A stretch of 64,000 nt of DNA, taken from NCBI GenBank assembly GCA_947034885.2, contig OX344753.2:9300001-9364000 (forward strand), read 5' to 3'. This document shows, piece after piece, positions 1 to 64,000 of the stretch (position 1 is its first letter; each line of letters starts with the position of its first letter). Under the pieces are notes generated by a model, which ran no database searches, was not told where the DNA came from, and was given only the letters and a program-made list of their open reading frames with translations. Position numbers and translations under genes: made by a program. This DNA is from Thuidium tamariscinum (Eukaryota; Streptophyta; Bryopsida; Hypnales; Thuidiaceae).

Positions 1-479
1 CAATTGATTCTGAATATTAAATATAGAGGCTACTTTGAGTAACTTCTCATGACTTTAGGGTATAATTTGGACACCACACCTAATGTTTTTATATGAACAT
101 GTATTTTATATTTAATAAACTTTTGTACTTGTATGACAATTAGATACTTTGAATAATGTCTCATGAGTTTTCAAAATGATCTATGATTGATCTTAACATA
201 AAGAACAATTTCTCTTCATCTGCATTTTCTATATTCATATATAAATCTAAATTGTATTGTTTGAAAAATTTAATGATTACTATTCTACATAACTATTATT
301 TTTAAAATAAAAAATCTCAACTACTAGTTCATGTGCAAGAGATGGTTCAAGGGAGGAGAGATTAGAACCTGCAGTCCAGATTTGTCGCAAAAAACCTCCA
401 AGCGCACAAGATTCCTGTGATGAAGACAGCACCTAGAGGAACCACAAGTGACAGTTGAATAAATTTGCGCTGCAGTTAA

Positions 480-1580
480 CCCCAAAATGACCGAGCAATT
501 TCCTGATATGAAGACCCCTGTCAGAGAAGTAAACTGATTTTTTTTAATAAAAATAATGAAAGTATGCCTAGTCATTTGTAACCGTACGAATCATAATAAG
601 ACTGGGGGAAGGTTTTGGGGAAAAATTCTGGAGCCCAAATGGCTCTTCACGCAGCATTAGATTCTCGAGGCATCGAAGATACTTGCTTGCCGATTCAGTC
701 ATTTTCTATCTGTCCAGGTGCTTCGGCAGATGTTGCATGACGAATACATTGTTGTTTGAGGTGTGGATTTTTGGGGAGGGTAGCATAGAAGATTCACATG
801 GTTGCTGCCTAAATTTTTTTGTTGTAGCAGTTACTCATATTGGGTGGAGGATCACCAAACAACGGGGGTTTGACAGGCCCATATCAGGGATGAAGATTCC
901 TTTTTTATGGTGAAAAATCAGGTTGTCGTCAAAGACTGATCCCTGCGGTAGAAATGATGTACTGAAATTTCTAAAGGGTCAGAAATTTGTTCTACAAGAA
1001 TCGGACGGTGCATTTGAGAGAAAATGCATTTCGAATTACATCCTGTGCAACACCCGGAGAACGGACGGGTTCTCACCGCGGGAATTCACGGTGGCACCAA
1101 CATTTTTCCTGAGTACGTGACACGGCACGCATAGAGACGACGTGGCCAGTGCGCGCCAAGACATCGTAACTGTCTCTCCCGCCACCGCGTGAAGGTCACA
1201 CGCGTGTACTCGTCCTGTGCAGGAATATATTGTTTGTAAATTCGTTGTTTGTGCATGAAGAATACGAGAGTACACCCAAATCAAGTTTATGGTGATGGCG
1301 GGAACAAGGTGACTTCCGAACAGTGTTTCTCCGGGTCACCAGGTCCTTCATCCGCGCTGGCACCTCCTTCGAAGCTGCCAAACTGGGGGGTCTCCGAGCA
1401 TCCTAGGCCTCAAAAAATTCATGCCACATCAGAATCAAAATCGGAAAATTTCACCCTTTTGGAAAATTTATGCTCTACAAAATTGTAGTTAATCATTTTT
1501 CACAATATCACACAGATTTCCCATTATTCAACTCTGAAAATTAGTTGAGGACAGATTATGTCCCCGAGGACATTTTGGGG
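480..1580. mobile_element. TTAA-flanked non-autonomous DNA transposon (CCCCAAAATG ends)
   Basis: The left end reads TTAA then CCCCAAAATGACC at 476-492. The right end, reverse-complemented, reads TTAA then CCCCAAAATGTCC (1584-1568). The 13-bp ends differ at one position, and TTAA flanks both sides (476-479 and 1581-1584). The 1.1-kb interior is more GC-rich than its flanks and has only short open frames, none recognisable as transposase. Ends and target duplication are like those of the CCCCTAAA-type elements elsewhere in this window. Confidence 0.6.
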
Positions 1581-1584
1581 TTAA

Positions 1585-4500
1585 AAAAAATACACCAAAC
1601 AACAGAAGTACTCATATATACACAACATTATTTCCTTGAGAGATTCTATTTAGATACGGAGCGGGAAAGCTCAAGGATTAACTAAGCCCTCAGGGATGAA
1701 AGATTCACAGAATTAACATGGCCTTATCGATTGATTACACTGTGAAGAATTCAAAAGGGGTCCACTATTTATGCGAGTAAGAATCAATGACGAACATAGC
1801 ATATGACGGTGAGAAATTAAATAAAAATTGGACAAGAGGCACTCTCCATCCCACCTTTTCAAAATTGCTTCGAAAACTTGAGACTCAATTTGGCCGTTAA
1901 TTTTGCAGCATTCATCTTTTTCTATTCTGGAAGGGTATGCAAAAACTAAGAAAATTTTGAGAGGAAAGCCTGGCTGAAGACTTGGATCTGTAATGAAGAT
2001 GGATAAGGTGATAAGCCAGTGAGATAGGTGGATGAACAGGGGAATAGACTGTGACCCACACGGATGAAGTCAGTCCATCTGGCTTGGGCAGAGATTTGAG
2101 GGGCGCCATAGAAAGGTCGTCGGCTCGTCGCTGCTGCAGACTACCCACAGGCTTGATATGTACAGCCACGAAGAGAATCACGTTGATCTAAGGTAACTCC
2201 AGAGCTGATTCTAAATTGAAGCTGCATTGGAAACCATGTACGTCCTTGTCATTGCAAGAAATCCAAAGCGAAGGTGTTCGTAGAGAACGAGATTGCATTG
2301 GGCTTGAATTGAAAATCCTGTCACTTGAATCTTATATACTCCTTGTGGCCCTCATCCATGGCCCTGCCATGTACGTACGTCCCAGCTTTCCTGCAGAAAA
2401 ATAATTCCTCCGTCCTTAATTTCCTGCTTGTCTGTCTGCCTGTGTACTATCAAAAAAAGTTCCCCACCGACAATTATCCCTAGAAGATACTACGTAGCAT
2501 TTATAATCTTTCCACCCTTGCCGTCTTGGTTCCCGGGCTTGGTTCTCAGAAATGCAATGAGGCTGACGAGAATTCCCGATATACTCTCAGTCTCACTGAG
2601 CACACGCCTGAGGTTTCGATGAATGAAATCAAAGCGACACACTCACTGACGTATATTGTACCGACACTCTCAATGAGAAAGAATATAAACAGACAGGACC
2701 AGTTTCGCACAGCCGTAGTTCCATGGCATGCGCGCATGCATGCAACGGAAGGCAAGTATAGGCCTTCCTCAAAAAGCAGACTCACTGCATGTTGCTCATA
2801 CCTTGCTCGGTAGTCGGAATTGTGAGAACAGAAGTTCTTTTCATCGCCATTTGGGCCACATGTATGAGTGCAATGATGGAGCAAGAGTTCTGGCGGATAT
2901 TTTCATAACTATTCCGCAACAACGCGGAATGGAGTGAAGCTCGATCAGATCGTTTTGCAATTGAGGTGGAAAATTGAATCCGTGGACACTAAAATTAGAT
3001 ATGAGGTTCCATTTGGGTTCCAGTTTTTCCTCCGCTAGTTCCAAACTGCTCTACTTCCTTAACAGTCAACCTTCGACAATTTCGTGAAATTCTGCCATTT
3101 CATCAACTGCGCTTATTGATTCATATGCAAAAACGAGTTGTGCGTCGCCAATGGAAATAGTCGTGCGCATTCGATGGAGATGCAAACACTTTCCTCCTGC
3201 GTGGATAGATTCAAGCCAAGATTTAAGCCCCAAGCACCTCAATCCATATTTTGGACGTTGAACAGAGTGTTCTGGGATACTCCGTATTATTTTGTCCAAG
3301 CAACTTCTCATGTGCATTCGAACTAAGTATTACTTAAATCTCGTAAAAATACAACATTCCTTAACCGAATTGATGAAATTGAGGTAGCTGGTATGTAATA
3401 TACTTTGAGCAAAGATATTTAAGCGGAAGTGTCCCAAAATTCAGAAAAAGGATTTAGGGTTGAAAGGGTTAACCCGGAACTCTTTTGACGGATACCAGCA
3501 TTTTATTATGAAGTAAAGAGTTGATAACATGGGTACAGGCTCCGCATGTACAGGTTGAATTCATGAGAAATGGATTACAGGACGTGCATTAAATTAGACG
3601 GAAGTAGAATAGTGCATGTGCACGACCTCTGCACACAAGATCCAACGCTGAGGGCTTCCATATCTCCGCCCATTTGACAGCATATAAGCTGCCCCTCATA
3701 CATGGAATCCCAAGGGGGACTATGTTGTAAAACATGACCTTTATCATTTCGATTCCTTGAAATCCCTCCAAACTTTGGGTGTAACCCAAGCATCAACCCT
3801 TCTCACTGCAATTGCTTCGCGGCACGCAAGAACCCTCACTAACTTAGTGACCCACAAAACGCACACAGCAATGGCGAAAATCAGTCTTGCCTTTGTGTCG
3901 CTCTCTCATTTCTTTAGTGTAAATCATTTCTACTTGATGTCATTTCATCTTCTTATTCTCATTCGCGAAAGATTCAGTGTGCAGCTCTGCCATGTCCGAA
4001 GATCGGGTTTGGATAGAAAACGAAGAGCTAGACTTCAGAATTTGCGCCGGCTTTCGTTAACAAGCACACATTCATATTCTGAGCCTTTGTTAACCTCGAA
4101 CAGAAGTCATAATTAGATCAAACTCCAAATCTACACCTCAAGTTTGTACATAGCATGGGCTACTTTTGTTTCTTGTTTTCCGAGTTTTTGAAAACATTGT
4201 TGTTGCAGTTGACGGATCGAAATGTTGAGAACTCCCTGGCTACTGAAATGAACCACTGATCAAATGAGTTGCGAGAGACACTAAAACCACCTTCAATTCG
4301 ATCTGTCTTGTTCGTCTGGGCTGCTAGTACGTGTCGATCATGAACATACATTATATTACATTTAACGAATGTTAGGTTACGTTGGTATCATGGTCTCGGT
4401 AAGATTTTTATGCGTGCCTGGATGGTGTGATCCAAGTTAAATCCCAAGAGTTAATGCATAAATTGACATTCGTAGATCTTTCCTGTGAGATGTAGTGCTT

Positions 4501-5102
4501 TGATAGGTTTGCTTTGTGTTCTAGCTATTGCTTGTCGTATTTGGACCGCTTGCATTTTTTTCATTTGCAATACAGATTTTGCTACATATGGGAGATGAAT
4601 ATCAGTGTTCCTGGCCATCAACAATGCAGACTATGAATCGTGCCAATTCAGCTCTAGACAAAATGGACTGCAAGAAATGGAGGAAAGAAACTTTCGAAAG
4701 AAGATGTCACGTCAAAGTCTCTGCATGTTGAAGTTTCAGGTTTGAGTAGCAGGGTACTGTACTAGAAGCCAGGGCATACCTTCAAGATCAATTTAGTCCC
4801 CTAAATGAACGCACTGATCAGGGAGAAATAGGGGCTCGATTGATCAAGTATGTTGAAACAGGAATGTGACTCAAATCGTTTTGAGGATCGGAGTCCCAAG
4901 TCTGAAACCTTGAGATCTGATTATCTGAAGTGTAAGTGTAGAACAGTACAGATATGAAGCTCTGCACTGGCATAGGGCCACTCAACTACGCAGAACTACA
5001 GTAACCTCGGCCACGTACAACCAAAGTTAACGTCAATCATGCAATAATCACTACGTACCCATCATCGATCTTTCACCCGGTCATGCAATGCAATGCAAGC
5101 CA
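1585..5102. other. Intergenic region without a supportable gene
   Basis: The base composition is mixed. Several open frames of 60-119 codons exist, the longest on the plus strand at 3757-4116. None shows a recognisable domain, and splice patterns linking them were not found. A short frame starting MAKISLAFVSLSHF at 3871 has a signal-like start but is otherwise unsupported. Confidence 0.5.
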
Positions 5103-6891
5103 TCACTTGGTGGACTGCCTGGTGGTCCTCTTCTCAGTCTTCTTCACCCCTTTTTCCTTGTTCGCACCCCTTGTCCTTCCCCCGATCCTCGCAGCCGGGC
5201 ACGCAAGCTCACAAGCCACCCTCTTCTCCTCCTTGAGATACACCGTCATGCACTGAAACGACGAGTCGGTACTCATCCTGCACTTTGGACATGGATAAGT
5301 CGCCCTCGGCGGCACCGGCGGCACAAACCTATCCAGCGTTCCGAGAATACCAGCGGTTAATACAAGTGAGCAACGAGAAAATATACAACCGGTTGGATCT
5401 CAGGAAAAAGTCGGTGAAAAATTGTAGAAAAATTCTACTCTTAGTGAAAAGAAAACAAGAATGGGTACAGTTTGAATATGGGAACTGAAGGAAAATAGTC
5501 GGTGTACGGGAAACCTCAATAGCGAACCTGTCCTCTCCTTCGTACAAAGTCACACCAGGGGTCCCACGGGGATCAAACAGTGCGATGCCGAGGTCGAAGA
5601 CGTGCATGCAAAGCTCGCACTTGAAGCGTGCTCGGAGAGATTCACCATTGGGGTCGCTGTCTGCGGGACGGTCGAGTTCGGTGACTGTGTACTTCTCACA
5701 GATGGGGCAGATGTTCACCTTGCACACTTTGCCGGTGGAGTAGGGGTGGGGAGGTGGAGTGTAGCCTGAGGAAGTGGATCCAGTTGCAATTGCATTTGCA
5801 GTTTCTGGTGGACTGAATCCCTGGCCGCGGCCCCGGCCTCTCCCGGAGCCTCGCCGTCCGGTTGCTGGTGGACTCATGATGCTCCTAGTGTGCTTGAATG
5901 GGGATGGGGACGCTGGTTGCCAAGACTGTTTCCCCGACTGTAACCCGGACTGTATCCCGGACTGTATCTCTTGTTTGATGGTCCCGGTGAGACTCAGTGT
6001 ACTGATCTTGTTACGCTTCGGGATTGGGAAATGGGATTCTGAATCGTGAGTTTCTCGTTTCACGATCTGGGATGCCACAGTCATGTGAAGTCGTCGCCCA
6101 AGAGGCAGAATGGCGGCTTCCACGATTGGGACGGTTTGCCAAGTAAGCCCTGATTCCTCCGAAGGCGAGTACGACGACGAAGATGACTTCGTTCTGAAGA
6201 ATTTGTAACCTGTAGCTGATGGTGGAGAGGCTCGCACGTCCCGGATTTGTAGCGCGCGTGGACGTGATGGATTAGCTGCAGGCGTCTTCGAATCCCCAGC
6301 TGCTACCGATTGCCCGATCTTGTCCTCAGTCTCTTTTGGTGGAGTCCGCGGCGCTCCTGCAGCGCACTGGCCAACGTCAACCTTGAGATGGCTTCTATGC
6401 CTCACATCCCTGCAAACACACATATCCCCCGGAAACAGACTGCATAAGAAGTACGAAATCTCCTGAAAGAATGCAAGGAAATCACAGCCAAGACGATTAG
6501 TTAGTTGTTTACCATCTCTGAGTCCTCCTCGAATCGCAGTCAGAGATCGGAATTAGTGCCAAAAAATGATTTTCACAAGTAAAGCAATGCATTCGCACAT
6601 GAAACTCGATACAATATGCACTGAAACGATTAGTCGGCAGCTACTTTAACGCGACAAACAAGCAAGCAATACGTTAGCACCCAAAACTCGATCAAAGGGG
6701 CACAAGCTTCCCCAAAATTCGGCAACTCTAGGTAACGAAACCAAATTCCGGCAACAGAGGCGTTTACTTCAATCTGAACCAAAAGAAAAGAGATCGACAT
6801 AGGGTAAGTGATGGTTCTGAAGAATTCTATCACTCACGAATTGAAGGAGACCGACCTGCCTGTGCTGGATCGAGGGCGCGTTGTGAGCCAT
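5103..6891 (-). CDS. Uncharacterised 404-aa protein with paired CxxC zinc-binding-like clusters (3 exons)
   Basis: I infer exons 6891-6838, 6462-5528 and 5328-5103 from consensus splice sites (TTC|GTGAGT; CTTTCAG|GAG; GACAG|GTTCGC; GGATAG|G). The reading frame is kept across both introns (phases 0 and 2) and ends in TGA. The first exon encodes 18 residues starting MAHNAPSIQHRQ, and this ATG is the first in the joined frame. Residues 35-260 are low-complexity and rich in Ser, Pro and Gly, with a GRGRGRG run near 225-231 and a four-residue QSG repeat near 185-195. Cysteine pairs follow at about 270/273 (CPIC), 300/303 (CELC), 343/346 (CPKC) and 369/373. They suggest one or two treble-clef or ribbon-type zinc sites spanning the exon 2-3 junction. 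The tail of about 31 residues is Lys/Arg-rich and could be a nuclear signal. I do not recognise the family. The conserved-looking core is FKCELCMHVFDLGIALFDP. A role in nucleic-acid or protein binding is only an inference. Confidence 0.75.
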
Positions 6892-7450
6892 TTCAGTTGC
6901 GGAGGAAAAAGCCGTCGACTTGGACTAGAAGCCGGGGTGTTTCTTTTACGCCGCCCCCGGGGTGGTTGGCGGGACATAGCGGCCGACATGAATTGAATCG
7001 CTAGCCTAGCTATGGAGTGAAAGCTAGCTAGCCGGAATGCAATTGATCACAGATCCAAGCTTCAATTGCAATCCAATGCATTCTCGCAGGCCGTCCGAGA
7101 CGCAATGAATAATTCAGTACTCGCTGCAGTACAGTACATGTACACCCATATATGCCGCTGCCCAATGTACAAGAGCAATATTGGTCGTCGTTTTCCTCCC
7201 TAGGAGATGAAGGACGTGGAGATGAATGGCATGTGCTGCAATCAAACTGCGATTTGGGGTAGGAATGGACGAACAGAGCAAATCGAGCGAAGCTCGGGGG
7301 AATGCAATTCGTAGTGGAGGCAGCTCCCGCCGCCTGGGTCGTCCTCTCCAGAGAACGTTGGCGTAGAGGAGACGAGCCTGAAGGAATTAAGTTAGGCGTA
7401 CACCTAATTGCATTTGCATAAGCAATGGGGTATTGTTCCTCCAACTATGC
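6892..7450. promoter_or_regulatory. 5' flank of the 404-aa protein gene
   Basis: This is a moderately GC-rich stretch upstream of the minus-strand start at 6891, unlike the AT-rich DNA that begins near 7450. A 138-codon open frame on the minus strand (7444-7028) lies here, but its composition resembles no known protein, and it more likely reflects GC-rich promoter or 5' UTR sequence. I could not identify a specific TATA box with confidence. Confidence 0.35.
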
Positions 7451-9481
7451 CATCCTAGCTTTTTGTTGGATTTTGTTTTCAAAAGTACAAAGAGGGTTCA
7501 AGATTCTCTTCTTGATTCCAAGAATGTCTTTGGTAGGAAGTCTTCAATGTAGATATCAAGCTATTTGAGCTAGGAAAAAAATTGGGGGCCTACGAGGAAC
7601 CAATATCAAATCTTCAATTAAGTTTTGCAACTTTTTCTCTCATTAGAAGAGAATTAGCCTCTCTAAGAGACTGTTTCAAGCTTGTAGCAGCAAGGCTACC
7701 ATCTGACCCAGAATTACCAAACAAAAAAACAAATTTCTTTTCCAAAATATGAAAAAAAAAATTTGTTTTGTTTTTTAAAGACATGGTTGTTGCTTGACCA
7801 CATCAGCAGTGCTATAGCGAGTTCCCCAATTGTAGGGAACTCACAGTCTTTTGGAGAGGCCAAATTTCCCCTAATGTTTAATAGATCTTGGTTGTCTTAG
7901 GGATTAATCTTTATTCTTTAAGCAATATGCATTCTGAGCTATAGTTCAACCCAATGCAAAAATGTCACAAATTGAAAATCATTTGATGATACCAATTGGA
8001 GAAATCTTAATGAATTTGTATTCCTCTATAGGTTGTGATTATGGAAAGCACAAATGGTCAAATGCAAATGATTGAAAACTTATTTGTTCATCAAAAATTA
8101 TAAAACTTTATCCACTAAAAAGCTATTAATGACTCTATAGTTAATGAGACAACAACCAATACAAACAAGTTCAATATAGTTGAGAAGATGTTAAAGAGAA
8201 GTTGGATCATGTTTTAACTTGAGCTTGGAAACAGTAGGCCAATCAACCCATGAACATCTCTAGGCCTATTGTTAAAGGTCTATTAAATCATCTTTTTTGT
8301 AAAGCATAAGAATACATACCTTTGTTGATTCTACTACTATGTTGTTGCCAATTTTCATCTATCCAAATTTATAGCTTGGTAAGAAAAGTCTAAAGTTGTC
8401 CCAATTAAAATGTATAATATACAAGGTCATTTCTAGAATTGACTACAAATATGATTGAATAAGTGAAGAGTTTGCATTAGTAGTACAAAGAGCATCAAAG
8501 CACCTTCGTAAATTTATAAAGAAATTTATGCTTCAAAAAACTCTTATATTTAAATAATTTATTGCTTTTGAAAACTTGTGACTCTTAGTGGTAGTGTAGG
8601 TGACCATTCAAGGTGAAAATGTAGATGAAAGGATAGATGAAAATGTTTTAAAGCAATTGTGACTTCAAGCTATAATGCTTTTATTAGTTCTTGTTGCCTC
8701 AAATATGGTGCTTTGATCATTGGTGCTTTACAACTCAAAAGGCGGTCGCCAAGTGTCAGTCACTTAGTTATGACGCCTTGATTGTAGCATCTCATAATTG
8801 AAAGTTTGTTAGACCACAACAATTTATAATTCACCTCGGCAACTTATAATTCAAAAGCAGTCAAGGGCTTAATTATGATGTTTTTGTTATATTGCTTCAA
8901 AATTCAAAGGTTGTCGAGACTCAATTATAACATTCAAAAATTTCATGATTTTATTTCAAAAATACTTCAAAATTCAATTATACATTTCTAAATATCTATT
9001 GATAGGAAATATAAGCTAAACTAGTTCTAGTCTAAAGGTCATCTCTTGGAATATTACAAACATGATTGTGATTCTAATAGAATAGAATAAGCCTTAGCCC
9101 TTCAAGGTTTGAAAAGTGTAATTTGAATTGAACCATGTATGTTGTCTTTTGTCTATTTGACATACAAACTACATAAATTCGTATATACTCCAATTATAAA
9201 GTTTGTATCCATACTAAGTTAGATTCAATAATAAATAGTGACTTTCAATGTAGATTGTTATTACTTATATGTTTGAAAAGTTACAAAATGGCCATATATT
9301 TATATATATTTTGTATGGTCGTATATTTAATAGGGTTTGGGTATTAAATGACCTTCAAATGAAAAATGTCATTAAATTTTCAATCCAATGGTATGAGCCT
9401 TGTCAGACTTTAGTATGTACTTCATATTCTAAAAATATTCTCTCTTTCTCTCTAACTATATATATGGTCCTCATAAGACCT
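7450..9481. other. AT-rich intergenic DNA, no gene seen
   Basis: No open frame above 60 codons lies in this stretch, apart from one that starts at about 9270. It looks like decayed repeat sequence. I saw no clear terminal repeats. Confidence 0.6.
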
Positions 9482-9485
9482 TTAA

Positions 9486-10959
9486 TCCCTAAAAATCTAG
9501 ATTCATGTCCATAATTGACAAATTGAAAAAACCATCATAAAATACTATTTGGAAGACTATTTTGGATTGTGAAGCAAATAAAAGTTGTCGAGTTTAAATT
9601 TTAGATTCTATCCATATGGTTAGATTCACCCATGCTATTATTTACTACCTCCGTCCCAAAATGATCTTCCTATTTAACAAAATATTATGGATTAAGGTCG
9701 AAAATAACATTTTTAAGTCCCTTTTGGATTTGTAAGCAAAGCTTGGTTCATTCTTAGTATCTTTGAAACTTTGAGTTTTAAAAGCCTTTTCCAAAATGTA
9801 ATTTTAGAATATAGAAAAGTAGAATTTTGGAGGCATTTTCAAAAAGCACCAATGGGCACTTAAATTTTGAATTTGAGGTTGTTATTTTCTAGGTGATTAG
9901 TATGGGCCTAAGACCATGTGTGAACCTTTGTTCCACCTACCAAAGCTTCACCTCCTTCAAGTAGGCAACACTCAAAGAGATGCAAAAAATACAAACAAAA
10001 TGTATTGATTAACCTGTTTAGTCATTTCTTTTGTCTTTTGATTGATGATTTTATGAATGGAAGGGAAATTATTGTTTAAAGTTGTTTTGCTAGTCTTGGA
10101 CAAGAATTAAAATCCAAATTTGACAAATTTTCATGTCACAAAAAGGCAACAAGAAGATTATTTTGGGACAAAGGGAGTATAATTTTTTATGATTTTTAAA
10201 AAAAATTCAAAATTCCTTCAAAATTTAATTACAAGCAAAATATTGTCATTATTTTGAATAAATTTTGTTGGAATGGATTTGAAATGAGGTTCTTTTGATA
10301 CAATGATTTTTTGAGTTTTTTATGTTGTTAGGTTCCATGACTTCATTTTAGCAATTCTAGGTTTGAATTAGAATTAATTCAATTTTGGCTTAGTCAACTA
10401 CTTGATATACTTCTACATTTGTAATTTCTTAAAACATATGTATTCTAGTGACACCAAATCCAACCATTAGAGAAGACAACAACTTCATAAAGTATCTCTA
10501 AAAAATAGGATGACTTCAATCATCTAAGTTGTAACATTAGGGGAGATTTGAAGGCATTAGAAGCTTGCAAGCTTTTTTGAGTTCTTGGACTATGGGAACA
10601 TACCATATCAACATTTTGATGTAGTTGAGACATTGCCACTTCAGAATATATTAATTTAAAAATAAATTAAATTTAAAAATAAATTAAATTTAAAATTTAA
10701 AAATAAATTTTTTAGAAATTTTAGAAATTCAATTTTAGGTTTTTAACAATTTTTGAAATTTAACAATTCTTTTTTCAAAAAATTCAAAAACTTTAGTCAA
10801 TAGAAATGGTTTGTAGTTTTTGAACAACTCAAGGAACATGTAGGGGAACAATCTTGAAATGGAATTTTCTTGCCCTCAAATCCCTCTTAATGAGTGCAAA
10901 ATAACTCTAACTTTTAATTTGTACATTGTCTAAAAATATGATGTTGGAGTGCTTCAAGG
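9486..10959. mobile_element. TTAA-flanked element, sub-family B copy interrupted by a Stowaway-like MITE
   Basis: The left end is TTAA (9482-9485) followed by TCCCTAAAAATC. The right end is CTTCAAGG followed by TTAA (10960-10963). The interior matches the copies at 38660-39223 and 45463-46780 over most of its length, including GAATGGATTTGAAATGAG and CACCAAATCCAACCA. The insertion at 9645-10177 splits it. A further unmatched stretch at about 10,530-10,890 is probably another insertion or divergence. Confidence 0.6.
9645..10177. mobile_element. Stowaway-like (Tc1/mariner-type) MITE
   Basis: The left end CTACCTCCGTCCCAAAATGA and the right end, reverse-complemented as CTCCCTTTGTCCCAAAATAA, match at about 22 of 27 positions over 27 bp. 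TA flanks both sides (9643-9644 and 10178-10179). CTCCCTCCGTCCCA ends with a TA duplication are the hallmark of plant Stowaway elements. The 533-bp interior is non-coding. It sits inside a TTAA-flanked element, whose sister copy at 38660-39223 shows the uninterrupted sequence. Confidence 0.85.
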
Positions 10960-11259
10960 TTAACCTCTGAGCACTGAGCTCATATTCACCAAAATCCAAA
11001 TCTTCTTGCACTCATTCCAATCAAACCATCATTAAAAACAAGATCCAAAGAATCTAATTATACTAATTGGTAGTGGAGACAACCTCAAAGCACCAGATTT
11101 GACTATACTATAGAAAAGATCATAAGAGTTAATATAGGGCAACCTTTCAGAATTGGAGAGGCCAAATTTTAGGTGCTTAGGCATTCAAGGGTTAAGGATT
11201 ACAATCTATAGCATTGTATAGATGAAAAGGCAATGGACTTTAAGGAACTAGCTACATTA

Positions 11260-11497
11260 AATAGTGAAATTAGGTTGCCCCTTACTAATTACTTGACATT
11301 CAAGACCATATAAATATTCTTCTTACTATACAAGAATTCATTACTTTTGAGTTAACTATTGGTGTAATTGAAACTCATGAGCTTCTATGTGTACAAATGG
11401 AAGTATTTGTGAAAATGTTTGTTGTTTTTAATAGTTTGTAGAGTAATTTTATTGGTGTAAGGCAACTTAATTATAAAGGCAATCTAATTTTACTATT
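11260..11497. mobile_element. TA-flanked MITE, AATAGTGAAATTAGG family, copy 1
   Basis: The ends AATAGTGAAATTAGGTTGCC and AATAGTAAAATTAGATTGCC (reverse-complemented right end) are inverted repeats. TA flanks both sides (11258-11259 and 11498-11499). The interior shares ATGTGTACAAATGGAAGTAT with the copy at 55769-56143. The element is 238 bp and non-coding. Confidence 0.75.
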
Positions 11498-11499
11498 TA

Positions 11500-12459
11500 G
11501 TGTAGATGAATAAATACATACAAAAGGGCAAGCTAAGCTCAAACTAATCACTGCTTTAAAACTATTAAGCTTTAATTGGTTGTAGATTTGGCTTCAAAAT
11601 TCCAAAGCTTTATTTTTGGTGATGAATGAAGCATGAAACACTTTTTTTAGTTTTGTTGTTTTAAGAAGGTAGTATTGGGAATATTAAAGCATTTTTTAAA
11701 AATTTTAAAATGAAAAAGGAGAAATTTAGAGCGTAATTTAATAAGTATTGTAGTCTCAAAAACTTAGCCTTAAGAAAATCTTCTAAAAGTTATAGAAAAA
11801 TCAAGTTGAAGGAAAATTTTAGGATATTAAATTTTTGAACTTTAAATTGATAAATAATAGTGAATACATTCAAAAATATAAAATAAACTAAGAAATTATT
11901 TAGAATATGATGGACATGAGATTCTACCAAAGAATTGATAGAAACTTTAAGGTGTTTTTGAATATCTCAAAATGCATGCATAAGATAGTCTTTTTTGTAT
12001 TAATTTGAGATTAAAACTGATTATTCTAAGACAAACCTTGATAATTAGATGCCATCCTAAAATAGGGAAATTCCTCCATAATTTTCAAGTAAGATTTTGT
12101 ATTTTGTAAAGTACCAAATACTTGAAAAATAAAAAAATACAACAAATTTTGAAATTTGAAGTTTCAATAATATGAATTTTTCAAAGAACTATCTAATATG
12201 CAAAGTGCACTCACAAATGTTGTATGAAATCCCAATTTTATTTTCAAATTTTTCAAATACATATAATAAATTAAGTAAAATTTATTTATTCCATGATTTT
12301 TATCTTTTTGAAGAAAATTGCAGATAAATGATGTTCTTCTATCTTCTTACATCTTAATATATTCAACATAAAAAACATCTTGGTAAGATTGTAAAATTAA
12401 TCGTTGATTCACAAAGAAGTTTGATCATTCAACCTTACAAAGAGTTTGATTACTAAAAT
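11500..12459. other. AT-rich intergenic DNA, no gene seen
   Basis: No open frame or clear terminal repeat was seen here. The sequence is strongly AT-rich with short poly-A and poly-T runs. Confidence 0.55.
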
Positions 12460-12723
12460 GGTGAATTTTGTTAAAATGGTAGTATTCCATATGCCATTTC
12501 TTAGATTGCAGAGTTTGAACCAAAAACAGACATTTTGAATAGGTATAGATTTCAAGCATCTAAAACACATATAGATTTCCAAAATCTATAATGTATTTAG
12601 ATTTCAGACCACGCTGGCTAAAACATCTTGGACAAGTGTAGATTTCAGAAATCTACAACACACATGGATTTCAAAAATCTATAAAAAAATTTAGTTTTCA
12701 AGCCATTTTAACGAAATTTGCCA
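12460..12723. mobile_element. MITE of the GGTCAATTTCGTTAAAATGG family, copy 1
   Basis: The left end GGTGAATTTTGTTAAAATGG and the reverse-complemented right end GGCAAATTTCGTTAAAATGG form 20-bp inverted repeats. The interior carries several short palindromic units of the form TAGATTTC-nn-AAATCTA, as in the copy at 43589-43896. The expected 8-bp target duplication is not recognisable at this copy. Confidence 0.65.
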
Positions 12724-13600
12724 TTGAAGTAGAACTTTATAAAGATTTGATTATTAAACTATACAAATTTTGATTCAAGTTGCCATTTTTTACTTTTGCA
12801 CTAAGGTAGGGACTTACATTTGGTGGGTTATAAGTGCCCCACAATATATATTAGTTAGTTCTAATTAGTAAGTGTCTAGAATCTTGTTCTGCTATTCATT
12901 AGAATAGTTGCTCTATATTCTATCTTTATTGTTAAAATAAAATTCAATTTGTGCTAAGAAAAAAAAATTTCTTTGCAAAAATATTCTAGTTTTAAAAGTA
13001 AAGATATGTTTTGCTTCAAAAACTCAATTATATAGTTTATAAAGATGAACCTTAAATCAGTAATACCTTCAATATATATAGAAGATAGTAATCTTTAAAA
13101 TGACCTAAATGATCAAGTTTATTGAAAAACATGTCCAATGAAAATCAATAATATTCAATCCATAATCAATTTTTAAAAGAAATTTGTACTATTCTCAAAA
13201 TACATTTCTCAGAGTAATACATATTGGTTATAACAATGATAGATTTGATAACATTAATATGGTCGATAGATCATAGTTTTTTTACCTTTCTTCAAAGATC
13301 TTATTCATATATTATTCTTTTAAGTTGTACTTCACTATAAATGATGACATTTTTTGAAACCTCTAGAATTAATTGTCTATTATTGTCCTACATAATAGTG
13401 TATTCTACAATCTACTTTGAAAACAATGTAGCAACTATAATAGCATTTGTTGTTGTAATGTTGTCTAAGTAAGAGTTGGTGTTTACAAATCCCTTTGTTT
13501 GCTTTCATGCTAAAGGTCTTCAACCATTTTCTTACAATGTAGCATTGGAAGTTGATGTGTAACTTGTCTTTTGAATGGAACTACCCACCCAAAAGAAATT
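12724..13600. other. AT-rich intergenic DNA, no gene seen
   Basis: No open frame of note is present. I saw no clear element ends. Confidence 0.55.
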
Positions 13601-13604
13601 ATTA

Positions 13605-13630
13605 ACCCACCCCCCTTCCACCCCCCTCCC
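13605..13630. repeat. C-rich tract
   Basis: Runs of five to six C residues separated by short TT/A spacers make this a potential G-quadruplex on the minus strand, in an otherwise AT-rich area. Confidence 0.6.
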
Positions 13631-13658
13631 AAACAAACAAACAAAATTTTAAAATTCT

Positions 13659-14161
13659 AAAACATTAGGAAAATTATGAACCCAAAGAATGCCCCCGAGT
13701 TTTGGTAGTGCAAGCCTAATTTAAGTGACCTAGATTGCCCTATAAACTTGTCCTTCAACTTGACTTGAAACATCAATATCTTGTATGATGTACATATTTG
13801 TTAGGACATGTCAATCCAAAAAAAATATTGGGAAAAAGATACAATGCGTACTTCACAAGTTATAAAATATTTAATCATGCTTCAAACTTCTCTTGTTGTA
13901 CACAATGCATAGGCTCTTCAATTAAATACAAGCTAGCATGGTACCACAAGTCACTTTCATGATGAAGTAGAGCAACTCTCGGCCAATGGGAGTAGAGTTT
14001 CATGTTCCAAAACCATCATGATTGTTAGCATTCATCTTGAGCGGAAATAGGGGAATTGTCTTGGTCAATAAATATTGAAGTACAATTAAAGCAATTAATC
14101 GGGGTCTTGAGATTTCATTTTAAGGGGCACTCTTTGGGTTCATAATTTTCCTAATGTTTAA
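13659..14161. repeat. Inverted repeat, arms of about 38 bp
   Basis: The arm at 13659-13696 is the near-perfect inverse of 14124-14161 (shared core AACATTAGGAAAATTATGAA). The spacer is about 430 bp. It may be the remains of a DNA transposon with subterminal inverted repeats, but no target duplication was found. Confidence 0.65.
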
Positions 14162-14254
14162 ATTTGCATTCTCCCACCTCTTGTAATTCTCAAAAGCCAA
14201 TGTAATTGACAGTCCATATGGGATTTTACCTAGGATTTTACCCATATCCTTATA

Positions 14255-14340
14255 CAATAAATATATATATATATTCAATACTATATATATTCACTATTGT
14301 ATACATATTCAGTACTATATATATATGTATTCAATATTTG
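14255..14340. repeat. TA-rich microsatellite region
   Basis: Runs of (TA)n are interspersed with TTCAATACTA-like units. The plus-strand open frame of 72 codons spanning it is a by-product of low complexity. Confidence 0.7.
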
Positions 14341-14493
14341 TATCCATATTTTATATTTGTATTCATATTTGGATTTGGATGGCTGAGATTAAATCTCACA
14401 AGATCAACAATTTGTGATTTTTGAAAAATCGATGGTGATTTTGAAGGTTACCATTTTTTTTTAAACTATCAAAGGCTTATAAATTTTTAGAGA

Positions 14494-14517
14494 GGGGGAG
14501 GGGGGAGGGGGGAGGGC
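14494..14517 (+). repeat. G-rich tract, potential G-quadruplex
   Basis: Four G-runs of five, six, six and three Gs, each separated by a single A, fit the G3+N1-7 quadruplex pattern. They stand in very AT-rich DNA. Confidence 0.7.
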
Positions 14518-14599
14518 AAACCAAGGTGGGTCACATCTTTTTAGAGGATAGGAAGTTGATAATGAGTTCATGCAACATAAGAAGTTGTAGAAGAGAAAA

Positions 14600-15835
14600 A
14601 TTAAATATATTACACCACTAAAATAGTTGTAACATTGCATTCCAAATGTACAATTTATTTCAAGTAGCTCTAAAATTATTTGAATAAATTCTAATTAATA
14701 CTTGTGATTCAAAGTAGAAGATTGAATCCATTTGATTGAATCATGCATGATATGTAAAATTCATTTTACTACAATAGTGATTAGAGATGTAAGATTCTAA
14801 GGTCTTCCAATAGCGGCACAAGACAAATAATTTCTCCAATTTTCTCTAATTGGATCTAAGGAAAGTACACCTAAGTGTGACTCCTACCTTGATGCATCAC
14901 AATGCAAATCCAATCTTCATTATTTTCATGACCTAAATCTAAATTTGTCACCCCTCCCTAATTCATGTGACACAAATCTCATATGAGAAGAATGAGTATT
15001 CTATATTTAAGTTTTATTCTATATTTAAGAATGAGTATTCTATATTCTATATTTAAGTTTTTGAAATAAAGAGGGGGTGTCCAAAACGATGCACTTCTGT
15101 GCGTATTAAGTTACATTTGGATATACTTACATTCTTCAGAATTCAGAATCAATGGAAGGATTTAGACATTTTGCCCAGACTAATTTCAAGGTAACCATGA
15201 AACTTACATGAACCCTTTTTTAGCCCCTCCGCACACAGAATCCAGAAGAAATATATTTCTTCGCAGCATTATGTGAACACATAGGTTGTCTTTTCAATGA
15301 GTGCTCACTAAGCTGTGAAACAGGAAAACGATGGATGCTTTCATGATTCCACATCAATTTGCTCCGTGTTTCTTCAACGGGATTGAACAATGGCACAACT
15401 TGGTACAAGCCCCTCTCGTACTAAGTTAATTGCACCAGATATTCACCATTTCTGTCTATAGATGTTAAGATACTTTAGAGGAAAAAAAATAATCATTTGT
15501 TTCCACATTGAGATGACCTCAATGAATAAGAGCGTGATGAGTGATATCATATTGGAAAGACCATGAAGTACAGACTAGGGTACACGAGCTTTACTATTCC
15601 GCAATAAGAAGCAATTCTCAGTCACACACTCACACCTTGCAAACTCAGCTGAGTAAGATTATTTCACAGCCAGATCCTGGAGATCAGAATCGTGCAGTCA
15701 AAGTGACGAGCTCTAACACCCCCTAATAAATATTGAGCAGGTTCTGCGAAAACCTTAATCACATAAATGTAGAAAAAATGAGATCAAAAACCATACCCTA
15801 CAGTACCACTCTCTAATCTTAGACCTGGCCCCGTA
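14600..15835. other. AT-rich intergenic DNA and 3' flank of the AN1-C2H2 gene
   Basis: No supportable gene is present. A short tandem duplication of TTCTATATTTAAG lies at about 15,000-15,060. The last few hundred bases before 15836 are probably the 3' UTR and terminator of the minus-strand gene. Confidence 0.5.
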
Positions 15836-18415
15836 TCATGAAGAGCTTCCACTATGAGCCCTCTCCACGTGGTTCACTAATTGGATTGGGTCTCGAAACT
15901 TCATACCACATTTGGGACACACATCCAGCATTTCTTGACTAGAAGGAGCGTCGTGCATAGTCTCCACATGTTTTATCAACTGCGCAACATTGGAAAACCG
16001 GGATCGACATTGCGGACATTCTTCTAATTTGGGTACCTGTTGTTGTCCTCTTGAAGGCGTTTGCCTCCCAGATGAATTCCCGGAGCTTGTCCCCGAGCCT
16101 GTAGCCATCAATCCTAGTTTGTTGATTCCTGCCTCCACCGAGGAATAGAGCCCCGTAAAAGCGCCTGCTATGCTCCCAGATTGGCTAGTTGATGGGGCTC
16201 CGTTTGCAGGACCCTTTGCAGGCTTGCCGCGCGATTGCGCTGGTGCAGCTGATGTTCTCTCCTTGAAGCTTTTCATGAACATGTTACCATAATGGCTAAT
16301 GCTTCGGTTACGGTTATTACTACTGTTAGCCTTTCGAAACTCTTCACAACCGTGGTCGGACCCAAACCGGTGTTTCACACACACGTCTCTCTTGCAATCG
16401 TTGCACAATACTTTGTTGGAAAAGACGAGGATCTCCTTGCATCCTCGAACAGGACATCTGCAAAGGTATTTCATGTCAGCTTTCACGAAGAACGTACAAG
16501 AAGAAAGTATGCCAGCTTTGGCAGTTGACCCTCGTGAGTGAAGATTTCATTGGGGTTTCATATCCTATCTATGCCACATGACGTCGGTAGAGAGTGCCAC
16601 AAACATCAAGAAAGTTGACAACTCAACCCTGTGACACAACCATTGCAACAAACTTTCAAGCCAGTCTTAGGGCCAGGAATACTATGGAGGACCCACTGCA
16701 TGAACCCAACGTTCTACAGGGTACACAAGGCAATAAAATCCTCTACGACGTATGGAAGGCCCTAGTGAACCTATAAAAACCAAAGGTCAATAAGGTCATC
16801 CTCTAGAAGACTCCTTTTCCTAAAAACCGTACAACTACATGAACTAAACATCGTTCTGGTCTTATCATGAAGTCTATTTCCTCCGCTCTGTAAGTTTTTT
16901 AGTTTATGAGTGTCTTCAAGAAGTATCATAAAACCGGGATTAGGGGTCTTCATCTGCAAAGGGTCCGGGAAAAGAAACCCTATAGTATGCTAGATATCCA
17001 TGTCTAGGTCCTCCACAGTACAAACCATACCCAGTATTCTAACAATGATCCAAATCTAAGTGCATACGTTTCACATTAAGGAATCAGACTCTTTAATTTG
17101 TCATGGTGGAAAAACTAAGGGACTCGCTGTTGAATGAGGTTTTCTTTTACCTGGGTTTCTTAGTGGCCTTCTCATAATTACTCGGATCACAATTCGTCTG
17201 AACATGGCGCTCCCATGTCACATTCTCATCCTCATTAGGTACAGTCCGGATAGACTTGTGACAAACAGGGCACACAATAACCGTAACATCTTGCTCGTTT
17301 GCATTAGGGCAGTCGTGGTTTTTGTACTGTCGATGTTCCAAGCAAAAAACCTGCAACAAATATGAATTAATGCCCCCATTAGAAAATAGTTAGTTCATAG
17401 GAGAGTCTCAAAGCCTCTTGCAACAGCAGGAACTCATATCGTGTTTCAAACAGATTAAAAAATCGCTTGTCAAAGAGAAAACACCAAATTATTCAATAAA
17501 GTTGTTCTAGGGGCTCTCTTACAATTAGCAGGGTTTTACATCAGAAACTGACCCAACTTGCGTTACGACTGGTAATGGTTGCATTAGAAACAGCTTCAAC
17601 ATGCGTTACATTTGGCAGAGTTTAACGCAGCTAGGTTTTCAGAGATAGGGTTTTCTTCTAGTAATTGTATAGACGTTAATCGAACCCGGGAGTGAGAACA
17701 CCAACACTCACATGATCGTGCACAATCCAAGTGCATCATCGCACAAATCCAAGATGACCTCTTAGATTCACAATTCATGTGCCACCGATTTCAACTAGAA
17801 ACAGTGCTAAATTGCCAGCAACCCAAAATCACAATGAATGCGAGAGAAAAGAAGAAACCCGAGAAAATCAATTTGCACACAAGCTTTAAGAGACTCCAAA
17901 ACGACACACGAAATGAACCACTCGCAACATTTACAAATGCTGTGGACTTCGATTGCACCGACACGAGATAGGGTTCTCTACTAAGGATTGTATACACGTA
18001 ATCAAACCACGTAGTGCAAACACCAACAATGACATGACCGCGAATCCAACCACATCATCAAAACAAATCCAAGATGATCCCTCAGATTCACAATTCCGAT
18101 GTCATAGATTTCAACTAGAAATAGGGTTAGAGTGACTGCAACACAACATCACAGTAAATGCGAGAGAAAAGAAGAAACCCAGGAAAACCAATTACAGCAC
18201 AAGCTCCAATATACTCCAAACAACAAACGAACTGAACCACTCCCAAGATTTACAAATCTCACCAACAACGATTGCAGGGACATAGGAGAAAAGGGAGAAA
18301 AAACTAAGCCCAGCACCTTATGGCAGGCGTTGCAAGTGAAGGGCAGAAAGTCGAGTTGATGACAATCCTGCCGCGCGCAATGCTGTCCGAGATCGGGCAA
18401 CGCCGGAGTCCCCAT
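15836..18415 (-). CDS. AN1-type and C2H2-type zinc-finger stress-associated protein (SAP11/13/16-like), 3 exons
   Basis: Exons 18415-18317, 17350-17151 and 16457-15836 join in frame (phases 0 and 2) to give 306 residues. The start, [13 protein letters not shown], matches the usual N-terminus of this plant family. The first AN1 finger uses C13, C18, C28, C31, C36, H39, H45 and C47. The second uses C101, C106, C118, C121, C126, H129, H135 and C137. The linker between them carries the family-typical [12 protein letters not shown] segment. A Ser/Gly-rich spacer (about 145-245) leads to two C2H2 fingers at 247-268 and 280-301, each with CxxC and HxxxxH spacing. Plant SAPs of this class are linked to abiotic-stress responses; some SAPs act as ubiquitin-related regulators, but the sequence here does not show which activity applies. 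Intron 1 is long (966 bp) and contains a tandem duplication. All zinc ligands are intact, so the gene looks functional. Confidence 0.93.
17642..18290. repeat. Diverged tandem duplication inside intron 1 of the AN1-C2H2 gene
   Basis: Two direct copies of about 323 bp, 17642-17964 and 17965-18290, lie back to back. Shared landmarks include GAGATAGGGTT at each start, TTTCAACTAGAAA, and GCGAGAGAAAAGAAGAAACC near the end. Copies differ by many substitutions, so the duplication is not recent. Both copies are intronic and neither contains a coding exon. Confidence 0.8.
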
Positions 18416-21397
18416 CCTCGCTCGCCACCTTCGCGAAAGCTTCCACTCCAAGTTTCGAGATTCAAATCAGCTTCTTTCTCCTCTTCCCGATGACTTCGCC
18501 CTCCTCTTCCTCATCTCGATTCGGAGGGTTTGGAGCTCAACCACCGCGCAAGCGATCCGATTCAAAAGTGCAGTGCAAGGAAATCACGAAAAAAGAAACA
18601 TCGGTGCGAGCACTTTGGGGCTCTTCTGCGTGGTGAGAGGAGAAATGTCCAGGATCCTTCAAAACCCCGTTACCGACATCTACACTAAGAGAAGCTCATC
18701 CACGATCTGGAAATTTCCGGAGTGAAGAAGATGCAAACCGCGTAAGGCGGGGATGAGCCTTTGAGAGGGGCATTCAATTCACTTGGTGAATTCTGATGGG
18801 ACAGACAGAATGACTGGTTTGCCCTTTCGGCATTGTTGCAAAAAAATTTAATTTTTCTTATCAAATTGAGGACAAATATGAGAAATGGGGAGAGCAACTC
18901 TATTTTTATTTATTTTTATTTTTTTGACAAAGTATGAATTTGTAATGAATTTTTGAAGTGTGCTTCCCAATTGGCTCAAAAGAATCTTTAGATTGCACCA
19001 AACCAATAAAAAGGGTACCCATAATTGTCATTTTACTAACTTAAAGTAGTCACAATATTTCCAAACATTGGCTAAAAAGGTCACTTCTTACAATGAATTT
19101 ACATGCAAAAGGTAGAAGTTTCTATTGCAATTATAGATCACTCCATCATTACCATTTAACACATTGATTGTAGCCACTAACTCAACCTAATGTAGCCTAA
19201 ATCTCATTTATTGAAAAAGTTTGCTATAGATTGATGCTAGATTGTAATAAGTCATTCCCTAAATGTTTGTCATTTATCATAGGCTAGATCATCTTAGAGC
19301 ATGCTTGGAAAATTTGTCATTTTTGTATGACATGTGTATGGCTTTTGGAGTAAGAACTTCAATAATGCACTAGATGTGACTTTCATATGAACATTACAAA
19401 ATTTCAAATTTCATATCCATTTAAAAAAAATTATAACTTCAAAAAAGTTGCAATCCAAAGAAGCTAATTGACCCTTGTTTTTAAATTTGAAAATTCAATG
19501 TTTAAGGACTTTAAAAAATATTGTACTAAAATTTTTGACTTTTTTAAATATTCAATTTTTAAAAAGTTATTGAAATTTAAAATCATATGAAATTCATATG
19601 AAATTGAGATCTAATGTTGTATTGTAGTGAAAGTGGCATATCAATGTCATACGACAATAACAACATGGTTTTTTTAGATGTAAGTTAGAATCAACTAATT
19701 CCTTGCATGCATAAGTAATATGGTTATAGAGAGAGATTCCAATTGTAGAATGTTTAACATTAGGGCATTGAAATTAGGCTGATTTCAAATAAATGAAGGA
19801 ATTTTTGTAGGAGATTTTTAAAATATACTTACAATAGATGTTAGTTGAAAATTCTTCATTAAAGCATTATTGTCCTTTTTACATGAAGATGCTTATAAAT
19901 GGATTGCAAAAGAATGGATGTTTTTAAGTGTATGTAACTACCAACTTGTATATATTGTTGTAGATCTAAGTTTTAGCCATATAAATGATCTTTTTATTAC
20001 AATATTAACCCATGGTGAAGCTTTCAAAAAATTATTCATATAATTTGTTGAAATAATTTTTTTCATTTTTACTACAAAAATTTATGAAATGTCAACTTTT
20101 CAAAAGAAATCTTCAAAATTTTATGACTTACAAAAAATATGATTTCAAATTTTTAAATATAATAAAATAATCTTTGAATATATTTAAGGCATCTAAGCCT
20201 AATACTACTTTCATGTCAATTTTTCTTCCATATACCTATCATGCATATTCTATAACAAAAATATACATCAAACTGATATGATTTTAGAATCAAAATGAGG
20301 TTAGTAAGGAGAAGTGTGAGTATTGTACAATAAGATAGAGGTATATACAACAAAGAATATTGACATTGACTACATAGTCATAGGCTTTGTCTATTGAAGT
20401 TCAAGTAACTATCACTAAAATAAAACATCTATAACAACTAGTAAAACCATTTTTGACTAGTAGGCTTCTTTTGCAAGTGTCTTCAAAAGCGCAATAAAAT
20501 TGTTCCCATACTTAATGATAACTTCATTGACTACTGATTTTTTAGATTGATTTTATGTCAAGTCTATTTGAAGATTTTAGTCTCTAGGACCTTCTACTTT
20601 GAAAATGCATAGTAAGTCTTCTGTAAACATGTTTTATCCAAAAATTCATTTAATTTCCTAAAATATTGTACTCCAAAGGAATAATTTTCAAAGGCTAATA
20701 CTATGAAAAAAATTTATTTGAAAAAGGTACCTCTTGAACTATGCTAAATTGCATATTTTGATGGTTGTGGTTGTTTTCACATACATCTTGTATGGTTGTA
20801 GAAGACTCTAAGGTAGGTCCAATGGATGGCTTCAATTGTGATTGGAAGATAGCTATGGTACCTAGCTTTTGGATTTACACCAAATTAAAACTTAGGCTTT
20901 AATCCATCATTTTTTGAGTGGATGAAATCCTTGTTGTAATCCTACATGGCCAAAGTAGATAGTGACTTTCTAGACCTAAGGGAATATTTATTGGGAATGT
21001 ATTGGAAGTATCTAATTTTAAAGGCCAATATACAATTTGGAAAGATTTTTTTTAGCCAATCATTTACATTTGTTTTAAGCTTGTGTGGGGTGTTTTGGAG
21101 CTTGAAATCATGAAAAATGACCACAATTTAAGAAGAATCTTAAAAATAAAACAATACATAGACATACAAGCCAACATTGACTCCAAGGTAAATCTAAAAA
21201 GTACTTCTATACATAACTCTACTTAAAAAAATGAAGTCCCTTAGTTTACACCAAATATTTGGGTCACTACCTACTTACAAGTCCCTTGTTTCAAGCATGG
21301 TACCCCACTTACTATAGTCTCAGCCCTTCAACAAAGAACCACTCATATTTATGAGCTGGAGCCCAAGTTTTTGGGTGTAAACAAGCCCAATCATATC
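18416..21397. other. 5' flank of the AN1-C2H2 gene, then AT-rich intergenic DNA
   Basis: About 18,416-18,760 is GC-moderate and is the likely 5' UTR and promoter of the minus-strand gene. From about 18,830 to 21,300 the DNA is AT-rich with only two short open frames and no recognisable element ends. Confidence 0.5.
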
Positions 21398-21640
21398 TAT
21401 ACCTTTAAGACATGTTGTTGGTTTTGTTTTGTTTGTTTGTTTGTCACATTGAGATCTCCCGGACCATGCATCCTCCAGTACAATTGGAAAGCTCTTAGCG
21501 AGGAGGAGTGCACGGGCTAGTTTTGTGGCATTTGGACTCATGGCAAGAAAGTTGTTGAATTTCAAAGTTTTAATGGATTCAGAAATTAGGAAATTACTTT
21601 TACTTTTATTTTGACTGTTGCAACGGCACAGGACAAATTA
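21398..21640. repeat. Dispersed repeat, solo copy of the unit arrayed at 55.1-55.8 kb
   Basis: This stretch of about 243 bp shares TTTGTCACATTGAGATCTC, GACCATGCAT, ATTGGAAAGC and the closing GGCACA motif with the units at 55122-55766. It has no coding potential. Confidence 0.75.
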
Positions 21641-21999
21641 GTCATCATTTCTAAATTATCTTTCAATTTCATATATGGTCTTTATATAAAAATTTCAATA
21701 AAAATAATATGTGCCTAAATACATCTTTTACCCATCATTCACCCCATCAAACTAGTGGTTTTTTTTTTTCCAATTTGGAGTAAAATTGCACCAAATTTTT
21801 TTGCCTAGCACCACACTTATAGAAAATAAATAGTAAAATTTTGGATGAAATTGCCAATAAATTTAAATTTAAAAAAAAATATTGGATGAAAATAGGATGA
21901 TAGATATGTATTACTCCGTATGTGCTAATATTTTGTTTTCTATCTAATATATGGATGAATGTTGACATTTGGAGCACCACAATAAAATGAAGTGTCGCC

Positions 22000-23853
22000 A
22001 TTTACAAGAAATGAAAAAAAAAAAACACTGCATCGAACTGTGGAAGAGATCCGTTCAAAGGCGCGAAGGCCCCGATGCATTAAGTCGGTACCACCGTCTT
22101 CTTTAGGCCTCCTGCCCCTGTCGATCTCACGCGCTTCTGCCGTCAATTCTTTTCTCTCCGAAATTGCAACACCGACTCCTCTCGCTTGATGTTTGCGTGA
22201 ATCGGAAACAATTTGTGTTAACTTGAGGAGCTGGATTGTGAATTCTTCTTCAATTTGGACGTCTCGAGATTGCGGGAACGGGGGAGAGAGGCATTGGAAG
22301 AGGCGAAGTGCCACTGCAACCAATTCAGTTGGGCGGTGCTTCCACGCCCTTGTATGCGGTACGTCTTTTTTACACTCTGCGTTATTCTTTGCCAGCATTA
22401 GAAGTTGTTAAGGATTTATCATGCGTAATCTAGCTGTGAAGGGCTCGTGGTAGACTCTAGTGTGGGTCTGCTCCATGAATCGTCGCTCATGAGTTAGAGC
22501 GTTTTTTGAGGATAGGAGCAGTGTGGAGGATCTGTGGAGCAGGCCTGAATTTCTATTGGGTCTGGAGGAAGGGAAGTCCATCCTGTAATGAAGTATGAAT
22601 TGTAATGTTCAAGAAGATCAATGGATAGGGAATCTTTTGAATTTTTGAATTTAACCTATGCGGGATGGCTTGGTTGGCTTTTCTGGCCTTATTGCAAACT
22701 CTACTTGCAACGCTTTGTAGGGTTTGTGATTATGAGTGTTCTCTAAGAGGACCCTAAAATTTACATGAAGGTCTTCGAATCGTTGTTGGGACTGAAGCGA
22801 AGAAGCCCTAGTGTATGCTTGGTTTACTCTTCTGGTCCTCCAGAGTAAAAATTAGCTGTTTAGTGAATGCATAGGACTATTCTCACTTTGCTTTGAAGAC
22901 ACGGGAGTGGCTTAATAGTGCTGAATCTATCCTGGTAGTGGAGTCTATCCTGGGACTCTGAACAATGGGACTCTAAGCAATTCTGAGGTCATTGTCCCTT
23001 TTGGATATGTGCCTACTTCAAGCACCTATTCCAAGAACATCCCTCTCAAATGTCTTTTAGAGGGTTTGGTGTTTTCTGGCTAGTTTGTTTGTGATCAGTA
23101 GGACAGCTTTTGCAGAAGTGTTAGGTCTTTTATGATAACCTTGATAGAACGGTTGTTGACGTTGGTAGTAGGGTTACCAACCCTACTACCGCCATTGTGT
23201 GGTAATTATCCCTTTGGACACGCTTACGCCAATATCTCATTGTACTACTACTGGACGGGGTGCAGCACAGCTCAAGCTAGTGGTAATTCGCTTGTCATAA
23301 CTTGATGTGAAGGAACTTCGTCTGTGCCAGGGAAAAATGTTGGGATTCGGATCCGTGGTGTATACTTATGCTTGTTTTCTTTGGGCGGGCAAGTGAGTGA
23401 TGTCCCTGTGAAGCACCACTGAACGATGATTCATGTTTTGCTTTTCAGAGTTAGAGTTCTCTGCTTTTTTTCATGTCTGACTTGTAGAAATCGATTGAGA
23501 CCTGCTTTTCGGACCTGGATCTGGATGGTCGGCAGTTTGGCATCTCTTGCGCAATCTTGAATCTGAAATAATCGTGGTCTTCTTGTTGTTCATGTGTAGA
23601 CACTCTTGGAGGTGTTGTTTCCGAGGCAGTAGAATTTTCTGAGGGCTTCTTCGTACGAGTTTGTGAAGGCAAAAAGTTTTCCAGGACTTCGACAGTGAAG
23701 CTGCTGTACGAGCCTACTTGGGCCAAAAACCAGGAGTAAAGTGAGTTCTTAGGTATCTGCATTTGTTTTACTTTTGCTGGTTCTGAAATTTAGAACTGTC
23801 TGATGTTGTGCGCGCTAGTTGATCCTATGGACTTGCTATGTCAGGTGTTTTGG
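22000..23853 (+). promoter_or_regulatory. Probable promoter and 5' UTR region of the SVIP-like gene
   Basis: From about 22,000 the base composition rises above the AT-rich background and stays so up to the start codon. Short open frames here on both strands look unlike proteins. A plausible leader-exon donor is GCG|GTACGT near 22,360. That would be a 5' UTR exon separated from the coding exon by an intron of about 1.4 kb. Transcript data would be needed to place the start site. Confidence 0.35.
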
Positions 23854-25049
23854 ATGGGGGGAGTGTGTCCGAGTTGTTTACGGGTCAAGGATGCGGGGGA
23901 GAAGCCTTACTATGCTCAAGAGCCGCAATATGCTACTTCGCAGCCTAAGCATGCTACGCCGCAGCCTCAGCCTCAGCGCTCTCGACCGAAAATTCAGCCG
24001 AAAAATAGCGAGGAAGAGCGTGCGCGATCGGATGAAGCTCGAGCAAATGCCGCCATCGCAGCTCAGAAACGGTGCTATATCTTTGAATGCTTTTGATGCT
24101 GAGTTCGTTTAATTACCCATGCAATCTAGCTAGAGTATATGAAGATAATTCGTAACGGTAATTCGATCTGTGTTCCTCCTTATTGGATAGGGCATTTTTC
24201 TGGTTTTTGTACGTCGTTTGGGGTTTAGGGTAGTTATTCTCGTGTTTTCATCTGATTATGGCTCATTAGGGTTTATAAAATTCTTTTGAACACATAATCT
24301 TCTATATGTGGTTAAATAATTTTTTTGCTGGAAGCAGCGAATTCCTGCTCAAGTTTATCTCACTTAACTTTGACTCTGCTAGTTGCGAATGTCATATTAT
24401 TTTAGAATTGACGTGCGGCAGCCCCTGCAGCAGGATGGTTCTATGGTTTACCCCTCAGGCAGGGTTGCAGAGATATCGATTTTGTTGCGTTTTCCAATCA
24501 CCACCTTGCATTTTCTTATTTCTGGGAGGACGTAATCTAGTGAAGACATAATTGATGTCAATTAACCCCCGTTTGCGTGTGGAACAGAGCTGAAATATTC
24601 GAAAAGTCGGCAGGAGGAAGAGCTGCCAAGAAAGCAATAATTGCCGCAAAGGCACCGCCTCCCTCAAGAGACGAACCTGTTCTCAAGGTCTGGTCCCCTT
24701 TTTTTTGTGATTTTCTTGCTTTCATAAATTAAAAGAAAAGTCCTTATTGGTGAACCTTGTCAGCTAGCTCACCTATTTTTCCGTGCTAGCTACCTTGATT
24801 TGGGATCTTAGAAAAGTAATATGCTTCTATTCCGTGTTAGTCCAGATGAATGCTTTCATGTGATAAAAATAATAATTATTTGAGACTAACAATCGAAGGT
24901 TACCGCAATATATCTGCTTTTGTCACTCGATAAGTGAGAGTTCGTTGATGTGTAGCTTTGTATGTAGAATTTGCGACTCGCAGATTATGATCTTGATAGC
25001 TTCCTTTGACAAAAAGTTGCTTGTTGCTTTACAGTGGACCATGGGATGA
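23854..25049 (+). CDS. SVIP-like small VCP/p97(CDC48)-interacting protein with VIM motif (3 exons)
   Basis: Exons 23854-24071, 24588-24687 and 25035-25049 join in frame (phases 2 and 0) to give 110 residues. Three features support the call. The protein starts MGGVCPSC, with Gly2 as an N-myristoylation candidate and Cys5/Cys8 as possible palmitoylation sites. It contains R63-x5-A69A70-x2-R73, an exact match to the VCP-interacting motif RX5AAX2R. It ends KWTMG, like the RWTVS end of animal SVIP. Animal SVIP binds p97/VCP on the ER membrane and inhibits ER-associated degradation. By analogy this protein would sit on a membrane and bind plant CDC48, but that is inference. A Pro/Gln-rich segment (about 20-48) and an Ala/Lys helix (about 74-95) flank the motif. 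The third exon encodes only four residues and the stop. The long GC-moderate region upstream probably holds a 5' UTR exon. Confidence 0.72.
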
Positions 25050-27454
25050 CGGAAGATGATCAGCTCTTATCATGAATATGCCAGCCTTTGAGACTGTAGG
25101 TTAGTGTGATAAGAATTGACCGAATCGTATGGCTGGTTCCATTGTACCATTAGATTGTAATTGGATTCTTTGTTTGAGTACTGCCACATAGGTTTTAAGA
25201 AAACAGTACTAGCAGGTTTCGTGATAGCAGGACTCTCAATTGAGCTACAGGGGGAAACAGTTGCCAAGGCATGATTGGTATTTCGGGAATAATTCTTCGA
25301 AACCACTGGAAGCAGGCTAGTGTTTGCGGCGAATACGCTCCCCTGTTAATTATATGGTCGGAGTATAAATAAGCTGTACCCTAATGAAGCGGCCTTCTTG
25401 ATAGTTTTTGCTTGCAACAGCCTGAGTACGAAGGATTCTTTTACTGTCGTTTCATAATAATTCCCAATCCTAGAGTCCTCGAATTTATGCCTCCACTGTT
25501 GGCATTAGTGTTGAAGTTGCAAGATGATGCACGATTGGGTACAACTGACCAAGTAATTATGGAATTGTGTAAACCCCAACGCTGACCTAAATTCATAGAA
25601 AGTGAAGAAGCTACATCTACAATTAGAAACTGATGGATTCACTCCTGATACCATGAGACGGACAAGGTTTTGAGCCCTAAAGTTGATCAGAGAGGTCGTC
25701 ATACTCGGGGGTGCCAGAGTTTTGAGGCTTGTTGGTCAACGAGTAGAGGCAGATTGGGAAAACGCAATTTGAAATCTTAGTGTGGGCCCATACTAGGAGG
25801 TGTTAGAGTGTGACCGTTGAGATCGGCACTCTGCACTGAGGTTTAAAAAACCCTTGAGTTTGTGACTGTCGGAATTATGGATGAGAATTTGGGGCTCATA
25901 ATTGCGCAAGCTGTGAGGGCTCCAAATGGAACGAATCGCTGACTTTTGCATCCCCATCTGGAGATAAAACTGAGATTTGGGGGCTCAATATTGCACGGGG
26001 CTGGATTTGGAAACAATTAACAGGACGTTGTGGCTGTAATTGCAAACTCTTGGCCACTCCACACTGGGTAGCGGCAAGTGCTTTTGCTCTCGTCATATCA
26101 TCTGGTTTGTGCTTCAGTCGTAGTCCCTTAGCTTAGACCTTGACATCCCTGTTGCAGCTGCCAGTGGCAGTCATTACTGTAGTGGGTTCCACGCATCATT
26201 GATGAGGGTGAGAGTAATCGCTTATCATCTGAAGTTCTGTGGACTAGGTAAGTTTCAGAGTGCTGAATTGCTGCTGTAGGAAAATTGCTTAGCCCTTCCC
26301 CGTCACAGTTTTTCGATACAGTAATATACTGAAATGGTTGCCCGAGGGTTGTGGCGCTTAAGGGTTAAATAGCTTACAAGAGAATCTTGATGTAGGAGTT
26401 TCAGTGATAAGGAGCAATGAACGGGGAGTACCGGCATTTAGTTACGACCTAGCCGGTTGATTTTGAGATTTTCCGATTGAGATAGAAAAGTTTCGGTAGA
26501 GGTTCCGGATGAAAAAAAAGATTTTCGGAAATGGACCAGGTAGCAAAATAAAATGTCGGTTTTTTGCTGTCCACTTTAGGAGCATGTCAGAAAATTACCG
26601 AATCAAAATACACGATTCTGGTTTTTAGCCGGCCAGGATTATACTTTGTAGGTAATTTTTTGTATAGTAAACTAGGTACTAAGGTAGATACTACATAGTA
26701 GCCTACCTTAAAAAATTTACAAACCATAACTTTAGTACTTACCTTTTAGCTTACCTACTTTAACAGATTTATAGTCGTATACAAACTGAGTTATTAAGAG
26801 TTGAAGACACTCACTAAGTCACTAATCTTTTGGAGAGTTAGTAGTTGGTTCTCAAATTACTATTGATGACATTCATGGCAGTATGGACATAACATGGCAT
26901 ATGGCACCTCAGTGCCTTAGTTCACAAGGTCATTCATTGTCTCGTTCAGAGTCTTAGACACTCACTCTTTCATTTTTATTTTTTTATTTTTAACCAAATG
27001 GACAATTTCCATTCATAAAGGGAAACAATACAAATGAGACCAGGGAAACAAGTCCCTAGTGAGGATATTTTCATTTTTCAATTTTTTTTAAGAAGGAACT
27101 AAGAGAACAAAGCAAAAGATACAAAAATAAGTTAAGAACTGGGAGGGATTAGCGCAAAAAGATCCTGAACCAAGTCAAACAAAAGCCCCCAGACTCTTTC
27201 ATTTTTAGGAAGAAAACCAAAAAGCAAATAAGGTAGAACCACCCTTAACCAACTAGCACCCCATAGCAAACCTATTGATGAATGTATTTCCAACCAAGGC
27301 TAGAATATGTTTTTTTCTCCTTTTTAAAGTTGGGACTAAAAGTTCATGACACATGTCCCAAAGTAGTGCACAAGAAAATACAAAGGAATGAGTAAAAAAG
27401 GAATTTTTTGTGTGATCAAAATTAGAAACCTCCACAAATTGGTATTGGGTCTAG
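25050..27454. other. 3' flank of the SVIP-like gene and intergenic DNA
   Basis: The sequence to about 26,640 is GC-moderate and probably includes the 3' UTR, with no supportable coding frame. A small hairpin (TAAGGTAG...CTACCTTA) lies at about 26,682-26,714. From 26,900 the DNA is AT-rich without recognisable genes. Confidence 0.45.
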
Positions 27455-27458
27455 TACA

Positions 27459-28550
27459 GGGTGATTGCATGAAACACTTGTATTGCTGTGTTGCATCATG
27501 TTTTGTGGTGACTAGTTTTTTAGCCATAACTTTTGTTTTTTAGCTCCAAATGATTCAAATTTTTTAAAATGGGTACTCGTAACTATTATACATCATTCAA
27601 AATTTTTAAGGATTTAAAAAAAATATTTTACTATTTTTAAATAGCCCCCGATTTTTTGTCACACATTCCAATTTAGGGTTTTTTAGTACTATTTAGAACC
27701 CAAAAAAATGAATTTTGAGCTGAAATTTTGAGAGGATGTTTTCTTAGTAGAATTATAGCTTATCTCAAAAGGAATTTCAAAAATAGTCATTTTCATGTGG
27801 TGTAGAAGTCTACAAAGAGACCTTTTTTCTGCTTGCTTTTTGAAACGTGTAAAACATTTTTTTGGTGATTTTCTTGGTCAAGCCTTATCACCAAAAAGTC
27901 TTCTCAAATGGCCAATTTTTAGATTTTATTTTAAAAAATGTTTTTTATTTTTTATTAATTAAAACATTGAAGTATGTATTTTCTTCACCGGAATTCTATG
28001 TGTTCTATGTCCAAAATTCTAGTGAAGAAAAATACAACTTTAACATTTTAATTTGTAAAAAATAGAAAAAACAAGTTTAATAAAATCTAAAAATTGGCCA
28101 TTTGAGAAGACTTTTTGGTGATAAGGCTTGACCAAGAAAATCACCAAAAGAATGTTTTATATGTTTCAAAAAGCAAGTAGAAAGAAGGTCTCTTTGTGGA
28201 CTTCTACACATAAAAAAAATGACTATTTTTAAAATTCCTTTGGAGATAAGCTATAAGTCTACTAATAGAATATCCACTCAAATATTCAGCTCAAAATTCG
28301 GTTTTTTGGGTTCTAAATAGTACTAAAAACCCCACAATGTCAAAGTGTGACAAATTAACAAAATTGAATTTTAAATATCAAATGATTTTCTTAAATTTGT
28401 AAAAAATAAGGATAATAATGTGAGTCAAGATATCTAGGAAGCGTTTTTTTATTTTGGGCACTTAGTTTTTTATTCAAAAGTTAGAGCCATCTTAAAACGG
28501 TCAACCCAAAAAAACGCAACAAATAGTACAGGTGTTTCGTGCATTCACCC
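27459..28550. mobile_element. Foldback element of the GGGTGATTGC family (4-bp TSD TACA)
   Basis: The ends GGGTGATTGCATGAAACAC and GGGTGAATGCACGAAACAC (reverse-complemented) are flanked by TACA on both sides (27455-27458 and 28551-28554). The whole element is a long imperfect palindrome. The left arm (about 27459-27945) and right arm (about 28068-28550) match throughout; for example TTGGTGATTTTCTTGGTCAA at about 27,861 recurs inverted at about 28,130. Both arms resemble the same end of the copy at 45523-46255, so this copy arose by inverted duplication of one half. No transposase frame is present. Confidence 0.85.
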
Positions 28551-28554
28551 TACA

Positions 28555-30197
28555 CTTTTTGCCTTCCAAAATTCATAGTAATTTCAATTCATGTCATAAA
28601 ATTACCAAAGTTTTTGCAATCCCTATCATTTTTATCATTGCACCTTTGAAAATATTTGTTTTGCCTTGTACTACATTAGATCATGTTTAGAATACCTTAA
28701 ATGATTGATTACATGTGGTTCTACACTTCTACCTTACAGCTGGCCAAATTCTCACCCTCAAGGAAAATTTCTGATTGGAATTGGACAATGGCGGCAATGC
28801 CATCAAGAGGAAAAAAGTATTCTAGGAAATTGACTTGGCAAATTTGGAACCTCCTGGCACTTTTCCGGCCAATTAAAAAAAAACCTGCGGTGGATGAAAC
28901 TCTGCCAGAAATCCACCGTTTGGCCCACAAAACTCCCCGGACTGTGATAAGGAGAGTATGTTCAATTATTAAACCAAGAAGAATATAATTCATGCCACAT
29001 GGAAAGACAGCATCAATACTGCAGCGTGCCGGAGTAGGTTATCAAATCTCGATTGTGACATGTGTCACTTCCTAAGGAACGCCCTAGGATGAAGCTTTGG
29101 CACCACCCCAAAAGACGTAAATCCTGAAGTTGCACAAGAATAAGTGAAGGCAAGATGAAGGTGAGGTGACAGGAAGAGAAAGGAAAAAGATGCGCAAAAC
29201 TCAAAAGAACAGTCTAAATCTTGCCTTTTCATATAATTTTTGTGATAACCTGATTATCACTAATCTTACCCCTCCTCTATAATCGAGAAAACCAGCATTC
29301 AGAAAACCAAATCCAGCGTCCTGTCTTGACACCCGCTCAGTCACGAGACTTCAAACGATCCACGCACTGTGAGCTGTGTGAAAGTTCGGAAGAGGCTCGT
29401 TAAACGATCGCAATTGCAGCCGATCGCAATTGCAGCCAGCTTCCTGTGAAGGACGTGGCCCTCGCACAACCCCTGAAACAAAACTACACCTCGCAAATTT
29501 GGCCGACTTGGAAACCAGAGATAATTGCCGTGAAACCTTCACAACTGAACACCCCGATTTCACTGACTTCATTGAACTCCCTTTCTCTCTCTTCCAACCA
29601 AGTCACGAAGTGTCCTTAAACCAAAGCTACAGTACTCCCAGTCCAAGAGATTGCCAACTCGACATTCAACCCACTCCGTCAGCATCGGACGGTACGCACT
29701 GTAGACAATTGGCACAATCCTTCTTCCAATGTATGTTAAGTTCCACGGATATTGCGGGATGCATGGAACTGGCGAAGGTCGTAGACAATTGCCCCATTCA
29801 GTGCCTTGCTAAGAATAGTATGCACGTCAAATTTGACTCATCATAGCAAGCACGTCAGAAGTAGACAATTGGCAACTACTGCCCCTTTTTCCTTCTGCGC
29901 AGAATGGGACGGATGCGTAAAAATATCATGGCAAGCACGTAACTGGTGAAGATCTGAAGGAATATTATTAGTCCCTTTTCTCACCTGTCGCCTCGCAGTT
30001 GGTGCAGCCAGTGTGAAGTTACTTGAGTTCGTAACCGCCTGTGATTGCAGAGAATGGAAGCCTGGATCAGGTCACCGACGTGGCGGCAGCATGGGCGCCG
30101 TTGATGCAGGACGGAACGGGTGTGGATGGGCCGCCGGGTGTCGTACGTGCTGGGGTTTCCTGCTTCTCTCAGCGTTCTTCAAGGCAGGTTCTCGTTG
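28555..30197. other. Intergenic DNA and distal promoter of the metallothionein gene
   Basis: The first part is AT-rich. Plus-strand open frames of 95 codons (28701-28988) and 138 codons (29430-29846) lie here but contain no recognisable domain. From about 29,300 the composition is GC-moderate, as expected for a gene 5' region. Confidence 0.4.
29701..29873 (+). promoter_or_regulatory. Three GTAGACAATTG boxes at exact 80-bp spacing upstream of the metallothionein gene
   Basis: GTAGACAATT begins at 29701, 29781 and 29861, each followed by GGC or GCC. The sequence between the boxes is otherwise mostly dissimilar. A related pair, CATAGCAAGCACGT and CATGGCAAGCACGT, occurs at about 29,842 and 29,928. 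They may be regulatory boxes or the traces of an old tandem duplication. Confidence 0.35.
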
Positions 30198-30207
30198 CAT
30201 AAAAGGA
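30198..30207 (+). promoter_or_regulatory. TATA-like box of the metallothionein gene
   Basis: GCATAAAAGG lies about 145 bp upstream of the metallothionein ATG, in a GC-moderate context. The position would give a leader of roughly 115 bases. No transcript evidence is available here. Confidence 0.45.
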
Positions 30208-30347
30208 GGACGCGGGGGTAGCCGAAGGTACTTACTGTTTCCAATTTGTGTAGCGGCAGGCTCTGAGATCGAGTATTTGAGTTTGCTTGTGGAGATCGAT
30301 TTTGCTTGCTTGTGTTTTCTGGGATTCGGAGCGTGGGATCATCGATC

Positions 30348-31270
30348 ATGTCGGGGTGTGGCAATGCGAATTGCAAGTGCGGTGCCAACTGCACTTGTAA
30401 AGACGGCTGCTCGTGAGTTTCTCGACCTTGATGGACGGTGCTAATTTTTCTCAGTTTGAGTGGGTGCACAGAGATTTCTTTTGTTTTTGTGTGTGCGTGT
30501 GAGTGAGAGAGAGAGAGAGAGTATTTGTTTTGGGAATGGTGGTTTATTTGAAGTGTGCTTTGAGGTAGATGTCGTATTTGGAAACTGTGTCCGTAGGAAT
30601 GCTTCGGTTTGCGGCTCGGGTTTGCGGGGAATGGAAAGTTTGTGAATTTTATGAATGGGGTCTTATTTATAGTGCTTGACGTAAAGAATGTTGTCATGTC
30701 CTGGAGGGTTTAGAGAGGGTTCCATGTAACACGTACCTCCGGAACTTCATCCTGTCTTCGGAGTAATTGTCTTCGCAGTAATTGTATCGATTTCGTGTTT
30801 GGTTGAAGAGTATTGAGATATCATTATCTATTCTTGGTTTGCGGGGTATGCCTCGTTATATGGTTTCTTGTTTGAGCCGATTGTTCTTGTTAACGGTTAG
30901 TTTTACCCTGGCTTTGTTCTTGTAGGTGCGGAAGGACCATGGCTGTCCCTTCTTTCGGCGGACTCCGCAAGTAAGTCTTTAAGTTCATTAACATGTGCAC
31001 TATAACATAAATCAGTGTTAATGTCAGCACATGTAGCTGCTGTGAAGTAGCGTTGATTTTGCATGAAGGTTGAGATCTTATGTCACCTGTATGTCAGTAG
31101 TAGAGGCGATGTATGCGTGTAAAACTTAGAAATCGTTTATCTGCTCCTCTCTTGTTGTGTAAATTTTCTTATGTTTTTTTGGCATTGTGATTGGCAGCTA
31201 CAATGAACCTGATTGCAAGTGCGGACCAGACTGCAAATGTGCTGATTGTGACTGCCACAAGGACACATGA
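30348..31270 (+). CDS. Plant metallothionein (60 aa, 3 exons)
   Basis: Exons 30348-30412, 30926-30970 and 31198-31270 join in frame (phase 2 at both junctions) to give 60 residues. Thirteen cysteines form two clusters. The N-terminal cluster is C4, C9, C11, C15, C17, C21 and C23, with CxC and CxxxC spacing. The C-terminal cluster is C43, C45, C49, C51, C54 and C56, followed by H57. A 19-residue Cys-free linker with Met-Ala-Val-Pro-Ser and Phe-Gly-Gly motifs separates them; it is encoded mostly by exon 2. This is the usual plant metallothionein layout of Cys-rich ends around a spacer. The linker is shorter than in most seed-plant type 1-3 proteins, and the sequence fits none of the four seed-plant types cleanly, which points to a bryophyte or early vascular plant form. 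It would chelate Cu(I), Zn(II) or Cd(II) in the cytosol. The 3' UTR has AATAAA at 31402. Confidence 0.9.
30507..30523 (+). repeat. (GA)n microsatellite in metallothionein intron 1
   Basis: A short run of GA dinucleotides lies in the first intron, soon after the exon 1 donor. Confidence 0.7.
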
Positions 31271-32520
31271 AGGATGAAGACATCGTGGACTAAAATTTGG
31301 AGGGAATGAAATTTTCCCTTGAATACACTGTAATGAAGCCTGAAAGAATGGCGCTGCAAGTTTTTTGGTCGTTCGATAGTCGAAGTTGCAAAGTAGTCTT
31401 GAATAAATAGTATTTTACGCCGAAACGGCTGAGTTCATTTAATCTCTTTTTACTGCTCGTTAAAAGAGAGTATGGATATACGATCCGTTGGGTTTGCTTT
31501 TCAAATGTGAATAAAGGCTCATAAAGTTTTGTAATGTGAATTATAAAACGGTTCATTTTGCATTCTGCTTGTCGAATTTCATTGTTGAAGTTCACGAATT
31601 TGTGAAGTGACGAGGCTGTCTGACGGAAATCAATTGTCTTCCAACTCAATGTTTCGATGATTGTGCAACTATCTTGACTGTCAACAAACTCACAGTAGGT
31701 TTTAAACGTATGAATGAATGTTTGGTTTTGTATGGTTTCAAGTCTGAGCACGCTGACAAAGATTTTGACAACGAGGATTGTTGTGCACCTGAGTACTGTT
31801 GGAAATACTAGGGGGTGTCACGGCACTTCCGAAGTGCCCAGAATTCTTCGAGAAAGAGTACGTGGTGCACCGTGAGCGAAAGGCGGACGCGAAATTCTTC
31901 GAGAAAACGGAGTGCCGTTTCTTCTCCTCTGCGGGTGAAGAAACGGCGTTTTTGAAAAATTTCTTGAAGAATTTCTTGAAGCCTTCGACTTGGCGCAAGT
32001 ATCGGAGCTCCCAACCCAGCTGTGCAAGCCAGAAATTCTTGCGGAATCGTTGCGAACAGCAAAAAGGGGTGTCACGGCTCCTCCACTCTACGGCAGTTTT
32101 CATTGGCTCCCGAAAAATCTCACCAACTTGGGTTTCCTGAGAAATTGAGTAGATGTAGGCGTGAAACACCAAGAGAGGACGATATTTTCAGCAAGTGTAA
32201 AAGTTGGTGCTGTTTGTCATTACAATGTAAAGCATTCATAATTGAGGGATTGTGAGCGTAATATTTATTGCTAAACTCTTGTTGGGTTTTGCGGGAAGTT
32301 GCTCTGCATTTGAACCAGCACCCTACATCGATTTGAAGCCTTCACATCTTGTAATGTCGGAATTGGATTACGTGGTCGGCATGTATCTTGGAATGAGATC
32401 CTGAAATCTTACTTCTTGAAAGCATGAACTAATGTCCACCCTGTGTCAAAATTGGAAAAGAGAAGTTTCCAGAGTTTTTTGCAGTTGGAATTTCCTCCCA
32501 AGAGTTTTATGATGTCATTT
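31271..32520. other. 3' UTR of the metallothionein gene followed by a GC-rich island with many open frames
   Basis: After the poly(A) signal, 31,800-32,140 is GC-rich and open in several frames on both strands (up to 144 codons on the minus strand), but no frame reads like a known protein. It contains many TTCnnGAA units, the half-sites of heat-shock elements. GGGTGTCACGGC occurs near both edges (about 31,812 and 32,070). Confidence 0.45.
31402..31407 (+). terminator. Poly(A) signal of the metallothionein gene
   Basis: A canonical AATAAA lies 132 bp after the stop codon, followed by T-rich DNA. This is a typical distance for a plant 3' UTR. Confidence 0.55.
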
Positions 32521-32524
32521 TTAA

Positions 32525-33172
32525 CCCCTAAATGTCCAAGGCACCAAAATTTGGTGTTTGCAAAACTTTGAAGTTAGATAAATCCTAACCAAGTTGTTAT
32601 TTTCAGGAGTTCATTTTTAAGAAAAGTTTTTTTGGAAGTCTAATTTCAATGTCAAAAATCCAATTTGGAAAATGAATGATAGTATTTTCTCTATTCAAGA
32701 TTTTGTGCAAGGATATGCATTGCAATTTTGAATTTTTGTAGTGTTGAGAGCTCTTGAAAATGAGCCTCAAATACACTAGATCTTGGAGAAAAAATCACAT
32801 TCAAAATTCATTTTCAAAAACTATAAAGCACATTGTGAAAAGTCATAAATTAATTGGAGTTATGTATGTTAGGTCCTTTAACCTTTTTTTTTTTTGGTCA
32901 CCAACTTTTCAAATTTGACTTGTGAAAAGAGGATAGAAAGACTTTACATAATTTTTGCAATTTTAACACCTTCATGGTCAAATATTATAATCTTTTATTC
33001 CATAGGTGATATTGTTGTGTTTTCTTTTCTTATGTGATCTCTAACATGTCTAAATTGAATTAATATAGTTACAATTCAAATAAAATTGACACAACTTATC
33101 AAAATGTTGACATTTTGTTCAATTTAGAGCAAATTCCAAGAAGCTCAAAACAAACCTTGGGACATTTAGGGG
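32525..33172. mobile_element. TTAA-flanked non-autonomous DNA transposon (CCCCTAAATGTCC ends)
   Basis: The two ends, CCCCTAAATGTCCAAGG and CCCCTAAATGTCCCAAGG (reverse-complemented), are inverted repeats with 13 identical bases at the tip. TTAA flanks both sides (32521-32524 and 33173-33176). The 648-bp interior is AT-rich and non-coding. Confidence 0.85.
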
Positions 33173-33539
33173 TTAAGTTAGTACACTAAATATTAGAAAT
33201 AGCTCTTCCTTGTGATAAAACTAGAAGCAACCAAAAATTCTATTGCAATGTTGAAAACACTTTTCTTCAATGAAATGTAAAAATACATATCTTTTGCTTC
33301 AGAATTTCTCCCAAAAAATTTCCTCACTTGCAACTATTGCACACTTCTTTTGATTCCATTATAAAATTCTTTTTTTCTTTTATGCAAGGTTTGGCTGATT
33401 CAAAGTGCACAAGTACTAACTGAAGGTTTACAGTAAGATATTATACATCCATTTTCATTTCATTCATCCATCCATCCATGATCGGCTTGCTTCCAAGTCT
33501 TTTCTCAAGCTTGCTGTGCGCATCGTTTGCCACTTTGCA

Positions 33540-34214
33540 ATGGCGATGGAGGCATCCCGCGTATGGAAAAATCTGCTGTCCGGGAAGTTAGCGGCGCCGA
33601 CGGTAGCATGTCCGTCATGTGGAGTTCAAGTACCAGAGTTTCGAATCCACTCGCATTTGGATTCTTGTTTGACGACTTTGCCGCCTGAGGAAGAAGCAGT
33701 CGGTGCTGCTATTGCGGAAGTAGCGCATGAATTGAGTGATGGAGGGCAGAATCGTCATCGCAAGGGGCGGGTCAAAGCACAAGGAAGGGGGCGAGGGAAA
33801 GGACGAAAGCGAAAAGAGGGCGTTGAGAGTAAGAAGGATCGCGATGGGGTTATAGACGGTCGGAAGCGTCTTAGAGGAGACAATGTGGAGGGTGACAAGG
33901 GACTTGATGTTCCTGTTTTGTCTGAAGACGAAGATGATGATGCGAGTTTCTATCAACGTTGGGAGTTTACCGTGTTAGGGTTTGACGAATTAGCGAAATC
34001 CAGGAAGGAAGTTGTTCTTGGCGATTCGCAGAAGCAGGAGCTCTTCGCGTCTGGAGTGCTGACAATCGAGCGTCACGAGGTAAGCGCGATGGTCTTGGAG
34101 GTCGATGGCGTTCTGGATGACACTGAAGGTATAGCGGACGATTCGAGCTTGAGCTTGCCGAGATTTCGCAGTGGAAACGGATTGCAAATTCCGGCGTGGA
34201 ATCAGATCGAACAA
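33540..34214 (+). CDS. UBZ4-like zinc-finger protein, first coding exon (downstream structure unresolved)
   Basis: The frame starting MAMEASRVWKNLL encodes at least 225 residues and ends at a good donor, GAACAA|GTAAGC. If the intron is retained, the frame stops at 34325. Residues about 24-43 (CPSCGVQVPEFRIHSHLDSC) match the CxxC...HxxxC pattern of UBZ4/Rad18-type ubiquitin-binding zinc fingers, which occur in DNA-repair proteins such as RAD18, FAN1 and SNM1. A Lys/Arg-rich stretch (about 75-120) could be a nuclear signal, and an acidic SEDEDDD patch follows. After that, FYQRWEFTVLG looks like folded protein. I could not find in-frame exons of a nuclease or RING domain downstream; a frame encoding ELEAWWEQWVTVEWPEGPL at about 34,460-34,520 may be a later exon. 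The gene could be a small UBZ protein or a truncated larger repair factor. Confidence 0.5.
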
Positions 34215-34439
34215 GTAAGCTGCTCATCAGCGAGAATGAACACAGCGGATGCAGAGGGGTATGCAGTTGTCTCACAATGTGCTGCTCAGCTCATTCTCTG
34301 TTTTCTTGGGTTAGCCTTGTCGTAGGGACGAGAGAGGATGAGGGATGGAGCGACTGCAGCAACAGATTGTGGCCAAATTTTTCGCATTTTCTGTCAACGT
34401 TTTTCAAACCCTAAACGTCCGATTCGGTTGTTGTGGGTT

Positions 34440-34780
34440 CTAGGCATGATAATACTCAAGCGGAGGAAGGCAAGGAGCTGGAAGCGTGGTGGGAACAGTG
34501 GGTCACGGTGGAGTGGCCTGAAGGTCCTCTGCCTTCCGGATTTCATTCAGTATCCTCCCCTCTTTTCTTTGATGTCATAGTGTAGTCAGCGTGATGGTGT
34601 ACGTTGCTGTGTATCCAAGAATATCCGAACTATCTGAATTTGAGGCCTTAACAGGGTTAATCATTAGAGTCTTCCCCAACGATCACGAGCGACGCAGGGC
34701 GTCCACCCGGATACAGAGAATGTTTGAAATGGCATTATCGAATGCACACCTTGCAGTGCCATTCAATCCTAAACCCTAAA
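34440..34780 (+). other. Possible downstream exons of the UBZ4-like gene
   Basis: Two protein-like open segments lie here on the plus strand. One, at about 34,460-34,560, reads through EAWWEQWVTVEWPEGPLPSG. The other, at about 34,668-34,779, ends in a stop and reads VFPNDHERRRAS near its start. I could not connect both to the upstream exon with consensus splice sites and a single frame, so they may be true exons with unusual sites or remnants. Confidence 0.3.
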
Positions 34781-34799
34781 TTACAGTGAGAGCGGAGGT

Positions 34800-37172
34800 A
34801 CTGTTGGAGGGCATACTGTGGTTATGCTTCAATTTGATGTTAGATCCAAATGCCGAGAGGCTATACTGGCTGGAATGCGTGCCGTTGGATGAAAGCTGCC
34901 ACGACTCCATCACAAACAAAATTTCCCAATTCGTGATGAACTGATGATGGGGTCATGTACCAAACGAACGAGCTCTTCGGGATCAAATCATGTACAAAAG
35001 CACCTAAGTTTGGTAAGCTCATTCCTTAACTGCACATTTTCCTTTTGTAATTGTTGCAAACGTTCTAGAATTTGACACTCAGCGAGTCACTTTTATAGGT
35101 TACTTTTATTTCCAGTGGCGTCTCATAAGTCTTTGTCCCCGACCAAACTTATTCAAAAACATATCCCGTTTTTATCAAGTAAAGGTCAAATTTGGCGTTA
35201 ATATATGAAGCTCTTATGATTCGAATTGGGGGGTTTACTATGGCATTTGAAATCTAAAATCATACCTGTGAATAATCTGACAAATATGAAAATCTGACCT
35301 TGTTTTATACAAGGATGCTTAGAATTGTCATTTACACCATTTGAGGTGCTAAAAATCTTTTGACCCCTCTTTGTGGCTTGGAGGTGGGAGGGTGGGACCA
35401 AACCCTCAATTTACACAGAAACCAACTCAAGGGCTTGCATACAATCATGGCTTATTGCCACTCCAAAAACTAGTTGTACCAAAATTCAAATGCAATCTTA
35501 GAATAAGAAATGAAAGAGGAAGCAAATGAAAGGAGGACAATAACTCTATAATGTAATACATAATATTACAACAACATTACATTATCACCAATTTAGACCA
35601 CCCCTAATGACATATTTGTTGAAATAAATTAAAATTAAAATCAAGTTTTATTTATTTACAAAGGTGGTATACTTTCATATCCCATTCCTTTCTTCATTTC
35701 TACAAAAAAATTCTATTAGACATGTTTTTTTTAAATTTCTCAAGGGTTGTAAAGACGTATGGCATGTGATTGCACTTTCATATACAAAATTATTGCTATT
35801 GTTGCTACTTTGATAAACACTCTCGAGGTTTAGATGCTAGCATTTTGTTATGACAGAGATGTCTATGAAATGTTGGAGATGGTGGTTTGTGGACATATCG
35901 TCTCCTTCATGGATCTTTGGATCAGTTTCAAGTTTCAGTTTAGTAACCAAGCTTTGATTATCACTGCAGAAGGGACATTGTTAAACTATGCCACATGTTT
36001 GTTCATTAAGATCAAAGCTATTTTTCTTCACAAAAAGAAAGATTGGTGTTTTGTGAGCACTCTTTGGGCATGATGGAGAGGTTTCTACACAGGGTAGTAT
36101 GGTTTTATGAAGAAGTTGGATTGGCAAAGGAGGAGTTGCTGCAGCAAGTGATCATGCTCTTTGTGGACCTGTTATTGGTCGAATTGCAAGGTTTGAGGGG
36201 ATGCACAATGTTGTAATTCGTGCAGTTGTTGTAGCATCTCTAATTAACCTTTTAACTTCCATGGGTGTAGAGAGATTCACCATCCAATTCATTGTATTTT
36301 TAGGGAAGGGAGAATGAAATAGGCTTAGGTCCACAAAGACAGATTGTATTTAAGGTGAAAAAATTCTTGTCTATACATTTTGTAATAAAGCACATTACCC
36401 AAATGTCAAAACATCAAGTGGAAAAAAGTGTGGAACATGATAAATTGCGAAGTGTTTGGGTGGATGTAATACAAGTTGGGTGCATAGTATGGAGTAAATT
36501 TGTATAGTTGGGTGGTAAGTTGTGACTTTGAAGAAAAAGTCAAGAATACCCAAAGGTCTACTTTGATAAAATTGATGACCTTTGATCATGTGCTTGTTGA
36601 ACCAAGTGGTACACATGATTTAGGTGACAATTGTAGGATTTATTTGTTGGTTTTGAGATTTAGGCATATACTTTGAAATATTGATTATAGGGTAGTATTT
36701 AGGCATAGACTTTCTAATGCTAAGTAAACATTTATGTCAACCTCTAATTAACCATATATGGTTGATTTCAAATTGCAAGCTCCTACTTGTGTGGGTAGTT
36801 AAATACCTTTAACCATTTCAAAAAAATTCATGGGTAGCTTTGAAGGTTGATTTGATTGAAATTTTTTATTTTTCACTAAAAAAAAGTTAAATATTTGTTT
36901 TCCAAGAGGTTTTTCAAAGCATAATTATATGTACTGTTAGTAGAAGAGTAAATCTTTTTCACCTTTCAACAAAGTTTGTCACTTTCATTTGATATGACAT
37001 TCAAAGGATTGTACTTATTCATTTGGTTTAAAAATGTATCCATTAGAAAGAACAAGGTGTTGATATGATTTTTAGCATTGAAAATTCAAACATGCAAATA
37101 TTGATTTGGAGTTATTTGTGATTTCTACTTGTAAAAAAAATTGCATATAAACAATTGCAAGGTAGATTGTGT
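34800..37172. other. Mostly AT-rich intergenic DNA; one unrecognised open segment
   Basis: At about 36,110-36,316 the plus strand reads a protein-like segment (GGVAAASDHALCGPVIGRIA followed by RFEGMHNVV) ending in a stop, with no matching upstream exon found. A 79-codon frame starts at 35834. These could be remains of a decayed gene. Nothing else is recognisable. Confidence 0.35.
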
Positions 37173-37176
37173 AATG

Positions 37177-38154
37177 GGGTTGTTGCAAGAAACACTTATC
37201 GTTTTTGACTCAAAATGGCATATTTTCATAAATCATGTATCTTTTTGAATAACTTTTTTTGAATAAAATAAAATGTGAATAATTTGAAGAACAATGAAAA
37301 TATTGTGCCTCTTAAAAGGGGCAGGGAGAACTGACCCCCTCGCTCGGCCACTTGGGTAAAACGCTGTAATTTTTTTTTTCACACTAATTTCTTTTTGCAA
37401 ATTTTGAATTCATATTTGCGATGAGAGACCACAAATTAGCTAGGGGTGATGAAAGTAGGGGTGATCACGGCCCAAACTAGGGGGCTTTTTGTTTTGATTG
37501 CACCTCTAGTAAAACATGGTAAAGCCGAGCGAGGGGGCCAATCCACCCAGATCCTTAAAAGTCACACTTAAAAAAAATTTATTCAAAAAGTTGTGTACAA
37601 AAAAATCACAATGGAAAATACAATGAAAATAGACACTTTGATGTTTGATTTTTTTTAAATAGTAAAAAAAAATTTAATTTAAAAAAAAATTATGTAATTT
37701 TTTCTTACCTTGAGATGCTTCTCTTCAACTATTTTCATCTTTAAAAAAAATAAACCGTGTTCTCTACATGTGTATAAAGGTAATCCACTTTGAGCACATG
37801 TGGAAGTAGGACAATTTACTATTTTTAGAAAAAAATTCTTGGTCTTGTGTAATTTAAGTAAAAGTCTTAGCATGCCAATTTTGAGCTTAAAATTTTCATT
37901 TTAGGATAAAAAATAGGACTAAAAACTCCAAAATGGCCAAGGTAGACATCCAATTTAGGGTTGTTTAAAAATAGTAAAATAATGTTTAAGAGTTTCAAAA
38001 AATTAAATTATATATAGAACTTTTATATGTATCTTCATTTTAAGTTTCGTGTAAAGTAGACAAACGACATAAAAGTTATGAGTAAAAAACCACCTATCCA
38101 AGGCCAAGGGGACAAAAAATAGGACAAGTGTTTTAGTATTTCTTGCAATCACCC
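37177..38154. mobile_element. GGGTGATTGC-family element (4-bp TSD AATG) carrying a nested MITE
   Basis: The ends GGGTTGTTGCAAGAAACAC and GGGTGATTGCAAGAAATAC (reverse-complemented) are flanked by AATG on both sides (37173-37176 and 38155-38158). The interior matches the copy at 59235-59969 in the opposite orientation. The insertion at 37319-37553 interrupts it. No coding frame is recognisable. Confidence 0.8.
37319..37553. mobile_element. Nested hAT-like MITE with 8-bp TSD CTTAAAAG
   Basis: The 30-bp imperfect inverted ends share a perfect CCCCCTCGCTCGGC core. The perfect 8-bp duplication CTTAAAAG flanks the element (37311-37318 and 37554-37561). An 8-bp duplication fits hAT-type transposition. 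The 235-bp interior is non-coding and more GC-rich than its host. Confidence 0.75.
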
Positions 38155-38659
38155 AATGAACTTGATTTCAAGAGCTTGAGAAATTTTATCCCTTGAGATT
38201 GGATTAAAATGCATTATAAATGACTATAGTAAAGGCCATGTAATATGAAATTGTGTATACTCTACATAACATTATTAACTAAGTAAATTGATGCTAAAGG
38301 ATTCCTTTTGCTCCCCTAAAAGAGTGGGAGCCTTAGGTATAGCAGCTTCTTAGTCAATCCAAGATGTCCTTCCTAATTGACCAATGAAACTAGTGTTGCA
38401 ACTTTTCAACTAGCCAATGACTCTCTATAGGTCAAACTAAATTCATTTCTATACTTCTATCAGTTCCATGTAATTCATGAAAATAACCCAATCTTGAAGG
38501 GCAAATGATTTAAGTTGATTAAAATCTAATGGCTTTGAATTTACATGCTAGGGTTCTACATAATGTTGAGTCGATAGTGTGAGTGAGGTAAAAATAGTAT
38601 TGAATTTAGTAGACTTTTAATAGAATAATTCAATTTGAAGTAGTAATCATCATCCTTAA

Positions 38660-39223
38660 CCCCTAAACGTCTGGATTCATCTCCAAAATTGACGATTTGG
38701 AAAAAACCATTATAAACTACGATTTGGAAGAATATTTTGGAATTGGTATACGAATGAAAGTTGTAGATTTTGATTTTTAAATTCCATCCATACAATTAGA
38801 TCTACTAATGCTATCACCAAACTTTTACTATAAATTTTGAAAAGAAAATTTCAGAATTCCTTCTAAATTCAATTACAAGTAAAATATTATCATTTTTTGA
38901 GTAAAACTTGTTGGAATGGATTTGAAATAAGGTTCTCTTCATATGGTGATTTTTTGAAATTTTTGTGACCTTTACATCTTTGACCTCATTTTTGCACATC
39001 TAGTTTTGAACTAAAGTCAATGCAAATTGACCACTTGACATACTTCCACATTTGTAATTTTAGAAATGTATATATTCTAGTAACACCAAATCCAACCAAT
39101 GGATAGGACAACAACTTGATAAAGTATCACCAAAAATTAGGATGACTTTCATCCAAGCAGGAATGAGACAAAAACAAGGATGTGAATCTGTTCATCGTCC
39201 AGAAAACAAGGAGCGCTCCAGGG
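38660..39223. mobile_element. TTAA-flanked element, sub-family B, uninterrupted copy
   Basis: The left end is TTAA (38656-38659) followed by CCCCTAAACGTC. The right end is CCAGGG followed by TTAA (39224-39227). At 564 bp this is the uninterrupted reference for the copies at 9486-10959 and 45463-46780. The terminal inverted repeat is weak beyond the first bases. Confidence 0.65.
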
Positions 39224-39829
39224 TTAACAGTCACTTGTGAAATTAATTTCCAGGAAGTTCTGCCTTGGTCAACTGTTTTGTTGGGACTCCTCTTCCCTGA
39301 AACATCCACAATCAGATCTTGATTACATGGTGAAGGGCCAGTAACTGGCTCTAGAGGACCGAGGCACATTTGGGCAGAAAAAAAACTGATACTCAGTATT
39401 TTTTTAAGGCAGTGACAGAAAAAATTAATACTTTAAATTTTTTCCGAAATCCACCTATCAATAATTTGTACTAAAGTATTACACTACTATGGGAATGTTT
39501 GATAAGAAATTTTGAAATTTTGATTGCCCAGATTGAAAGATTATAACATTTGATGTAAGAAGAAAATATTTTATTGACCTTGCTAAGCAAGGCTAGCAAC
39601 TTTAACTTTTCCTACAATGAGATTTTAGCACTACACATGGAGTTCTTCTTTTGAAAATTACATCTTGTATCAAGTAAGTTGTGTATTTGATTGCCAAATT
39701 TCAAAAATAGAAGAATTTTGCACATGCTAAAGAGAGTTGCTTGGGCTACCTAAAAAATTCAAGTGAGCATCATTCACTTATGATTTAATCATCTTATAAA
39801 AAGAATTATATACCTACAAAGGAGGTACA

Positions 39830-40160
39830 TGTTCACAACTTGTATCAAAAATCTCATGAGTATCAAATTGAAATTGACTTTGACCATAACCATCCAAAAT
39901 CTCTTGCATACATTAAACCATTTGAAGTTTTGAACAAACATTGGACAATGACTTGGTCCCTTAGGCAGTTAGGGGTTGAAAATGAGCTCTTGAGTTTTGA
40001 CTAATATATTCCCACTAAGGGGGCACATGGTCATACCTTGTGTGGAAATTTCACAATTATCAAATAAAAATTGACTTTATTTGTAACTACCTGATATCTG
40101 TTGGCCGTTGCATATGTTGAACAGTCACTTCATCCTTCAGGGGGGTAAAAATCAGCTTAT
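39830..40160. repeat. Diverged direct duplication of about 170-190 bp
   Basis: Two head-to-tail units (about 39,830-40,000 and 40,000-40,160) share GGNGGTACATG-like, TATCAAATNNAAATTGACTTT and CCTTNAGGNNGTTAGGGG-like segments. They are non-coding and heavily diverged. Confidence 0.5.
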
Positions 40161-40531
40161 TGACTCAGTCTGTACAAGTTCCAACTGACCTGCCAAAAGG
40201 AGTCAACAATCAAAGCCCTGCAGCTTATTCCACTCGAATTGGCCGGCATTACCGCAAGCAAAGTTCCCTCACTTCCCTGCAACATCCTGGACATAAGCAT
40301 ACTTACCCCAACAAGGTTAGTACTAAATCAAGTAGAAACTGTTACGATGCTCTGACTTAATTTGGAAGCTAGCTCGCTGTAGATCGATGCACCAAACTCT
40401 GTCTTAAGAGAATTTCCGTTTCTGCTATCTGGCTCTACAGTTGAGTGGTAATCAAGATTCAAGAATTTCAGAGTAGACTGAATCGTCCCCAATTTCAGTA
40501 CGTTACAAAACGGAGGATGGGCTATAAACAA

Positions 40532-40539
40532 TATATAAG
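40532..40539 (+). promoter_or_regulatory. TATA box candidate for the 123-aa protein gene
   Basis: TATATAAG lies about 146 bp upstream of the start codon at 40685 and gives a plausible leader of about 115 bases. Confidence 0.45.
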
Positions 40540-40684
40540 CCTGCCTGATTATTTTATAATGCATGCATGAACTGAACCTGGTCCAGAAATCTGGAAATGG
40601 GACCCTCCATGTGCGTGTGTGCCGACTGAAATTGATGCAGTGTATATGTAGGCCGCCTGATGGTGATGCACACAGCCAGGCAAG

Positions 40685-41198
40685 ATGAAACGCTCTTCGT
40701 CTCGCAGGAGGAAGCGAAGGAGCCGGACGAGCCTCGTCCAGGACGCCATGGGCGGTTCACCAGCAATGACGACTGATCACGGCGTGGTTTCGCATCGCCA
40801 AGGTTTATTCGAACCTCATCGTCGGCAAGGGCCGACTCTGTGCATCACTAATCAGGCAGCGTACAACAACGCAACTTTGGCAGCAGAAGCTCGGGGATCC
40901 ACCGACAACGACGACGAACCAGGTGTTCGGGATCAACGCAGTACCCTCGATCCCCCCACTCTCCTGTGGATTGTTTCCTGCAATTGCTGAATGATTGTGA
41001 ACAATCTTTTTATCATGTTGGTGTGTAGAAACTTTATCATATTGCCGGCATGGTTGTTTTGCAGGTCCTGTTATACAAACCACCAAGACGAAGGTTAGAG
41101 AGGTGCAAATCGGACCGGGCATAACGCTCGGGTATCTCTCTCTCAGGGATTACAAGTTCGTCACGAGTCTACCCGTGGTGGAGGAGCAGCAGCACTAG
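40685..41198 (+). CDS. Unrecognised 123-aa protein, 2 exons
   Basis: Exons 40685-40922 and 41065-41198 join in frame through CCAG|GTGTTC and TTTTGCAG|GTCC (phase 1). The product begins with a strongly basic MKRSSSRRRKRRSRTS, which could be a nuclear or organelle signal. A polar middle follows. The C-terminal 45 residues look conserved in character: VREVQIGPGITLGYLSLRDY followed by KFVTSLPVVEEQQH. I do not recognise the family. The ATG is preceded by a TATATAAG sequence about 150 bp upstream, and the 3' flank is GC-moderate for about 250 bp, so the unit looks like a genuine small gene. An upstream start in another exon cannot be excluded. Confidence 0.6.
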
Positions 41199-43195
41199 AC
41201 CGAGTGCAGGGTATATGTCACTTAGGACTATGGGAGACTGGGTTTCCGAAAGGAAAAGAGGCTAGACAGGAAAGTGGTTGGAAACCTAATAATGTATATG
41301 AGTTGTACCCGTTTGCTTTACTATTCCTAGTAGAGATGACTCATGAGTCGTGACATCACTAGGAGTAACTTAGTATAGCTAGATTTGGTTTGTACTTTGT
41401 GCCAAATGTCCGGCCTCGTGTATCTGTGTGAGAGTACTAAACTACTCAACGTCAATTTCGTGTAAATGGCGCATTTCGGCGCGCTTCGCTGCGCGGCCTG
41501 AAACCCAAATCTTCACCTGTCCATCCCGCTTGTAACCTGAAATTAGACCTTTGAGAAGCTATATGTCACAAATTTTGGCTTGTGGAATATCGCCAATTAA
41601 ACGAAGTTGACATTATTTACTAGCTTATTGCCAGTACTTCAAGTTTGTTGTAAACGCATACCGATACAAAGTTCCTACTGCAATAGCCTCAACTTCATTC
41701 GTCTCTTTCGCTCTTTACTGAATATGATATTTGGACCAAACTGAAAATAATGAATATCTCACAGGATCTTTCGATTCGGGAGGATACTTGATCTAAAACG
41801 TACTGAGTAACAGTAACATATAGCCATTCAGGTCAGACATATACGGAGTATATACTACTTGAAATTAAAAGATCGAATTAGGCAACCAAGGCAGTTTCGG
41901 TATCACAACTCGCACTGGGTGTAACCATTCAAATGCGGTGATATCGGTTCTTGCTAGAGAATGCATGAAACGGGTTTCGGAGGAATGGGTTAAAAATAAA
42001 TAAGCTCACCTGATGATAAGAAACTCGATCTCGCCAGCAGCTTGTGCGCAGAATGTGGGCAACCCTCCTACTAAACTTCGAGCTTCGACAGGATAGAGAG
42101 AATGTGAGCACATACTAGCTTACATGCTTACATGCCGTATACGCTTCCATGGCGTCTCTGTTACGCAACTCCAGTCGATTTATCGGAAGCTGCACACAAA
42201 CTGCAAGTAATGTCGTAGAAACTGGAGGAAAGCGTAGTGAGCTCGCAACTTCCGATCGATCCCACACTTATTCTGCAGACCACCAAAAAGCGGAGAGACC
42301 CATAGCCGTCACCACTCGTTGGAATGGCGCGCATTAATTCCGACGTGCTTCCGGAGCATACTGTATGCAGCAGCAGGGTTCGTGATCAGCCTTGGAGATG
42401 AGGCGCGTCTGCCCATTTTGCGGTCCTGGTTTCTCGTTGCGCCAATGTAACGGCTGCTGCAAGCGACTGCTTCGACGAACAACCGTGGAACGGGAGGGAC
42501 CTGTTTCCCCTTCCCGACTAAGTGAAAGCGGTTGGCTGCAGGTAGAAGTCACCTAGAAAGTTACCGTCGCAGACGCGTAGGACCTTGCTTTTGCAAGGGT
42601 CGAGCCTATAGCAACCAGCCAATTGTGGAGGCCGTTTCTTTTCGCCCTTTTTATCCTTGGGGTAAATGTAGGAAACTTTTATTTGAGATGCACTATGAAA
42701 TTTGCAAAATTCTAAGTTCATATCTACAATATGAGGTTCCACATGAGGTTGGGGAGGTTAACAACAGAATTAACATGGGACAAAATAGGAAGTGGGTGCA
42801 TTAGAAGAAATTTGAGGATAAGAGAGGCCCGTTTAGGGCTATTCCCTGCATGTTTCTTGTGATGTTTAGAAACTCTGAACAATTCCTATTGGTTAATATT
42901 TTTGAATTTTTCAAAATTTTTTTTTTTTTTTTAAAAGCCTAAAATTGAATTAAAAAATTAATGTTTTTTTAAAATATTTTTAAAGTATTTTAAAAATAAT
43001 TTTTATTTTATTTTTATGTGGCAATCTCTCAACTATGTCCGATTGCTAATGTGGCATGCCACTCCAAGAACTCAAAATAACTCATAGTCTCCCAATGCCC
43101 TCAAATTTCATCTTATGATTGGAAGAAATACCTGTCGATTTTGTTGTGTTTTCAATAGTACTCATGATTTTTTGGGGAGTAGGAGGTGGCCAGGT
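41199..43195. other. 3' flank of the 123-aa protein gene and GC-moderate intergenic DNA
   Basis: Apart from the possible 62-aa frame at 42149, no coding sequence is supportable. The DNA turns AT-rich after about 42,880. Confidence 0.45.
42149..42337 (+). CDS. Possible 62-aa protein with mitochondrial-presequence-like N-terminus
   Basis: An intact frame starts in good context (CCATGG) and reads MASLLRNSSRFIGSCTQTAS at its N-terminus. This segment is rich in Ser and Arg and lacks acidic residues for the first 23 positions, as in mitochondrial presequences. The rest is polar and ends with NGAH. I recognise no family, and the neighbourhood is GC-moderate, which alone could leave short frames open. 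It may be a small gene, a first exon, or chance. Confidence 0.25.
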   Translation: MASLLRNSSRFIGSCTQTASNVVETGGKRSELATSDRSHTYSADHQKAERPIAVTTRWNGAH

Positions 43196-43560
43196 GGGTG
43201 CATTAGAAAATTAATTTTTTTTAAACTTAAAAAATATGAACAATGTAAACACCTTTAAGACAAAGGTAACCACCAAAGGAAATTTATAGGAAAATTCTCC
43301 AAGTAGGAGAAATTAATTAGAAAAGTGCCAAGTCTCAAGAAAATAGGTATTTTGATGATTAAATTAGTCAAAAAAATAAAAACAAGTAAATACAAAAGAA
43401 TAAAAATGGGCCATTTGTAACATCTTTATAGAGATGGTCATTCACCAAAAAGACCATGAAAATGATATTTTTTATGTTTCAAAATGCAAGGTTGTGATTA
43501 ACCTACTAAAAAACTTTATTTAGATTGCAATTCATAAACTTTTAATGAGGTCTCTTGATG
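43195..43560. mobile_element. Truncated fragment related to the GGGTGATTGC family
   Basis: The order of motifs (poly-T, AAATATGNNCAATGTANACACC-like, AGGAAANTTNTAGGAAAATTCTC, AAGTAGGAGAA, TTCACCAAAA) parallels the copies at 43962-44705 and 45523-46255. A clear second end was not found, so the fragment appears truncated. Confidence 0.5.
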
Positions 43561-43588
43561 GCATTTAGGAGGACCTAAGTGTATCTAT

Positions 43589-43896
43589 GGTGAATTTCGT
43601 TGAAATGGTGGTATTCCATTAATTTGACACTTTTGACAGTTCAGACCGCACAGTCTGAAATCTACACCAGTCATAGATTTTCGAAATCTATATGTGTTGT
43701 GGATTTCTGAAATTCATATCTGTTTAAGATGTTTCAGACCACACAATCTGAAATCTAAATCAGTCATAGATTTTGGAAATCTATATAGGTCATAGATGTC
43801 TACAAATCTATACTTGTCTTAGATATCAATTTTCAATTCAAACTGCGTGGTTTGAAAAATGGCATTTGGAATATTGTCATTTTAACAAAATTGGCC
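43589..43896. mobile_element. MITE of the GGTCAATTTCGTTAAAATGG family, copy 2 (8-bp TSD)
   Basis: The ends GGTGAATTTCGTTGAAATGG and GGCCAATTTTGTTAAAATGA (reverse-complemented) are inverted. The flanks GTATCTAT and ATATCTAT differ at one base and suggest an 8-bp duplication. The interior has repeated short palindromes around AGATTTnnGAAATCTA and is non-coding. Confidence 0.7.
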
Positions 43897-43961
43897 ATAT
43901 CTATGTTATAATAAGAATTGTAGATGCTTTATATATAATTGAAGTTGTCAATAGTAAATAT

Positions 43962-44705
43962 GGATCATTGGAAGAAAGATCTGTTGAAAAGCGTAGCGTT
44001 TTGCACAGTACTTACTTTTTTCTTTGGGAGTATTGTATAAATAGTAAATCAATTTTTTTTAAAAGTGAAAAATATGTTTGATGTATATACCTTTAAGAAG
44101 AAGATACCCTAGGAAGGAAAAGCATAGAAAATTTCTCTAAGTAGGAGAACTAGAAAAGTGTTGAATTTCGTGAAAATTGTAACTTTCACTATAGTTTCAC
44201 ATTTTAATTTTTTTTAAATAGGGAAAGTAATTTTTCTTAAAACTAAAAATTGTCCATTTGGGAAGACTTTATGGTAAAGGTATTTCACCAAAATAATGAT
44301 CCGAAAACTATCTTGATTGTTCAAAAATGTGTGCGCAAGGGAGGCATGTTAGCACACATGTAGAGGAAAGAGAATAATGATTTTTTAAATTTCCTTTGGT
44401 AGAAACATGCCTACTTAGTGTAGGAATAGACCCTAGAAATCTCAGCTCTAAATTATTAATTTAAAGTACTCCCCAGTACTAAAAAACCCTAAACTGCAAA
44501 GTGTGACAAATTAGAGAAATTAGAATTTAAATATAAAATGATTTTTGAAAAAATATGAAAATAAGGGTTTTGATAACTATCAAGTCATCCATCTTCAATA
44601 AAAATTTCAAGTTCAAAGAATTAATGCTTCAAAAGTTATAGCTCATGACAACTCTATCACTCAAAGTGTGACATCAAATAGTACAAGTCTTTCTTGCATT
44701 CACCC
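43962..44705. mobile_element. GGGTGATTGC-family element (4-bp TSD ATAT)
   Basis: The ends GGATCATTGGAAGAAAGA and GGGTGAATGCAAGAAAGA (reverse-complemented) are flanked by ATAT on both sides (43958-43961 and 44706-44709). The 744-bp interior aligns, in inverse orientation, with the copy at 45523-46255 (shared GAAGATACCCTAGGAAGGAA or close variants). It is non-coding. Confidence 0.8.
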
Positions 44706-44713
44706 ATATCAAT

Positions 44714-44870
44714 GGTCAATTTCGTTAAAATGGCGGTATTCCGAGTGCCATTTTGACATATTCTAGTGCCATTTTGACATAGAAGCTTAGTGGTAGAGGA
44801 AGAAAATGTGCCATTTTAACGGGATGTCATGCCATTTTATTGGAGTACCGCCATTTTAATGAAATTGACC
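44714..44870. mobile_element. MITE of the GGTCAATTTCGTTAAAATGG family, copy 3 (8-bp TSD)
   Basis: The ends GGTCAATTTCGTTAAAATGG and GGTCAATTTCATTAAAATGG (reverse-complemented) are near-identical over 26 bp. The flanks ATATCAAT and ATATCACT differ at one base. The element is 157 bp and lies directly against the preceding element, sharing its ATAT flank. Confidence 0.8.
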
Positions 44871-45462
44871 ATATCACTAGATAAGCATTGCCACTAGAAG
44901 TCAAGAAATTAGATGTTAGTATTATTTGGGGAGGTTGATTTTGAGAATGTTCTTTAGAAGCATAATGGTTTGTTTTTTAGGTCAAAATTAGATCTTCAAG
45001 TCTTCGAAAGAATTAGTTTGCATTATGAAGGCTTAATGTTGAAAAGAAGGATTTAAAATGCCCATGTCAATATGATATAGTTTATTAGAAATGCTTGTGT
45101 ATATAACATTGCAAAATCTAGTTGGATTCTTCCTTTAGATCCTATTACTAATACAAATCCACCATCAATTGAATTAGTTGTGTTAATTTTGTATTAATTT
45201 CAATGGAATTTGTCTTAGCTTTAATACATATTCAACACAAAACCATTGTTGTCTATGGAAGATTTATACTAGTGTATAGAATGAAGAATATCCCTTCTAA
45301 GGACACCTCCAAGGGGCTTCAATGTAATTCTATGTACAATTATATTATTCGCTTAGCCCAAACTCACTAGAAAGGTCATCTCCTTAATTGTCTTACATTT
45401 CATGCAATGGCAAAAAGGCCCCTTCCAACATTGATTAAAAATATTATATTATTTGGAATTAA

Positions 45463-46780
45463 TCCCTAAACATTCAAATTCATCTCCAAGAAATGAAATT
45501 ATTTTAGAAAAATCATCATAAAGGATGATTGCAAGAAAGACCGGTACTATTTTGCGTCACACTTTGAATGACGGAGTTATTATTGATTATAACTTTTAAA
45601 GTATGAACCATATTAACTTGAAATTTTGACTGAAGATGTCTGATATGACAACAATAAAATTCCTTATTTTTCAGAAATTTTCAAAAATCATTTTATAATT
45701 AAATTTCAATTAAGCTAATTTGTCACACTTTGCGGTTTAGGGTTTTTTAGTATTGAGGAGCATCCAAAATTAATGATCTAAAGCTGAAATTTTTGTGGCC
45801 TATTCCCATACTAGGTAGGCATGTTTCCACCTAAGGAAATTTCAAAAATCATTATTCTCTTTCCTCTACATGTGCACAAATAGGCCTCCCTTGCTCACAT
45901 ACTTTTGAACATTTAAGATGGTTTTGAGATCATTCTTTTGGTGAAATATCTTCATCATAAATTTCTCCCAAATTGAAAATTTTTAGTTTAAAAAAAAATT
46001 CTTTTTCCTATTTTTTACAAATTAAAATGTCAAAGTACCTATTTTCATGAAAATTTGCACTTTTCTAGTTCTCCTACTTAGAGAATTTTTCTACACTTTT
46101 CCTTCCTAGGGTACCTTCTTCTTAGAGGTATATACATGAAACATATTTTTTACATTTAAAAAAAATTGTTTTTCTAATTATACAGTACTCCCGAAAATTT
46201 CAACAGTATTGTGAAAAACGCTACATAAATCGGTTTGTCTTTCTTGCAATGACCCTAAAGTACTATTTGGAAGAATATTTAGGAAGTGAGATGCAAATAA
46301 AAGTTTTAGAGTTTGACTTTTAGATTCTATCCACATGGTTAGATTCACCAAAGCTATCACCAATATTTCCTATAAATTTTGAAAGGAAAAATTGATTTTT
46401 TTTGCTAGATTCAATTACAAGAAAAATATTGTCATTTTTGAGTAAATTTTTATTAGAATGGATTTGAAATGAAGTTCTCTTGATACAATGATTTTTTGAA
46501 ATTTTTGTATTCTTTGATTTTGTAACTTCATTTATGCAATTCCAAGTTTAAAATAAAGTCAATGCAATTTTGGTTTGGTCAACCACTTGACAAACTTCCA
46601 CATTTGTAATTTTAGAAAAATATGTACTCTAATTACATCAAACCCAACCCTTGGATGGGACAACAACTTGATAAAGTATGTCTGAAAATTAGGATGACTT
46701 TCATCCAAGCTATAATGAGAAAAAAATCTAATCTTCAATCTATACATCATCCATAAATTGAATGTCAAAGCACTTCAAGG
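45463..46780. mobile_element. TTAA-flanked element, sub-family B, interrupted by a GGGTGATTGC-family element
   Basis: The left end is TTAA (45459-45462) followed by TCCCTAAACATTC. The right end is CTTCAAGG followed by TTAA (46781-46784). The halves outside 45523-46255 align with the copy at 38660-39223. The interior has no transposase frame. Confidence 0.65.
45523..46255. mobile_element. GGGTGATTGC-family element nested in a TTAA element (4-bp TSD TAAA)
   Basis: The ends GGATGATTGCAAGAAAGAC and GGGTCATTGCAAGAAAGAC (reverse-complemented) are flanked by TAAA (45519-45522 and 46256-46259). The host copy at 38660-39223 reads straight through the junction. The element is 733 bp, non-coding, and the best-preserved non-foldback member. 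Confidence 0.85.
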
Positions 46781-46784
46781 TTAA

Positions 46785-48489
46785 AAAATACATTTTGCCA
46801 AGCCTTATTTCAAACTTAGAGCTTTTTGTCTACTCCAAACTTCCTTCAAGAACACTTTACTTAGTCATCAACTACTCAAATTAGATTGAAACTATATCAA
46901 CTCCAATCTTACCTTCAAGAACACTTTAATTTGTTGTTTGAAGTGTTCAAATTAGATTGAAGAAAACACCTATGAGATTGTTGTGAAAGTGGCCAAGAAA
47001 GTTGTAATGAAGAAAATGAAAAGTTAATTATAGCTTAAATAGTTTACATGAATTTGTTGACCCACATAAATTGAAAACTTGACTATGCTCAATTCATTTT
47101 GGGGGGACTCCATGCAATTCAATCAAAGAAATTAGTGGTTCAAGAAGAAGCTCCATTAAAACAATTGAAATTCACCACATGCTTACCATTGTATAAATCA
47201 TAAGACTAGTAAAAAATTAGCGTCTACACAATTTCTAACAACATAATATTATTCAAAAATCCACACCACTAAATGTCCTCCACAATCAATACCAATACGA
47301 GAAATATTTCGCCAATCACCTATTGAAAATTCAACCAACAAATCATGCATAAGGAGAATCTTGTATTGTAAAGTTAACACTACTGAAAAGACATAAAGAA
47401 ATGACAAACATCAAGCTTGAAAATGAAATGGTCCATACAATCCTAACGAAAAAAGAAACATGAATAATCTAACCATAGGTTGCTTTAGAACAAATTATCT
47501 TTGAACAGCATGAATTCGAACGAACCAAAAGCTTCATTGTTGAAGAATGAAGAATACAATGAAGCCTGCATGAAAATTAAAGACATAAAAGACAATCATT
47601 TAATCAGATTCTCACCAGATTTGGTGAAACGTTTGTGATAAATCATTAAAAGAAATTGTATCATCGTCATCTAACTGACAGAACATTCTACAAAATTTGT
47701 CAGACTTGGTAGTCTCCACCAAATTCTTGTCAGCAACCCAGCGAAACATGTAATTCATAAGAATAAGCGTGGTAACGTATCAAGCCCAGCCCAGTAATTG
47801 CAGCAAGAAAAAAAAATGCGCATATACAGTGTACTATACATTTCAAAAAACCTGCAACAACTTAGACTAGCTGCAAGCCCTCCGTCGGCTTGTTCAGATT
47901 ATCCGAAGCCGAACTTGGCTTAAATGTTACAATTCCTCAGTAGCAACACTCCATCCCTCATGAGAAATCCGTGCACCGCAAGGAAGGCAGGCGATGGACT
48001 TCACCAGCAGATCGATCACCGCTCGGCAGAACTCATCATCGACACATAATTCCGAGCCAAGCTCACAATCTGTCTGTGAAGTACTCCGTAATTAATTCCA
48101 AGTGGGCGACGGGAAACTCCAGTGATCATGAGCACGCCCCAAACGTCTCAACCTTGGATCAATCCAGTGCTTAATTACAATTCACAGAACTCACTACACT
48201 TGCTCGATCACATGAGAACAAAGTTCTACAGTTCCAATGCATTCATGTGCTTAAGGTCGTGTCGACATTCCGATGTTTCTTGCCGTCTCCGCAGTACTTC
48301 AATGTTTGGAGCTGTATCCACTTGCATGCAAGAAACAAGGAGAATATGTTGGCTCGGGATCCCAAGGGGAGGAGGCTTCGCAATGACAGAAGCTACCCCG
48401 AGGAGAATTTGAGTTGCTACCTTTACTTGAGAAGGAAGCCAGTGTAACAAGGACGGAGTTGCTTGTTTTGATTTGGAATGTGAGTGTTT
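46785..48489. other. AT-rich intergenic DNA, then 3' flank of the receptor kinase gene
   Basis: No supportable gene is present to about 47,900. The GC-moderate part from about 47,900 to 48,489 is probably the kinase 3' UTR and terminator on the minus strand. Confidence 0.45.
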
Positions 48490-51406
48490 CTACCGGACGT
48501 GCCACTCAACAGGAAACTTCTCGAAGCCTCGTCCCGGAATGACCGCCCACCTCACCACCACCCAGAAATCCAGCGTACGTATGGACTCATTCCAATGTCG
48601 CCACACAGTTTCCTCCTCTCGCACGCTCCATCGCGTTTCAGAGCTTTGTCTGTGCAGCAATCCCAGTCTCATCAACTTCGATTGCACCCTCACGTCACGC
48701 ACAACGCCGTGAAAATCCCCTTGAGCGCCGCGCAGAAGGATTACGTCGCCTTGAACTGGCCACGGGGGGATGCACTTGTGGCTGGAACCCAAAGTGTGCG
48801 CGCTTGCGAGTCGAGTGTCATGGGAGCTTCGGTACTGGCTCACGTCTTGCACGGCAGCTGGGAGCGCGGGCTCCAGCTTGAAGTTGTCCATGTCAGTTTC
48901 TGGTCTGGAATGGAGATTTGAGTGTGAGTTGGGAGATTCCAGGACTCGCGGCGACTCCGTGACGGCGGGCAAGCGCGAGGGGATGACGGGAGTGGTCGCG
49001 GCGGGCGTCATGCGGTGGTAGTAATCGTTGCGCATGTCTTTCTGAAGCTCACTGAGAATGGGATCGTGCTCGTTCGACCAGGAATTCTTGCGACTGTCTT
49101 CGCGACTGGACTTGGAGTCTTTGCTGTCGCGGCGGAGGTCGCTTCTGGGGTCGCTTCTGGGGTCGCTCCTGCTGTCGCGTCTGAGATCGCTGTTGGTGTC
49201 GCTGTTCTGGCGGTCCTTGTTGGTGTCGCCGTTCTGGTGGTCCTTGTTGGGCTTGGTGTCGATCCCGCTCGCGGCGAAGGCCGTGACGAGACGGCGAGGG
49301 GGATTGATGGCGGATTGCCGCGCGTTCAGAGGCTCCGGCTCGACGTGACCTTGGAGCATGTGCACTACGCGGCTCATGGAGGGACGGGCTGCAGGGTCGT
49401 CTTGGATGCAGAGCAAGGCGACGTGAATGGCGCGCATGGCGTCTTCCTTGTGGAAATACTCGACCTCCTCCACGTGGAGACGCTTGTCCAGAAGCTCCAT
49501 GGTGCGCCCCTCGCTCATGAGTTTAAAAGCCCACGCTGGGAAGTACCACTGTTCCTTGCCCAGGGAGAAGTTGGTATTCTCGCGACCGCTGATGAGCTCC
49601 AGTAGCACCATGCCGAAGCTGTAGACGTCCGTTTTCGCAGTCACGGCGGCTTGCGGGAGCAGCCACTCGGGAGCCAGATACCCCGGCGTACCCCGCATGC
49701 TCGTCACCACGCGGCTCTGTTCCCTGTTCATCAGCTTCGCCAGCCCGAAATCGGATAACTGATAATGCCACAGCCACAACAATAACAACAGAATTGGGTA
49801 AAGTCGAGGTTTCAGGGTTCTCAGGGTTGACAAAATTCGAGTGATCATATTGAGAATAGTCATAATTCAGACAGGGTCGAATTCCAGGTCGATGCAGAGG
49901 ACAGCGAAACCCTAAACAGAGGGTGTGTACCTTAGGGCAGAATTGATGATCGAGGAGGATGTTCTCGGGCTTGACGTCCAAATGAATAATGTGATCGCTG
50001 CATTCTTCGTGAAGGTAAGCCAAAGCTCTCGCCGTCCCGAGCGCGATGTTCAGCCTTTGCTCCCAATCGAGCAGCTTCTCGCCCTGTTTCTTCCCAAACA
50101 GCCAGCTATCCAAGCTGCCGTTGGGCATGTACTCGTACACGAGCAAGCGATGCGAGCCTTCCGAGCAGAAGCCGTGCAACCGGACCAGGTTGAGGTGTCG
50201 GATGGCGCCCATGGAAGCCACTTCCGCCCGAAACTGCTTCTCGCCTTGCACGGACGCCTTCTCCAGCATCTTCACCGCCACCCGGATGCCATTCGGAAGC
50301 GTGCCCTCGTAGACGGACCCAAATGCGCCGTCGCCCAGCTTCTGGTAGTAGTTCTTGGTGGCTTTCTGGAGCTTCGAGTAGGAGAATCGGGGCGGCAGAA
50401 TGGTGACGGTGTCCAGAAACTCCGAAGGGGATTCGTTTCCCTTCTTCCCCGCACACAAAACGACCACCACCGAAATCCCTGCCAGGCTCATCAGCATCCC
50501 AGCAGCCGCAACGACGAAGACGCGCCATTGGAACCCTGCAGCCTTGCGAACTCCGCTCTGCCGCAGTGCCCGGCGTCCCTTGAATTCGATTGCACCCGTC
50601 CACCTCGCTTGATCCACAAGTGGCGAGATGCGCAAAGCAAAGTCGACCATCCGTGGAGTATGCAATTTGCGGAGATCATTCTCTCGTCGACTAACCGCAA
50701 CGTCGTAGTAGGCTGCCTGCGATTGTCGCCGCACGTCCCTATTATTACTTGACAAGCCGCCTGTCCACTCCACGACGCCCAAAACTCCTGACAACGACCT
50801 CTCCTTCGATTCGGGATAAAATTTCCCGCTAACGGTGTCCGTGATGGTGAGCCTGCAAGGCTTGTTGACATGCAGACACTCAGCCTGCGTTTGCACTGAC
50901 GCCGGCCAAACCGACGACGATCGGTTCGCAAGATACAAAGACAACGAAACTGTAGCATCGACTATGAGCGCACACTCACGGCCGGCATTTCCTCCACCTA
51001 CAATGTAGCTGAAAGTGGAGGAAGTGCGAACGCGCAGACAAAAGTCTCCAGCCGGGACAATTCTCTTCCCCTGGTCATCCAAGTCGCCACCACCACCGTG
51101 AATGCTGCAATTCAAGTTACGACTCCTCGTAATCTCTACACTAGTATTCTGAGGCCATGCCCACTCACAGCATTGCAAAAAATGTGTTCTACTCCCATCA
51201 GTCCAGAGATTGTCGTACGTCACTTTCACCACACCATGATCGTGATCGTGCGGAACGAAAAGCTCCACGGAAGTCGCAATATTACTGTACTTCTTCGGAT
51301 TAGAGTGCGCTTCACCAGCAACTTGCAACAACAGAAGCGAAACCACCCAGCCGATGGACCAGCAGCTGCTGACCCACGACGACGAAATCCTCATCGCTGC
51401 TATCAT
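48490..51406 (-). CDS. Receptor-like kinase (SD/LRK10L-type kinase domain, unfamiliar ectodomain), 2 exons
   Basis: Exons 51406-49931 and 49758-48490 join in phase 0 (CCTAAG|GTACAC; ATTATCAG|TTATCC) to give about 914 residues; the ATG at 51394 is an alternative start. A signal peptide (about 5-33) is followed by a 260-residue ectodomain with about eight cysteines and N-glycosylation sequons. It does not look like a B-lectin, LRR, malectin or WAK domain. A transmembrane helix lies at about 295-318. The kinase has the glycine loop LGDGAFGSVYEG (357-368), lysine 379 (VAVK), glutamate 395, HLDVKPEN (475-482), DFG (495-497) and GYLAPEW. The Arg before the catalytic Asp is replaced by Leu, making it a non-RD kinase. 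The kinase resembles plant S-domain-2 and LRK10-like receptors. The tail of about 250 residues is polar and carries short SDPRSDPRSD-like repeats. The single intron falls just before the DFG motif. A further C-terminal intron cannot be excluded. It should act at the plasma membrane in signal perception. Confidence 0.88.
49120..49260 (-). repeat. Short in-frame repeats in the kinase tail
   Basis: The coding DNA here contains a run of near-identical short units encoding SDPRSD, RRDS and QNSDTN/QNGDTN repeats. They lie in the cytoplasmic tail after the kinase domain. Such units are prone to slippage and probably vary in number among alleles. Confidence 0.6.
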
Positions 51407-52100
51407 CAATGGCAGAGTATGCCCGTCAAAGAGGCACTCCCGTCCCAACGTCTCAATCCAGCCCAAGACGACATTTGATTTCTCTTCCTAGCTTGTCCGA
51501 TCCTCGAACATTTCTGCAGTCTGATCAACTGACAGTCGCCTACTCCAAGCTGCCGGCTGCTGTCTACTTCTTCAGTTTGCCCAGCTTGAAGCCAGCCCTA
51601 TTCTGACTCTACTCCGACTCTACTGCGAAATAAGATGAGTGCGCTTGCAACGGCGAGTGCTTAAAGAAATGCGCCATCGCTCGCCATGAAATAGAATTCG
51701 TGGAGATGGATATGGAATCGATGGTATCTTTCTTCTTCTCCGAAATAAGAGATGGTGCTTCCTTCGCTTACAGCGACTCAGTCGCTACCTGCAAATGGTT
51801 TTGCAACGAGTTTGAAACGGGATTGCAGATTTATCTACAAGCTGATCGGGCAGAGTGAAAGTGCACCAGATACGAGGCAAGTGAGCCATGCAGTCGACTA
51901 CCGAGGCACGTTGGCGAGGAATCAGTGAGAGGCAATGGTCGCGCCCCAGAATACGTGCGGCGTCACGTGTGACGCAGTGCTCACTGTACACGCCACCGAC
52001 CGATGGTCGTACACCGCCAGTTTAGGGCGAGCAGTTGGCTAGTACGTGTCCCACTCCCCACCGTTGCACGCCCAACTTGGCATGCTCAAATTCCCCATCT
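51407..52100 (-). promoter_or_regulatory. 5' flank of the receptor-like kinase gene
   Basis: This GC-moderate stretch lies upstream of the kinase start on the minus strand. Short open frames on both strands show no recognisable protein. A precise promoter element could not be assigned. The AT-rich background resumes at about 52,080. Confidence 0.35.
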
Positions 52101-52101
52101 A

Positions 52102-52525
52102 ATTTTGAAGAATTGGCCCTCAATTTCCTTGTCCCTCATCTTTGTTTATTAACCCCTGAACGACGAGCCGGTGGCCGTGGAAATGAGGAATTTTGATACC
52201 ATGGAAATCATTGGTTCAAAAAATTCTAAAAGCACTCGTTGGAAGTTAAAGCACTGTAGAAGATCTTCCTTTTCCACCCCTAATTCCGAGGATGAATGAT
52301 TGCTATTTTGTCCTACATAGAAAGATTCTCTCGTGTTCATCGACCTCAAAATGGCTTCGGCGTCGTTTAAGGGTTAAACACAGCTCATAGTTAGTTGAAT
52401 GACCACTCATCAAGTAAAATAATAGTTCGTTTTGAAGATTTGGTCCTCAATTTCCTTGTCTTTCATCCTTGCTTATCAAACACAACCTATAGTTAGTTGA
52501 ATGACTACTCATCAAGTAAAATAAA
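52102..52525. repeat. Direct duplication of about 97 bp, first copy split by a transposon
   Basis: The sequence 52102-52148 plus 52378-52428 matches 52429-52525 (shared CTCAATTTCCTTGTC, TAGTTAGTTGAATGA, ACTCATCAAGTAAAATAA). The first copy is interrupted exactly at TTAA by the element at 52153-52373. The second copy has a single TCAA there. Confidence 0.85.
52153..52373. mobile_element. TTAA-flanked MITE, sub-family C (221 bp)
   Basis: The ends CCCCTGAACGACG and CCCTTAAACGACG (reverse-complemented) are 13-bp inverted repeats. TTAA flanks both sides (52149-52152 and 52374-52377). The neighbouring duplicate at 52429-52525 provides the empty site. The interior is homologous to the element at 61729-61957. 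Confidence 0.88.
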
Positions 52526-53281
52526 GGACAAAGCAATTAAACTTATGATGACTAGTGATTTCAAGGGCCATTCTTTGATAAGCTATAATCATCTAAAAAG
52601 AAAATATTGTGAAGGGCCAAGAGCACTTTTCATTTATATTTAAAGAGTATCAAAACTAAAGTAAGTAATGATGGCCATGCTCCTAGTAGATGAAAATCTA
52701 AGGGCAAGCTTTTATACTGTGTCAAATGCGACAAGAGTTGTTGAGTTATTTATTAAATCTAAATTTCATTTGTTAAGTTTGGTAATGCTTTCAAAAGGGA
52801 AATGTAACTCCTATACGATTCTCTTTTGATTGTTCCAATTAAATTTTGAAATACATTCAAAGATGCTACTTTCAAATTCTAATTCTAAATCATTCATTCA
52901 AAATCTATTTAATTTGCTAAATTGTTAGCCACTAAAGCAAATCAATAGTTGACCCTCTTTGCTAGTTTTGTAGTAGAGAACCTTCATTATTAATTTGTTG
53001 GAAATGTCTATCCAACCCATTTTTGTTCACTACCTAATTTTATTATTCTACTTTTGGTACCAATTCCATCCAATCCATTATCCAAAAAAACATTCATTTT
53101 GACAAAAATCACTACGAATACATGGTAACGTGTCAATTATTTAATGGTGAACACTCAAGTACCATTGGATATATGGGAAAGTGGTTATGAGTTGCCTTTA
53201 TAAAATGTTCATGACTCCACTTTACAAACAACATTGCAATTTCAAGTCAAACTACTTCAAAATTTCACAAAAATTACAATT
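52526..53281. other. AT-rich intergenic DNA, no gene seen
   Basis: No open frame or terminal repeats of note were seen in this stretch. Confidence 0.55.
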
Positions 53282-53285
53282 TTAA

Positions 53286-53985
53286 CCCCTAAAGGACCAA
53301 GCTACATTTTTTGGCAACATAGCGATTTTTGGCAGCTTACTACGCATGGAGTTTTTGTTTTTTTTTCTTTAAAATTTTCATACAATGTGTGTCCCAGGAG
53401 TAGCTTTAAGACCCAACAATTTTTGTACCTTTTGAGTACATGGTTAAAAAGTTATTGCATGATATGTCATTTTCATTTGATGGTAGGCACTCAGGCAGTC
53501 CGGGCACCCCAAAAAACTTCTTCAAAAAACACTTTTTAAAATATTTGAAATTGATTCTTTACATTTATATACATATGGTAAGCTTTGAATCAGTCCATTT
53601 GGATTAATTAAATGAAAGTTATGAGGAATTTTAAGGTAGAAGGCTCTTAAATGGAACAGGTTCTAAAATGGTGCCCTATCTTAAATGTATAGTACTTGTA
53701 CATGTTGCTTTTTCATAGTCTTTAGCAATGTATTGACAGTGTACATTCTAGTTAGGGCACCATTTTAGAGCCCTATGCGCTTTCAACTTCAAAATTTGAA
53801 AACTAATTCAAAAAATCTCAGAAAAATATGGAACAACTTGGGTTAGATGTCAATTCTACTTTTATTTCAAGGAAAATTTACTAAAAAATATTTCTAAAAA
53901 ATTAAACCCCCTGAAATTCTGTTTCAGCCCTTAGATGGTCCATTATAGGACCTCCTACCTTAGTTTGTGGGTAGGTATGAATTTC
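53286..53985. mobile_element. TTAA element, sub-family A, right-truncated, with nested TA-flanked MITE
   Basis: The left end is TTAA (53282-53285) followed by CCCCTAAAGGACCAA, identical over 15 bp to the left end of the copy at 57901-58826. Homology runs about 350 bp to the nested insertion at 53634-53960 and then about 20 bp further. The rest of the element and its right end are missing. Confidence 0.7.
53634..53960. mobile_element. Nested TA-flanked MITE (AGGTAGRAGG ends)
   Basis: The ends AGGTAGAAGGCTCTTAAATG and AGGTAGGAGGTCCTATAATG (reverse-complemented) are inverted, with TA on both sides (53632-53633 and 53961-53962). A subterminal inverted pair (TTCTAAAATGGTGCCCTA and its inverse) lies inside. 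The sister copy at 57901-58826 shows the uninterrupted host with one TA. The 327-bp element is non-coding. Confidence 0.75.
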
Positions 53986-54672
53986 AAAGATCAGTTCGCA
54001 TAGCTATTTTGCATGGTAATAGGCTTATCTACCTTATCATACCTTATCATTCTACAAGGGACATTGTGGACACTCGTATAGCCCCTTCCCTCCCCGGTAC
54101 ATTCCCCGGTAAATGAGTAGAGAATCGAAGGTTACGAGACATGCTCCCATGTGCCTGCAGTTGACATGTAAATAAATACAAATGGAAGTTTCCCTGTTGC
54201 GGAGGAAATCGACTGTCAGCACGGCGCCAGATCACTGAACGTGGCCGGCAATCCCCAACTGGGGTTCAGAGTCACATGCAGGCCACCGGAGACGGTCCGT
54301 CCGGCCAGGTGCATGCATGAGCGTCGGATTGGATTGGTGGGGAGGGCGGGAACGGTACGGGACAGCAACTTCCAAGTGCGTGACGGAGGTTCATGTCCAG
54401 AGACCCGCCAGACCGGTATGTGATTAGCACATGCAGGGTGCCGAGCTCCAGTAAAAGTTCCAATCACGATATTTTAAGCTTCCACATGGTGCAAGGAAAG
54501 GGCCAAATGCGGCAACTGCTCTCTGACGCTCTGACAGCAGCCCAAGCCATGGTGCAGCTACAGCCAGACAGCACTCCCAGCAGACCACCACCACCACTGT
54601 ACCGGACAGTACTGTACAGTATCTGAACTCAAGTGCCGTTCTGATGCCGGGGCCGGCTGTGCGGGACTACAC
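53986..54672. other. GC-moderate intergenic segment, no gene recognised
   Basis: From about 54,050 the composition rises and several short frames are open on both strands. None resembles a known protein and no splice structure was found. It could be a promoter region or remnant of a gene lost to transposon insertion. Confidence 0.4.
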
Positions 54673-54675
54673 TAA

Positions 54676-55113
54676 GAGCACTTCCAATGCGCCTCTGGAA
54701 ACAACACAGGAACGGTGCCAATGGGCCATGTAACGTTGCTTTGCAAAAAACCACTCCCCAATGTAGCCGCTACTATCAACTGTATTTCCCAGGGCTCTCC
54801 ATACTAGAGCCCTTGCTTTGCATATTTGGGCGACATGTTGAGCACGGAAAACAACTCTGTGAGCAGATTCTCTGACAACGATGACAGGTGGTGGTGGTTC
54901 CTTGGTTCAAAGCGCAGTCTCACCAAAAGTACGCCGAAAAACTCAACACAAATTCCTCATGAAGATAAAAAAAAGGAGAGTTTGCTGCAATGTCATGCTC
55001 TCGCGTTTGGGCGTGGGACATTGAAAACGAGCCTAGCCCGGTCCATCGTACGGCAACACTCCCGGGCTTCACAAGTTCCCGTGTTGTTTGCAGGATAAGC
55101 ATTGGAAGTGCTC
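54676..55113. mobile_element. PIF/Harbinger-type MITE (3-bp TSD TAA)
   Basis: The ends GAGCACTTCCAATGCGCCTC and GAGCACTTCCAATGCTTATC (reverse-complemented) are identical for the first 15 bases. A second shared block (AACAACACRGGAAC) lies about 15 bases further in. TAA flanks both sides (54673-54675 and 55114-55116), as expected for PIF/Harbinger target duplications (TWA). The 438-bp interior contains open frames that do not resemble transposase. Confidence 0.8.
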
Positions 55114-55121
55114 TAAATCTT

Positions 55122-55766
55122 TATACCTCAAGAGAGGCAATTTGTTTTGTTTTCTTTGATTGTTTGTCACATTGAGATCTCTTGGACCATGCATTCTTAA
55201 GTCGCATTTTTAATACCATTGGAAAGCCTTCAAAGAAGAGGGGTGCATGGGTTTCGTGGCGTTTCAACCTATAATGAAAAAGTTAATTTTTTTTGAATTA
55301 TTTATAGTTCTAAAAATTTAGAAAATTACTTTTACTTGTATTTTGGTTGCAATCTTGGTGCTATTGGAAAGCCCTTGGCAAGGAGGGATGCATAAGCTTG
55401 ATTTCATGGCGTTCTGATCTACAATGAGAAAGTTATTGAATTTTAAAGTTTTAATTAATACATTCAAAAATTAGAAAATTATTTTTACTTTGATTTTGAA
55501 TGTGGCAACGACACAAGGCACACTAGTCTATACCTTAAGATAGGTTGGTTGTTTGTCACATTGAGACAATTAGACCATGCGTCCCCTAGGTGCGTACTTA
55601 GTACCGTAGGAAAACTCTCAGTAAAGAAAGGTGCATGGCTTTGGTTTTGTGGCATTTGCACTCATAGTGAGAAAGTTAATGAATTTTGAAGTTTCAATGT
55701 TTATAAAATTTAGGAAAATTACTGTTACTTTAATTTTGATTGTAGCAATGGCACAAGGCACACTAG
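55122..55766. repeat. Three-unit diverged tandem array
   Basis: The units lie at about 55122-55347, 55348-55528 (lacking its first part) and 55529-55766. Each contains TTGGAAAGC-like, AGGGRTGCAT, ATTTTTGAATTT/AAAGTT and a closing GGCACAAGGCACACTAG-like block. A solo unit is at 21398-21640. The array is non-coding and sits between two MITEs. Confidence 0.7.
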
Positions 55767-55768
55767 TA

Positions 55769-56143
55769 AATAGTGAAATTATGTGATGCTACACTAGTTT
55801 CTTGACATTGGACATTATATAGATCTTTATTGTGGGCTTTATTAGTACTATATAAGAATCCCCTACTTTTAAATTAGTTATTGTTGTAGTTCGAATTGAT
55901 GAGCCCCTCAAGGATGTTACATTGGACAAGTAACTATTCTTGTCCAATTGGACATGTCTCTAGTTCATTTCTTATCCAATTGGACAAGAAATATATTGTA
56001 ATTTGCCCAATGTGACTACACTGGAGCCCCTATGTGTACAAATGGAAGTATTTGTAGAAACATTTTTTGACTTTGATGGTTCATAGAGTAATTGTCTTAG
56101 AATAAGACATCCTAATTGTTAAAGGGATCCTTATTTCACTATT
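55769..56143. mobile_element. TA-flanked MITE, AATAGTGAAATTAGG family, copy 2, with nested hAT-like MITE
   Basis: The ends AATAGTGAAATTATGTGATG and AATAGTGAAATAAGGATCCC (reverse-complemented) are inverted, with TA on both sides (55767-55768 and 56144-56145). It aligns with the copy at 11260-11497 except for the insertion at 55909-56023. Confidence 0.75.
55909..56023. mobile_element. Nested 115-bp hAT-like MITE with perfect 8-bp TSD GAGCCCCT
   Basis: GAGCCCCT flanks both sides (55901-55908 and 56024-56031). The imperfect 26-bp inverted ends begin CAAGGATGTTACATTGG and CAGTGTAGTCACATTGG. The interior has palindromic ATTGGACAAG/CTTGTCCAAT units. The copy at 11260-11497 lacks the insertion. Confidence 0.8.
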
Positions 56144-56252
56144 TAGTGCTATAGTACTACTACAACCCTTTTAACTAATGTTATCAAACCACAAACAATG
56201 GAGTCTTCATTGCAAAGGGACGGAACAAATAATACACACTGGTGATGGGTGT

Positions 56253-56460
56253 TGATTAATTGATCGTATCTAAGATGGGCATTTCAGAAACTATGGTTAC
56301 TATGAAATATTCACATAAGTAGGGATCAATTAAATGTACCTAAGATGGACATTCAAAAAACTATTGTTATTGAGAAATGTTTATATAGATGGAAATTGAC
56401 TAAATGTACTTCATGTAGATGTTTTAAAATTTTCTGTTATTATGAAATGTTCATAGTTTG
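56253..56460. repeat. Three diverged tandem units of about 65-75 bp
   Basis: Each unit contains a RAYTAAATGTAYYT-like segment, GATGGRCATT or a variant, and TTATNANGAAATRTTCATA. They are non-coding. Confidence 0.55.
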
Positions 56461-56982
56461 TTTATATGTCTAGATACTTACATAGACTTATACAAACCAC
56501 TCATAACATTCTTTTTCAATCTTTTCTCTAAATTTGTTGGTTCCTCCAAAAAAAGATACCCAGGTTTAGAGTTATGATGTAAAAATGGAAGCAAATCTTC
56601 CTTGATTTGAATTTTGTCTTACCTTGATAAGGTATTGTATCTTGATTGTGTTATTGCCTTATATCCCCTCAATTAAAAAAACAATGTATTAACTTAACTT
56701 TTGTCTCAAAAAGAAACTAGTATTTGCCTTTATCTCTCCTTATTGCCTAACAAGTGATAAAAATGAATTATATGCATGGAGTACTTGATGATATCTTATG
56801 GACATTTCACATTATTTGACAATTATCATCAACTCATACATTGCAACCTTGGTTTTTTCAACTAAAGAACCTAATAGTACATTTTGACATCATTAGACAT
56901 CATCTGAATCATGATTGTCTACCATGGTATTAGGAAAATGTTTAGTTTCTCTCTTTCCATCATCCAAAATGCTTACTAAATA

Positions 56983-57121
56983 AGGGCAAAACACCCATTC
57001 CCATCCATGTATCCAAAACCATCCAAATGTAGCAGGGGTGCTCATTTTTCAAAGAAAAATATGCACCCCTACTACATTTGGACGGTTTTGGATACATGGA
57101 CGGGAATGGGTGTTTTGCCCT
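56983..57121. mobile_element. Near-perfect 139-bp hairpin MITE (TA-flanked)
   Basis: The two halves are inverse copies with arms of about 67 bp, only a handful of mismatches and almost no loop. The tips are AGGGCAAAACACCCATTCCC on both arms. TA flanks both sides (56981-56982 and 57122-57123). A transcript through it would fold into a long duplex and could feed small-RNA production. Confidence 0.85.
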
Positions 57122-57123
57122 TA

Positions 57124-57896
57124 GATGCATTCAAATACTTTTGAGTGAGTTGAATAATGAAATCCTTTTATAACTTAGAACAACCGTGGATCTTGAACAT
57201 TCATATTATGGCTTCTTGGTGGCTACAAGGTCACAATGATGTTGAATCTATCTTTAGTGAATGCTACAATAAAATCAATCTCTATGCCAATAGGAGTTGT
57301 TTGGTATTATCTTACTAGATGAAAGTGGTCAATTGAGTAGTTTTGTTAAGCTACAAACAAAGTGACTTCTCACAAATTGCCAATAGACCTTGTCAATTAG
57401 CATCATCATCACTTCTTCCTTTGTTATTCTCCCAATCAAGACTTCATTTCCAATATACCACACAAAGGGCTCTTGTTGTATTTTGTTAGCTCTTGAAACA
57501 TGTACAAATGGGAAGATGTTGACCTTCCCATCAAACTTGTAATTCCTAAACAAGTCATATGCAAGTTAGAGCATAGCAGTAAGAAATATGATTTTGGAGA
57601 TGAATCGTTTGCTTTTAGTACTCTATGCATGGAGGACGAAATGATGGTTTCCATTTGAAGTTAGGTACAACTTGGCATTTTTTTTTGGTGATGTAGAACT
57701 ACTTTTCATCAATTTAGATGATATTCAAGGAGTCTTGAAACATTGATGACTTTCACAAAATAACATTAACAAATAAAATTGGACACATTCAATCTTGTTC
57801 ATATTGCCTAGGTCTTTTTCAAATCAACAAAATTGTATCTCACATCACACCAAAATGCTTGTTAGTATTGTTGAAGCGGTACCTTTGCCTTCCCCT
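57124..57896. other. AT-rich intergenic DNA, no gene seen
   Basis: Minus-strand frames of 72-74 codons overlap at about 57,330-57,650. One reads through LLLCSNLHMTCLGITSLMGR and resembles decayed transposon-type coding sequence, but I cannot assign a family. Confidence 0.4.
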
Positions 57897-57900
57897 TTAA

Positions 57901-58826
57901 CCCCTAAAGGACCAACATGCCTTTTTTTGGCAACATAGTGATTTTGGGCAAGTACGTGTGGCTACAGATTTCTATATTTTGGAACCAAACTTTAATATAA
58001 GGTGTGGATGAGGAGTATCTTCAAAGCCCAACAATTTTCGTGACTTTTGACTACATGGTTGAAAAATTATCGCATAAAACGTTGTTTATTTCTCAACTTG
58101 GGCAATTTGGGCAGATCAGAAAAAATCGCTTTTTTTGGAAATAAAAATTTGAAATTTTTTTCATAGATTTATATATACATGTAAAGCTTTGAATCATTCC
58201 ATTTGGATTAATGAGTCAAAAGTTATGAATGATTTTAGTTTGCGGGTAGTTATGGATTCTCTTCTCTAAAATAAACTTTGAAGTCCTTTATTTTACTCAA
58301 TTTTCAATATTTTTGAAAAAAAATAAAAATATTGGGTGTAGATTGTTTATTACAACATTTGAACCATTGGGATTGGCATTTTTCAATTCAATAAATAAAT
58401 TGTTACCATTTTTGTATTTTGAATCATTCTCTACTTCTTTCTTCTTACTATTTTTTTGTACATGTTGTACAATTCCAAATGATCTAAAAATTTTCAAGCA
58501 TGTAGACAACTTGAATTGGAGAATTAATCCAAAGAGCTGCAACCATTTTGAACACTTTTGCATACAAATGTGACCTTCTGAAGTGCAGCTGCCCGGATTT
58601 TCGCAGTGGAAAAAAAAATGATTTTTGTAACTTCAAACACTAATATCTTGCAATCTACATGGCGGAAATTTCTGAAATTTTTTCTACATCTTCCCAAACT
58701 AGTGCACTAAGAGATCTTACGGTTACATGTGTCAAAAAATGTCTTTTTTCTGAAATTTGGTAGCTCTCTTAGAAATAATAGTTTTGAAGCAGTTTTGGTG
58801 GAAACATAGTTGCAGTCCTTTAGGGG
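57901..58826. mobile_element. TTAA-flanked non-autonomous DNA transposon, sub-family A, complete copy
   Basis: The ends CCCCTAAAGGACCAAC and CCCCTAAAGGACTGCAAC (reverse-complemented) share 12 identical tip bases. TTAA flanks both sides (57897-57900 and 58827-58830). The 926-bp interior has short overlapping frames on both strands (86-88 codons) with no transposase likeness. Its left half is homologous to 53286-53633. Confidence 0.88.
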
Positions 58827-58830
58827 TTAA

Positions 58831-59230
58831 TAAGCTTGTTAGGTTTTCAAAGATTCTTCACCTTCAGTAATAAGCTATTGTACATCAGTTAGATTTAGTT
58901 TCTATTTACTAATCCTACCTATCATTGTGCCAAATATAAGATTTGTCTCTTTCATAAAGAAAAGAACTTGTGGAATAAGGTCTATTTATTATTCAACATC
59001 TGTATTGAGATGCTCTATATTGACCACTTTTCTAAGTACTAGTATAGATTGAAAAAACACTTGATATGCTACAACTTTGTTATGACATTCCCTTCCTTTC
59101 AAAACAACCTTGAACACCTTTTAATTTAGAATAGTTCAAGACTACTATCTAACACTTTCTAATTGCAATTCATTGTTATCATTGAAACAAATTATAAAAT
59201 AGTGAGATTTTTGAAGATAGAGGTAGTAGC
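58831..59230. other. AT-rich spacer, no gene seen
   Basis: No open frame or repeat structure of note lies between the two flanking elements. Confidence 0.55.
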
Positions 59231-59234
59231 ATCT

Positions 59235-59969
59235 GTGTGATTACGAGAAACACTTGCCCTGTTTTTTGTCCCTTTGGCCTTAAACAAGTGGATTTTACTC
59301 ATAACTTTTGCATCATTTGTCCATGTTATAAGAATTTTGAAATGAAGGTACAAATAATAGTTCTAAACATTATTTTTTTAAATTTTTTAAAAATTAAAAA
59401 AATTAAAAAAATTATTTTACTATTTTTTAACAACCTCCAATTGGATGTCTACATTGGCCATTTTAGGGGGTTTTAGTCCCTTTTTTGACCCAAAAATGAA
59501 TATTTTAATGTCAAAATTGGCATGCAAGGACTTCTACTTAAGCTATCCAAACCTACAAAGAGATTTTGTTTAAATAATAAACTATCCAACTTTCACATGT
59601 GCTCAAAGTACAATACCTTTGCACAAGTGTAGAGAGTACAATTTATTTTCCCCAAAGATGAAAATGATTGAAGACAAGAATTTTTAAATTTAAAAAAAAT
59701 TTGAGAATTTTTTGAAAGTTTTTACTATTTTTTAAAAACCAAACATTAAAATATCCATTTTCATGGTATTTTTCATCACTCTTTGAGTATGCATAACTTT
59801 TAGAGATAAATTTTTTTTAGGCTTGAATTATCACAAATCCAAGTTTTTTATGCTTTACAAATTATCCATATTTTATTTTATTTAAGAAAATCCTTATTCC
59901 AAAAGTCACAAAACTCATTGAAATAGGCTACTTTGAGCCAAAAACAATAAGTGTTTTTTGTAACTACCC
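59235..59969. mobile_element. GGGTGATTGC-family element (4-bp TSD ATCT)
   Basis: The ends GTGTGATTACGAGAAACACTT and GGGTAGTTACAAAAAACACTT (reverse-complemented, first 20 bases compared) are flanked by ATCT (59231-59234 and 59970-59973). The 735-bp interior aligns in opposite orientation with the copy at 37177-38154. It contains no recognisable coding frame. Confidence 0.8.
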
Positions 59970-59973
59970 ATCT

Positions 59974-61305
59974 TTGATTCTTTTTTTAATTTGATGTTGA
60001 AAATCTACAATCATATTTGTAATAAAGAATGACAAAAAAATATGTTTAAAATATGAGTTTTATTTATTATGATGTACATTTGTAGTGAAATAATCATATG
60101 AATGTGAAGTTTTGATGAATTCTTGAAAATATACGACTTCTTTCTAAAAAAAAGATTTGTTTATCCATGATAAAAGAAATAAATTTGGTACGTTTTCATT
60201 CATGAGTCTTTACTAAGTTAAGCCTTAGAACATTATTGAGGCTTTAGTTAACAATTCTTTAAGAATAGTTTTAAATCCACAATATTAGATGAAGGATTTT
60301 GATTTTACATCCTAATTTAATTTGAGAGTTCCGTTTGATAAAGCTGGCAATAGTGGGTAGTAGACATTTACTTCTTTTACAAGCCTATTGATTTTTCTAC
60401 AAAAGAGATTCTTGAATCTGTTGTTGACAAAGAGCTATCTTTCAAGGCAATTTTGAAAATACTTCAATTCTAAATACTTGAGTGCAATTTTAGTCATGAG
60501 AAGGGTTTCTTTTGAATTTGAGCCCAACCAATCAAATGAAATTTGTTGAGCCTAGTTTAATAACTATACTACTATTTGAACACTCCAAAACTGAATTTCA
60601 TTTGAAACTCAAAAATTTTGACCAACAATCAGTCTATCAGTTAATTTGTAATCTTAGAATGACTTGAAGAATAATCTGGTTCCACGATATTCTACATCAT
60701 AATTCACATGTATGGTGATTATTTTGAGATTCTTTCAAACTTATCCTGTATTTTGACATGAGTTTTCTTCACTTTTACTTCTGAAAACCTCAATAATTTG
60801 AAATCTTCTTAAAAGAATCTCATAATTGCAAGACTTATAGAAAACATGTGAGCTCAACTCTGAAAAAATTCTAAAAACCTCATTGATGTTCAACTTTGTG
60901 AAAAAATTGGAGCATCCAGACCACAGATTAAAGGATTTTGGAGCGCATGATTACGCAGCAAGTTTCATGTAACTTATTTTAGAGTTCAACTATGGGAATC
61001 AGAGTTGTGTAGTATTTTTAGACTTTGGAGAAATTCCACCGTCGGAAGTTCGGCAGCAGAAAGGGCGGAACGAATGGAGTTCGCCGCAATAAATGTGCGC
61101 ACGCGGCGGGAGCTTCATTACCTTATATCGGCCTAAATTGAAGTCGGTTCTTGCCTTCCGGCCTGGAACTCGAAGGCGGTCATCAAAAAAATACAAGTGA
61201 ATAAACTAAGAATAGTAGAAAAGAAATATGGCATGAAACTCCTTTGCACCTCAGTTTTAGTGCTCCAAGGAGTTTCATCATGTGGTTTTCTCAAATTTCA
61301 GTTCT
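59974..61305. other. AT-rich intergenic DNA, no gene seen
   Basis: No supportable gene is present. A short GC-richer patch at about 61,010-61,190 holds a 65-codon minus-strand frame without recognisable features. Confidence 0.5.
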
Positions 61306-61307
61306 TA

Positions 61308-61560
61308 AGGTAGGTACACCCAAAAGTGCCATGTTCCTAAAAGCGCCATCTATAGTGTGCATACATTTCCAAAATCAGTCATAATCACAGACTGTAGATG
61401 GTGCTTTCAGTAACTTTTGCATATGGTATCCAAATCCTACGTTCTTTGATGCGTTGGAATGTGCTTTCACTTGCCAATAAGATTGTATGAAAATCTGAAC
61501 AGCCTAATCATAGTAACTAGGTGCAGTATGAATAAGTGGCACTTTTAGGTGTACCCACCT
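61308..61560. mobile_element. TA-flanked MITE (AGGTRGGTACACC ends)
   Basis: The ends AGGTAGGTACACCCAAAAGT and AGGTGGGTACACCTAAAAGT (reverse-complemented) match at 22 of 24 positions including the next four bases. TA flanks both sides (61306-61307 and 61561-61562). The 253-bp element is non-coding. The first six bases match those of the element at 53634-53960. Confidence 0.85.
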
Positions 61561-61728
61561 TAGTCCCCATTGCACACACTTTAAGATTCACTTGAATGTG
61601 TTTAGAATTAATAAATTGATGAACAAATTTGTCCGGTTAGCACTTCACACATCAATACATAAATGAGCCTCAAATGAAAGGCAAAAGAATTCAAAGGCAA
61701 AACATATGTCAAAGAATTGGTATCTTAA

Positions 61729-61957
61729 CCCTTGAAGGACAAACCTTGGTGACCATGAAATTGGATGATCTATTTTGATATTGTGGGAATCAATGGTTTA
61801 AAAGAAAATCCAAAAGCACTTATTGGAAACCAAAAATTGTAGATGATCACTCCTTTCCACTCAAAATTTCAAGGATAAAAAGTTGCACTTTAGACCTACA
61901 TACAAAGATTCTTTGTCATCCCTTAAATGCCAAATGTCCTTGTCTATATTTAAGGGG
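61729..61957. mobile_element. TTAA MITE, sub-family C, older copy
   Basis: The left end is TTAA (61725-61728) followed by CCCTTGAAGGAC. The right end is degenerate (AAGGGG followed by GTAA-like sequence near 61,957). The interior aligns with 52153-52373 (shared GGAATCAATGG/GGAAATCATTGG, AAAAGCACTYRTTGGAA, CCTACATA). It is non-coding. Confidence 0.65.
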
Positions 61958-61959
61958 TA

Positions 61960-64000
61960 AGTTACTTATGCAAGTTTTTTTGAGAGTTTTTTTTTTCAAC
62001 AGATGGGAGAATTTGAAAAGTGGGAGAGTCTGTTGCATTTTATTATTTGGAGATTGTTATGTAATTGTAGTCTCATTTGTGTAAACTTTTGGATGTCTTT
62101 TAGGTGAATTGAATAAATGCAAATGACAATTGATGACAAATGAAAACATTTTGAAAGTTGGATGAAAAATGAACGGATTTGCTTCGGGATGCAATTTGAT
62201 GATGATCATAATCTTTGAGATTGTGTGAGCTAGAACAGTATAGACCACACATCACAGCGGTTTTATCTAAACATTGTGAACAACCTTATTATTGCACCAG
62301 CCTCTTCTCAAAGTTGCATGATTTCCAGATAATTAGTAAGAGCTAGAGTCACAATCATAAGTCAAAGTGATTGTGTGTAACTTTTGTTGATAAAAATACA
62401 AAACTGATATGGTAATTTGCTATTGCATTCTAAAGCCACTTGTCCGTAACTCCGTATTAAATATTTTTTGAAAAGACCACAATTACGGCATACGGCATTT
62501 CTTTGAGATTCTTTGAACATTCTATAAGATTACCTTCTTTAACGTGCAAATAATAGAAAAGAATAAAATAAAATAAAATAAAATAATTCTACCGAAAAGT
62601 TTAAAAATGACAACTTATGCCGAATCTTAGTATAGTATCGACTATCGAGCAGTTTCCCCTGCACCGCCGACCCAGTCTGCTGCTTGTACACTACAGTGAC
62701 TACAGTCCGTTGCGTTTTTCAGTCTTTTTCATTTTTGGCGCAAATCGAAACCCAATTCCATTGCCGAGAATAAGTTGTGCTTTTTGAATTGATGCGTTCA
62801 TCGTGGCCGGCAGCCGGGGTGAATGGGTGGGGTTCCAAATTTAACAGGCTGCCTACTGAGATCGAACCCACCAGGCCACTACAGTAGCTGCTATAAAACT
62901 CCGTAATAAAACTTTTTACGCTTCGGCGCTGCCGCAACTGAGGGCACTGCAGCCACGGCAGGCCGAGCCCTGCGGGTCAAAGCCTCGATCCCAATTTAAA
63001 CCTGGAGTCAGGCTCATACGGAGTATCCGAGTAAATTCTTAGTTAGGGTTGCGGCAATCTAGTGGCAGCAGCTGCTTCTGAGCGGAATCATCGGGACACA
63101 ATCAGCTGCAGTTCACTGTAACTCTTCAGTTGAGTGCCGTGACGGAGGAAGCGGCATGTAAATGAAATCGGCGGCAGGCTGCAGAGTGCAGGCAGACAGG
63201 GCGCGTGAAGCGGGAGTGGCCCCCACGTGGGAATCTCCGCCCGGATCAGTACCGGACTACAGGACAGGACAGGACAGAACAGGACAGTCAACTGAACTGA
63301 TCGATGATCGATGCAATGAACGGGCCATGTATCGAACATAACCAGCCAAGCTTGATCGAGTGAACTGGGAGGGAAGAAACAAATCGGTACGCCACAGCAC
63401 TCGATCGAGACTTGAAACTGTAAAATGCAACCACTGGCGACGTCGTGTCTCGCTGGGAAGGCACTATGGCTGACTGACCGAGTGAGGTTCTGACTGAACT
63501 GTGAAGCTGGGCGAGTGAGGTTCCCACTGAATTGTGAAGATTTTCAATTGTGAATGAGTGAAGGTTACCACTGATTTTGAGCTTTGCAATTGCAGAGATG
63601 AATGATGTCATATAAACTTACGGACTCCTTTCTCAGTCTTCTTAATGTTATGAAATTATGTCGAATTTGTACTCAACGTTATTGGGATTTCCAGGGCAAT
63701 TACAGAGGGTGCAATGAGAGAAGGTTGATCGTAATGTTAGTCACTTTTTCAGAAGACTTCAGACCACTAGCTATCAAATAATCGAACATCAGTGTTGTGG
63801 AACAAGTACGTTCAATGAATCCTAAACTCCTTAATTGAAGTAAACTCCATATGTTAAATAGTGTTAACAAGTGAACACCATCTAAGTCCAAAGGTGCGTC
63901 TGTAAAACTAAAATTTACTTGGAAGACAAAAACTCTGAACATGCCGGGGATTTTCCGACCCCTGGTTCTGTGTACTGATTCCCTTTTCAATGGAAATTGT
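61960..64000. other. Right-edge intergenic DNA with a GC-moderate island
   Basis: From about 62,640 to 63,600 the composition rises as it does near the genes in this window. Frames of 72-107 codons exist on the minus strand but have no recognisable domain. An (ACAGG)n run lies at about 63,260-63,288, and two 33-bp direct units at about 63,480-63,540. This may be the promoter or 5' region of a gene, but none is visible. Confidence 0.4.
62563..62587 (+). repeat. (AAAAT)n microsatellite
   Basis: About five tandem AAAAT units lie in AT-rich DNA. Confidence 0.85.

Follow-up and report, generated by a model that had tools for sequence, protein, structure and literature searches.

Short elements in the window

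The window, the whole stretch of 64,000 nucleotides analysed here, contains at 57901..58826 on the forward strand a non-autonomous element of piggyBac, a transposon type known mainly from animals. This element represents the 57901 family and lies between TTAA at 57897-57900 and TTAA at 58827-58830. A low-copy non-autonomous piggyBac element, 480, occupies 480..1580 on the reverse strand, with TTAA at 476-479 and 1581-1584, and is kin to the full-length elements PB13, PB15 and PB-B described below. The non-autonomous element of the 32525 family (32525..33172, forward strand; TTAA at 32521-32524 and 33173-33176) and a 221-bp MITE, 52153 (52153..52373, no strand assigned; TTAA at 52149-52152 and 52374-52377), belong to the same set of four, which the initial annotation had described as CCCC-ended with TTAA on both sides. 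The flanks were as described in all four, and CCCC forms both ends of 480, 32525 and 57901, but 52153 has CCCC at one end and CCCT at the right one.

The other elements had been called diverged or truncated. The 57901-family relative at 53286..53985 (forward strand) is a left part whose right end is missing, with TTAA on the left only, and the diverged relative of 52153 at 61729..61957 has TTAA on the left and, read towards the element, CTTA on the right. The three diverged elements of a further group, at 38660..39223, 45463..46780 and, with decayed tips, 9486..10959, nevertheless keep TTAA on both sides (no strand is assigned to these three or to 61729). In BLAST comparisons, 53286 is 69% identical to 57901 over 358 aligned bp, and 61729 is 72% identical to 52153 over 185 aligned bp. 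The interiors fall by BLAST into five groups, {9486, 38660, 45463}, {52153, 61729}, {53286, 57901}, {480} and {32525}, in agreement with the about five unrelated interiors first reported. The earlier remark that the window encodes no transposase holds for piggyBac: a tblastn search with nine transposases from the same genome as queries found none there at E 0.01.

The TTAACCCC/GGGGTTAA motif occurs 10 times in the window, against a mean of 1.98 and a maximum of 7 in 100 first-order simulations. More TTAACCC tips lie at 3472, 11195, 24562, 26368 and 34660, outside all named elements.

TTAA at the boundaries of copies

Our searches covered a 363-Mb assembly in 19 contigs. We call its host a moss on the similarity of one window gene, a receptor-like kinase whose top named matches, among the best 120 of 2,213, are from Ceratodon purpureus (55%) and Physcomitrium patens (51%). 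Genome-wide, we counted 15,075 occurrences of the tip TTAACCCYTRAANGNC (7,529 + 7,546), against 11 (5 + 6) of a reversed-pattern control. TTAA precedes 4,488 of the 5,028 CCCCTAAAGGACCA tips genome-wide (89%); the frequency of TTAA starts per window position is 0.0068 (0.7%). The initial annotation had proposed to count TTAA at copy boundaries and had named other flanks as the outcome that would speak against its reading. TTAA was found at most boundaries. The 57901 family has at least 41 copies at 93-100% identity, the window copy included, and in eight copies, again with that of the window, TTAA was present at 16 of 16 boundaries and thus on both sides of all eight. For the 32525 family, with at least 40 copies genome-wide, the count was 20 of 24 boundaries, and both sides in 9 of 12 copies including that of the window. 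The MITE 52153 has at least 44 matches genome-wide; in 10 copies, counted apart from the window copy, TTAA was found at 16 of 20 boundaries and on both sides of seven. A genome-wide search with 480 gave three full-length copies, the window one included, with TTAA at six of six boundaries.

Some of the exceptions are instructive. A copy of 52153 is flanked by TTAT at either end, which is a matching 4-bp variant duplication. Two 32525 copies also have equal flanks if we allow for a change in their first base: CTAA in L109 and TTAA in L111. Plain misses occur at three boundaries, with GTAA, CTAA and ATAA opposite TTAA. Two 32525 copies (L112 and L114) count as one insertion, because their flanks are common to both. 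A sample of 17 MITE loci, from which three further loci were left out, is not part of the TTAA evidence, because its loci were chosen from tips already with TTAA.

One 57901-family copy (L005) is nested within an older relative of the 57901 family, which provides a comparison between occupied and uninterrupted sites. When the two flanks are joined, they align over 326 columns, at 78-79%, with every one of the seven copies compared, all of them uninterrupted at this position. The uninterrupted site in the alignment with L008 has one TTAA, and the occupied site in L005 has TTAA on both sides. TTAA target-site duplications and terminal inverted repeats starting with CCC were found for the 57901 and 480 elements and for their full-length parents.

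At several places neighbouring elements share or abut a single TTAA (L085, L022, G000:C9:20594023-20594460 and G000:C8:11846731-11847158). They look as if the TTAA next to one element had served as the target of its neighbour.

Full-length piggyBac elements in the genome

The search for a piggyBac-domain transposase that had been suggested for the whole genome was productive. The PF13843 profile placed at least 116 domains above the cut-off (116 of the 659 candidates were scored, and all 116 were over it), and no domain passed the cut-off in any of 14 control genomes. Five elements, PB-A, PB-B, PB-C, PB-E and PB-F, have TTAACCC at both ends and are complete, with lengths of 4.9-5.6 kb. PB-A is present with its 1,023-aa frame at no fewer than 11 places; TTAA lies outside its 3' end in nine of the nine copies examined and outside its 5' end in all four extended copies, the neighbouring DNA being different each time. 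Stop-to-stop frames span 847-1023 aa in five elements, and that of a sixth (PB-F) is split by a stop. Two further elements are PB01 (C7; 5,143 bp, with an open frame of 774 aa) and PB10 (C2; 5,173 bp, with one of 877 aa), their lengths given with the TTAA of both ends.

Another 20 hits were screened with a tip filter that demanded a CCC start, at least 8 of 12 matches to the tip consensus and 80 bases of sequence. Filtered tips were present at both ends in 13, at the 5' end only in one, at the 3' end only in one and at neither end in five, so that 7 of the 20 piggyBac domains have at least one end without a filtered tip in the zones examined. Before filtering, PB12, PB17 and PB18 also show a 3' tip, which was dropped in PB17 for being too near the zone end and in PB12 and PB18 for a score below the threshold. 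The filtered set also left out the second PB-B copy and the window elements 9486, 45463 and 53286.

A motif scan of six frames (all other than PB10) found piggyBac-type Asp motifs and a C-terminal Cys cluster. In one of the six (L032) the second motif reads TTDHFF and escaped the search pattern. These motifs contain what we take to be the catalytic Asp residues of the moss frames. The PB-A transposase matches the PDB chains of piggyBat and piggyBac, with a HMMER alignment to piggyBat.

Ahead of the transposase frame lies another open frame, part of which is similar in sequence between elements, clearly so in PB-A and PB-E (L034:5043-5897, L035:4352-5242) and more weakly in PB-B (L033:4856-5665). 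These upstream frames had no Pfam match in any of the three elements, and each may be a 5' (N-terminal) exon of the transposase.

Architecture of the ends

From 19 ends of each kind we removed those with at least 45 of 56 bases identical to an earlier end, which left 12 non-redundant 5' ends and 16 non-redundant 3' ends. All non-redundant piggyBac ends have CCC at nt 1-3 and A at nt 7, CCC being itself a filter for most of them; G stands at nt 10 in 94-100% and C at nt 12 in 83-94%. Behind these tips, a perfect palindrome with 5-bp arms starts at nt 16-19 in 7 of the 12 5' ends, against a mean of 0.25 and a maximum of 3 in 500 shuffles, and in none of the 16 3' ends. With 6-bp arms, starts common to two or more ends are found only at nt 16-18 of 5' ends. 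The position is constant but the arms vary by lineage, examples being TCCCC/GGGGA, GACCA/TGGTC and GGACA/TGTCC.

The short elements of the window carry such a palindrome at one end. It pairs in 5 of 5 arm positions in 480 (GGACA/TGTCC at 1549..1563, reverse strand, in the right-hand, that is 5', end) and in the left end of 32525 (CACCAAAATTTGGTG at 32542..32556, forward strand), and in 4 of 5 in the left end of 57901 (TGCC..GGCA at 57918..57932, forward strand, within nt 17-33 from the tip and so in the register of bp 17-33 of the moth piggyBac left end); 52153 has a remnant with 3 of 5. Among MITE ends in general the signal is weaker, with 7 of 37 non-redundant ends against a shuffled mean of 0.80 and maximum of 5, and with up to 4 at other positions.

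The 3' ends have a motif of their own, ACCGYR, at nt 54 in 8 of 21 and at nt 103-104 in 7 of 21, counted in the first 120 bases with near-copies included (L043-L082 and others). It may be a second transposase-binding site.

Matches between short and full-length elements

The 57901-type elements resemble the PB01/PB10 lineage. Six of nine match PB01 collinearly at both ends, two (L086 and L096) at the 3' end only and one (L088) at neither, the matched stretches measuring roughly 50-140 bp on the 5' side and 90-311 bp on the 3' side; their middle of about 500 bp has no match in PB01. The 57901 element itself is 78% identical to L086 over its whole length and is tied directly to PB01 at one end. 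Over 186 bp, its right end is 62% identical to the PB01 3' end (E 2e-10, end comparison with permissive scoring), and its left end matches no piggyBac end even in the permissive end-to-end comparison.

The element 480 resembles instead the PB13/PB15/PB-B lineage and is collinear with it at both ends: its right end matches the 5' ends of PB13, PB15 and PB-B with E values between 3e-14 and 6e-7; at the left end there are matches to PB15 (E 2e-4) and PB13 (E 0.002). The genome-wide search with 480 has the PB13 5' end among its weaker matches. The matches of 480 and 57901 emerged only with end-to-end comparison and more permissive scoring. Default BLAST of 480, 32525, 52153, 53286 and 57901 against full piggyBac elements other than PB13 and PB15 gave none at E 1e-4.

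The end matches of 32525, 52153, 53286 and 45463 have E 0.002-0.004 and were set aside, since a reversed control gave one match by chance, at E 0.002. They include 52153 against PB 5' ends (best E 0.002) and 45463 against the PB12 end (E 0.004, not above the control); the resemblance of 52153 ends to the PB-A/PB-F/PB19 group is one seen by eye only. For the 32525, 52153 and 9486 groups, no parent lineage was found among the piggyBac ends compared, all matches being at the level of the reversed control or absent. Long copies with the same ends, which the initial annotation had proposed to search for, exist for 57901-type elements (PB01/PB10) and for 480 (PB13/PB15/PB-B); none was found for the three remaining groups. 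DDE_Tnp_1_7 (piggyBac) transposases are encoded by the elements whose ends are shared with the 57901-type and 480-type, and the contrary outcome, an autonomous parent with another class of transposase, did not occur.

The two groups match different piggyBac ends and therefore follow two lineages. The earlier proposal that several non-autonomous families were mobilised by one enzyme is thus not supported in its simple form; the transposases of the two lineages are about 35% identical (PB10 compared with PB-B). A single piggyBac transposase acting on all five groups through the tips, the only part that they have in common, would fit the tip positions shared by all lineages (nt 1-3, 7, 10 and 12), which make some cross-mobilisation possible. 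Yet the matches of 57901-type and 480-type elements to different lineages extend beyond the tips, and long open frames are present in several lineages, so that we consider a single enzyme improbable. The end matches on either side of an unmatched middle suggest that the 57901-type elements are deletion derivatives, in which the middle has either diverged or come from elsewhere.

Divergence and probable recent movement

The copies of PB-A are nearly identical: when eight were compared with the first over 3,984 bases, seven had one difference and one had two. Eight 57901 copies lie 1.1-2.8% from their consensus, a divergence that leans young because seven of them were chosen as best matches to the window copy. 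The two other full-length copies of 480 are 98% identical, and the 32525 copies among the matches listed are 85-87% identical to the window copy. Some full piggyBac copies have probably moved recently, as judged from their similarity.

One might alternatively regard the TTAACCC elements as old debris of an extinct invasion, as the diverged or truncated copies in the window and the 85-87% identity of the listed 32525 matches would suggest. This is very unlikely in view of the one or two differences in 3,984 bases between PB-A copies, the 98% identity of the full-length 480 copies and, with its lean towards young copies, the low divergence of the 57901 family.

Discussion

Our results leave us highly confident that the short elements are non-autonomous piggyBac-superfamily transposons of the moss. 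This reading builds on the TTAA flanks, the comparison of occupied and uninterrupted sites, the open transposase frames between like ends and the homology of 57901-type and 480 ends. We regard the 57901-type and 480 groups as firm members of piggyBac, the proposed diagnosis from TTAA and CCC ends having been borne out there by flanks, a nested copy of the 57901 family and parents with DDE_Tnp_1_7; the remaining groups are likely members, on flanks and tips. It is hardly credible that the elements come from a different superfamily that targets A+T-rich sites (PIF/Harbinger, Tc1/mariner or Sola, which make many plant MITEs), TTAA being a coincidence of target plus tip, when both-side TTAA is found in 8 of 8, 9 of 12 and 7 of 10 copies of 57901, 32525 and 52153, when variant duplications stay matched and 4 bp long (TTAT/TTAT in a 52153 copy, and CTAA/CTAA in L109 if its first base changed), and when, for 57901-type elements and 480, this view is already contradicted by the homology of their ends to DDE_Tnp_1_7 elements.

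The piggyBac reading implies a mechanism, which we model on known piggyBac relatives. In the 5' end the transposase would bind the palindrome that spans about nt 17-33; it would also bind the CCC tip, cut at TTAA and insert the element into another TTAA, leaving TTAA on both sides. Different piggyBac lineages would have given rise to short elements that kept the two ends and lost the gene, and transposases of the matching lineages would have amplified them. That moss transposases move the short elements, the pairing of each lineage with its elements and their origin by internal deletion are our inferences. The counterpart of the palindrome in moth piggyBac is a palindromic internal repeat, situated at bp 17-33; on one left end it is occupied by a dimer of the cysteine-rich domain (PMC7351741). 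By analogy, the moss palindrome at about nt 17 of the 5' end is a predicted site for the cysteine-rich domain.

On balance we favour, with some reservation, a broader interpretation: the piggyBac branch of mosses may be long-lived, diverse and still mobile, with each lineage maintaining for its cysteine-rich domain a palindrome diverged in sequence but fixed in position, and feeding its own swarm of MITEs. If so, these elements would form a natural series in which to read the co-evolution of piggyBac ends and transposase. The genome also offers several pairs of transposase and ends for testing how the cysteine-rich domain reads the palindrome, and may provide plant-adapted transposases. In plants, piggyBac serves as an animal-derived tool for marker excision, to judge from reference titles in PMC12732532. 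New, in our view, are the autonomous elements, the matching of two MITE groups to their lineages, the indications of recent movement and the palindrome at its fixed position.

In database searches, the PB-A and PB10 transposases come closest to unnamed environmental proteins, with up to 68% and 66% identity, respectively. Among the 68 (PB-A) and 53 (PB10) matches listed, those named to species are animals at 34% identity or less, and none carries a plant name. A FastTree phylogeny, a quick method applied to rows picked by similarity to the moss queries, placed all nine moss rows and 37 unnamed rows in one branch with support 99, apart from the named animals. The environmental PF13843 proteins (such as P0001-P0012 and P0189-P0210) thus resemble the moss transposases as their closest relatives, but instead of leaving the moss rows as one group they interleave with them inside the branch, with at least five label changes. 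Many JGI proteins, some on several contigs, are close to the PB10 transposase (P0189-P0209) and may come from mosses or algae present in the environments sampled.

The introduction of PMC12732532 gives only occasional occurrences of native piggyBac in plants (red algae). More than 100 piggyBac domains, near-identical copies and about 15,000 tips in a moss would change this picture. A plant review names PiggyBac among plant superfamilies and gives no detail where it does so (PMC10794571), and a repeat table of the C-fern genome has 1,230 'PiggyBac' copies that amount to 0.00% of the assembly (PMC6890710). Among the papers listed, judged by title and abstract start, we found no study of native moss piggyBac, which does not amount to absence from print. 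In the passages of PMC10619864 the term appears only within 'piggybacking', and a search combining piggyBac, MITE and TTAA in plant genomes led to work on insects and Daphnia and to reviews.

The tip of Trichoplusia ni piggyBac is CCC, as in the moss elements. The moth element also has in common with them the TTAA target, a DDD transposase with a C-terminal cysteine-rich domain and a left-end palindromic internal repeat at bp 17-33 (PMC7351741). The two differ in that the moss elements measure 4.9-5.6 kb, with frames of 847-1023 aa in five of them, and in that the right end of the moth element has an internal repeat (PMC7351741), whereas our scan found no palindrome common to moss 3' ends. The PB elements of beetles resemble those of the moss in their TTAA duplications, mostly CCC-type tips and single transposase frame, but are smaller, at 2,074-3,465 bp and 500-725 aa (PMC12732532).
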